Positions 1 to 64,000 of a stretch of 64,000 nucleotides of DNA are shown here, in pieces. Numbering within the stretch: position 1 is the stretch's first letter; each line of letters begins with the position of its first letter. The notes under the pieces are model-generated. The model had not been told where the DNA came from, did not search any database, and worked only from the letters and a program-made list of their open reading frames with translations. The stretch is from contig OZ014412.1 of the NCBI GenBank assembly GCA_963965975.1, positions 5,768,501-5,832,500 on the forward strand, read 5' to 3'. Source of the DNA: Xestospongia bergquistia. Taxonomy: Eukaryota > Porifera > Demospongiae > Haplosclerida > Petrosiidae. Both the position numbers and the translations under genes were made by a program.

Positions 1-2299
1 TTTTTAAACAAATATAATCATGTACTATTGAAATTGCACTCAATCAAATACTATAATCATCAAATATATTATACACTTGATATGTTATGGTCAAACATCT
101 CTAGATAGAACATATCAAATAAACAATACACGGGGAATGGATTGACCAACTGAAATAGCAGTGATATTACATTAGATAGAGAATATTAATTTCTTCAGTT
201 CCTTCCAACATATTAGTCCTATAGAGTCTTCTAACTGATCTGAGACATAATACATAACTTTCATTCTGCCACACATATGTCAATTACTTAGTATAGTGTT
301 TTGCTATGAATACATTAAATAATAAAAACAATCAAATTCATTCTGCCACAAATGCATCAGTTAGTCAACACATTTTTTGTCATGAATATTACTTAAATAA
401 TACATATCACAGAGTGTACATCAATATCTTAAATCTTCGAGTAAGAGTCTAAACAATGGGTTGAAACTACAAAGAGAATTATTGTAGAATGACATTTTAT
501 ATACATATTGATAGACATACTACTTATATACTATTGAACAAAACACATCAAGTTTGTTCATTTGTATTTAAAGTACTTAAGTTTAAAAAATAGTCAAACA
601 TTGTATTGAAGCAATGAAGATAATATAGCAACTATTTTACTGTAGGAAATAGACATGTTTACACATTATCTCAGTAAACAACTTGTGAATATACCAACAG
701 AACAGATTTGATATATGATAATAGATAACATGCATGAGACTGAGATCGATAGATTAATTGACACTTTTGATAGTCACTTGAATACATAAATTACTACATT
801 CTAACATTAAATATATAAAACCTCTATATAAATCAAAGCAAGTATCTCCATCATCACTTGTTAAAGAAATATACTGATTTAAAACATAGGCAAACATACA
901 TCATGTAAATAAGATCATTGATTAAAATATTTCTAATTGGCAAACAAGTTAGTCAATTGTAGAGAGTGGCATACAGACATTCATATTAATAGACAGATAC
1001 AAATTTTATAACTGTACAGTATACCAGCTGTATTATATGTCATTCATTATCTTGATTGGTTACACCTAAGCTACACAGCTGTCACAACTTTCCTTTCTTT
1101 GTATATCATAATGCAACAATCTTATAGGAAGTCAATTGGGGCAGTATGCTTATATAAAGTAATCTAGTTAAGTCAAAATCAATTTTTTTAAAAGTAAAAT
1201 TCTTCATATTATCATGTTTCTCTGCTATATAGTCAATTATGACACTCAATAAAGTTATCTTAGTATCTACTATAATGTTGTAAAATGCTATATATAGAAC
1301 CTCATAATAATAATGACTCTAATATATAAACTATATGTCTTGATCGAATACAGAGTTTGTAACTTTCTTATTCACAGGTGTCCTTTTACAGTATTAGTAA
1401 TATATCTTGAGGTTTGTTTACAAGGTATCCTAGTTATAGTAATCATAGTAAACCCTGAGTTGTGTTTATGAGGTGTCATATTAGCTGTTATAATGTTAAA
1501 AGTGACTTGTCAATTTAATTAATAATAGAGACTGTCCCATAGATTTCCTATATGATAATACTTTATGATAAAGACCATATGAAAGTTGTGACAGCTGCAA
1601 CCCTGCATGTACAATGACACATGTAAATATAATTATATAATGTCTATATTAAGTTGAGTATATTATCTGTACAAAATATACACTACTTCATTAGATGTAA
1701 ATATCATGCACTGTTATCAATGTTAGGTAAAAACTACCTGGAATCTATAAAATATATATGGAAGACAAAATGTACTTTTGATCATCCTTCTCCATTGGGC
1801 TAAACCATTCTACAAGGCTCCTGGTTAAGCATCATTTGAGTGTCAGATTTGAAAATTTATGTTCTGTGTCTTCAATTGTACACATGAAACAATAATTAAA
1901 AACTTATAACATAATATAATTGTTTTGAGAATTTTAAGAGGAGTTGAGTGGTTATTGGTCTGACAGGAAATTAATATAGTTTTGTTACTATATTTATCTC
2001 GTCTGATATAATTATGTGCTGTAGTATATCAGACCCTTCTTCCTTTTTTAAATACTGAGTGTCTTACTCATTAGATTATGTTGGAATAAATTCATACAAG
2101 TATATTTTCTTAAAAATAAAAATAAAATTTAATGCAAAGGAACACAAACAAGATTAATAGATGCGTAGATCAATATTGTATAGGGAGGACACAAATATTG
2201 CAGCTCACTGACGCTGGTAATCACAAACTAGTCTTAATAATATTCATAGGCGACAAACAGCGCGCCCCACAAGAGCATGAAGACAAAATCTGCAGTACA

Positions 2300-2308
2300 T
2301 ATAAAAAG
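2300..2308 (+). promoter_or_regulatory. TATA-like box upstream of the structured RNA
   Basis: TATAAAAAG in copy 1 and TATAAAAGG in the other copies. The first T lies 31 nt before the first base of the terminal stem of the RNA in the copies I measured (9489 for copy 2, 40404 for copy 5). This spacing fits a TATA-dependent, gene-external polymerase III promoter (U6/7SK type) or a polymerase II core promoter. The stretch about 45-65 nt upstream of the inferred start (CCACAAGAGCAT followed by AAGAC) is conserved and could be a proximal element, but the sponge consensus is unknown to me. Confidence 0.45.
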
Positions 2309-2330
2309 AAATGAAAACCACCTTGGATAG

Positions 2331-2690
2331 GTTGTGTTGTGGGCCAGCGTTCTGCAATGCATCAGACCTCTGAGATGGTTACCAGCATACTCTACGGAGT
2401 ATCCGAAAGGCCGACTAGGATAGGGCTGGTAGTCTCCCTTTAAACGAGAAGAGGCTGGTGTATTTGTGGTTCCCGGTTCCTGAATGCGATATTCCCTAAG
2501 AGCTGGAATCCCGTACGGCTGGTTTTAAGTTAGGGCGATGCTCCAGCCAGGATTACCTCGCGAAGACGAGGGTTACCAAGCCAGGTGGCGGTCCCAGCTA
2601 GCAATAGCAGGGAATCCTGGAGCCTAAGTGGAAGCCTGAGTGGGTGAGCGAGTAGGAATCGTTTGGGCAACACAACATGTTTTTTTTTTT
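2331..2690 (+). ncRNA. Candidate structured noncoding RNA, copy 1
   Basis: GC-rich 349-nt body (2331-2679) followed by 11 T. The first nine bases GTTGTGTTG pair perfectly with CAACACAAC at 2668-2676. Internal hairpins: ATACTC-TACG-GAGTAT (2387-2402, UACG loop); GACTA/TAGTC (2413-2417/2430-2434); GAATG/TATTC (2482-2494); CCCTAA/TTAGGG (2494-2499/2530-2535); CCTCG/CGAGG (2556-2571); CCC-A-GCTA-GCAA-TAGC-A-GGG (2593-2612, GCAA loop); and a long closing stem GCTCCAG...GATT with AATCCTGGAGC (2540-2554/2613-2623). No coding frame is shared by the copies. The T-run is where a polymerase III terminator would sit. I do not recognise RNase P, MRP, 7SK or SRP signatures. An internal TTTT at 2523-2526 is a mild argument against polymerase III. 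Confidence 0.6.
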
Positions 2691-3025
2691 AATAAATAAA
2701 TCTTAACTTTATTATTTAAACTACGAGAATGTCAGCCAATCCAAAGTAAAGTTAATGTTGTTGCTAAAAGTCAAAATTAAAGGACATATTGGAAGTTCCT
2801 TTAATTTCAGTTCAACATAACACTAACTATAATAGATATTTGGTGACAACATCCGTGATGTCTCACTGACGACTGAAGATCTTCTCCTTGTGCTATCATC
2901 ACAACATTGTCAATATTATAGTTTTCAATGGATCCTGGATAATAAGTTAGGAGATTTGAGGGATTCTAGCACATCATGAACAACAGAAGGTAGTACTGCA
3001 TATTTTAGAACAACACCGTTCTTTT

Positions 3026-5513
3026 TTAATTCACAAAGTAAACATGATTCAAACCAGGAATATCCAAAAAAAATAGTAGTAATTGAATCAAGAAAACCTT
3101 TTTGTAGCCAAAAGTCATAAGACGAAGCACAACATAAGGCAAACCAATAGGAGCTGCTGGTTTAAGACTAGGATCTTGACGAAAGACAGACATTAGATCT
3201 TTGAATATGGCTTTACTAATAAGTTGAACATACAGTTTCTCATACTCATCAAACTTGCTGATAATATTGTCATCTTTAATTAATTCCCCGATGTGTTTTA
3301 AAAGAATGTAATTAAGATAGCCAAAGAAATCATGCTCATACAGAAAAAAGAAATATTTATTGACATCATCAATTCTACGAAGCTTGTGTCGATATGCCTC
3401 CACCCTTCTTACTCCTTGAATACGAATACTGAGCTTTAGTTCTTGATCAACAAACGTTTTCACTTTATCCAAATTAACGTTCTTGATAACTGAGTCTTTC
3501 ACTTCATCTGTTAACATGTGAAATGTTTTTTGCAGTGTACAGGCTATTTTCTCTAACTCATCCACTTGATTAATCCCTCTCAGTAAGTCAGTTAATATAT
3601 CTGAACAAAACATGAATCACAGCAATGATATAAATATTATACATACTTTCATGGAGTAGAGGAGGTAACTGTTGTTGAGCATTGATATCAGTTGAAATCA
3701 CTAAAACAATGATACCAAATGTATTAGTATGTTGTGTCAAAGAAAATCAAATTATATTGTATTGTGTTTATAATGCACCAAATGAGAACAAGCAATCTGA
3801 TTGCATGTCAACATGATACAAGGCAGTCATACATCTCAAAGTCTCACTAGGTATTCTGATATAACTTATCACGAGATTCATACTAGCCTGCCACTATCAC
3901 TCCATAAAATAGCATGTGGCCCAGTACATTATTAAATATTTAAAATAAACAGAAAGACAATTCATAGAGAGTCAATTGAAGCATACACATTGTGGTTAGA
4001 GCCACTCCCTCTCAACATCTCATTAAACATTAATAGTATACATAAGTAATTATTTTTCACAGCTAGACACTAGACCCAATGCCATAAAATGTGATAATAT
4101 AAAAGTATAATGTTTACCATATACAATATTGATTTTTGGCATAAATGACATTTTATGAAAACAAAGGTTGACCCCAATCAGTGAACACTGTGCATAAGTA
4201 TTTTAAGTTTATGGTCAGTTTAGGTCAGACTGTTCTTATGTTTATACTATATTGTGTACTCTTGTGATAATAGCTAACACTGTCATTGTATAGCAATATT
4301 CATTTTTTGGCCAAAAGAGCACACCATAGGAAGAATAAATATAATGTGACTTTTCACATAAGACAACCAATGAATATTATTCTTAATCATGCACAAGTGC
4401 TATGATGATGGGTGTGACTGATCATGATTTGAAGGCTTGAAGCTTCTCACTAGCTTCCTTCTCTACCTTAATAACATTCTTTCCACAAACACTGTTGCCA
4501 ATTCTCTAATCTCTATAGCTCTAGTCAGTGTTCTCTATGAAGTTAAGATCTTCCATTATAATTTCTAGGAGGAATGTTGGTCTAAACCATGATGCTTCAA
4601 CCTCTCCTCTACTGTTTTCATCTTGGAAAATTTAAAAACCATTTTACAAAACAATGATTTATACTTAATTTTACTCTAAAAAACATTCTATCATAAATTA
4701 TTCATATGCTATGAAGTATTGTTACCTGGTCCACAGTTAATATCAAGCTATTTTCAGTCACACCCAATGTAGAATGTCAAAACAACTTTTTTACTAGGAC
4801 AGTCAAGCTGTGTTTCTTAGCTTGAAAGCTGAAGATCTTCCAGACTTACTAAAATTTATAGCATTAGGAGGCTACTTAAAATGTGCAGACCATTGATGTG
4901 GAATCCATTTTCTTTGAGAACGCTGGAGGGAGTGCATGGTTCTAAACCATTATAACTTTGACCCTTTCGAGCATACTAACTTTGTCTCCTGGATGACAGT
5001 GAAATTTTAGGCTTTCTTGCATAATTATGCTACTAGTTATGATTAATAAATATAACTGGAACTTGCCACTATCAGATACAAATATGCATACCAAATGTCT
5101 TACCAGGATTACTTGGTCTTCTTTCAACTTTAGATCTCTCATGGGTTTGTTGAGACGTATCTGTGGCTATCTGTATATAACAACGATATAAACACACTCT
5201 AGGATTACTTACTGACCTTTTGAGACAACAGTTGTTGATATTTATCTGCAACAGCATTCTCTCCAACATCTTTACTTCTTAAAGCTGTCAGCAGCTGTCT
5301 TCTTGTTGCATCAGGTTGAGTACGTAGCCATAACTGATACATTCGAACCCTTTTCTCACCATCTTTCCTAATCTCTTCTAATTCTACGCCATCTAGTAGT
5401 AACTGTATCCCCAGCTGGTACCAGTTAATAACTCTAACATGTTCACACACTTCGTGGACTGGAGGCGCACTATCTAAGAGAGAATCCAGTGAATCTGGTA
5501 AGCCTACAGCCAT
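3026..5513 (-). CDS. Death-domain plus helical-domain protein A1 (330 aa, truncated paralogue of G1/G2)
   Basis: Four exons with matching phases: 5217-5513 (ATG at 5513), 5104-5170, 3647-3700, 3026-3600. Residues 1-99 form a death domain with the core NWYQLG and a WLRTQPDATRRQLL helix. A charged linker and a short exon (ISTDINAQQQLPPLL) follow, then an alpha-helical domain (YLNYILLKHIGEL, FDEYEKLYVQL). No GTPase exon follows. The helical frame leaves homology at a run of eight A on the plus strand (3066-3073; six in A2). The expected continuation (YAVLPS) survives in another frame down to a TGA at 2925-2927, so the C-terminus is probably frameshifted. The short third exon has no counterpart in G1/G2, so A genes are a separate subfamily. 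Likely a cytoplasmic DD adaptor or a decaying copy. Confidence 0.65.
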
Positions 5514-6589
5514 ATATAGTTTTAAATACAGGCACGCCCGAAGCCCCGAACTCTCTACATAATGCATATTATAATTAGTTCAGCTTGACTATTCAGATTA
5601 GCTAGTTATCAGGGTATTACCCCTGAGGTTTTTTGTGGTTAGCACCCGTCAATTCTGAAGTAGAGTCAAGAATTACTGATGCTGAGATTAACCACTGAAG
5701 GAAACGTTTAGATGTTTAACGATCATTAATTGGTTCACTAGACTATAGCAAGTGTTGTGTCATCAATATAATAATAACTACAATAATACAGCCTTATAAT
5801 ACACTGGTTACTTACACCCTCTCAATCTTGTCATCTGTTCCTTGTACTGATACAATGTAATACAGTTTACTGTCAGGTTAACATGACAGAAGATGTAAAC
5901 AGTTACTGTTAGCAATAATTTTTGGGAATAAATTGAGTAATTAGTAAAATACATAATAATAAAATTAATTATAGATAAGTATTAGATCTAGAGGCAACCA
6001 AACAAGAAAACTAATAAATAATAATATTATTAACTTAATACAATAAAGGACACAATATTATAATATATTTCTTAATTAATGGCAAATTTTTCTTCTTTGA
6101 GTGAAAAAAGTGAGTAGTTGTGAAAGAAATGGATCACTGGAGCTAATCTTACGCTGTCATTGATCCTGTCAAAATTTTTAAGTACAGTTATTATGTGTTG
6201 TAATATGATCATATTATATAATTTGTCATTGTTTGCAAGTTTTTTTTACAATATTACAGTCAGATTATCAATGTATATAAACTGTTTGATTTTTATTCCA
6301 AAAAATAAATTACAAATACACAATGTTAAAATTTACAATGTTAATACAATGATATAAAGACAATGATATTATGTATGAAATATTTAAGATATTTTTACAA
6401 TCATGACAAAAGGAATTGTAATATATACATTGTATAAATGACAGTGGTATTAATAACGTGCATATCACAACAATATGTTACAATTATTATAACAAATATA
6501 TAATATATCATGTATATATCTGACACCAAACCAATACATTGCACATTATTACAGTTACATATATAATTGTAATTATATATACGATCCCT
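5514..6589. other. 5' flank of A1, noncoding
   Basis: Upstream region of A1. About 5930-6130 recurs at about 6765-6950, so a segment of roughly 830 bp was duplicated in tandem here. No gene is visible. Confidence 0.6.
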
Positions 6590-6735
6590 TTTGTCAGCAT
6601 CTTTCCTAATCTCTTCTAATTCTACGCCATCTAGTAGTAACTGTATCCCCAGCTGGTACCAGTTAGTAACTCTAACATGTTCACATACTTCGTGGACTGG
6701 AGGCGCACTATCTAAGAGAGAATCCAGCGAATCTG
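6590..6735 (-). pseudogene. Orphan 5' fragment of a death-domain exon
   Basis: Copy of the first half of the A/T/G death-domain exon: starts MAVGLPDSLDSLLDSAPP and runs to about KDADKRDR, then switches abruptly to AT-rich noncoding sequence with no donor site and no further exons. It ends before the second half of the death domain and cannot encode a fold by itself. It lies inside the partial duplication of the A1 flank. Its KDADKRDR version resembles T1 and G1 more than neighbouring A1 (KDGEKRVR), so it was probably seeded from another gene of the cluster. Confidence 0.7.
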
Positions 6736-7205
6736 GTAAGCCTACAGCCATTGTTTTAAATGAATTGAGTAATTAGTAAAATACATAATAATAAAATTAA
6801 TTATAGATAAGTATTAGATCTAGAGGCAACCAAACAAGAAAACTAATAAATAATAATAAGGACACAACAGTATATATTTCTTAATAAATGGCAAATTTTT
6901 CTTCTTTGAGTGAAAAAAGTGAGTAGTTGTGAAAGAAATGGGTCGAACCAATAGATGGCACATTATTACAGTTACATATATAATTGTAATTACCCAAAAA
7001 ATCAATATATTTTCAACATAAAAACAACAATTGTATTCAATATATTTTACCTGTTAATATATAGAACAGAAATACATTAAGTAATAAGATAGAGCATATT
7101 TCAAGTGTATCGTAGAATTGAAGCATTAAGGTGTGGTCTTATGGCTTTAATTCTATTATAACTATTGGCATTGCACTTGATCATATAGCACATTCATGAA
7201 AGTAC

Positions 7206-10131
7206 ATTTTTTAAACAAATATAATCATGTACTATTGAAATTGCACTTGATCAAATACTATAATCATCAAATATATTATACACTTAATATGTTATGGTCA
7301 AACATCTCTAGGTAGAACATATCAAATAAACAATACACAGGAAATGGATCAACCAACTGAAATAGCGGTGATATTACATTAGATAGAGAATATTAATTTC
7401 TTCAGTTCCTTCCAACATATTAGTCCTATAGAGTCTTCTAACTGATCTGAGACATAATACATAACTTTCATTCTGCCACACATACTCTCAATATGTCAAT
7501 TTACTTAGTATAGTGTTTGCCATGAATACCTTAAATAATAAAAACAATCAAATTCATTCTGCCACAAATGCATCAGTTAGTCAACACATTTTTTGTCATG
7601 AATATTACTTAAATAATACATATCACAGAGTGTAAATCAATATCTTAAATCCTCGAGTAAGAGTCTAAACAATGGGTTGAAACTATGAAGAAAACTATTG
7701 TAGAATGACATTTTATATACATATTGATAGACATACTACTTATAGATTATTGAACATAACACGTCAAGTTTGTTCACTTGTATTTAAAGTACTTAAATGC
7801 AATGAAGATAATATAGCAACTATTTTACTGTAGGAAATAGACACATTTACACATTATCTCAGTAAACAAATTGTGAATATACCAACAGAACAGATTTGTT
7901 ATATGATAATAGATAACATGCATGAGACTGAGATCGATAGATTAATTGACACTTTTGATAGTCACTTGAATACATAAATTACTACATTCTAACATTAAAT
8001 ATATAAAACCTCTATATAAATCAAAGCAAGTATCTCCATCATCACTTGTTAAAGAAATATACTGATTTAAAACATAGGCAAACATACATCATGTAAATAA
8101 CATCATTGATTAAAATATTTCTAATTGGCAAACAAGTTAGTCAATTGTAGAGAGTGGCATACAGACATTCATATTAATAGACAGATACAAAGTTTATAAC
8201 TGTACAATATACCAGCTGTATTATATGTCAGTCATTATCTTGATTGGTTACACCTAAGCTACACAGCTGTCACAACTTTCCTTTCTTTGTATATCACAAT
8301 GCAACAATCTTATAGGAAGTCAATTGGGACAGTATGCTTATATAAAGTAATCTAGTTAATTTTTAAGAAGTAAAATTCTTCATATCATCATGTTTCTCTG
8401 CTATTATAGTCAATTATGACTCTCAATAAAGTTATCTTAGTATCTACTATAATGTTATAATATGCTATATATAGAACCTCATAATAATAATGACTCTAAT
8501 ATATATACTATATGTCTTGATTGAATACAGAGCTTGTAACTTTCTTATTCACAGGTGTCCTTTTACAGTATTAGTAATATATCTTGAGGTTTGTTTATAA
8601 GGTATCCTAGTTACAGTAATCATAGTAAACCCTGAGTTGTGTTTATGAGGTGTCATATTGGCTGTTATAATGTTAAAGTGACTTGTCAATTTAATTAATA
8701 ATAGAGACTGTCCCATAGATTTCCTATATGATAATACTTTATGATAAAGACTATATGAAAGTTGTGACAGCTGCAACCCTGCATGTACAATAACACATGT
8801 AAATATAATTATATAATGTCTGTATTAAGTTGAGTATACCATTGTATATTATCTGTACAAAATATACACTACTTCATTAGATGTAAATATTATCCACTGT
8901 TATCAACATTAGGTAAACACTAGCTGGAATCTATAAAATATATAGGGAAGACAAAATGTACTTTTTGAACATCCTTCTCTCCATTGGGCTAAACCATTCT
9001 ACAAGGCTCCTGGTTAAGCATCGTTTGAGTGTCAGATTTGAAAATTTACGTTTCGTGTCTTCAATTGTACACATGCAACAATAATTATAAACTTGTAACA
9101 TAATATAATTGTTTTGAGAATTTTAAGAGGAGTTGAGTGGTTATTGGTCTGACAGGAAATTAATACAGTTTTGTTACTATATTTATCTCGTGTGATCTAA
9201 TTATGTGCTGTAGTATATCAGACCCTTCTTCCTTTTTTAAATACTGAGTGTCTTGCTCATTAGATTATGTTGGAATAAATTCATACAAGTATATTTTCTT
9301 AAAAATAAAACTAAAATTTAATGCAAAGGAACACAAACAAGATTAATAGATGTGTAGATCAATATTGTATAGGGACAAAATTAATATTGCAGCTCACTGA
9401 CACTGGTAATCACAAACTAGCCTTAATAATATTCATAGGCGACAAACAGCACGCCCCACAAGAGCATGAAGACAAAATCTGCAGTACATATAAAAGGAAA
9501 TGAAAACCACCTTGGATAGGTTGTGTTGTGGGCCAGCGTTCTGCAATGCATCAGACCTTTGAGATGGTTACCAGCATACTCTACGGAGTATCCGAAAGGC
9601 CGACTAGGATAGGGCTGGTAGTCTCCCTTTAAACGAGAAGAGGCTGGTGTATTTGTGGTTCCCGGTTCCTGAATGCGACATTCCCTAAGAGCTGGAATCC
9701 CGTACGGCTGGTTTTAAGTTAGGGCGATGCTCCAGCCAGGATTACCTCGCGAAGACGAGGGTTACCAAGCCAGGTGGCGGTCCCAGCTAGCAATAGCAGG
9801 GAATCCTGGAGCCTAAGTGGAAGCCTGAGTGGGTGAGCGAGTAGGAATCGTTTGGGCAACACAACATGTTTTTTTTTTAATAAATCTTCACTTTATTATT
9901 TAAACTACGAGAATGTCAGCCAATCCAAAGTAAAGTTAATGTTGTTGCTAAAAGTCAAAATTAAAGGACATATTGGAAGTTCCTTCAATTTCAGTTCAAC
10001 ATAACACTAACTATAATAGATATTTGGTGACAACATCCGTGATGTCTCACTGACGACTGAAGATCTTCTCCTTGTGCTATCATCACAACATTGTCAATAT
10101 TATAGTTTTCAATGGATCCTGGATAATAAGT
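7206..10131. repeat. Intergenic repeat block R2
   Basis: Near-complete second copy of block R1, including the RNA element. Its right edge keeps the last few codons of an A-type helical exon (the sequence around GGATCCTGGATAATAAG) and then breaks off at about 10131 into unrelated sequence. A further A-type gene therefore once followed or was copied here and has been replaced by the island to the right. Confidence 0.8.
9520..9878 (+). ncRNA. Candidate structured noncoding RNA, copy 2
   Basis: Same 349-nt body (9520-9868) with T10 after it and TATAAAAG at 9489-9496. One private difference, C to T at 9559 (position 40 of the RNA), turns a proposed G-C pair into G-U in the CATCAG/CT..GATG hairpin. 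No indels relative to the other copies. Confidence 0.6.
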
Positions 10132-10748
10132 TCCACCATTGAGTCAGTAAGCTTGTTTGGAATAACAAAACATACCTTTTTTTAATGTAATAGAAATTTA
10201 GTTTATAATATTTCAGAACATTTTCAACTTTTGATGTTTAATTTTACAATATTAATTGATCAATTTTTAGAATTATTTTGCATTTGTCTAAACTGTAATA
10301 ACTGTTTATTTGCCCTTTATCCACTTGAATTGTTGCTAAGATATTAAAGCTATTTTTTCTCTAACCAGTTATTGTGTGTAAAATAGCATCATTATTCTAT
10401 ATTTCTGGATATCTTCCTGTAATCCATATCAACTAAATCACACATAAAAATGGTGTGTTCTTTTGACATATCATTATGTGTTAAACAATTGTCCCAGATT
10501 TTAACACACTACACATCATGCTAAATTAACACATTTAGCAAATGTGCTGTTGAAATACGTTAGCGTGCTAAAATAGCACTCCCTGATACACTGCTAATGT
10601 GCTGTTTTAACTCATTTAAGTGTGTTCACTGTGTTGTAATAATATTTTAATAAATATTAAAGTTATAATAATAATCAATGATAATTAAGTAACAGCATTG
10701 ACAACACAATACTGAATAAGTTGTTACACACGTTTTCACAGATTCTTT
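10132..10748. other. AT-rich spacer, no gene
   Basis: Left end of the island that interrupts the repeat blocks. It contains loosely repeated TGTGCTGTT / TAGCACT motifs near 10540-10620 but no frame or known element that I can support. It is the 3' flank of the SAMD3-like gene. Confidence 0.5.
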
Positions 10749-12141
10749 TTAATCTTCTGACTCAAGGTGGACTTTCTCAGACTCCTGTTCCCTAATGTCA
10801 TCACTGGCTTTCTTAATAGCGTTCACTGTTGCTCTATATCTTGCTGATTTCTTCGTGTTTGGCTTCAAGTTTACTAAAAGACACTCCTGGAGGAACAGTA
10901 ATAAAGATTGAGCTGGCACAGATTTGGGATAGTTCACATGAAACACATAGTAGGCTGCTAGAAGAGAAATCAACCCGTCTATTACTGTAAAGTCAGTTAT
11001 TTCAAGAAGAATGTTCTTTTCAGCTACAAGAAGACCTTGGGAAATGTCCATGTTCTCTGAATCAGATAGAAATAGAACTAGCCTCGGCTCGGAATATGTG
11101 TTCTCTAGCACAACAGTATTGATGTCAGTTGAACTCTGAAATGGTACATGTAAGTGTATGCGTACATGTATTGTTAATGTATATATTCATTATCTTATAA
11201 ACTTGAAAACCTCCTTTATGTTTCGCTGTAGGGCCAGTTCGAAATTGTTTGTCCAACAGTTCCAGGGAATGAAGTGGATTATTATTGTAAGAGGAAGTGG
11301 AACAAGAACATGCATGAAGAATTGGTAACTGATACTTCTCCCAGTTTTGTTTCATTACTTGGATTCGCTCAGTACCAACTATAAGTTCAAACTCACTTAG
11401 TACCTAGTATAGATGTTCATGTTATGTTATGTTGATTTTTATATACCCAGGCTTTTTTAGAAAAGAATGGATACTTCTCCAGTATCTCAGTCAATCGTAC
11501 CTGGCAAGATACGATGTCTAATCGTCTACGTTCATGAGTGAGTTTCAGTAATTTCCTCATCACTACATTGTTCAGGTTCCATTTTTTGTACTCCAAGACT
11601 AAACCTTCCTCGTTTCTCTTAATCTCCACATCATCAGACTTTGGAGCCTTAATTAGGTAGTATGCACATGTAAATTTGTTATGCTAGTCATTTGTTATAG
11701 GAATTACCTCCAAAGATAATGTCTTGGGCATAATAGTTGCTGTAATGCAACTTTGGGTGGAAGAAGTGGGTTGAGAAAGACGTCTACAATTATGAAATCT
11801 CTGAGTAAGATAATCCTTTACAGAAACCTAATAAAATTAACATACCTTATTGCTACTTTTAATAGGGCATACTTAAATTAACGTCCTTAAATTTAGTGTA
11901 TACTAATTTTGGCTTTTTTGGAAAAAACACTTAGTTTTTAGTAAATAATTCATTAATAATTAATGTTAGCTGGTATTTAGGAAATGCCAAAAAAGCTAAA
12001 ATTTGTACCCACTATCAAAAGTAACAATGATAAAGGAATACCAGGCATTTACATGTAGCTTACCCAGTACATTCCATCCATTGTGTTCACATCTCTTAGT
12101 GTAGGATACTTATCACACAGTGCTTGTGACATTGCCAGGTA
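10749..12141 (-). pseudogene. SAMD3-like family gene, 3' exons (probable pseudogene)
   Basis: Five phase-0 exons: 12064-12141, 11708-11827, 11447-11647, 11203-11403, 11135-10749 (TAA). The order of motifs resembles the metazoan proteins usually annotated 'sterile alpha motif domain-containing protein 3-like': a KYPTLRD segment, RRRLDIV followed by ILEKYPFF, then a C-terminal block with GLISLLAAYYVFHVNYPKS and LLLFLQECLL. The SAM domain itself is not seen. Upstream of the first exon the same family continues in frame (VFSPAVQTGLLHNQITGLLK at about 12200-12270), but a TAA at 12151-12153 interrupts it, and a second frame change lies near a run of A at about 12330. Function of this family is unknown to me. 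It ends head-on against a transposon-like fragment at about 12430. Confidence 0.55.
11900..12010. mobile_element. Small palindromic (MITE-like) insertion in an intron
   Basis: Inverted arms ACTAATTTTGGCTTTTTTGG and CCAAAAAAGCTAAAATTTGT face each other across about 70 nt of AT-rich sequence, inside the intron between the first two recognised exons of the SAMD3-like gene. Arms are imperfect. No transposase. Could be a short foldback transposon or chance AT-rich symmetry. Confidence 0.35.
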
Positions 12142-12425
12142 CTCAAATGATTAAAGGGATGGGCACAAACCATAGAAGAATGATGCACATTCCCGCAACA
12201 TCCTCAATTTCAATAACCCTGTGATCTGATTGTGTAGCAATCCAGTCTGAACTGCTGGTGAAAACACTGAAGGTAATGGACAAGGTATTGGTAAATGTGC
12301 ACTTGTCTCTTTGATGTCATCCTCTTTTTTAAGGGTCTCCGTTTGGGTGTAATTTCAGGGTTCTCCTCTTCACTCAAAAGAGGGCATTTCAAACTGTTAG
12401 GAGTTGATGCTAAGGAAATCTCTGA

Positions 12426-12833
12426 AATGAGAACTCTCATTTTCATGCCAGTGCTTTCGTGGAAAGAACCTCAGAACTACACAAAGAGTATCTAGACCTC
12501 ATTGAAGCTGGGGGACAAAGACATACCGTCACATATGGCATCAACAATCGCAGTCCTCTCATTGACCTTGTTGGATTTGATATTACCTCATGCTTGCCTT
12601 TCGATATTATGCACACAATTTTTGAAGGTGTTGCCACTCTTCACTTGCAGGCTCTACTCTACTATTTAGTTGACACTAAGAAATCCATCACGTTGGTAAA
12701 ACTAAATACAATATTGAGAACTCACAAGTGTCATTCTTCTGAGACTAAGCCTTCCCCTATCAGCAAAGATAATGATGGTACCTATCACATAAAGCAAACA
12801 GGTATGAACATTAAATTGTCAAGTTTTATTTAA
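12426..12833 (+). pseudogene. Transposase-related protein fragment (DIMHTIFEG motif)
   Basis: Open frame with no ATG start; an in-frame TGA at 12423-12425 precedes it. The translation contains GINNRSPLIDLVGFD, then LPFDIMHTIFEGVATLHLQAL, which matches my memory of a widespread family of uncharacterised animal proteins with an xDVMHxxLEGVxxxE motif, often considered transposon-derived. The frame ends shortly after CAAACAG/GTATGA, a possible splice donor, and the repeat block R3 starts at once, so the rest is missing. Opposed to the SAMD3-like remnant on the other strand; the two meet at about 12430, which looks like a rearrangement junction. Confidence 0.5.
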
Positions 12834-12844
12834 CTTACATAGCT

Positions 12845-14411
12845 TATATACTATATGTCTTGATTGAATACAGAGCTTGTAACTTTCTTATTCACAGGTG
12901 TCCTGTTACAGTATTAGTAATATATCTTGAGGTTTGTTTATAAGGTATCCTAGTTATAGTAATCATAGTAAACCCTGAGTTGTGTTTATGAGGTGTCATA
13001 TTGGCTGTTATAATGTTAAAAGTGACTTGTCAATTTAATTAATAATAGAGACTGTCCCATAGATTTCCTATATGATAATACTTTATGATAAAGACCATAT
13101 GAAAGTTGTGACAGCTGCAACCCTGCATGTACAATAACACATGTAAATATAATTATATAATGTCTGTATTAAGTTGAGTATATTATCTGTACAAAATATA
13201 CACTACTTATCATGCACTGTTATCAATGTTAGGTAAACACTAGCTGGAATCTATAAAATTTATAGGGAAGACAAAATGTACTTTTTGACCATCCTTCTCG
13301 ATTGGGCTAAACCATTCTACAAGGTTCCTGGTTAAGCATCATTTGAGTGTCAGATTTGAAAATTTATGTTTTGTGTCTTCAATTGTACACATGCAACAAT
13401 AATTATAAACTTGTAACATAATATAATTGTTTTGAGAATTTTAAGAGTGGTGATTGGTCTGACAGGAAATTAATACAGTTTTGTTACTATATTTATCTTG
13501 TCTGATCTAATTATGTGCTGTAGTATATCAGACCCTTCTTCCTTTTTTAAATACTGAGTGTCTTGCTCATTAGATTATGTTGGAATAAATTCATACAAGT
13601 ATATTTTCTTTAAAATAAAAATAAAATTTAATGCAAAGGAACATAAACAAGATTAATAGATGTGTAGATCAATATTGTATAGGGACAAATACTGCAGCTC
13701 ACTGACACTGGTAATCACAAACTAGTCTTAATAATATTCATAGGCGACAAACAACGTGCCCCACAAGAGCATGAAGACAAAATCTGCAGTACATATAAAA
13801 GGAAATGAAAACCACCTTGGATAGGTTGTGTTGTGGGCCAGCGTTCTGCAATGCATCAGACCTCTGAGATGGTTACCAGCATACTCTACGGAGTATCCGA
13901 AAGGCCGACTAGGATAGGGCTGGTAGTCTCCCTTTAAACGAGAAGAGGCTGGTGTATTTGTGGTTCCCGGTTCCTGAATGCGACATTCCCTAAGAGCTGG
14001 AATCCCGTACGGCTGGTTTTAAGTTAGGGCGATGCTCCAGCCAGGATTACCTCGCGAAGACGAGGGTTACCAAGCCAGGTGGCGGTCCCAGCTAGCAATA
14101 GCAGGGAATCCTGGAGCCTAAGTGGAAGCCTGAGTGGGTGAGCGAGTAGGAATCGTTTGGGCAACACAACATGTTTTTTTTTTAATAAATCTTAACTTTA
14201 GTATTTAAACTACGAGAATGTCAGCCAATCCAAAGTAAAGTTAATGTTGTTGCTAAAAGTCAAAATTAAAGGACATATTGGAAGTTCTTTTAATTTCAGT
14301 TCAACATAACACTAACTATAATAGATATTTTGTGACAACATCCGTGATGTCTCACTGACGACTGAAGATCTTCTCCTTGTGCTATCATCACAACATTGTC
14401 AATATTATAGT
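12845..14411. repeat. Intergenic repeat block R3 (partial)
   Basis: Corresponds to the right half of R2 (from about 8500) including the RNA element. At 14411 it jumps back to an internal segment of the block (equivalent to about 9248 onward) and runs to about 14487, where the kinase region begins. Confidence 0.75.
13825..14183 (+). ncRNA. Candidate structured noncoding RNA, copy 3
   Basis: 349-nt body (13825-14173) with T10. Identical to the consensus of the six copies by eye. TATA-like box upstream as in copy 1. Confidence 0.6.
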
Positions 14412-14632
14412 GTCTTGCTCGTTAGATTATGTTAGGATAAATTCACACAAGTATATTTTCTTAAAATGAAAACTAAAATTTAGTACAAATGACCACATAT
14501 TATGATAATACCCAATAACTATGACAGATCAGTAAATGATTAATGCCACAATGATATATACTTAAAATGGCAAGAACATAGATATAAATATGGATTTGTT
14601 ATTAAAATACAGCTGTATGACTTAAGTGGGTG

Positions 14633-15701
14633 TTATTTCATTTTCTCCAACTCATTCAAAATAGTTAATATTGATATTCTCTTTGTTGGTATATCATTCC
14701 ATGACTCTTCTAAAATTTAAACAATAGAACAAAATAACTGTAGAAATAATGGAATTAAAAATATAGCAATACAACATTCTATATACCTCTGTATCATACC
14801 AAGTAGATGGTATAATAGGCCGACATTTTCTATCACAGACTAGCATTCTCACAGCCGTGATGCTTGGATCTGATGATAACTGTCCTTCAAATGGAAGTGA
14901 GTAATGTCCTGTTGTACCTAGATGACAGAACTATTTATGATAAATCATCACAAAGAACAACTTACAATTAAACAATTCCCATAAAACATGTGAAAAGGAG
15001 TAGATATCTGACATCATATAATCTGTAAACTTTTCAAAATCCATCTGCTCTCTTAAAATTTCTGGACTTAAGTATCTCTTAGTTCCTACATACACAAGAG
15101 AGGATATCATAACTAACTCACTTAATAACATTATAGACCTGAAAATTTGTTTTGTGGAATGAGATCAACACCATTATCACCTACTAGTCTCACAGCCATA
15201 CCAAAATCACATAAACATAACATACCATTTGATTTTACAAGAACATTGTATGATTTGATATCTCTGTGAGCAATGAAGACTTAAGAGAGAAGTAAGTGAA
15301 AAAAAGGAAAGAACATAATTTTGAAGAGAAAAGTAGATTACTTAACACTACATACAATAATATATACCATTGTTATGAAGATAATTTAGACCATGATTTA
15401 ACGATATTGTCATGTCGGATAGAACATTAAATTCTGTTGGTGGAAAGTCTTTAAGAATGTCCTTATGTTTCCATGTAGATGATACTCAAATACTAAACAG
15501 TGATCAAGTTCATCTAGAAACAACAAACCAGTCATTACCATATATAGTCATATAACTCACATTTATAATCTTTTAGAAAACGCAGTATATTCTCATGACA
15601 TAAATCTCGATTGATTAACATTTCTCTCTTCCATATTGTTAAGTCATTAATAGATTTTACAACAACTAATTCTTGACCACTAAGTCCACTCTTGTCTCTA
15701 C
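14633..15701 (-). pseudogene. TGF-beta/activin-receptor-like kinase fragment K1, broken
   Basis: Six exons as in K2/K3: 15561-15701, 15368-15513, 15139-15279, 14966-15085, 14787-14917, 14633-14737. Motifs: VVVK (beta-3 lysine), LVFEY hinge, HRDIKSYNVLV, DFG, GTKRYLSPEIL, DIYSF, and a C-lobe ending in ILEESWNDIPTKR. GTKRY and the final LPFEG...DPS...RP block point to the TGF-beta receptor family of the TKL group. The second exon is 146 nt instead of 147 (a frameshift), and the last exon has TAA where K2/K3 have AAA (SIV*IL). No glycine-loop exon, transmembrane segment or ligand-binding exon is visible upstream. Confidence 0.8.
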
Positions 15702-16065
15702 CTAAACAAACAGATTAGACCTAGATTTTAATAGATCATACTTCAAGTGACCACAATTTAATTCTACTGACAGACAACATAGTACATTTAATAAGACCTC
15801 AACTATGCACCAGGTTAGTTCTATACTTTAGATTAGAGTGTAATGACTCTTCAAGTAATCTGATTGATCAGTCATAGTTAACTATATTAATTTCTCCAGG
15901 CTTTCATTGTTAATACACTCTATGTTAGTTAAAGTCCTTTGGCAATGAGAATTATACAAGATACAAAGTTGTGTGTAACTAATATAACAGTCAGACATGT
16001 GTGCTTGACTTTATATTGATGGTTCATTACCTTCTAAATTTGGTCTTAGACTCCAAAATATATTG
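15702..16065. other. Spacer upstream of K1
   Basis: Noncoding; matches the regions upstream of K2 and K3. I looked for an exon with a glycine-rich loop and found none. Confidence 0.5.
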
Positions 16066-16497
16066 TACGGAAGCCGAAGGCAGCCATCCATTTCTACTTT
16101 GTAATTTCCATTTCTACTTCGTAATTTCATATTCTACTTTGAAGTTTTCCAAAACTATTCCAATTCCAATTCTATTTTCTATCCTTTGATGGAACATTTA
16201 ACAACTAAAATCCTATCCCCACCATAACTGGAAACATGTCGCTTCGCTCCATTCTCGCACTTTACTTCATTGAGCTCCATGAAGTAAAGCAAGCGCCGTC
16301 TCTTAGAATAGAGCGAAGCGGCATGTTTCCGGTTATGGTGGGGATAGGATTTTAGTTGTTAAATATTCCATCAAAGGATAGAAAATAGAATTGGAATTGG
16401 GAAAATTGCAAAGTACAACTGGAATATTTTTGAAAAACTTCAAAGTAGAATATAAAAATTATGAAGTAGAAATGGATGGTCGCCTTCAGCTTCCGTA
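16066..16497. mobile_element. Foldback (snap-back) MITE
   Basis: Long inverted repeat: starts TACGGAAGC and ends GCTTCCGTA, with arms of about 190 bp that carry the repeated motif ATTTCTACTT and a conserved inner part CCCACCATAACTGGAAACATG / CATGTTTCCGGTTATGGTGGG around a short unpaired centre. Flanked by ATATTG on the left and ATATTG on the right, a possible 6-bp target duplication. No coding capacity. A second whole copy lies at 63224-63602 and a half copy at 43104-43213, always upstream of the kinase fragment. Confidence 0.7.
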
Positions 16498-17086
16498 ATA
16501 TTGTGATAGTTGTTTGTCATTGAATAATAGATGACTAGAGCTTTAATATGTACTGTGTTATTATTGACATGATTATTTTAAAACTTAAGTTTACACTTTA
16601 AGAGAGAATCTCTGACTATGGAAGCTATTTAAATGCTATATTTAGCAAAATTCAATGATGTAATTATTACATAAAGTACATGTTTTATTAAGTAACATAC
16701 TTTGATAACACACACACACTCATGCTCAGTTTGTGAAGGACTTCTATATATGCTTTTTTTATATGCTCAGACACAGGACATGGGTACTTCTTGTTCCAAA
16801 GAAGTACCCATGTATTCATGTATTGTAGTCTAGGGACAAGACTGTTATGGCACAGCACAGCACAAAACTGTATCATTTAAGGTACTTGTATCACAATGGA
16901 TTACTTTAATGCTAATAAAAACATAGCTAAACCTTCCAAGCTCTTTTCCTAAAGACATAAGGCTAACTGAGAACATTATTAAATAGAGATGATGTATTTT
17001 AATAGCCACACCTCCAGATAAATGTGCACACATAGACAATGCTAGCTGAGCTAGGAAACTCTTTATTAGATCTAGTCTACTCCTAA
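16498..17086. other. Junction region between K1 and T1
   Basis: Left part matches the end of the window (63603-63820), right part (from about 16730) matches the G2 intron between helical and small exons (57033-57400). The GTPase exons expected after this intron are absent: the kinase region has been joined here, cutting T1. Confidence 0.6.
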
Positions 17087-19501
17087 TTAATTATTACTTG
17101 TATAGCACATGTACTTACTTTCATCCTTTCTTGGTCCAATATCATCATCAGGTAAGTGTACTAATGTCACTACTACACCAATATTCTCTAGCTCTTTTGA
17201 TGCAACAGGATCTTCCAGGTCTTCAAGAACAGTAGGTAAAGCAGAAGGGAGAACGACATATTTAACAATGAGACACTCAGACGAGAATTCCTTAGGAGCA
17301 AGTGAACGAGCCCAATTAGGGAATTTGTCATACATGTACTCCTTCCAAGTAGACACAGGTCTTTCTGGCCAAGGGCTCTTTAGTTGAAACATCATTTCAG
17401 GAAGTCCAATCGCAGTAGTTGGAGAGAGATCTGGGTAAGTATGAAATACTTGCATTAGAAGATTGAAGGTTGATGTATTGAGAAGATACTCGTATATCCT
17501 TTCATATTGGTCAAACTGTTTTTTTACTTCAAGATTATCCTCTAGCTCACTGATCTCCTTCAATAAAACATAATTAAGATATCCAACAAAGTGATTATCA
17601 ATAAGAAAAGCAAACACTTCATGAACTGTATGTATAGAGCTTAGCTTTTGTTTGTAAAGTTCAATTGACTCAGAAATAGGACCAAGACATTCTACAACAT
17701 GTAAACGGATAAGTGATATCACCTTCGACAGGTGACATTCTTTAACTGAGTCTTGTACATTCATAAGAAGCGAGCGAAACTCTTTTTTGAGATTGGAAGC
17801 AATTGTAGCTAAATCTGGTACCTGCTCAATTTTCTCACAAAGAATATCTACAACTAAAAAAAAGAAGAAAATTGTAAAGACATAATATTGAAATAATAGT
17901 TATAATATTAATATTATTATGTTTATATTAAGACTGGATTTGACCAATCAGATTGTAAGGACGCTTTTTTTATTGCTAGTAGCGAAAAAATATTTGAAAA
18001 AAACATTTGACTGCTACTATGGCAAGCCCAAGCCAAGTGAAATATCAAATTGAATTGCAATTGGTTATAATGGTTGGTATGGCTACAAATAATGGAGGCT
18101 ACTATTGAGTACTTAAAATAGATATAAAGACATACTGAATTCATAAGAGATGGTCAATTGAAGCTTAAAATACTGAAGCTGTATATATATATATATTGTG
18201 GTTAGAGCCATTCCTTCTAAACATCTCTTTGAATGTGAAGAGTCTAAAACAGACACTAGACCCAAACACATATACATAATATTAAAGTATGAGGTAATTG
18301 TTTACTGCTTAGGACATTTATTTTTGGCATAATAATCAATATATTTCATGAAAACAAGGTCAATCCTAATCATGGAAAACTATACATAATATTATGTATT
18401 TTAAATTTAGGGTCAGGTCAGGCTGTTAATATGTTTATATTATATTTTCATTGTTTTTATCCAATCAGATTGTAAGTATACTTTTGTTATTGCTAGCAAT
18501 GAAAAGATCTTTGAGAAACATTTGGCAGCTGCTATGGTAAGCCCATCCAAAATGGAATATCAAATTATAGAAGATGTAATTGGTTATAATTGTGTGCTAT
18601 AGCCACAAATAAATCATATAGACCATTAATGAGTATTTAAAATGGACAGAAAGATGTACTGAATTCATAAAAAACGGTAGCTTAGAATACTAATACTGTA
18701 CATATTGTTGTTAGAGCCACTTCCTCTCAACATCTTATTGAATGTGCATAGTATAAATGACCATTTTCACAGCTAGACAATAGATCTAATCCCATATGTA
18801 TAACATAAAAGTACATGTTTACTGTTTAGGATATTGATTTTTGGCATAAATGACACTTCATGAGAACAAAGGTTGGTTCCAATCAGTTAACACTAAACTA
18901 CAATACTTTTGACTCTTTGAGCATAGTAAGTTTATTGTATCTTCAATAACAGTGAAATGTAGGATTTATTCCATAATTATACTACTAGTTATAATTATGC
19001 ATATAATTAGCTAATATAACTGGAAACTGACACAAATTTTGTTTCCATGTTTAATTAAACTTGTCACTATCACATACAAGTTTGCATGTAACTGTCTTAC
19101 CAGGATTATTCAGTCTTCTTCCAACTTTAGGTCTCTCGTGAGGCCTATCCGTGGCCGTCTATATATAACAACGATATAAACACACTCAAGGATTACCTAC
19201 TGACCATTTCAAACAACAGTTGTTGATATTTATCTGCAACAGCATTCTCTCCAACATCTTTACTTCTTAAAGCTTTAAGCAGCTGTCTTCTTGTTGCATC
19301 GGGTTGAGTACGTAGCCATAACTGATACATTCGATCCCTTTTGTCAGCATCTTTCCTAATCTCTTCTAATTCTACGCCATCTAGTAGTAACTGTATCCCC
19401 AGCTGGTACCAGTTAGTAACTCTAACATGTTCACACACTTCGTGGACTGGAGGCGCACTATCTAAGAGAGAATCCAGTGAATCTGGTAAGCCTACAGCCA
19501 T
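17087..19501 (-). CDS. Death-domain plus helical-domain protein T1 (373 aa, lacks the GTPase)
   Basis: Exons 19205-19501 (ATG at 19501), 19101-19158 and 17119-17853 match G1/G2 and keep phase. The donor GTAAGT after the helical exon (17113-17118) is intact, but no small exon or GTPase exon follows. Read through, the frame ends at 17087 after DESKYMCYTSNN, giving 373 aa: death domain (1-99), linker, helical domain with VHEVFAFLIDNHFVGYLNY and CLIVKYVVLPSALP. The linker exon is 9 nt shorter than in G1/G2, which keeps frame. T1 belongs to the G subfamily, not the A subfamily. It may act as a DD-only partner or decoy of G proteins, or be a truncated remnant; the open frame over three exons argues for recent loss or retention. 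Confidence 0.65.
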
Positions 19502-20021
19502 AGTTTTAAATACAGGCACGCCCGAAGCCCCGAACTCTCTACATAATGCATATTATAATTAGTTCATCTTGACTATTCAGATTAGCTAGTTATCAGGGTA
19601 TTACCCATGAGGTTTTTCGTGGTTAGTATCCGTCAATTCTGAAGTAGAGTCAAGAATTACTGATGCTGAGATTAACCACTGAAGGAAACCTTTAGATGTT
19701 TAACGATCATTATTTTAATTGGTTCACTAGACTATAGCAAGTGTTGTGTCATCAATATAGCAATAACTACAATAATACAGCCTTATAATACCTCCAGTTA
19801 CTTACACCCTCTCAATCTCGTGATCTTGTCCTTGTACTAATACAATGTAATACAGTTTACTGTCAGGTTAACATGACAGAAGATGTAAAAAGTAACTATT
19901 AGCAATAATTTTTGGGAATGAATTGAGTAATTAGTAAAATACATAATAATAAAATTAATTATAGATAAGTAATATAGGTCTAGAGGCAACCAAACAAGAA
20001 AACTAATAAATAATAAGGATA
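19502..20021. other. 5' flank of T1
   Basis: Noncoding, similar to the A1 flank (5514-6010) and in its first part to the G1/G2 flanks. No gene visible. Confidence 0.55.
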
Positions 20022-22546
20022 TACTTAAATAATACATATCACAAAGTGCACATCAATATCTTAAATCTTCGAGTAAGAGTCTAAACAATGGGTTGAAACT
20101 ACGAAGAGAACTATTGTAGAATGACATTTTATATACATATTGATAGACATACTACTTATATACTATTGAACATAACACGTCAAGTTTGTTCACTAATATT
20201 TAAAGTACTTAAGTTTAAAAAATAGTCAAACATTGTATTGAAGCAATGAAGATAATATAGCAACTATTTTACTGTAGGAAATAGACATGTTTACACATTA
20301 TCTCAGTAAACAACTTGTGAATATACCAACAGAACAGATTTGTTATATGATAATAGATAACATGCATGAGACTGAGATCAATAGATTAATTGACACTTTT
20401 GATAGTCACTTGAATACATAAATTACTACATTCTAACATTAAATATATAAAACCTTTATATAAATCAAGGCAAGTATCTCCATCATCACTTGTTAAAGAA
20501 ATATACTGATTTAAAACATAGGCAAACAGACATCATGTAAATAAGATCATTGATTAAAATATTTCTAATTGGCAAACAAGTTAGTCAATTGTAGAGAGTG
20601 GCATACAGACATTCATTCATATTAATAGACAGATACAAAGTTTATAACTGTACAATATACCAGCTGTATTATATGTCAGTCATTATCTTGATTGGTTACA
20701 CCTAAGCTACACAGCTGTCACAACTTTCCTTTCTTTGTATATCATAATGCAACAATCTTATAGGAAGTCAATTGGGACAGTATGCTTATATAAAGTAATC
20801 TAGTTAAGTCAAAATCAATTTTTTTTAAAAATAAAATTCTTCATATTATCATGTTTCTCTGATATATAGTCAATTATGACACTCAATAAAGTTATCTTAG
20901 TATCTACTATAATGTTATAATATGCTATACATAGAACCTCATAATAATAATGACTCTAATATATATACTATATGTCTTGATTGAATACAGAGCTTGTAAC
21001 TTTCTTATTCACAGGTGTCCTGTTACAGTATTAGTAATATATCTTGAGGTTTGTTTATAAGGTATCCTAGTTACAGTAATCATAGTAAACCCTGAGTTGT
21101 GTTTATGAGGTGTCATATTGGCTGTTATAATGTTAAAAGTGACTTGTCAATTTCATTAATAATAGAGACTGTCCCATAGATTTCCTATATGATAATACTT
21201 TATGATAAAGACTATATGAAAGTTGTGACAGCTGCAACCCTGCATGTACAATAACACATGTAAATATAATTATATAATGTCTGTATTAAGTTGAGTATAC
21301 CATTGTATATTATCTGTACAAAATATACACTACTTCATTAGATGTAAATATTATCCACTGTTATCAACGTTAGGTAAACACTAGCTGGAATCTATAAAAT
21401 ATATAGGGAAGACAAAATGTACTTTTTGAACATCCTTCTCTCCATTGGGTTAAACCATTCTACAAGGCTCCTGGTTAAGCATCGTTTGAGTGTCAGATTT
21501 GAAAATTTACGTTTCGTGTCTTAAACTTGTAACATAATATAATTGTTTTGAGAATTTTAAGAGGAGTTGAGTGGTTATTGGTCTGACAGGAAATTAATAC
21601 AGTTTTGTTACTACATTTATCTCGTCTGATCTAATTATGTGCTGTAGTATATCAGACCCTTCTTCCTTTTTTAAATACTGAGTGTCTTACTCATTAGATT
21701 ATGTTGGAATAAATTCATACAAGTATATTTTCTTAAAAATAAAACTAAAATCTAATACAAAGGAACACAAACAAGATTAATAGATGTGTAGATCAATATT
21801 GTATAGGGACAAAATTAATATTGCAGCTCACTGACGCTGGTAATCACAAACTAGCCTTAATGATATTCATAGGCGACAAACAGCGCGCCCCACAAGAGCA
21901 TGAAGACAAAATCTGCAGTACATATAAAAGGAAATGAAAACCACCTTGGATAGGTTGTGTTGTGGGCCAGCGTTCTGCAATGCATCAGACCTCTGAGATG
22001 GTTACCAGCATACTCTACGGAGTATCCGAAAGGCCGACTAGGATAGGGCTGGTAGTCTCCCTTTAAACGAGAAGAGGCTGGTGTATTTGTGGTTCCCGGT
22101 TCCTGAATGCGACATTCCCTAAGAGCTGGAATCCCGTACGGCTGGTTTTAAGTTAGGGCGATGCTCCAGCCAGGATTACCTCGCGAAGACGAGGGTTACC
22201 AAGCCAGGTGGCGGTCCCAGCTAGCAATAGCAGGGAATCCTGGAGCCTAAGTGGAAGCCTGAGTGGGTGAGCGAGTAGGAATCGTTTGGGCAACACAACA
22301 TGTTTTTTTTTTAATAAATAAATCTTAACTTTATTATTTAAACTACGAGAATGTCAGCCAATCCAAAGTAAAGTTAATGTTGTTGCTAAAAGTCAAAATT
22401 AAACGACATATTGGAAGTTCCTTTAATTTCAGTTCAACATAACACTAACTATAATAGATATTTGGTGACAACATCCGTGATGTCTCACTGACGACTGAAG
22501 ATCTTCTCCTTGTGCTATCATCACAACATTGTCAATATTATAGTTT
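20022..22546. repeat. Intergenic repeat block R4
   Basis: Begins at the position equivalent to about 400 in R1 and continues to the 3' end of A2. Contains RNA copy 4. Confidence 0.8.
21954..22312 (+). ncRNA. Candidate structured noncoding RNA, copy 4
   Basis: 349-nt body (21954-22302) with T10, identical to consensus by eye. It lies about 240 bp beyond the 3' end of A2 on the opposite strand, the same arrangement as RNA copy 1 and A1. Confidence 0.6.
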
Positions 22547-25110
22547 TCAATGGATCCTGGATAATAAGTTAGGATATTTGAGGGATTCTAGCACATCATG
22601 GACAACAGAAGGTAGTACTGCATATTTTAGAACAACATCGTTCTTTTTAATTCACAAAGTAAACATGATTCAAACCAGGAATATCCAAAAAATAGTAGTA
22701 ATTGAATCAAGAAAACCTTTTTGTAGCCAAAATAAGACAAAACACAACATAAGGCAAACCAATAGGAGCTGCTGGTTTAAGACTAGGATCTTGACGAAAG
22801 ACAGACATTAGATCTTTGAATGTGGCTTTACTAATAAGTTGAACATACAGTTTTTCATACTCATCAAACTTGCTGATAATATTGTCATCTTTAATTAATT
22901 CCCCATTGCGTTTTAAAAGAATGTAATTAAGATAGCCAAAGAAATCATGCTCATACAGAAAAAAGAAATAATTATTGACATCATCAATTCTACGAAGCTC
23001 ATGTCGATATACCTCCACCCTACTTTCCCCTTGAATACGAAAACTGAGCTTTAGTTCTTGATCAACAAATGTTTTCACTTTATCCAAATTAACGTTCTTG
23101 ATAACTGAGTCTTTCACTTCATCTGTTAACATGTGAAATGTTTTTTGCAGTGTACAGGCTATTTTCTCTAACTCATCCACTTGATTAATCCCTCTCAGTA
23201 AGTCAGTTAATATATCTGAACAAAACATGAATCACAGCAATGATATAAATATTATACATACTTTCATGGAATAGAGGAGGTAACTGTTGTTGAGCATTGA
23301 TATCAGTTGAAATCACTAAAAAAAAGATACCAAATGTATTAGTATGTTGTGTCAAAGAAAAGCAGATCATATTTTATTGTACTAATATAATAATGCACCA
23401 AATGAAAACAAGCAATCTGATTGTCAACATAGGAGGCAGTCATACATCTCAAAGTCTCACTAGGTGTACATGTTCTGATATAACTTATCACAAGGTTAAT
23501 ACTAACCTGCCACTATCAATCCATAAAATAGCATGTGGCCTAGTATATTATTAAATATTTAAAATGGACAGAAAGACAATTCAAAATAGAGAGTCAAATG
23601 AAGCATATTGTTGTTAGAGCCACTCCCTCTCAACATCTTATTAAACACACACAGTATAAGTAATCATTATATAGACACTAGACCTAATGCCATACGTATA
23701 ACATAATAGTATAATGTTTACTGTTTAGGATATTGATTTTTGGCATAAATGACACTTCATGAAAACAAGGTCAATTCCAATCAGTGAACGTATGTATTTT
23801 AAGTTTAAGGTCAGTTTAGGTCAGGCTGTTCTTACGTTTATACTATATTGTGTACTTTTGTGATAATAGCTAACACTGTCATTGTATAGCAATATTCATT
23901 TTTTGGCCAAAAGATCACAACATAGGAAGAATAAATATAATGTGACTTTCACATAAGACAACCAATGAATATTATTCCTAACCACAAGTGCTATGATGAT
24001 GGGTGTGACTGATCATGATTTGAAGGCTTGAAGCTTCTCACTAGCTTTCTTAATACTATGTTCGTAACATTCTTTCCACAAACACTGTTGCCGATTTTCT
24101 AATCTCTATAGCTTTAGCCAGTGTTCTCTATGAAGTTAGCATCTTCCATAATAATTTCTAGGAAGAATGCTGGAAGGAGTTGATCTAAACCATTATGTTT
24201 CAACCTTTCCTCTACCATTTTCATCTTGTGAAATTTAAACCATATGTGAAACAATGATTTATACTTAACTTTACTCAAAAAAAAACACATTCTGTCACAA
24301 ATTATTCATATGCTATGAAGTATTGTTACCTTGGCCACAGTTAATATCAAGCTATTTTCAGTCACACCCAATGTATAATGTCAAAACAACTTTTTTACTA
24401 GGACAGTCAAGCTGTGTTTTCTTAGCTTGAAAGCTGAAGATCTTCCAGACTTACTAAAATTTATAGCATTAGGAGGCTACTTAAAATGTGCAGACCATTG
24501 ATGTGGAATCCATTTTTTGGATAACATTAGAGGGAGTGCACGGTTCTATACCATTATAACTTTGACCTCTTTGAGCATACTAACTTTGTCTCCTGGATGA
24601 CAGTGAAATTTTAGGCTTTCTTGCATAATTATGCTACTAATTATGATTAATAAATATAACTAGATCTGGAACTTGCCACTATCACATACAAGTATACATA
24701 TTAAATGTCTTACAAGGATTACTCAGTCTTCTTCCAACTTTATTGGTTTGTTGAGGCGTATCTGCGGCTATCTATATACAACAACGATATATATAAACAC
24801 ACTCAAATATTACCTACTGACTATTTCAAACAACAGTTGTTGATATTTATCTGCAAGAACACTCTCTCCAACATCTTTGCTTCTTAAAGCTGTCAGCAGC
24901 TGTCTTCTTGTTGCATTGGGTTGAGTACGTAGCCATAACTGATACATTCGATCCCTTTTGTCAGCGTCTTTCCTAATCTCTTCTAATTCTACACCATCTA
25001 GTAGTAACTGTATCCCCAGCTGGTACCAGTTAGTAACTCTAACATGTTCACACACTTCGTGGACTGGAGGCGCACTATCTAAGAGAGAATCCAGTGAAGC
25101 CTACAGCCAT
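22547..25110 (-). pseudogene. Death-domain plus helical-domain gene A2, broken
   Basis: Exons 24822-25110, 24714-24771, 23262-23315 and 22547-23215 correspond to A1. The first exon is 289 nt, not 297: eight bases are missing just after the start codon (after MAVG), so the ATG no longer reads into the death domain. Near 22735 four bases are missing relative to A1, which ends the helical frame at 22707. Beyond that the homologous codons (LLLFFGYSWFESC, YAVLPS) persist to TGA at 22547-22549. The death-domain core (NWYQLGIQLLLDGVELEEI) and linker are otherwise well kept, so the loss is recent. The 8-bp loss is shared with A3. Confidence 0.75.
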
Positions 25111-26466
25111 AGTTTTAAATACAGGCACGCCCGAAACTACTTATATTATAATTAGTTCATCTTGAGTTATCAGGGGTCTACTCCCGAGGTTTTTTCAAGG
25201 TTAGCACACATCAATTTTTGAAGTGGAATCAAGAATTACTGATTTTGAGCTCGAGGTTAACTACTGAGGAAAAGCTTTAAATGTTTAACAATCAATCATT
25301 GTCTTTTATAGCAAGTTTTGTGTCACCAATATCACAGTAACAATAATACACAGCCTTATAATATATTTTGTGCACATTTTAACCCCAATCCATCTCATCT
25401 TGGCCTCATATACTGATGTAAGGTAATACAGTTTACTGTCAGGTTAACATGATACAAGATGTAGACAGTTAGTATTAGCAATAATTTTAGAAATGAAGTG
25501 AGCAACAAGTAAAATATATAACAATATAATTAATTATAGATAAGTGACATAGGTTTGGTGTAGTGATCTAGAACCAAGACAAACTAATAATAGTAAGGAC
25601 ATGACATTATATGTCTCCTGATTTATGGCAAGTTTTTTGAGTAAAAAAGTGAGTATTTGTGAAAGATATGGGACATTACTTGGTGAGACCAGCACTATCA
25701 TCTGAGCTACTCTTACACTAATAAACAATAATACATTGAGTAATAAGATAAAGTACAGTTCAAAACTTCAAGTGCATTATAGAAATACAAATATTTGGGT
25801 GTGGTCTTGTGGTTTTAATTCCATCATGTACTATTGAAATTGCACTTGATCAAATACTATAATCATCAAATATATTTTATACACTTAATGTGTTATGGTC
25901 AATAGTTTTTAGGCAGTACCTATGAAATAAATAAGACACAGAAAATGGATGGACAAACTGCAATAACAGTGATATTATATTAAAAAGAGAACACATCCAT
26001 CTCCTCAGTTCCTTCCAACTAGTCCTTGAGTCATTTAACTGATTTTGAGATGTAATAAATCAAATTTCATTCTCCCACATAAACACTTAATATGACAATT
26101 ACTTAGTATAGTCTTTTGTTATGAATACATTCTAACATTAAATATATAAACCTCTATATAAATCAAGACAAGTATCTTTATCACTTGTTAAAGAAATGCA
26201 CTGACTTAAAACATAGCTAAACGCACATCATCTAAAATAACATCATTGATTAAAATATTTCTAATTGGCAAACAATTTTGCCAATATTCTAGCAGAATAT
26301 AGCATATAGCCAGTCATATTAATAGACAGTTACAAAAACTGTACAATATACCAGCTGCATTATATGCCAGTCATTATTATTGGTTATACCTAAGCCACAC
26401 AGCTGTCACAACTTTTCTTTATATCACAATGCAACAATCTTACAGGATTACGTAAAAAAGTTATAC
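25111..26466. other. 5' flank of A2 with a fragment of the R block
   Basis: 25111-25800 resembles the A1 flank. From about 25826 to 26450 it carries diverged pieces of block R (equivalent to R1 positions near 20-300 and 800-1100). No gene. Confidence 0.5.
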
Positions 26467-26575
26467 TATATATACATACATATACATATATATATGTATA
26501 TATGTATGTATGTATGTTTGTATGTATGTATGTATGTATGTATGTATGTTTGTATGTATGTATGTATATATGTAA
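26467..26575. repeat. (TATG)n microsatellite
   Basis: TATG/TATA repeats, about 110 bp. The corresponding array in unit 2 is more than twice as long. The open frames it creates on both strands are not genes. Confidence 0.9.
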
Positions 26576-27920
26576 TATCATAATATACTAATATTTTAAT
26601 AGAGAATATGGTTCTAGTACCTTGTACCTAAATAATCATAGTACAGTATTTCTTCTAGTACCTTTAACCCCTTAATAAACTACACAAGTGCAAAAAGTAT
26701 GTGTATTATAGTTTAGACTGATTTCAGTTTAATATATTTCATTCCAAGACCACATTATACTAAGCTTTAATTTTAATCAATCTTGTCTGGAACCAGTAGA
26801 ACATCATTACCATGACAACGTCATGACAATGTCGGTGGCTTCTATGAACCTCATTACAGGTATTGTTTTCCTCCTTTTTGACTCTCAATTTACAAAGTAT
26901 GTTTTTTACCTTAATATTCACAATGTGTTAATAATATTCATAATTTTGTTTATATGTTTATGGTCAAAATTTTGTATTACTCGAGAAAATTTTATGTAGC
27001 AGAGTTTATCCCTCTCATATAAAAGTACATATACACATAAAATATAGATATAGTATACAACATGACATTGCTATAATTTAAAATGACTAACTATAACAAG
27101 CTATGGATGGATCAAAAGGAATGTGATGTATATAATCATACCAGAAATTGCTAATTCAGCTGGTAATGTACTGTAAGGATACCTGTTTGTTGATTGTTAG
27201 AAGACAAGATAAATCTGATTTTTTTAAGAAATTACAATAACAAATGTTAGTGACAAAGGACACAATTTGATAATCACTTAGAACAGGCCACGTGATCAGG
27301 TATGTGCTAGCAGTGCTTATGCAGAGATGGTCTAGATATTGTCCATTGGAAATATAGTGACAGAAAGTAATAAATATCTCACTCGAAACTGATCAAAATC
27401 TTTTAATTCTATGCAGTATTTCTTTCTATCATAATCCTTTCAGTAGATCAATACAAATTTTCTAAGCATCACTTGCACCATTGGTCAAATTCTGATTTTG
27501 TTCATGTTTCTACCTCTACCTCTGCTTTATATTTCACAATAACTCTATAACCTTTAAACGGTTTGGATGCCAAAATGACAGAAGCAACACACTCAACTAC
27601 AATGGATGGCCTTTTATAGGTCTCGTTTTGAGTGGATTAGAAACAAAAATAGTGATTTCAGTAGTTTTCTATCAAGAGCTACTCTTAGGAAGCCATTTTT
27701 ATGAATAAATAATATTTCTTATAACTTCAATGGATAAAATATATTAAGCCAAGCAACAACTAAATAAAAAATTCAAACCTAAAATGAACAAGGATGTTAT
27801 TATAATAACTAACACTACATACTAATTTGTTCCCTACATCTATTGCATAATTCATTTATTATACAGTCTGTATAGAGCCCTATACTATTGCTATCTATAT
27901 GGCCCAATATCAACAATCTA
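26576..27920. other. Noncoding spacer between A2 and S1
   Basis: Downstream of S1 (minus strand) and upstream of A2. Nothing recognisable; its copy in unit 2 is 46833-48180. Confidence 0.5.
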
Positions 27921-27932
27921 TTACACACGTTT

Positions 27933-27975
<43 letters not shown>

Positions 27976-29437
27976 ATGTCTTGTCTTTGTTGCCGTAGTT
28001 CATACATTTGCATCATTTGTACTGTTTGTTGCGTTTTTAACAAACGCTTGATTTTTCTGAGTTCTCGTTGCTCTGGAGTTTCTGAAAAGTATATCATACA
28101 GAGATATGGACATACTAAACAGTCAATACAAAATTTGCCTGGTTCACTGCAGGAACAATCATTTTGGACACAAGCATAACAGCATGCTCCTCCACAACAA
28201 CAACAGCAAAAGAAAATAAATGCAGTAACACAGACAGTGATAAGGACCCAGTTTTCAGTTATATGATCTATCCATGAATTATTTGTATCATTTGTTGTGA
28301 CTAGAAAAAATAGTGAAAACTACATGATCATTGTATATGTTACTCACCATTACATGTACTAACTGTAGTAGTAGGTTTGGAGTGACTAGAGACTGATATA
28401 AAAGAGAGAACAGATTATATATGAACTAATTAATTAGGATAATTATTAAATTATACATACTGTATATACATTCCAAAGTAACATCATCATTATGTGTACA
28501 GACACTACTAGCATATGAAGTCGATGGACATGAGTTGCTTGAGGAGTAACAAATGTCAGAAGAAGTGCTGCGCATTGTAGAAGTCCATATTGGTTGACTT
28601 GTAGCACCAGGTCTATGAAGTGTATGAGCTGTGTTACTTAAAGTTAAGTATACCCTACAGATTAAGATGATTGTAGTTATTGTAGTCATTGTATCCCAAT
28701 TGTTTGCATATTACTCTAGCATCAGTGCTATCAAACTGATCATCACACATAGTTCCCCATTGTCCATTACAGTAGACCTCCACTCGACCTTCATTAGAAT
28801 AACCTCCTCCTTGAAGACGTATCATACCAGGGTAAGGATTGTTGTTCCAGATCCTAGTGGTATCTGGAGAATTTAGATAAAATATGTTGCATGCTTTTTA
28901 TGAGGAATGTGACTCACAGCAATATACTGTAGCATCATATGAGTTGGTACAATTTCTATCAGTAGAGAAGGAACATTGAAAGATTGTAAGGTAATCACTA
29001 CTATCACAGGAGACAGCACTTTGAATTGTTGGAGTATAGTCGGTACCATAACTGCTCATTTATATTAAAAAATTAGTAATTTTTTGTTTTACTAACTTCA
29101 CCAATCCTGCTCTAGAGTAACTCGAGGCTCCTGTATATCCTAACTGATGACAAATGACGTCAGCTTCATTTTGACTGTAACTGTAGTCGTCACAGATATT
29201 GCTGGCATTCACATCATCACTGTAGTAGACCCTTATAATTCCATAGTTGTAGGAGTTTGAAGTGACTCCATTACGAAAGAGTATTATAGAACTTGCTAGA
29301 TATAAAAATGAACAAGAAATTAAAGGAATATATAATTATGTTTGCTTAGTAGATATTGTAGTGAGCGACTTACAGTGAACATAAGAAACAAAACAAATCA
29401 GACCACTCAAAAACAACAAAAAGCTATTCAGAGCCAT
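27921..29437 (-). CDS. SRCR receptor S1 (400 aa, two SRCR domains, one membrane span, polyQ tail)
   Basis: Seven exons in matching phase: 29374-29437, 29097-29295, 28918-29051, 28659-28863, 28461-28636, 28348-28392, 27921-28300. The first encodes a signal peptide ([20 protein letters not shown]). SRCR domain 1 has [21 protein letters not shown]; domain 2 has [17 protein letters not shown] and [10 protein letters not shown]. Both are scavenger-receptor Cys-rich folds, usually extracellular ligand-binding modules. A Ser/Thr-rich stem ([13 protein letters not shown]) precedes a membrane span ([14 protein letters not shown]) followed at once by a Cys cluster likely to be lipidated, a second Cys-rich patch, a basic coiled segment ([14 protein letters not shown]) and 14 glutamines. 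Intron 4 would be only 22 nt (28637-28658). Likely a plasma-membrane recognition receptor. Head-to-head with F1. Confidence 0.8.
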
Positions 29438-29632
29438 TTTCCTTAAGAAAAAAATCCAGTTGATGTTTGAAGTATCAGTGATGCCTCAGTTCACGCAGCC
29501 GTTACCCACTGATAAGTATACGCACTGATAGGGATACGCAGTTATGAATAAAACTTTAAGTCATAATCACGCATAATATTATTACGTGTGTATGTATTAT
29601 TATTTTAGGAATGACTGTTTAAACCAATACTA

Positions 29633-29633
<1 letters not shown>

Positions 29634-29663
<30 letters not shown>
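29634..29663. repeat. (TG)n microsatellite
   Basis: About 30 bp of TG upstream of S1; the copy upstream of S2 is about 97 bp. Confidence 0.9.
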
Positions 29664-29665
<2 letters not shown>

Positions 29666-30162
29666 GGTGTATAAGTTTATACTTGGATTGTAATGACATA
29701 GAGTCTATAATTCTCTTTCATCATATTTGTTTTTTTTTATTTCACAAATAAAACACTCAATAGCATACACTAATAAATTGAGTGCACAATATGGAATAAG
29801 AAGTATTATATTTTTTTCCAGAATTGTAGGGATTCATAAGATGGTGCTACCATTGTGACAGGACCTGTCCTGTATCCTTTAAGATATGACACTATTATAT
29901 ACAAATACAAGAGCACTTGTGTGAGTTTCCTTAATATATCACCCATTTAATAAAGTACTTAGATGTAAAAGATATATGCATACATACTTAGACCAATTTC
30001 AGTTCTAAATATTTCGTTCCTAGACCACATGCATGTGTGCTGAGCTTTAATTTTGATCACTCTTGTGTGGAACCAGTAGATGGATGAATAGATACATGGA
30101 TAAATGGATGGATGGATGGAAGAAAACTGTATTAACAACCATTTCTTTTATTTAATTAATAG

Positions 30163-32769
30163 AAATATTAGTGATGTAGAATACTGGATTGCTGTGGCTA
30201 CAAACAGATTTGATGATGCTGTTGGAACACCCACTAGCCCAGTTTGTATAACCCTCACTAGTAAATGTTCTTAATGTGACTGTAACAATTATATCTTTAA
30301 TAATAATATTGAGATGCTTATTTTGAATGATTTAAAACAATGTATATAATATTATTAATGATTATCTTTTATTTACTCTTTCACTATAGCACCTTTACTT
30401 GTTGTAATAACCCTACCTACACAGTAAATCAAATGGACATGGCAACTGGACTTAGAATAAGTTGGACTGTAAGTAATCTATTTAGGACTTAACATCAATG
30501 TGGTCATAAAGGGATATGTGTTCAAAAAATTGACACTTTATAGTACTAATATTCATATGTAACCTAATCTCCTATATTGTGGGTGTCCCAAGTTTATGAC
30601 GTTAATGAATAATATTAATCATCATGACAACATACATTGTATCCTAATAAAGCATAAACAACATCACATGCATGACACATGCAGAAATAGTTCCAATAAT
30701 TGGTTAGTTTTCTGAGAATAGCAAAGTAGTTAATTCACTGTTCTTAGAAAACCCATATTGTCATGATTATTATGAGAATGACGGGATTTAATATAATATT
30801 ATTTAATCACTTTATCTGATTCATAATCACTTAACTTGGAATTTGGACAGGCTAAACTGAGTAAACTCCATCATACAAACATTTACATCAACAATAATTC
30901 TTGTGTCTAACTAATCAGACGTTAAATAGAATGCAATTAACTATGTGACTATCAGTTAATATGCTGTGATATTTACTATTTCAGCATCCCATCTTATATT
31001 ATACATAACCTAATTGACCTATGAATTGGTGAAATCAGCAGCTATTATAGTATATAGTACTATAGCCAATAATGGACTTATTTTATCTTGTAACTGTGAT
31101 GTTACTATAAATAGCAAATGTGTTACTGTTACTATACTTAAAATTTAGAATGGTTTTGATTACAGGATATAGAAATCTAGTAACAACATAATCTTGTGAG
31201 AGCTCACATTCAGAAACTACCAGCTGTAAAAAAAGCCATTGGAATCTGGCACGGCTAGCTTAGTGCAAAAAAGCAATTAAGATACAAAAATAGCTCATTA
31301 ATATAATATTTACTGAGGACACCCTCCTTGCTTATACTACACTACAACCATTCCTTGCTAATCATTTATTGGTTGCTTAGTAACAAGTACATGTCACATG
31401 TAAATCACATGTATGAAAGTATATTAATAAACAATATAATATAATGATGTTTTACTTTATTAGCTATCACAGGAACCATCCCAACTCCTTCAACTTCTAT
31501 CCTTGTACCTTCGTCCACTTCTTCTACTACTACTTTACCAAGTACTACACCAACATCTGGTACAACTGATACCACAACCCCAGGTATAGTGAATATATAA
31601 TGATATTTTTGACATTGTTTGTCGTTGTCTCTCTCCTTCTAGATCTTGAGGCTTGAGAGATAGCTGTTAGATGTGGTATTGATCTGTAATTGTTGCCATA
31701 GCTATTTTATTGATTTGCTGTTGCTGTTGTTGTATTAATCATATGAGCAAGGAATCAGAAGACTGAGAAGAGTGAATTGTCTGCAAATTCATTTAAAGCA
31801 TCAATTATATCATATAGAACAGTGTCTACTATATGTGTCAATATTAGTGTTTTTGTTTTGTGACTTAACTGGTCAATCTAGTCAAACTGGTTTACCTAGC
31901 TCAATCATAGCCATGTTCATATACATGTATCAATCTAGTATTCTATTGTATTGAGGCATTCTTTTTATCATTTCCTTTTGTTCAAATACATGTACAATCA
32001 TGTACAATACATATATACATATGTTGCTAAGTGATGATATGATGTCATAATATTTATACCATTCTGTTTGTTTTATACTTGCATTTTTGTTGAATTGCTA
32101 CAAGTCTAGTTTCTTATTTTAATAAGATATACTCAAAGAATTATCAATAGACTTACTCCTTTGTTGACTGACCTAGTCTGTTCTTGTTTTACTTATACTT
32201 TACTATAACATTTTGCAAACAGACACTAATAATTTTATAGTACAGTCTGTTATTTATATCTTATACACAGTTACACAGTTATAGCAGCTGTTACACAATA
32301 CTAGCAGCTGTATTATATATATATGATGTAAAGTACAGTAATATGTAAGGTATATAAATTTTGTGTATTAAAGCTTTTAAAAAGGTCAAAGTTCATACAT
32401 TAAACTTTATCTTTCTTTCTCTCTTATAGACATGAGTTAAAGGAAGGTACTTGTCTTTAAATCTAGTATATCTTCTTATGTGATTAACTGTCATTAATTT
32501 GAACCATTAACCATTCTCTTTGTTATTTTAAATATAAATTTCTTATCATGTTATTTTATTTAGTGTTGTACTTGTTATTTTAGGTCATTTGACTTGTACA
32601 TAATAGTATTATAGATCATGTGATTTGTATGGATGAATTATTATAGGTCACATGACTTGTATATAGTGTGTGTTAAGTGCCCTTAACTGAATAAGTAATC
32701 TTTATTAATTTTTATTGTTTATTTTAATAATTTTAATAATTTTAATAATTTTTTAACACATTAACATTC

Positions 32770-32825
<56 letters not shown>

Positions 32826-33471
32826 CATTCATTACATTTGGTCTGTGATGCTCTATATTACTAATACAAGTAATGGATTTAGTTCAACAATATAAGTGTG
32901 AATGAACATATAAACATGCATACTATTAACAGTAAATTTAATTGTCACTGTGGACACACCTTTACTGTAGTACATGCCAAAATAAAATAAGAGATATTAC
33001 TGCTTCTTTCTTGTGTGGCATAATGTGGCAGTGAGACTATATTTGGCAGTGGGACTATATCTATATTTACTGTATAGATCAAATCAGTTGTGTTAATGTA
33101 ATAGATGCAAACTCAATTACTTGATATCAGGTATGTCACTAACAGTATCATATATAACTAACATGTACTATCATTATAAGGTTGTCCAAGTGATGCTCCT
33201 ACAGGACTGGGTTTTACAGCTCTCACAAACACTTCAGTCACTCTCTACTGGTCACCTCCTACTCTTTATCCTAACTGTATAGTTAACTACACTGTTGAGA
33301 TCAGGACAACCAGTGATAATATATGATACATTAATTAATTTAATCTTATAATTAAAGTGTAACAAATTGAAAGTACTTATTAAAGACTGATAATAATATT
33401 TTGTATGTTAAAGATCATATTGGATTTGTCAGTGACCAGTATGACTCTTCTAATTCTTCTTTGTTAATGCT
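30163..33471 (+). pseudogene. Fibronectin-III / mucin-like gene remnant F1
   Basis: Scattered plus-strand exons in compatible phase: 30163-30260 (end of an FN3-like domain, NISDVEYWIAVATNRFDD), 31464-31583 (Thr/Ser/Pro-rich: LVPSSTSSTTTLPSTTPTSG), 33181-33312 (start of an FN3 domain: PSDAPTGLGFTALTNTSVTL, then VTLYWSPP and VNYTVEIRTT), and 33414-33471. No start, signal peptide, membrane anchor or end exon is found; the last exon has a good GTAAGT donor but G1 begins 158 bp later on the other strand. This is the pattern of a secreted or surface FN3/mucin protein of which only part was captured or kept. The gaps between exons are long for this genome, supporting decay. Confidence 0.55.
32774..32820. 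repeat. (AG)n microsatellite
   Basis: About 47 bp of AG; 32 bp in the unit 2 copy. Confidence 0.9.
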
Positions 33472-33628
33472 GTAAGTTTCAACTTTAAAATTTACCTCTT
33501 TTTCAGCTTTCGTCATTAATTTTCAATTTTAATTTTCTTTTAAACTTCAAGTCACCAATTTAGTATTACAATAAAATAAACCAATAGTTTAAAAAAACAA
33601 CAGTTTTAGTAAACATAATATAAAAGAG

Positions 33629-36600
33629 TCATGTTCTTTTAAACAGTCCTATAAACCATTCTGCAGGTCTACCAATTATATCAAGAGCTGTCTTTATAAA
33701 ATTACCAAACGACTCTCCAAACCATCTCTCAATAATATGTCTGGTGACTTCAGTTGCGAATTTATCAGTAATAGGAATATCGGAAGTAGCAGGATGGTTA
33801 TTGCTGGGACTCTGTGAGGACTCCTTGCATTGGGTAGAGATGTCCTGTATACCATCATGATAATATATATATTTAAAACCATTTGATATTACCTTTGTTG
33901 TATTTTTTTCCCTTACAAGTTGAGGTTGGTATACTGTACTGGACACATGAACATGTTCCTATGTAAAATGGAATATTATTAACTATTATTATTTATATAG
34001 ATATAATATCACATTTATTATAGTTTACGACGAGGACATTTAAGTGTCAAAAGGTTGTATATAGGCCATAAATCCCTCACCACAGTTATATGTATAAGAT
34101 CATATAAGGTTATTGTAACATTCTGAGTACATGTAATTATGTCAATGGTATTTGTCAATTTTGAGTATGATAAATTTGGCAGAGACGTTGGTGTCCTTGT
34201 AAACTATAAAATATATCCTAACTCCTAGCTTGTATCATCACTGCATAACAGCAATATTGTACTAAGTATGGAAAATTGTGTTGCGAATTCTTCATGATAT
34301 TAGCCCTCAACTTTACCTCTGCCTCAAATCTCAGAGTGAGGTCTGATATTTGCAGAAGCCCAATGAGATAGTTGACCTTTGGGCATGGCCCAGTGAAACA
34401 GTTTGAACCTCGGGCTATGCACTTTGATATTTAGGGTTTATAAAATAGGGACCATTATTAAAACAAGTTGACCTCAGACTGTCTCACTGGGTCTCCATAG
34501 ATATTGTTGCTATACACTTCAAAACTATTGTATGTATATTAAATACACACATATATAATACATACATATATAATACACACGTATATAATACATACATATA
34601 TAATACACACGTATATAATACATACATATATAATACACACATATATAATACACACATATATAATACATACATATATAATACACACATATATAATACACAC
34701 GTATATAATACATACATATATAATACATACATATATAATACACATATACAATTATATATTTATATATATATATATATGTATGCAATTCAATATTATAAAG
34801 AATTTCTGAATTAATCGAGACAAAAATAACCTTTTCTCCTGTTTCTAGCTTTGATTGGAGTGAATGTGGTGATTTAGACAGTCGTACAATTTCACAGTGA
34901 TCCTCCTATTAAAAAATGCAAATATATATTAACTATTATATTTGTGTTAATATAATTTATATACTTTATAGAAAGGATAGTTATTGATGTCACTAGCAAG
35001 TTGAAATGTACAATACTTAGCTATATTAGTTATTTCTTAAATTTGATAATGGTAAGCTAATAAAAAAAGGAATGACAATGTACAATATTTTTGTATTCAG
35101 TTAAACTTTAAGAAAAAGCTTTTATTACTGCTTAAAGTGGTGTTCAAGTGTAATGCAGAAATTAAGTCCCAAGATCACACACTTAAGATGATTAAATTCT
35201 AACAACAAAACTTACTTCAGCAATATTACCTAACTCTCTGTGTGGATTAGGATATTGTTATATATAGTAAATAAAATATATATATTGTGTGTATATATTG
35301 TCATAGTAAGTAACTCTTTATGTGGATAGGATTGATCATAAGTGACCTTAAGTCTTAAATAATGGCTTATTTTAAACTTTTAAATATACAGGTAAGTAAA
35401 GTTAAAGCAGTACACTTCTTAAGTGGTTTTTGTTACTTGATGAGTGAGGTTTAGTAAGGCTATGTATTCCTATGTTACTATAGATACATGATTGTATTGT
35501 ATTATATTTATTATCTCACAGGAATTTCTAGATGAGTATCACTACTATCTTCAGCAACTATCATACGATCTTGGTTAATTTGAAGAAATAGTTTTGTCTC
35601 CTTCACTCGGAGGCAACAGGCTTCCCAAAAGCTGTTGAACCAGCTTTCTCGATCAGGAAGATGCATTGGATTTCGGTTACGACGAGTTATTTTATAATCT
35701 CCAGTGGGTATTACAGGAATTCTTTCAACAATTTTCTGACTTACTCCAACTTCACATGTGAGGAAAGTTTTTAATTCCATCTCCCACTTCTTCAGACGAT
35801 GCTCAAACCTCTTCTTTTCAAGTAACTCCCATCCTTTTTCATCATCAAGGTCAGGCTCTACCACATTCTCATCTCGGCTATCTTTCCTGTCACAGCTCTC
35901 CATATTAGCAAATGTGAGAACAAGTACAGCGTAATTCCAAAACTTTTCTCCAAATGCCTTTGTGAGCTTTTTCATAGCATTTTCGTCATCATCAGTAATA
36001 CGATGGTTGATCATCTTAGTACAATAGAGAACTAAACTGAGATCTTTACATTGGTTTGTTAAACTTTCAATATATTCCTTTTCGTTTACAGAGCGATCTT
36101 GAAGGCCAGGAGAATCAAACACTGTTACTGGAACATCACAGATATTACAAGTATATTTCATAACATTTTCAGTGCTGCGTGTAGTACCAGCTCCTTCGAT
36201 TGCAATTTGTTTCCCAATAATACCATTGATAAGTGTAGATTTTCCTTGACCAGTTTTTCCAGTGACTAGCATTCTCAATTCATGTTGATTTGACAAAGCT
36301 ACTTGTAACATCGATTTGAGAGTAGTTCTTACATTTCTTGCACTGGACCACAGGATTGAGGGGGTCCTGGGTACATGAGAGAACAGTATTACAGACATGG
36401 TCTGCATTTAGCATGGGGACTCTTACCATTTATGGATAACTCGAATTATCTTTCCAGTTGATTCTATTAAAAGAATGCATACAACATATATAGAGGAAAT
36501 GATACAGACATACATACACACACCATTATCTGATGTCCAATGAAACCATTCCAGTAAAATTTAGGGAATGAATATTATCATTATTGTAATGCATCTTAAT

Positions 36601-39600
36601 GTCAAGTTACTACTTTTGTAGTTTAGGCATGAAGGACTTCTATATATACTTTTAGACTTGGCAGACACAGGACATGGGCACTTCTTGTCCCAAAAATCAA
36701 GTGAAGTTATCAGACTACATTTAGTTATGGGGATTGTAGTCTGGGGAGTGGGGGGGGACATGATTATTATGGCACAGCACAGTCAAACTAGGTTCAAAGG
36801 TCAAAAGGCAGTGAGGAATGGAAATTCCTCCTCATTTTTAATTTTTGTTCAATCTAAAAAGATCCACTACATTGAATTTAACAAAATTAAAAGAAGTATT
36901 TAAAGAGGTCTCCAGTCAAGTTACTGTCTTAACAATGAAACTGTATTCTCTTTCTACAATGTCTGTCTACTTAAGTAAGTCAAAGACAAAGAGTATATAT
37001 ATGTATTTCACAGCACAAAGCTATATACCATCTAAGGTATGTGTATAGAAATGGACTATTTTAACACTAGTAAGTTCATTTCCTATAGCATAAACAAAGC
37101 TAAACCTTCCAAGTTCTTTTCCTAAAGATATAAGGCTGACTGAGAACATTGTTAAACAAAAATGATGTATTTTAATAGCCACACCTCCAGATAAATGTGC
37201 ACACACTTTAGACATAGACAATGCTAGCTGAGCTAGGAAGCTCTTTATTAGATCTGGTGTACTCCTAGTTAATTATTACTTGCATAGCATGTACTTACTT
37301 TCATCCTTTCTTGGTGCAATATCATCATCAGGTAAGTGTACTAACGTCACTGCACCAATATTCTCTAGCTCTTTTGATGCAACAGGATCTTTGAGATCTT
37401 CCAGAACAGCAGGTAAAGCAGAAGGGAGAACAGCGTATTTAGCAATGAGACACTCAGACGAGAATTCCTTAGGAGCAAGTGAATGAGCCCAATTAGGGAA
37501 CTTGGTGTTCATGTACTCCTTCCAACTAGACACACTTCTTTCTGGCCAAGGGCTCTTCAACTTAAACATCATTTCAGGAAGTCCAATAGCAGTAGTTGGA
37601 GAGAGATCTGGATAAGTATGAAACACTTGCATTAGAAGATTGAAGGTTGATGCATTGAGAAGATACTCGTATATCCTTTCATATTGGTCAAACTGTTTTT
37701 TTACTTCAAGATTATCCTCTAGCTCACTGATCTCCTTCAATAAAACATAATTAAGATATCCAACAAAGTGATTATCAATAAGAAAAGCAAACACTTCATG
37801 AACTGTATGTATAGAGCTTAGCTTTTGTTTGTAAAGTTCAATTGACTCGGAAATAGGACCAAGACATTCTACAACATGTAAACGGATAAGTGATATCACC
37901 TTCGACAGGTGACATTCTTTAACTGAGTCTTGTACATTTATAAGAAGCGAGCGAAACTCTTTTTTGAGGTTGGAAGCAATGGCAGCTAAATCTGGCACCT
38001 GCTCAATTTTCTCACAAAGAATATCTACAACTAAAAAAAGAAGAAAATTGTAAAGACATAATATTGAAATAATAGTTATAATATTAATATATGTATACAT
38101 TAACACTGGCTTTGACCAATCAGATGGTAAGGACACTTTTTTATTGCTATTAGCAAAAAATATTTGAAAAACATTTGACTGCTGCTATGGCAAGCCCAGG
38201 AACAATGAAATATCAAATTAAATTGTAATTGGTTATAATGGTTGCTATAGCTACAAATAATGAAGACCACTATTGAGTATTTAAATAGATATAAAGACAT
38301 AATGAATTCATAAGAGATGGTCAATTGAAGCTTAGAATACTGAAGCTGCGTGTTGTGACGGGCAAACTATCTACATCTAACATCTCAGCACAATCACAGA
38401 AGACTGGAGCTAGCGGATCAAATGAGAAGGAATTTTGAAAAGATCTGATTGGTCAATTCCAGCGTGATCCTCCAGAATTTGATTGGTCAATCGGAAAGAT
38501 ATCCCCCAAAAGTGATCCAGATAAGAAACTATAAATAACTCAATTATAATAATTCATAATATTCATTAGAAGGTTTGGTTATCCCTCCCTATTATTATTA
38601 TTGTTATTATATTAAAAGAGTATTTTTAACTCAAGACCGGGTATAACTTACACGTAGCACGTGTATATCTATCTATCTATCTATCTATATATATATATAT
38701 TGTGGTTAGAGCCATTCCTTCTAAACATCTTTTTGAATGTTAAGAGTCTAAAACAGACACTAGACCCAAACACATATACATAATATTAAAGTATGATGTA
38801 ATTGTTTACTGTTTAGGACATTTATTTTTGGCATAATAATCAATAATTCATGAAAACAAGGTCAATCCTAATCATGGAAAACTATACATATGTATTTTAA
38901 ATTTAGGGTGAGGTCAGGTCAGGTCAGGTCAGGCTGTTAGTTTGTATTATATTTTTATATTACTGTTTTTGACCAATCAGATTGTAAGTATACTTTTGTT
39001 ATTGCTAGCAATGAAAAGATCTTTGAGAAACTTTTGGCTGTTGCTATGGTAAGCCCAACCCAAATGGAATATTAAATTATAGAAGGTGTAACTGGTTATG
39101 ATTGTGTGCTACAGCCAAAAATAAATCATAGAGACCATTAATGAGTATTTAAAATGGACAGAAAAGACATACTGAAGTCATAAATTAAAAGACGGCCAAA
39201 GAATACTAATACTGTACATATTGTGGTTAGAGCCACTCCCGTTCAACATCTCATTGAACGTGCATAGCATAAATAACCATTTTCACAGCAAGACACTAGA
39301 TCCAATAATGATCCCAATCAGTTAACACTAAACCACAATACTTTTGACCCTTTGAGCATACTTAGTTTATTGTATCTTCGATAACAGTGAAATGTAGGCT
39401 ATATTTCATAATTATACTACTAGTTATATATAATTATAGCTAATATAACTGGAAACTGACACAATTTTTGTTTCCACATTTGAATTAAACTTGCCACTAT
39501 CACATACAAGTTTCCATATAATTCTCTTACCAGGATTACTCAGTTTTCTTCTAGCTTTAGGTCTCTCGTTGATTTGTTGAGGCGTATTCACAGCCGTCTA

Positions 39601-39940
39601 TATATAAATAAGATATAAACACACTCAAGGATTACTTACTGACCATTTCAGACAAATGTTGTTGATATTTATCTGCAACAACATTCTCTCCAACATCTTT
39701 ACTTCTTAAAGCTGTCAGCAGCTGTCTTCTTGTTGCATCAGGTTGAGTACGTAGCCATAACTGATACATTCGATCCCTTTTGTCAGCATCTTTCCTAATC
39801 TCTTCTAATTCTACGCCATCTAGTAGTAACTGTATCCCCAGCTGGTACCAGTTAGTAACTCTAACATGTTCACACACTTCGTGAGCTGGAGGCGCACTAT
39901 CTAAGAGAGAATCCAGTGAATCTGGTAAGCTTACAGCCAT
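33629..39940 (-). CDS. Death domain - helical domain - AIG1-like GTPase G1 (778 aa)
   Basis: Eight exons, all phases consistent: 39644-39940 (ATG), 39531-39597, 37299-38030, 36427-36463, 35520-36366, 34831-34905, 33893-33958, 33629-33844 (TGA); 2337 nt. Residues 1-99 are a death domain (NWYQLG, WLRTQPDATRRQLL). A charged linker leads to an alpha-helical domain (about 122-365) that I cannot assign. Residues about 405-660 are a P-loop GTPase: GKTGQGKST (414-422), TTRSTENV (switch I side), DSPG (462-465), VLYCTKM, LVLTFAN in place of a canonical N/TKxD. This fits the AIG1/Toc34-like branch. The tail ends in an amphipathic stretch, RWFGESFGNFIKTALDIIG, that could bind membrane. By analogy with DD-NTPase proteins, nucleotide-driven assembly of a DD signalling platform is plausible but unproven. 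An LTR sits in intron 2. Confidence 0.8.
34546..34745. repeat. 15-bp minisatellite in a G1 intron
   Basis: About 13 units of the type CACACGTATATAATA / CATACATATATAATA. The equivalent place in G2 has about four units of CACACATGTATAATA. It creates long Tyr/Cys/Ile frames that are not genes. Confidence 0.9.
38354..38659. mobile_element. Solo LTR, copy in G1
   Basis: About 306 bp from TGTGACGG to GTAGCA, bounded by CGTGT on both sides (38349-38353 and 38660-38664), a 5-bp target duplication. Inside are two ATTGGTCAAT boxes and a TATAAATA box, as expected of a retroelement promoter. No internal coding region, so a lone LTR of unassigned family. T1 has no element at this place, while G2 has one, so it entered after T1 split off and before the 20-kb duplication. 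Confidence 0.65.
38664..38700. repeat. (ATCT)n/(AT)n microsatellite
   Basis: Short tract next to the LTR; also at about 58800-58835 and, as AT only, at 18182-18200. Confidence 0.85.
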
Positions 39941-40228
39941 AGTTTTAAATACAGGCACGCCCGAAAGTTACATAATGCATATTATAATTAGTTCGTCTTG
40001 ACTAGCTAGTTATCAGTGTATACCCCTGAGGTTTACGTGGTTAGCACCTTTCAATTCTGAAGTAAAGTCAAGATTACTGATGCTGAGATTAACCACCGAA
40101 GGAAACCTTTAGATGTTTAACGATCATTAATTGGTTCACTAGACTATAGCAAGTGTTGTGTCATCAATATAACAATAACTACAATAATACAGCCTTATAA
40201 TACACATTACTTACACCCTCTCAATCTT

Positions 40229-41510
40229 TAAAAAAATTTAATGCAAAGGAACACAAACAAGATTAATAGATGCGTAGATCAATATTGTATTGGGACAAAT
40301 ATTGCAGCTCACTGACGCTGGTAATCACAAACTAGCCTTAATGATATTCATAGGCGACAAACAGCGCGCCCCACAAGAGCATAAAGACCAAATCTGCAGT
40401 ACATATAAAAGGAAATGAAAACCACCTTGGATAGGTTGTGTTGTGGGCCAGCGTTCTGCAATGCATCAGACCTCTGAGATGGTTACCAGCATACTCTACG
40501 GAGTATCCGAAAGGCCGACTAGGATAGGGCTGGTAGTCTCCCTTTAAACGAGAAGAGGCTGGTGTATTTGTAGTTCCCGGTTCCTGAATGCGACATTCCC
40601 TAAGAGCTGGAATCCCGTACGGCTGGTTTTAAGTTAGGGCGATGCTCCAGCCAGGATTACCTCGCGAAGACGAGGGTTACCAAGCCAGGTGGCGGTCCCA
40701 GCTAGCAATAGCAGGGAATCCTGGAGCCTAAGTGGAAGCCTGAGTGGGTGAGCGAGTAGGAATCGTTTGGGCAACACAACATGTTTTTTTTAATAAATCT
40801 TAACTTTATTATTTAAACTACGAGAATGTCAGCCAATCCAAAGTAAAGTTAATGTTGTTGCTAAAAGTCAAAATTAAAGGACATATTGGAAGTTCTTTTA
40901 ATTTCAGTTCAACATAACACTAACTATAATAGATATTTGGTGTAAATATAATTATATAATGTCTGTATTAAGTTGAGTATATTATCTGTACAAAATATAC
41001 ACTACTTCATTAGATGTAAATATCATGCACTGTTATCAATGTTAGGTAAACAGTAGCTGGAATCTATAAAATTTATAGGGAAGACAAAATGTACTTTTTG
41101 ACCATCCTTCTCTCCATTGGGCTAAACCATTCTACAAGGTTCCTGGTTAAGCATCGTTTGAGTGTCAGATTTGAAAATTTATGTTTTGTGTCTTCAATTG
41201 TACACATGGAACAATAATTATAAACTTGTAACATAATATAATTGTTTTGAGAATTTTAAGAGGAGTTGAGTGGTTATTGGTCTGACAGGAAATTAATACA
41301 GTTTTGTTACTATATTTATTTCGTCTGATCTAATTATGTGCTGTAGTATATCAGACCCTTCTTCCTTTTTTAAATACTGAGTGTCTTGCTCATTAGATTA
41401 TGTTGGAATAAAATTCACACAAGTATATTTTCTTAAAAATAAAACTAAAATTTAATACAAAGGAACAAAAAAAAGATTAATAGATGTGTAGATCAATATT
41501 GTATAGGGAG
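40229..41510. repeat. Permuted fragment of block R (R5)
   Basis: First comes the part with the RNA element (equivalent to R1 2130-2850), ending at GATATTTGGTG near 40942. Then a piece that in R1 lies before it (equivalent to about 1625-2160). The order is thus swapped relative to R1/R2. R6 has the same order. Confidence 0.75.
40435..40791 (+). ncRNA. Candidate structured noncoding RNA, copy 5
   Basis: 349-nt body (40435-40783) with T8. Differs from consensus at one site (G to A at RNA position 138, shared with copy 6). TATAAAAGG box starts 31 nt upstream (40404). It lies about 500 bp upstream of the G1 start codon, on the opposite strand. Confidence 0.6.
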
Positions 41511-41656
41511 AAATGACAACATATTATGATAATACCCAATAACTATGACAGATCAGTAAATGATTAATGCCACAATGATATATACTTAAAATGGTAAGAA
41601 CATAGATATAAATATGGATTTGTTATTAAAATACAGCTGTATGACTTAAGTGGGTG

Positions 41657-42727
41657 TTATTTCATTTTCTCTAATTCATTCAAAATAGTTAATATTGTCA
41701 TTCTCTTTGTTGGTATATCATTCCATGACTCTTCTAAAATTTTAACAATAGAACAAAATACCTATAGAAATAATGGAATTAAAAATATAACAATACAACA
41801 TTCTATATACCTCTGTATCATACCAAGTAGATGGTATAATAGGCCGACATTTTCTATCACAGACTAGCATTTTCACAGCTGTGATGCTTGGATCTGATGA
41901 TAACTGTCCTTCAAATGGAAGTGAGTAATGTCCTGTTGTACCTAGATGACAAAACTATTTATGATAAATCAACACAAAGAACAACTTACAGTTAAACAAT
42001 TCCCATAAAACATATGAAAAGGAGTAGATATCTGACATCATATAATCTGTAAACATTTCAAAATCCATCTGCTGTCTTAAAATTTCTGGACTTAAGTATC
42101 TCTTAGTTCCTAGATACACAAGAGAGGATATCATAACTAACTCACTTAATAACATTATAGACCTGAAAATTTGTTTTGTGGAATGAGATCAACACCATTA
42201 TCACCTACTAGTCTCACAGCCATACCAAAATCAGATAAACATAACATATCATTTGATTTTACAAGAACATTGTATGATTTGATATCTCTGTGAGCAATGA
42301 AGACTTAAGAGAGAAGTAAGTGAAAAAAAGGAAAGAACATAATTTTGAAGAGAAAAGTAGATTACTTAACACTACATACAATAATATATACCATTGTTAT
42401 GAAGATAATTTAGACCATGACTTAACGATATTGTCATGTCTAATAGAACATCAAATTCTGTTGGTGAAAAAGTCTTTAAGAATGTCCTTAGGTTTCCATG
42501 GTGATGATACTCAAATACTAAACAGTGATCAAGTTCATCTAGAAACAACAAACCAGTCATTACCATATATAGTCATATATACTCACATTTATAATCTTTT
42601 AGAAAACGCAGTATATTCTCATGACATAAATCCCGATTGATTAACATCTCTCTCTTCCATATTGTTAAGTCATTAATAGATTTTACAACAACTAATTCTT
42701 GACCACTAAGTCCACTCTTGTCTCTAC
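41657..42727 (-). CDS. TGF-beta/activin-receptor-like kinase domain K2 (5'-truncated, frame open)
   Basis: Six exons, phases consistent: 42587-42727, 42392-42538, 42163-42303, 41990-42109, 41811-41941, 41657-41761 (TAA). Encodes about 261 residues from beta-3 to the end of the C-lobe: VVVKSI (lysine), KREM (alpha-C glutamate), LVFEYHHHGNLRTFL, HRDIKSYNVLV, SDFGMAV, GTKRYLSPEIL, DIYSFSYVLWEL, then the family's C-lobe (LPFEGQLSSDPS, ILEESWNDIPTKR). All catalytic residues in these exons are present. The glycine-loop exon, membrane span and extracellular domain are not found upstream. The first exon keeps an open splice acceptor, so a distant 5' part could exist, but the same truncation in three copies suggests an ancestral fragment. 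Closest relatives should be type I receptors because of GTKRY. Confidence 0.7.
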
Positions 42728-43103
42728 CTAAACAAACAGATTAGACCTAGATTTTCATAGATCATACTTCAAGTGACCACAATTTAATTCTACTGACAGA
42801 CAACATAGTACATTTAATAAGACCTCAACTATGCACCAGGTTAGTTCTATAACTTTAGATTAGAGTGTAATGACTCTTCAAGTAATCTGATTGGTCAGTC
42901 ATAGTTAACTATATTAAATTTCCCCATGCTTTCATTGTTAATACACTTATGTTAGTTAAAGTCCTTTGGCAATGAGAACTATACAAGATACAAAGTTATG
43001 TGTAACTAATATAACAGTCAGACATGTGTGCTTGACTTTATATTAATGGTTCATTACTTTCTAAATTGTGCAATTCTTTGGTCTTAGACTCCAAAATATA
43101 TTG
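42728..43103. other. Spacer upstream of K2
   Basis: Noncoding; same content as upstream of K1 and K3. No glycine-loop exon seen. Confidence 0.5.
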
Positions 43104-43213
43104 TACGGAAGCTGAAGGCGGCCATCCATTTCTACTTCGTAATTTCATATTCTACTTTGAAGTTTTTCCAATTCCAATTCTATTTTCTATCCTTTGATGG
43201 AATATTTAACAAC
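43104..43213. mobile_element. Left arm of the foldback MITE, cut at the duplication junction
   Basis: Starts TACGGAAGCTGAAGG like the whole copies and matches their left arm to TATTTAACAAC, then switches at 43213 directly into the helical exon of A3. The centre and right arm are missing. This is the junction between the two 20-kb units. Confidence 0.8.
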
Positions 43214-45526
43214 AGACATTAGATCTTTGAATGTGGCTTTACTAATAAGTTGAACATACAGTTTTTCATACTCATCAAACTGATAATACTGATAAACTGA
43301 TAAGCTGATAATATTGTCATCTTTAATTAATTCCCCGATGTGTTTTAAAAGAATGTAATTAAGATAGCCAAAGAAATCGTGCTCATACAGAAAAAAGAAA
43401 TATTTATTGACATCATCAATTCTACGAAGCTCATGTCGATATGCCTCCACCCTACTTACTCCTTGAATACGAATACTGAGCTTTAGTTCTTGATCAACAA
43501 ACGTTTTCACTTTATCCAAATTAACGTTCTTGATAACTGAGTCTTTCACTTCATCTGTTAACATGTGAAATGTTTTTTGCAGTGTACAAGCTATTTTCTC
43601 TAACTCATCCACTTGATTAATCCCTCTCAGTAAGTCAGTTAATATATCTGGACAAAACATGAATCACAGAAATGAAACAATTATTGTATATACCTTCATG
43701 GGCTAGAGGAGGTAACTGTTGTTGAGCATTGATATCAGTTGAAATCACTAAAAAAAAGATACCAAATGTATCAGTATATTGTGTCAAAGAAGAGCAGACC
43801 ATATTTTATTGTACTAATATAATAATGCACCAAATGAAAACAAGCAACCTGATTGTCAACATGGTAGAAGGCAGTCATACATCTCAAAGTCTCACTAGGT
43901 GTTCTGATATAACTTATCATGAGATTCATACAACCTGCCACTATCAATCCACCAAATAGCATGTGGCCTAGTATATTATTAAATATTTAAAATGGACAGA
44001 AAGACAATTCAAAATAGAGAGTCAATTGAAGCATACACATTGTGGTTAGAGCCACTCCCTCTCAATATCTTATTAAACACACACAGTATAAGTAATCATT
44101 ATATAGACACTAGTCACTAGACCTAATGCCATACGTATAACATAATAGTATAATGTTTACTGTTTAGGATATTGATTTTTGGCATAAATGACACTTCATG
44201 AAAACAAGGTCAATTCCAATCAGTGAACATATGTATTTTAAGTTTAGGGTCAGTTTAGGTCAGGCTGTTTTTATGTTTATACAACATTGTGTACTCTTGT
44301 GATAATAGCTAACACTGTCACTATATAGCAATATTCATTTTTTGGCCAAAAGATCACAACATAGGAAGAATCAATGACTTTTCAACCAATGAATTCCTAA
44401 CCACAAGTGCTATGATGATGGGTGTGACTGATCATGATTTGAAGGCTTGAAGCTTCTCACTAGCTTTCTTAATACTATGTTTGTAACATTCTTTCCACAA
44501 ACACTGTTGCCAATTCTCTAATCTCTATAGCTCTAGTCAGTGTTCTCTATAAAGTTAAGATCTTCCATTATAATTTCTGGGAGGAATGCTGGTCTAAACC
44601 ATGATGCTTCAACCTCTCCTCTACTGTTTTCATCTTGGAAAATTTAAAAACCATTTTACGAAACAATGATTTATACTTAATTTTACTCAAAAAACATTCT
44701 ATCATAAATTATTCATATGCTATGAAGTATTGTTACAAAAATACCTGGTCCACAGTTAATATCAAGCTATTTTCAGTCACACCCAATGTATAATGTCAAA
44801 ACAACTTTTTTACTAGGACAGTCAAGCTGTGTTTTCTTAGCTTGAAAGCTGAAGATCTTCCAGACTTACTAAAATTTATAGCATTAGGAGGCTACTTAAA
44901 ATGTGCAGACCATTGATGTGGAATCCATTTTTTTAGATAACATTAGAGGGAGTGCACGGTTCTATACCATTATAACTTTGACCCCTTTGAGCATACTAAC
45001 TTTGTCTCCTGGATGACAGCGAAATTTTAGGCTTTCTTGCATAATTATGCTACTAATTATGATTAATAAATATAACTAGATCTGGAACTTGCCACTATCA
45101 CATACAAGTATACATATTAAATGTCTTACAAGGATTACTCAGTCTTCTTCTAACTTTATTGGTTTGTTGAGGCGTATCTGCGGCTATCTATATATAACAA
45201 CGATATAAACACACTCAGAGATTATCTACTGATTATTTCAAACAACATTACCATTGTTGATATTTATCTGCAAGAGCACTCTCTTTAACATCTTTGCTTC
45301 TTAAAGCTATCAGCAGCTGTCTTCTTGTTGCATTGGGTTGAGTACGTAGCCATAACTGATACATTCGATCCCTTTTGTCAGCGTCTTTCCTAATCTCTTC
45401 TAATTCTACACCATCTAGTAGTAACTGTATCCCCAGCTGGTACCAGTTAGTAACTCTAACATGTTCACACACTTCGTGGACTGGAGGCGCACTATCTAAG
45501 AGAGAATCCAGTGAAGCCTACAGCCA
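43214..45526 (-). pseudogene. Death-domain plus helical-domain gene A3, broken and 3'-truncated
   Basis: Exons equivalent to A2: about 45244-45526, 45130-45187, 43694-43747 and 43214-43647. It shares with A2 the loss of eight bases after MAVG. In addition the donor after the death domain is changed (ATCAGT where the others have GTCAGT), and the end of that exon is altered. The helical exon has a 15-bp-scale insertion with CTGATAA repeats (about 43281-43310, residues SVYQYYQ). It is cut at 43213 by the unit junction, so it lacks the last third of the helical domain. A frame through KATFKDLMSV runs into the foldback arm and stops. Not a functional gene as it stands. Confidence 0.75.
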
Positions 45527-46584
45527 TAGTTTTAAATACAGGCACGCCCGAAACTACTTATATTATAATTAGTTCATCTTGAGTTTAGCTAGTTATCAGG
45601 GGTCTACTCCCGAGGTTTTTTCAAGGTTAGCACACATCAATTTTTGAAGTGGAATCAAGAATTACTGATTTTGAGCTCGAGGTTAACTACTGAGGAAAAG
45701 CTTTAAATGTTTAACAATCAATCATTGTCTTTTATAGCAAGTTTTGTGTCACCAATATCACAGTAACAATAATACACAGCCTTATAATATATTTTGTGCA
45801 CATTTTAACCCCAATCCATCTCATCTTGGCCTCATATACTGATGTAAGGTAATACAGTTTACTGTCAGGTTAACATGATACAAGATGTAGACAGTTAGTA
45901 TTAGCAATAATTTTAGAAATGAAGTGAGCAACAAGTAAAATATATAACAATATAATTAATTATAGATAAGTGACATAGGTTTGGTGTAGTGATCTAGAAC
46001 CAAGACAAACTAATAATAGTAAGGACATTATATTATATGTCTCCTGATTTATAGCAAGTTTTTTTGAGTAAAAAAGTGAGTATTTGTGAAAGATATGGGA
46101 CATTACTTGGTGAGACCAGCACTATCATCTGAGCTACTCTTACACTAATAAACAATAATACATTAAGTAATAAGATAAAGTACAGTTCAAGTGCATTATA
46201 GAAATGCAAGTATTTGGGTGTGGTCTTGTGGTTTTAATTCCATCATGTACTATTGAAATTGCACTTGATCAAATACTATAATCATCAAATACATTATACA
46301 CCTGATATGTTATGGTCAAACATCTCTAGGTCGAACATATCAAATAAACAATACACAGGAAATGGATGGACAAACTGAAATAGCAGTGATATTACATTAG
46401 ATAGAGAACATCCATCTCTTCAGTTCCTTCCAACTAGTTCTTGACTCATTCAACTGATTTTGAGATGTAATAAATCAAATTTCATTCTGCCATGTAAACA
46501 CTTAATATGACAATTACTTAGTATAGTCTTTTGTTATGAATACATTAGATAATAAGTATGTAAACCTCTATATAAATCATGTAT
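45527..46584. other. 5' flank of A3 with a fragment of the R block
   Basis: Copy of 25111-26466; an R-like piece lies at about 46243-46560. No gene. Confidence 0.5.
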
Positions 46585-46733
46585 AATATGTATGTATGTA
46601 TGTATGTATATATGTATGTATGTATGTATGTATGTACGTATGTATGTATGTACGTATGTATATATGTATGTATGTATGTACGTATGTATGTTTTGTATGT
46701 ATGTATGTATGTATATATGTATATATGTATGTA

Positions 46734-46768
<35 letters not shown>

Positions 46769-46832
46769 ATGTATGTACGTATGTATGTATGTTTGTATGT
46801 ATGTATGTATGTATGTATGTATATATGTAATA
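46585..46832. repeat. (TATG)n microsatellite, expanded
   Basis: About 250 bp of TATG with TACG and TATA variants; about 110 bp in unit 1. Long Tyr/Met/Val/Cys frames here are artefacts. Confidence 0.9.
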
Positions 46833-48180
46833 TCATAATATACTAATATTTTAATAGAGAATACGGTTCTAGTACCTTGTACCTAAATAATCATAGTACA
46901 GTATTTTTTCTAGTACCTTTAACCCCTTAATAAACTACACAAATGCAAAAAGTATGTGTATTATAGTTTAGACTGATTTCAGTTTAATATATTTCATTCC
47001 AAGACCACATTATGCTAAGCTTTAATTTTAATCAATCTTGTCTGGAACCAGTAGAACATTGTTACCATGACAACGTCATGATAATGTTGTTGGCTTCTAT
47101 GAACCTCATTACAGGTGTTGTTTTCCTCCTTTTTGACTCTCAATTTACAAAGTATGTTTTTTACCTTAATATTCACAATGTGTTAATAATATTAATGATC
47201 TTGTTTATATGTTTACGGTCAAAATTTTGTATTACTCGAGAGAATTTTATGTAGAAGAGTTTATCCCTCTCATATAAAAAGTACATATATACATAAAATA
47301 TAGATATAGTATACAACATGACATTGCTATAATTTAAAATGACTAACGATAACAAGCTATGGATGGATCAAAAGGAATGTGATGTATATAATCATACCAG
47401 AAATTGCTAATTCAGCTGGTAATGTACTGTAAGGAAACCTGTTTGTTGATTGTTAGAAGACAAGATAAATCTGATTTTTTTAAGAAATTACAATAACAAA
47501 TGTTAGTGACAAAGGACACAATTTGATAATCACTTAGAACAGGCCACGTGATCAGGTATGTGCTAGCAGTGCTTATGCAGAGATGGTCTAGATATTGTCC
47601 ATTGGAAATATAGTGACAGAAAGTAATAAATATCTCACTCGAAACTGATCAAAATCTTTTAATTCTATGCAGTATTTCTTTCTATCATAATCCTTTCAGT
47701 AGATCAATACAAATTTTCTAAGCATCACATTCACCATTGGTCAAATTCTGATTTTGTTCATGTTTCTACCTCTGCATGCCTCTGCCTTATATTTCACAAT
47801 AACTCTATAACCTTTAAACGGTTTGGATGCCAAAATGACAGAAGCAACACACTCAACTACAATGAATGGCCTTTTATAGGTCTCGTTTTGAGTGGATTAG
47901 AAACAAAAATAGTGATTTCAGTAGTTTTCTATCAAGAGCTACTCTTAGGAAGCCATTTTTATGAATAAATAATATTTCTTATAACGTCAATGGATAAAAT
48001 ATATTAAGCCAAACAACAACTAAATAAAAAATTCAAACCTAAAATGAATAAGGATGTTATTATAATAACTAATACTACATACTGATTTGTTCCCTACATC
48101 TATTGCATAATTCATTTATTATACAGTCTGTATAGAGCCCTATACTATTGCTATCTATATGGCCCAATATCAACAATCTA
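46833..48180. other. Noncoding spacer between A3 and S2
   Basis: Copy of 26576-27920; nothing recognisable. Confidence 0.5.
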
Positions 48181-49680
48181 TTACACACGTTTTTGTTGTT
48201 GTTGTTGTTGTTGTATGTCTTGTCTTTGTTGCTGTAGTTCATACATTTGCATCATTTGTACTGTTTGTTGTGTTTTTAACAAACGCTTGATTTTTCTGAG
48301 TTCTCGTTGCTCTGGAGTTTCTGAAAAGTATATCATACAGAGATATGGACATACTAAACAGTCAACACAAAATTTGCCTGGTTCACTGCAGGAACAATCA
48401 TTTTGGACACAAGCATAACAGCATGCTCCTCCACAACAAGAACAGCAAAAGAAAATAAATGTAGTAACACAGACAGTGATAAGGACCCAGTTTTCAGTTA
48501 TATGATCTAACCATGAATTATTTGTATCATCTGTTGTGACTAGAAAAAAATAGTGAACACTGACATGATCATTGTATATGTTACTCACCATTACATGTAC
48601 TAACTGTTGTAGTAGGTTTGGAGTGACTAGAGACTGCTATAAAAGAGAGAACAGATTATATATGAACTAATTAAGATAATTATTAAATTACACATACTGT
48701 ATATACAATCCAAAGTAACATCATCATTATGTGTACAGACACTACTAGCATATGAAGTCGATGGACATGAATTGCTTGAGGAGTAACAAATGTCAGAAGA
48801 AGTGCTGCGCATTGTAGAAGTCCATATTGGTTGACTTGTAGCACCAGGTCTATGAAGTGTATGAGCTGTGTTACTTAAAGTTAAGTATACCCTACAGATT
48901 AAGATGATTGTAGTTATTGTAGTCATTGTATCCCAATTGTTTGCATATCACTCTAGCATCAATGCTATCAAACTGATCATCACACATAGTTCCCCATTGT
49001 CCATTACAGTAGACCTCCACACGACCTTCATTAGAATAACTTCCTCCTTGAAGACGTATCATACCAGGGTAAGGATTATTGTTCCAGATCCTAGTAGTAT
49101 CTAAAAAAGAATTTAGATAAAATATGTTGCATGCTTTTTATGAGGAATATGACTCACAGCAATACACTGTAGCATCATATGAGTTGGTACAATTTCTAGC
49201 AGTAGAGAAGGAACATTGAAAGATTGTAAGGTAGTCACTACTATCACAGGAGACAGCACTTAGAATTGTTGGAGTGTAGTCGGTACCATAACTGCTCATA
49301 TATATTTAAAAATCGGCCATTTTTTTGTTTTACTAACCTCACCAATCCTGCTCTAGAATAGCTCGAGGCTCCTGTATATCCTAACTGATGACAAATGACA
49401 TCAGCCTCATTTTGACTGTAGCTGTCGTCGTCACAGATATTGGTGGTGGTCACATTATTATTGGCATAGACCCTTACAATTCCATAGTTGTATGAGTTTG
49501 AAGTGACTCCATTACGAAAAAGTATTATAGAACTTGCTAGATATAAAAATGAACGAGAAATTAAAGGAATATAATAATTATGTTTGCTTAGTAGATATTA
49601 TAGTGAGGCGACTTACAGTGAACATAAGAAACAAAACAAGTCAGAGCACTCAAAAAGAACAAAAAGCTATTCAGAGCCAT
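48181..49680 (-). CDS. SRCR receptor S2 (393 aa), paralogue of S1
   Basis: Exons 49617-49680, 49338-49536, 49158-49291, 48896-49100, 48698-48873, 48589-48633, 48181-48539; every length equals S1 except the last, which is 21 nt shorter because the tail has 7 instead of 14 glutamines. Signal peptide [24 protein letters not shown] domain 1 with [21 protein letters not shown]; domain 2 with [17 protein letters not shown]; stem; membrane span [14 protein letters not shown] followed by the Cys cluster; Cys-rich patch; basic coiled segment. The putative 22-nt intron (48874-48895) is unchanged. Both copies keep the frame, which suggests both are expressed receptors. Substitutions are more frequent in SRCR domain 1 than in the cytoplasmic part by eye. 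Confidence 0.8.
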
Positions 49681-49867
49681 TTTCCTTAAGAAAGAAATCC
49701 AGTCGATGTTTGAAGTATCAGTGATGCCTCAGTTCACGCAACCGTTAATGTCGATACGCACTGATAGGGATACGCAGTTATGAATAAAACATATGCATAA
49801 TCACGCATAATGTTATTACGTGTGTATGTATTATTATTTTGGGAATGACTGTTTAAACCAATACTAC

Positions 49868-49967
<100 letters not shown>

Positions 49968-50448
49968 GTTTATAATTGCATTGTAATGACATAGAGTCTA
50001 TAATTCTCTTTCATCATATTTGTTTTTTTTTATTTCACAAATAAAACACTCAATAGCATACACTAATAAATTGAGTGCACAATATGGAATAAGAAGTATT
50101 ATATTTTTTTCCAGAATTGTAGGGATTCATAAGATGGTACTACCATAGTGACAGGACCTGTCCTGTATCCTTTAAGATATGACACTATTATATACAAATA
50201 CAAGAGCACTTGTGTGAGTTTTCTTTAATATATGACCCATTTAATAAAGTACTTAGATGTAAAAGATATATCCATACATACTTAGACCGATTTCAGTTCT
50301 AAATATTTCGTTCCTAGACCACATGTATGCTGAGCTTTAATTTTGATCACTCTTGTGTGGAACCAGTAGATGGATGAATAGATGAATAGATAAATGGATG
50401 GATGGAAGAAAACTGTATTAACAATCATTTCTTTTATTTAATTAATAG

Positions 50449-53051
50449 AAATATTAGTGATGTAGAATACTGGATTGCTGTGGCTACACACAGATTGGAT
50501 GATGCTGTTGGAACACCCACTAGCCTAGTTTGTATAACCCTCACTAGTAAGTGTTCTTAATGTGACTGTAACAATTATATCTTTAATAATAATATTGAGA
50601 CGTTTATTTTAAATTATTTAAAACAATGTGTATAATATTAAGATTTATCTTTTATTTACTCTTTCACTACAACATCCTTACCTGTTGTAATGACCCTACC
50701 TACACAGCAAATCAAATTGACATAGCGACTTGACTTAGAATAAGTTGGACTGTAAGTAATCTATTTAGGACTTAACATAATGGTGGTCATAATGGGATAT
50801 GTGTTCAAAAAATTGACACTTTATAGTACTAATATTCATATGTAACCTAATCTCCTATATTGTGGGTGTCCCAAGTTTATGACGTTAATGAATAATATTA
50901 ATCATCATGACAACATACATTGTATCCTAATAAAGCATAAACAACATCACATGCATGACACATGCAGAAATAGTTCCAATAATTGGTTAGTTTTCTGAGA
51001 ATAGCAAAGTAGTTAATTCACTGTTCTTAGAAAACCCATATTGTCATGATTATTATGAGAATGACGGGATTTAATATAATATTATTTAATCACTTTATCT
51101 GATTCATAATCACTTAACTTGGAATTTGGACAGGCTAAACTGAGTAAACTCCATCATACAAACATTTACATCAACAATAATTCTTGTGTCTAACTAATCA
51201 GACGTTAAATAGAATGCAATTAACTATGTGACTATCAGTTAATATGCTGTGATATTTACTATTTCAGCATCCCATCTTATATTATACATAACCTAATTGA
51301 CCTATGAATTGGTGAAATCAGCAGCTATTATAGTATATAGTACTATAGCCAATAATGGACTTATTTTAGCTTGTAACTGTGATGTTACTATAAATAGCAA
51401 ATGTGTTACTGTTACTATACTTAAAATTTAGAATGGTTTTGATTACAGGATATAGAAATCTAGTAACAACATAATCTTGTGAGAGCTCACATTCAGAAAC
51501 TACCAGCTGTAAAAAAAGCCATTGGAATCTGGCACGGCTAGCTTAGTGCAAAAAAGCAATTAAGATACAAAAATAGCTCATTAATATAATATTTACTGAG
51601 GACACCCTCCTTGCTTATACTACACTACAACCATTCCTTGCTAATCATTTATTGGTTGCTTAGTAACAAGTACATGTCACATGTAAATCACATGTATGAA
51701 AGTATATTAATAAACAATATAATATAATGATGTTTTACTTTATTAGCTATCACAGGAACCATCCCAACTCCTTCAACTTCTATCCTTGTACCTTCGTCCA
51801 CTTCTTCTACTACTACTTTACCAAGTACTACACCAACATCTGGTACAACTGATACCACAACCCCAGGTATAGTGAATATATAATGATATTTTTGACATTG
51901 TTTGTCGTTGTCTCTCTCCTTCTAGATCTTGAGGCTTGAGAGATAGCTGTTAGATGTGGTATTGATCTGTAATTGTTGCCATAGCTATTTTATTGATTTG
52001 CTGTTGCTGTTGTTGTATTAATCATATGAGCAAGGAATCAGAAGACTGAGAAGAGTGAATTGTCTGCAAATTCATTTAAAGCATCAATTATATCATATAG
52101 AACAGTGTCTACTATATGTGTCAATATTAGTGTTTTTGTTTTGTGACTTAACTGGTCAATCTAGTCAAACTGGTTTACCTAGCTCAATCATAGCCATGTT
52201 CATATACATGTATCAATCTAATGTTGGACAGCATTGAGGCATCCCTTTATCATTTCCTTTTGTTCAAATACATGTACAATCATGTACAATACATATATAC
52301 ATATGTTGCTAAGTGATGATATGATGTCATAATATTTATACCATTCTGTTTGTTTTATACTTGCATTTTTGTTGAATTGCTACAAGTCTAGTTTCTTATT
52401 TTAATAAGATATACTCAAAGAATTATCAATAGACTTACTCCTTTGTTGACTGACCTAGTCTGTTCTTGTTTTACTTATACTTTACTATAACATTTTGCAA
52501 ACAGACACTAATAATTTTATAGTACAGTCTGTTATTTATATCTTATACACAGTTACACAGTTATAGCAGCTGTTACACAATACTAGCAGCTGTATTATAT
52601 ATATATGATGTAAAGTACAGTAATATGTAAGGTATATAAATTTTGTGTATTAAAGCTTTTAAAAAGGTCAAAGTTCATACATTAAACTTTATCTTTCTTT
52701 CTCTCTTATAGACATGAGTTAAAGGAAGGTACTTGTCTTTAAATCTAGTATATCTTCTTATGTGATTAACTGTCATTAATTTGAACCATTAACCATTCTC
52801 TTTGTTATTTTAAATATAAATTTCTTATCATGTTATTTTATTTAGTGTTGTACTTGTTATTTTAGGTCATTTGACTTGTACATAATAGTATTATAGATCA
52901 TGTGATTTGTATGGATGAATTATTATAGGTCACATGACTTGTATATAGTGTGTGTTAAGTGCCCTTAACTGAATAAGTAATCTTTATTAATTTTTATTGT
53001 TTATTTTAATAATTTTAATAATTTTAATAATTTTTTAACACATTAACATTC

Positions 53052-53091
<40 letters not shown>

Positions 53092-53712
53092 CATTCATTA
53101 CATTTGGTCTGTGATGCTCTATATTACTAATACAAGTAATGGATTTAGTTCAACAATATAAGTGTGAATGAACATATAAACATGCATACTATTAACAGTA
53201 AATTTAATTGTCACTGTGGACACACCTTTACTGTAGTACATGCCAAAATAAAATAAGAGATATTACTGCTTCTTTCTTGTGTGGCATAATGTGGCAGTGG
53301 GACTATATTTGGCAGTGGGACTATATCTATATTTACTGTATAGATCAAATCAGTTGTGTTAATGTAATAGATGCAAACTCAATTACTTGATATCAGGTAT
53401 GTCACTAACAGTATCATATGTAACTAATATGTACTATTATTATAAGGTTGTCCAAGTGATGCTCCTACAGGACTGGGTTTTACAGCTCTCACAAACACTT
53501 CAGTCACTCTCTACTGGTCACCTCCTACACTTCATCCTAACTGTATAGTTAACTACACTGTTGAGATCAGAACAACCAGTGACAATATATGATACATTAA
53601 TTAATTTAATCTTATAATGAAAGTGTAACAAATTGAAAGTATTTATTAAAGACTTATAATAATATTTTGTATGTTAAGGACATATTGGATTTGTCAGTGA
53701 CCAGTATGACTC
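50449..53712 (+). pseudogene. Fibronectin-III / mucin-like gene remnant F2
   Basis: Copy of F1 with exons at 50449-50546, 51747-51866 and 53447-53578, each the same length as in F1. The Thr/Ser/Pro-rich exon is identical by eye. No start or end exons. The region from about 50810 to 53400 is almost identical to F1 although much of it is intron, whereas the surrounding genes differ by several percent. Confidence 0.5.
53056..53087. repeat. (AG)n microsatellite
   Basis: About 32 bp of AG inside F2. Confidence 0.85.
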
Positions 53713-53884
53713 TTCTAACTCTTCTTTGTTAATGCTGTAAGTTTCAACTTTAAAAATTAACTCTTGCCATTAATTTTCAATTTTCAATTTTCTTTGAAAA
53801 ACTTCAAGTCACCAATTTAGTATTACAATAAAATAAACCAACAGTTTAAAAAAACAACATTTTTAGTAAACATATATAAAAGAG

Positions 53885-56800
53885 TCATGTTCTTTTAAAC
53901 AGTCCTATAAACCATTCTGCAGGTCTACCAATTATATCAAGAGCTGTCTTTATAAAATTACCAAACGACTCTCCAAACCATCTCTCAATAATATGTCTGG
54001 TAACTTCAGTTGCAAATTTATCAGTAATAGGAATATCGGAAGTAGCAGGATGGTTATTGCTGGGACTCTGTAAGGACTCCTTGCATTGCGTAGAGATATC
54101 CTGTATACCATCATGATAATATATATATATATTTAAAACCTTTTAATATTACCTTTGTTGTGTCTTTTTCCCTTACAAGTTGAGGTTGGTATACTGTACT
54201 AGGCACATTAAAATGTTCCTATATAAATTAAATATTATTAACTATTGTTATTTATAAAGATATAACACATTTATTATAGTTTATGAGAACATTTGAGTGT
54301 CAAAAGGTTGTATATAGGACATAAATCCCTCACCACAGTCATACACATGAGATCATGTAAGGTTATTGTAACATTCTGAGTACATGCAATTATGCCAATG
54401 GTATTTGTCAATTTTGATTATGATGAATTTGGCAGAGATGTTGATGTCCTTGTAAACTATAAAATATATCCTAACTCCTAGTTTCTACCATCACGGCATA
54501 ACAGCAATATTGTACTAAGTATGGAAAATTGTGTTGCGAATTCTTCATGATGTTAGCCCTCAACTTTACCTCTGCCTCAAATCTCAGAGTGAGGTCTGAT
54601 ATTTGCAAAAGCCCAATGATATAGTCCACCTTTGAGCATGGCCCAGTGAAACAGTTTGAACCTCGGGCTATGCACTTTGATATTTAGGATTTATAAAATA
54701 GGGACTATTATTAAAACAAGGTGACCTCAGACTGTCTCACTGGGTGTCCATAGATATTGTTGCTATACACTCCAAAACTATTGTATGTATATTAAATACA
54801 CACATGTATAATACACACATGTATAATACACACATGTATAATACACACATGTATAATACACATATAACATTATATATATTTATATATATATCTGTATGCA
54901 ATTCAATATTATAAAGAATTTTTGAATTGATTAAGAAAAAATAACCTTTTCTTCTGTTTCTAGCTTTGATTGGAATGAATGTGATAATTTAGACAGTCGT
55001 ATAATTTCACAGTGATCTTCCTATTAAAAAATGCAAATATATATTAACTTATATGTGTTAATATAATTTATATACTTTATAGAAAGGATAGTTATTGATG
55101 TCACTAGCAAGTTAAAATGTACAATACTTAGTTATATTAGTTATTTCTTCAATTTGATAATGGTAAGCTAATAAAAAAAGGAATGACAATGTATACTATT
55201 ATTATATTCAGTTAAACTTTAAGAAAAAGCTTTATTACTGCTTAAAGTGGTGTTAAAGTGTAATGCAGAAATTAAGTCCCAAGATCATACACTTAAGATG
55301 ATTAAATTCTAACAATTCAAAACTTACTTCAGCAATATTGTCATAGTATTTAACTCTATTGTTATATATAGTAAATATAATATATACATTGTGTGTATAT
55401 ATTATCATAGTATTTAACTCTATTGTTATATATAGTAAATATAATATATACATTGTGTGTATATATTATCATAGTATTTAACTCTATTGTTATATATAGT
55501 AAATATAATATATACATTGTGTGTATATATTATCATAGTATTTAACTCTATTGTTATATATAGTAAATATAATATATACATTGTGTGTATATATTATCAT
55601 AGTATTTAACTCTATTGTTATATATAGTAAATATAATATATACATTGTGTGTATATATTATCATAGTATTTAACTCTATTGTTATATATAGTAAATATAA
55701 TATATACATTGTGTGTATATATTATCATAGTATTTAATTCTCTATGTGGATAGCATTGATCATAAGTGACCTTAAGTCTTAAATAATGGCTTATTTTAAA
55801 CTTTTAAATATACAGGTAAGTCATGTTAAAGTAGTACACTTCTTAAGTGGATTTTGTTAATTGATGAGTGAGGCTTAGTGAGGCTATGGGTTTCTATGTT
55901 ACTATAGATACATGATTGTATTGTCTTATATTTATTATCTCACAGGAGTTCCTCGATGAGTATCACTACTATTTTCAGCAACTATCATACGATCTTGGTT
56001 AATTTGAAGAAATAGTTTTGTCTCCTTCACTCGGAGGCAACAGGCTTCCCAAAAGCTGTTGAACCAGCTATCTCGATCAGGAAGATGCATTGGATTTCGG
56101 TTACGACGAGTTATTTTATAATCTCCAGTGGGTATTACAGGAATTCTTTCAACAATTTTCTGACTTACTCCAACTTCACATGTGAGGAAAGTTTTTAATT
56201 CTGTCTCCCACTTCTTCAGACGATGCTCAAACCTCTTCTTTTCAAGTAACTCCCATCCTTTTTCATCATCAAGGTCAGGCTCTACCACGTTCTCGTCTCG
56301 GCTATCTTTCCTATCACAGCTCTCCATGTTAGCAAATGTGAGAACAAGTACAGCGTAATTCCAGAACTTTTCTCCAAATGCTTTTGTGAGCTTTTTCATA
56401 GCATTTTCGTCATCATCAGTAATACGATGGTTGATCATCTTAGTACAATAGAGAACTAAACTAAGATCTTTACATTGGTTTGTTAAACTTTCAATATATT
56501 CCTTTTCATTTACTGAGCGATCTTGAAGGCCAGGAGAATCAAACACTGTTACTGGAACATCACAGATATTACAAGTATGTTTCATAACATTTTCAGTGCT
56601 GCGTGTGGTACCAGCTCCTTCAATTGCAATTTGTTTCCCAATAATACCATTGATAAGTGTAGATTTTCCTTGACCAGTTTTTCCAGTGACTAGCATTCTC
56701 AGCTCATGCTGATTTGACAAAGCTACTTGCAACATCGATTTGAGAGTTGTTCTTACATTTTTTGCACTGGACCACAGAATTGAGGGAGTCCTGGGTACAT

Positions 56801-59800
56801 AAGAGAACAGTATTACAGACATGGTCTGCATTTAGCATGGAAACTCTTACCATTTATGGATAACTCGAATTATCTTTCCAGTTGATTCTATTAAAAGAAT
56901 GCATACAACATATATAGAGGAAATGATACAGACATATATACACACCATTATCTGATGTCCAATTCCAGTATAATTTAGGTTATGAATATTATCATTATTG
57001 TTAAGCATCTTAATGTCAAGTTACTACTTTTGTAGTTTGTGAAGGACTTCTATATATGATTTTAGACTTGACAGACACAGGACATGGGTACTTCTTGTTC
57101 CAAAGATGTACCCATGTATTCATGTATTGTAGTCTAGGGACAAGACTGTTATGGCATAGCACAGCACAAAAATGTATCATTTAAGGTATTTGTATCACAA
57201 TGGATTACTTTAATGCTAATAAAAACATAGCTAAACCTTCCAAGCTCCTTTCCTAAAGATATAAGGCTAACTGAGAACATTATTAAATAGAGATGATGTA
57301 TTTTAATAGCCACACCTCCAGATAAATGTGCACACATAGACAATGCTAGCTGAGCTAAGAAACTCTTTATTAGACCTAGTGTACTCCTGGTTAATTATTA
57401 CTTGTATAGCATGTACTTACTTTCATCCTTTTTTGGTGCAATATCATCATCAGGTAACTGTACTAACGTCACTGCACCAATATTCTCTAGCTCTTTTGAT
57501 GCAACAGGATCTTCCAGGTCTTCAAGAACAGCAGGTAAAGCAGAAGGGAGAATGGCATATTTAACAATGAGACACTCAGACGAGAATTCTTTAGGAGCAA
57601 GTGAACGAGCCCAATTAGGGAATTTGTCATTAATGTACTCCTTCCAAGTAGACACAGATCTTTCTGACCAAGGGCTCTTCAACTGAAACATCATTTCAGG
57701 AAGTCCAATAGCAGTAGTTGGAGAAAGATCTGGGTAAGTATCAAACACTTGGATTAGAAGATTGAAGGTTGATGCATTGAGAAGATACTTGTATATCCTT
57801 TCATATTGGTCAAACTGTATTTTTACTTCAAGATTATCCTCTAGTTCACTGATCTCTTTTAATAAAACATAATTAAGATATCCAACAAAGTGATTATCGA
57901 TAAGAAAAGCAAACACTTCATGAACTGTATGTATAGAACTTAGCTTTTGTTTATAAAGTTCAATTGACTCGGAAATAGGACCAAGACATTCTACAACATG
58001 TAAACGGATAAGTGATATCACCTTCGACAGGTGACATTCTTTAACTGAGTCTTGTACATTCATAAGAAGTGAGCGAAACTCTTTTTTGAGGTTGGAAGCA
58101 ATGGCAGCTAAATCTGGCACCTGCTCAATTTTCTCACAAAGAATATCTACAACTAATATAAGACGATAATTGTAAAGACATAATATTGAAATAATAGTTA
58201 TAGTATTAATATATGTATACATTAACACTGGCTTTGACCAATCAGATGGTAAGGACACTTTTTTATTGCTAGTAGCAAAAAATATTTGAAAAACATTTGA
58301 CTGCTGCTATGGCAAGCCCAGGAACAATGAAATATCAAATTAAATTGCAATTGGTTATAATGGTTGCTATAGCTACAAATAATGAAGACCACTATTGAGT
58401 ATTTAAATAGATATAAAGACATAATGAATTCATAAGAGATGGTCAATTGAAGCTTAGAATACTGAAGCTGCATATTGTGACGAGCAAACTATCTACATCT
58501 AACATCTCAGCACAATCACAGAAGACTGGAGCTAGCGGATCAAATGAGAAGGAATTTTGAAAAGATCTGATTGGTCAATCCCAGCGTGATCCTCCAGAAT
58601 TTGATTGGTCAATCGGAAAGAGATCCTCCAAAAGTAATCCAGATAAGAAACTATAAATAACTCAATTATATTCATGATATTCTTTAGTAGGTTTGGTTAT
58701 CCCTCCCTATTATTATTATTGTTATTATATTAAAAGAGTATTTTTAACCCAAGACCGGGTATAACTTACGCGTAGCAACTACACGTAACACGTGTATATC
58801 AATCTATCTATCTATCTATATATATATATATATATTGTGGTTAGAGCCATTTCTTCTAAACATCTTTTTGAATGTGAAGAGTCTAAAACAGACACTAGAC
58901 CCAAACACATATACATAATATTAAAGTATGATGTAATTGTTTACTGTTTAGGACATTTATTTTTGGCATAATAATCAATAATTCATGAAAACAAGGTCAA
59001 TCCTAATCATGGAAAACTATACATATGTATTTTAAATTTAGGGTGAGGTCAGGTCAGGTCAGGTCAGGCTGTTAGTTTGTATTATATTTTTATATTACTG
59101 TTTTTGACCAATCAGATTGTAAGTATACTTTTGTTATTGCTAGCAATGAAAAGATCTTTGAGAAACTTTTGGCTGTTGCTATGGTAAGCCCAACCCAAAT
59201 GGAATATCAAATTATAGAAGGTGTAACTGGTTATGATTGTGTGCTACAGCCAAAAATTAATCATAGAGACCATTAATGAGTATTTAAAATGGACAGAAAA
59301 GACATACTGAAGTCATAAATTAAAAGACGGCCAAAGAATACTAATACTGTACATATTGTGGTTAGAGCCACTCCCGCTCAACATCTCATTGAACGTGCAT
59401 AGCATAAATAACCATTTTTACAGCAAGACACTAGATCCAATAATGATCCCAATCAGTTAACACTAAACCACAATACTTTTGACCCTTTGAGCATACTTAG
59501 TTTATTGTATCTTCGATAACAGTGAAATGTAGGCTATATTTCATAATTATACTACTAGTTATATATAATTATAGCTAATATAACTGGAAACTGACACAAT
59601 TTTTGTTTCCACATTTGAATTAAACTTGCCACTATCACATACAAGTTTCCATATAATTCTCTTACCAGGATTACTCAGTTTTCTTCTAGCTTTAGGTCTC
59701 TCGTTGATTTGTTGAGGCGTATTCACAGCCGTCTATATATAAATAAGATATAAACACACTCAAGGATTACTTACTGACCATTTCAGACAAATGTTGTTGA

Positions 59801-60075
59801 TATTTATCTGCAACAACATTCTCTCCAACATCTTTACTTCTTAAAGCTGTCAGCAGCTGTCTTCTTGTTGCATCAGGTTGAGTACGTAGCCATAACTGAT
59901 ACATTCGATCCCTTTTGTCAGCATCTTTCCTAATCTCTTCTAATTCTACGCCATCTAGTAGTAACTGTATCCCCAGCTGGTACCAGTTAGTAACTCTAAC
60001 ATGTTCACACACTTCGTGAGCTGGAGGCGCACTATCTAAGAGAGAATCCAGTGAATCTGGTAAGCTTACAGCCAT
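53885..60075 (-). CDS. Death domain - helical domain - AIG1-like GTPase G2 (778 aa), paralogue of G1
   Basis: Exons 59779-60075 (ATG), 59666-59732, 57421-58152, 56851-56887, 55944-56790, 54946-55020, 54153-54218, 53885-54100 (TGA). Every exon has exactly the length of its G1 counterpart (297, 67, 732, 37, 847, 75, 66, 216 nt), so the protein is again 778 residues. The death domain is identical to G1. The GTPase domain keeps GKTGQGKST, DSPG and LTFAN and differs from G1 at only a few residues. Differences gather in the helical domain (for example VKIQFDQYERIYKYLL, LLIQVFDTYPDLS) and in the exon EDHCEIIRLSKLSHSFQSK. Equal exon lengths with introns of different size argue that the frame is under selection. 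Likely cytosolic; possible membrane contact by the last helix. Confidence 0.8.
54798..54862. repeat. 15-bp minisatellite in a G2 intron
   Basis: About four units of CACACATGTATAATA; about 13 units in G1. Confidence 0.85.
55330..55736. repeat. 64-bp minisatellite unique to G2
   Basis: About six head-to-tail units of 64 bp; CATTGTGTGT recurs at 55387, 55451, 55515, 55579, 55643 and 55707. The units look identical. G1 has a single copy at the same place (about 35240-35310), so the array grew after the 20-kb duplication. Confidence 0.9.
58476..58790. mobile_element. Solo LTR, copy in G2
   Basis: Duplicate of the LTR in G1 with the same promoter-like boxes; right flank keeps CGTGT. Carried along with the 20-kb unit rather than a new insertion. 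Confidence 0.6.
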
Positions 60076-60363
60076 AGTTTTAAATACAGGCACGCCCGAA
60101 AGTTACATAATGCATATTATAATTAGTTCGTCTTGACTAGCTAGTTATCAGTGTACACCCCTGAGGTTTACGTGGTTAGCACCTTTCAATTCTGAAGTAA
60201 AGTCAAGATTACTGATGCTGAGATTAACCACCGAAGGAAACCTTTAGATGTTTAACGATCATTAATTGGTTCACTAGACTATAGCAAGTGTTGTGTCATC
60301 AATATAACAATAACTACAATAATACAGCCTTATAATACACATTACTTACACCCTCTCAATCTT

Positions 60364-61640
60364 TAAAAAAATTTAATGCAAAGGAACACAAACAAGATTA
60401 ATAGATGTGTAGATCAATATTGTATTGGGACAAATATTGCAGCTCACTGACTCAAACTAGCCTTAATGATATTCATAGGCGACAAACAGCGCGCCCCACA
60501 AGAGCATAAAGACAAAATCTGCAGTACATATAAAAGGAAATGAAAACCACCTTGGATAGGTTGTGTTGTGGGCCAGCGTTCTGCAATGCATCAGACCTCT
60601 GAGATGGTTACCAGCATACTCTACGGAGTATCCGAAAGGCCGACTAGGATAGGGCTGGTAGTCTCCCTTTAAACGAGAAGAGGCTGGTGTATTTGTAGTT
60701 CCCGGTTCCTGAATGCGACATTCCCTAAGAGCTGGAATCCCGTACGGCTGGTTTTAAGTTAGGGCGATGCTCCAGCCAGGATTACCTCGCGAAGACGAGG
60801 GTTACCAAGCCAGGTGGCGGTCCCAGCTAGCAATAGCAGGGAATCCTGGAGCCTAAGTGGAAGCCTGAGTGGGTGAGCGAGTAGGAATCGTTTGGGCAAC
60901 ACAACATGTTTTTTTTTTTTTCAATAAATCTTAACCTTATTTTTTAAACTACGAGAATGTCAGCCAATCCAAAGTAAAGTTAATGTTGTTGCTAAAAGTC
61001 AAAATTAAAGGACATATTGGAAGTTCTTTTAATTTCAGTTCAACATAACACTAACTATAATAGATATTTGGTGTAAATATGATTATATAATGTCTGTATT
61101 AAGTTGAGTATATTATCTGTACAAAATATACACTACTTCATTAGATGTAAATATCATGCACTGTTATCAATGTTAGGTAAACAGTAGCTGGAATCTATAA
61201 AATTTATAGGGAAGACAAAATGTACTTTTTGACCATCCTTCTCTCCATTGGGCTAAACCATTCTACAAGGTTCCTGGTTAAGCATCGTTTGAGTGTCAGA
61301 TTTGAAAATTTATGTTTTGTGTCTTCAATTGTACAAATGGAACAATAATTATAAACTTGTAACATAATATAATTGTTTTGAGAATTTTAAGAGGAGTTGA
61401 GTGGTTATTGGTCTGACAGGAAATTAATACAGTTTTGTTACTATATTTATTTCGTCTGATCTAATTATGTGCTGTAGTATATCAGACCCTTCTTCCTTTT
61501 TTAAATACTGAGTGTCTTGCTCATTAGATTATGTTGGAATAAAATTCACACAAGTATATTTTCTTAAAAATAAAACTAAAATTTAATACAAAGGAACAAA
61601 AAAAAGATTAATAGATGTGTAGATCAATATTGTATAGGGA
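60364..61640. repeat. Permuted fragment of block R (R6)
   Basis: Same permuted order as R5, with RNA copy 6 in the first part; the second part starts at about 61074. Confidence 0.75.
60560..60921 (+). ncRNA. Candidate structured noncoding RNA, copy 6
   Basis: 349-nt body (60560-60908) with T13. Shares the position 138 change with copy 5. The sequence about 110 bp upstream has lost a short stretch relative to copy 5, whereas the RNA body has no indel. Confidence 0.6.
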
Positions 61641-61787
61641 GAAATGACCACATATTATGATAATACCCAATAACTATGACAGATCAGTAAATGATTAATG
61701 CCACAATGATATATACTTAAAATGGTAAGAACATAGATATAAATATGGATTTGTTATTAAAATACAGCTGTATGACTTAAGTGGGTG

Positions 61788-62858
61788 TTATTTCATTTTC
61801 TCTAATTCATTCAAAATAGTTAATATTGACATTCTCTTTGTTGGTATATCATTCCATGACTCTTCTAAAATTTTAACAATAGAACAAAATAACTGTAGAA
61901 ATAATGGAATTAAAAATATAACAATACAACATTCTATATACCTCTGTATCATACCAAGTAGATGGTATAATAGGCCGACATTTTCTATCACAGACTAGCA
62001 TTTTCACAGCTGTGATGCTTGGATCTGATGATAACTGTCCTTCAAATGGAAGTGAGTAATGTCCTGTAGTACCTAGATGACAGAACTATTTATGATAAAT
62101 CATCACAAAGAACAACTTACAGTTAAACAATTCCCATAAAACATATGAAAAGGAGTAGATATCTGACATCATATAATCTGTAAACATTTCAAAATCCATC
62201 TGCTCTCTTAAAATTTCTGGACTTAAGTATCTCTTAGTTCCTAGATACACAAGAGAGGATATCATAACTAACTCACTTAATAACATTATAGACCTGAAAA
62301 TTTGTTTTGTGGAATGAGATCAACACCATTATCACCTACTAGTCTCACAGCCATACCAAAATCACATAAACATAACATACCATTTGATTTTACAAGAACA
62401 TTGTATGATTTGATATCTCTGTGAGCAATGAAGACTTAAGAGAGAAGTAAGTGAAAAAAAAGAAAGAACATAATTTTGAAGAGAAAAGTAGATTACTTAA
62501 CACTACATACAATAATATATACCATTGTTATGAAGATAATTTAGACCATGACTTAACGATATTGTCATGTCTAATAGAACATTAAGTTCTGTTGGTGAAA
62601 AAGTCTTTAAGAATGTCCTTAGGTTTCCATGGTGATGATACTCAAATACTAAACAGTGATCAAGTTCATCTAGAAACAACAAACCAGTCATTACCATATA
62701 TAGTCATATATACTCACATTTATAATCTTTTAGAAAATGCAGTATATTCTCATGACATAAATCTCGATTGATTAACATTTCTCTCTTCCATATTGTTAAG
62801 TCATTAATAGATTTTACAACAACTAATTCTTGACCACTAAGTCCACTCTTGTCTCTAC
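61788..62858 (-). CDS. TGF-beta/activin-receptor-like kinase domain K3 (5'-truncated, frame open)
   Basis: Six exons equal in length to K2: 62718-62858, 62523-62669, 62294-62434, 62121-62240, 61942-62072, 61788-61892 (TAA at 61788-61790). Motifs: VVVK, LVFEYHHHGNLRTFL, HRDIKSYNVLV, CDFGMAV, GTKRYLSPEIL, DIYSFSYVLWEL, LFCSIVKILEESW. The last matches the C-terminal RECW-type helix of TGF-beta type I receptors. Frame is open throughout. As in K1 and K2, no glycine-loop exon, membrane span or ligand-binding part can be found in the spacer upstream, where the foldback element lies. Whether this fragment is transcribed, or spliced to something outside the window, cannot be told. Confidence 0.7.
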
Positions 62859-63223
62859 CTAAACAAACAGATTAGACCTAGATTTTAATAGATCATACTT
62901 TAAGTGACCACAATTTAATTCTACTGACAGACAACATAGTACATTTAATAAGACCTCAACTATGCACCAGGCTAGTTCTATAACTTTAGATTAGAGTGTA
63001 ATGACTCTTCAAGTAATCTGATTCGTCAGTCATAGTTAACTATATTAATTTCTCCAGGCTTTCATTGTTAATACACTCTATGTTAGTTAAAGTCCTTTGG
63101 CAATGAGAACTATACAAGATACAAAGTTGTGTGTAACTAATATAACAGTCAGACATGTGTGCTTGACTTCATATTGATGGTTCATTACCTTCTAAATTTG
63201 GTCTTAGACTCCAAAATATATTG
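62859..63223. other. Spacer upstream of K3
   Basis: Noncoding, as upstream of K1 and K2. Confidence 0.5.
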
Positions 63224-63602
63224 TACGGAAGCTGAAGGCAGCCATCCATTTCTACTTTGTAATTTCATATTCTACTTTGAAGTTTTCCAAAACTATTCCA
63301 ATTCCAATTCTATTTTCTATCCTTTGATGGAATATTTAACAACTAAAATCCTATCCCCACCATAACTGGAAACATGTCGCCTCGCTCCATTCTCGCACTT
63401 TACTTCATTGAGCTCCATGAAGTAAAGCAAGCACCGTCTCTTAGAATAGAGCGAAGCGGCATGTTTCCGGTTATGGTGGGGATAGGATTTTAGTTGTTAA
63501 ATATTCCATCGAAGGATAGAAAGTAGAATTGGAATTGGGAAAACTTCAAAGTAGAATATGAAATTACGAAGTAGAAATGAATGGTTGCCTTCGGCTTCCG
63601 TA
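63224..63602. mobile_element. Foldback (snap-back) MITE, second whole copy
   Basis: Same ends TACGGAAGC / GCTTCCGTA and same inner arms as the copy at 16066-16497, slightly shorter because parts of the repeated ATTTCTACTT section are missing. Flanked by ATATTG on both sides. Confidence 0.7.
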
Positions 63603-63809
63603 ATATTGTGATAGTTGTTTGTCATTGAATAATAGATGACTAGAGCTTTAATATGTACTGTGTTATTATTGACATGATTATTTTAAAACTTAAGTTTACA
63701 CTTTAAGAGAGAATCTCTGACTATGGAAGCTATTTAAATGCTATATTTAGAAAAATTCAATGATGTAATTATTACATAAAGTACATGTTTTATTAAGTAA
63801 CATACTTTG

Positions 63810-63988
<179 letters not shown>

Positions 63989-64000
63989 GCTCACTAACCT

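Follow-up and report, generated by a model that had tools for sequence, protein, structure and literature searches.

A probable new family of RNA polymerase III type-3 RNA genes, homogenised and in high copy number, in the genome of the sponge Xestospongia bergquistia

Results

Six copies of a candidate RNA gene in the window

The window, i.e., the whole stretch of 64,000 nt analyzed here (C2:5768501-5832500 of a 146-Mb genome in 21 contigs), carried six copies of one short gene-like unit (Table 1). Sequence comparison found the six bodies beginning exactly where an earlier sequence-only reading of this DNA had placed them. All were 349 nt long and had 0-2 mismatches and no gaps relative to the copy at 2331; TATAAAA started 31 nt before the body in six of six, and copies 1-6 ended in terminators of 11, 10, 10, 10, 8 and 13 T, as that reading had claimed. 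The 9-bp pairing of the body ends and the perfect hairpins with UACG and GCAA loops that it had described were present in copy 1. As judged from the sequence, an intact copy comprises a complete Pol III type-3 gene with distal element, PSE, TATA box, body and T-run. A motif at 2462-2469 of copy 1, AUUUGUGG, presumably resembles U1.

The sequence-only reading had set the indel-free bodies against flanks differing by many indels. Within the window, the flanks were also alike, as the copies lie in segmental duplications, so that the window alone is no proof of constraint; the contrast was convincing only genome-wide. Pfam searches of the neighbouring frames identified one Death domain and one AIG1 GTPase, and the other eight of ten frames had no match. 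A 135-aa open frame at 12426-12830 (plus strand) looked transposon-like by eye and had no Pfam match. A stop-to-stop frame of 96 codons (2237-2524, minus strand) ran antisense to the promoter and body of copy 1 and recurred in many other copies; it was discounted as a probable by-product of sequence conservation.

Table 1. Positions of the six copies in the window and of the parts of copy 1.
Feature	Position	Strand	Remark
Copy 1, distal element, DSE-like, TTAATAATATTCATA	2234-2248	+	Conserved in part among flank-distinct copies; U6 in L040/L041 preceded by a similar motif
Copy 1, PSE-like element	2265-2290	+	Core common to U6, RNase P and Y-like promoters
Copy 1, TATA box	2300-2306	+	31 nt before body; identity 1.0 between eight flank-distinct copies
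Copy 1, RNA body, 349 nt	2331-2679	+	
Copy 1, terminal stem, 5' arm	2331-2339	+	
Copy 1, UACG-loop hairpin (other copies: UUCG)	2387-2402	+	
Copy 1, stretch with internal TTTT, at which Pol III might terminate early	2521-2529	+	
Copy 1, 3' domain closed by CCAGGAUU/AAUCCUGG, hairpins within	2547-2620	+	
Copy 1, hairpin CCUCG-CGAAGA-CGAGG (other copies: CCUCGUC-UUCG-GACGAGG)	2556-2571	+	
Copy 1, hairpin with GCAA loop	2597-2608	+	
Copy 1, terminal stem, 3' arm	2668-2676	+	
Copy 1, T-run terminator, 11 T	2680-2690	+	
Copy 2	9423-9878	+	DSE 9423-9437, PSE 9454-9479, TATA 9489-9495, body 9520-9868, T-run 9869-9878
Copy 3	13728-14183	+	DSE 13728-13742, PSE 13759-13784, TATA 13794-13800, body 13825-14173, T-run 14174-14183
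Copy 4	21857-22312	+	DSE 21857-21871, PSE 21888-21913, TATA 21923-21929, body 21954-22302, T-run 22303-22312
Copy 5	40338-40791	+	DSE 40338-40352, PSE 40369-40394, TATA 40404-40410, body 40435-40783, T-run 40784-40791
Copy 6	60463-60921	+	DSE 60463-60477, PSE 60494-60519, TATA 60529-60535, body 60560-60908, T-run 60909-60921

Copy number, dispersal and length across the genome

A 27-nt core of the window type, allowing up to 3 mismatches, was found at 269 places in the genome, and the core of a second subfamily was found at 57; the reversed control gave 0 in both searches. Both counts include fragments, and a comparison of the two patterns showed that no place can fit both. Instead of the six copies first counted, the family thus occupies at least 326 places, which are spread over at least 13 of the 21 contigs. 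Nor was the spread with the gene cluster that the sequence-only reading considered supported: the places were dispersed among mixed neighbours, most of them named by eye. At the first 30 places listed for the window-type core, a near-full-length body was present in every case (30/30).

The loci examined yielded 131 matches. Once identical stretches had been taken out, 110 remained, and 75 of these were full-length by set criteria. The body measured 349 nt in 43 of the 75, 351 nt in 15 and another length (307-375 nt) in 17. The exact length of 349 nt, although true of the six window copies, was therefore not a rule, and random indels in copies elsewhere, which had been named as a finding that would refute the RNA gene, were borne out in part by these 17, some of which had intact promoters; strong divergence, however, went mainly with loss of the promoter (see below). 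In the alignment, the 2 nt by which bodies of 349 and 351 nt differ lay in the CGAAGA/UUCG hairpin. A T-run of at least 6 T followed the body in 74 of the 75 copies.

Genome searches for other Pol III RNA genes located at least two U6, at least one SRP RNA and at least one MRP gene, and at least five RNase P matches of which four were above the cut-off; these counts are lower bounds because only the best candidates were scored. RNase P RNA was present in several copies (L042-L046, C5:7.89-8.28 Mb), with TTTT as the apparent terminator in L042-L045.

The promoter matches that of U6-class Pol III genes

A profile of the promoter region (-108 to -1) was derived from 14 copies and tested against 11 loci: SRP, two U6, five RNase P, MRP, a Y-like gene and one further promoter-pattern match. 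It matched both U6 promoters found, at the right place and in the right orientation (E 3.3e-7 and 2.3e-6), bearing out the proposed layout of a TATA-dependent (type-3) Pol III gene. The match at the Y-like locus had an E of 3.6e-5; because a pattern derived from the family promoter had led to this locus, independent support comes solely from the Y-like RNA that follows the promoter. At RNase P the match was weak (best E 0.62) but in the right place, and the values at MRP (E 9.6) and SRP (E 0.12, inside the RNA) were not meaningful. A profile of the body had no match on the same 11 loci (best E 10) and scored an E of 4e-47 or better at three family loci, one of which (L105) was in the profile.

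The external promoter (PSE-TATA) was kept in 69 of the 75 full-length copies. The distance from CCCACAA to TATAAA was 27 nt in 65 of these 69, with an expression that allowed 24-29 nt. The same spacing was observed at one of the two U6 genes, at four RNase P loci and at the Y-like gene. Genome-wide, CCCACAA-27-TATAAA had 127 matches vs. 78 for the reversed control, indicating that many pattern matches arise by chance. The Y-RNA-like gene (L109, 411-483, minus strand; G000:C2 near 10600750) combined the PSE-27-TATA promoter with a T-run and reached 25.3 bits with RF00019 (E 0.078; gathering score 38).

By analogy with U6, it follows that the transcript would start near the body start, maybe a few bases off. 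An internal TTTT occurred in 65 of the 69 promoter-intact copies; as TTTT also seems to terminate RNase P in this genome, shorter products are possible.

The body is better kept than its flanks

Eight flank-distinct copies, with <65% likeness over -200 to -106 (two of them share a downstream flank), were drawn from 65 full-length copies with at least 95% identity and a length of 340-354 nt. Their mean pairwise identity was 0.31 in the far upstream flank, 0.73 over the distal element (0.81 and 0.78 in its two 10-nt windows) and 0.62 over the spacer at -90 to -71, with 0.47 over -80 to -71. It was 0.89 in the PSE, 0.75 in the gap between PSE and TATA, and 0.73 from TATA to the start. The body reached 0.97-0.99 and the T-run 0.91, and the downstream sequence had 0.53 and then 0.45.

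Pairs of copies were compared within a set of 37 loci, selected out of 51 long loci. The upstream flank was alignable in 77 pairs, which are not independent of each other; the 66 with a flank divergence of at least 5% were used and 11 were left out. Median divergence in the 66 pairs was 13.1% in the flank, 8.25% in the promoter and 0.7% in the body, with 1.4, 0 and 0 gaps per 100 nt, respectively. In some pairs the promoter had diverged as much as the flank or more when the body was identical, showing that the RNA is the best-kept unit. Divergence above 5% was found in all six full-length copies without PSE-TATA vs. 3 of the 69 with it; given the relatedness of the copies and a selection made in part for divergence, the p-value of 4e-7 is only indicative.

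Five markers, including the end type, were scored in 66 copies, and all ten marker pairs occurred in at least four combinations, showing that the copies exchange sequence. Taken together, the sequences reveal hundreds of dispersed core places whose bodies exchange sequence and stay near-identical as the flanks decay. The paired ends changed together in all 73 classifiable copies (2 of 75 were unclassifiable), with the end types matched in 47/47 GT-type and 26/26 AG-type copies; two AG-type copies carried one additional change in the 3' arm, where a G-U pair results. Either selection for pairing or conversion tracts that leave the ends untouched would explain this concordance. Common descent accounts for part of the concordance, since the end type goes with the subfamily flanks.

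Predicted RNA structure

The sequence-only reading had called the RNA strongly structured. The end stem and hairpins were indeed there, but the description was overstated energetically: the minimum free energy had a z of -1.64, and 5 of 100 shuffles were as good. For the two subfamilies, 12 and 6 of 200 shuffles were as good, and energy z-scores overall ranged from -1.6 to -2.0. The opposite strand folded no better than shuffles (z -0.46, 29/100).

A consensus fold was derived from an alignment of 22 diverse copies. It contained the terminal stem, an adjoining second helix, a UNCG hairpin and the domain closed by CCAGGAUU/AAUCCUGG. Of its 73 pairs, 29 were invariant, 22 varied on one side and 21 departed only by unpaired cells; a two-sided compensatory change occurred in one pair, in the terminal stem. 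There was no excess over shuffles in pairs with double changes (1 vs. 1.3) or in further pair types (24 vs. 24.6). The covariation score was 0.050 vs. 0.044 +/- 0.002 in shuffles and the share of paired cells was 97.5 vs. 96.8%, an excess that relatedness can cause. With partners slid, only 33.5-44.9% of cells paired; such a difference is expected because the structure was derived from the same sequences. Loop swaps kept stable forms (UACG to UUCG, and CGAAGA to UUCG on one stem), which is a better hint of constraint at the RNA level.

Searches against known RNA families

The claim that no signature of a known RNA is visible held: no threshold match was obtained with Rfam, either at gathering cut-offs for the window or at E <=10 for copy 1. 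Qrr (15.3 bits, E 3.6) and SNORA38 (11.8 bits, E 8.1), both obtained with copy 1 at E <=10, were taken as chance. The RNase P, MRP, SRP and U6 models had no match in the window, the genome's own members being located elsewhere. No tRNA was detected when the window was scanned with a tool for the bacterial code. Exact patterns found no relatives in bacterial and archaeal genomes and viral contigs, which says little as these collections are non-animal. No description of this RNA family was found among the titles and abstract openings consulted.

Discussion

The sequence-only reading had suggested a new RNA family that spread with the gene cluster. A new family is still the best reading once the confinement to the cluster is dropped: with a probability of roughly 70%, these are copies of a homogenised, high-copy Pol III type-3 RNA gene. 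Type-3 genes of Pol III are few and have core functions (U6, RNase P, MRP, 7SK and Y). The SNAPc/TBP/Brf2-type Pol III machinery makes U6 and would also transcribe the family copies, and the RNA would end in oligo-U. It would fold into a closed shape that the terminal helix holds together, with capped hairpins and a compact 3' domain. The product might further be stable and abundant and serve as the scaffold of a ribonucleoprotein, for which the high copy number might supply dosage, and gene conversion together with purifying selection might maintain the uniformity of the copies.

We put at slightly under even odds the wider proposal that an early-branching animal has an abundant ribonucleoprotein RNA absent from Rfam and encoded by hundreds of dispersed genes, with a U6-class promoter and a terminator for each intact gene and an RNA homogenised across chromosomes. 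If true, the genes for this RNA would greatly outnumber the U6, SRP, RNase P, MRP and Y-like genes found here, all taken together. Hundreds of genes with external promoters and a body about 99% identical despite flank decay would indicate a major undescribed RNA, and they would also clearly exemplify how dispersed genes are homogenised within limits that coincide with the gene's own elements. The PSE-27-TATA code could also serve in finding other Pol III genes in this genome, as the Y-RNA-like gene among its matches illustrates.

The main rival, which we regard as unlikely, is a selfish or passive DNA-level repeat that merely contains a Pol III promoter and an RNA sequence and has no useful RNA product, multiplied with duplicating segments and kept uniform through gene conversion. 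The very high copy number, the exchange among copies, the fragments and the flanks related over hundreds of bases in many copies all fit such a repeat, and conversion alone could account for the conservation. Tandem arrays near contig ends (L110, C3:27700-29700; L112, C6:19200-20100), whose units combine the family promoter with no more than the initial ~150 nt of the RNA, fit it as well. However, the distal element was kept beside a spacer that had diverged, a pattern not expected from a single continuous conversion tract; copies without a promoter were diverged; and no signal of target-site duplication was found.

A very diverged 7SK RNA of the host animal is far less probable. 7SK is about 330 nt long and belongs to the type-3 class, so that the size, the promoter and the T-run of the family fit, and the genome holds a HEXIM gene (L108, C15:1731966-1732466, 114 bits) and gave no 7SK match. 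That genome search for 7SK was silent for its control too, so absence from the genome does not follow. Against 7SK, RF00100 was unmatched in the window and, for copy 1, at E <=10, and the family has hundreds of copies. As predicted, the fold would place the closing stem of the whole RNA directly before the T-run or U tail, where 7SK has a separate 3' hairpin, the LARP7-binding SL4. GATC was absent from type A and type B bodies (count 0), and several diverged copies had one each, near the 3' end in the alignment. According to PMC10083321, a GAUC motif in the 5' hairpin (SL1) is characteristic of 7SK. A pattern combining the promoter with GATC had two matches vs. one for the control; one was a partial family copy and none was convincing.

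A SINE-type retroposon, spread by reverse transcription of a Pol III RNA, is the least probable explanation: the family resembles SINEs as hundreds of dispersed Pol III units with T-runs, and many 3' fragments extend to the T-run (the search patterns favoured the 3' half), but it keeps an external promoter, which would be lost in passage through RNA, has a B box (<=1 mismatch) in 0 of the 6 window bodies and no A box at the one locus tested, lacks target-site duplications (flanking direct repeats averaged 5.6 nt vs. 5.8 nt with permuted partners, n = 75), and leaves fragments that run past the terminator into shared downstream DNA.

Among the closest known systems are Pol III genes of the same genome. 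The RNase P genes (L042-L044) share CCCACAA-27-TATAAA, a T-run, a length of about 300 nt and ends that look paired by eye; they differ in their dissimilar bodies, with no RF00009 match in the window, and in number (five matches found). The U6 genes (L040 and L041) share the distal element, PSE, TATA box and T-run, although L041 has CCCCGTAA instead of CCCACAA and was missed by the spacing pattern. Their body is unrelated, and at least two U6 genes stand against more than 300 places of the family described here.
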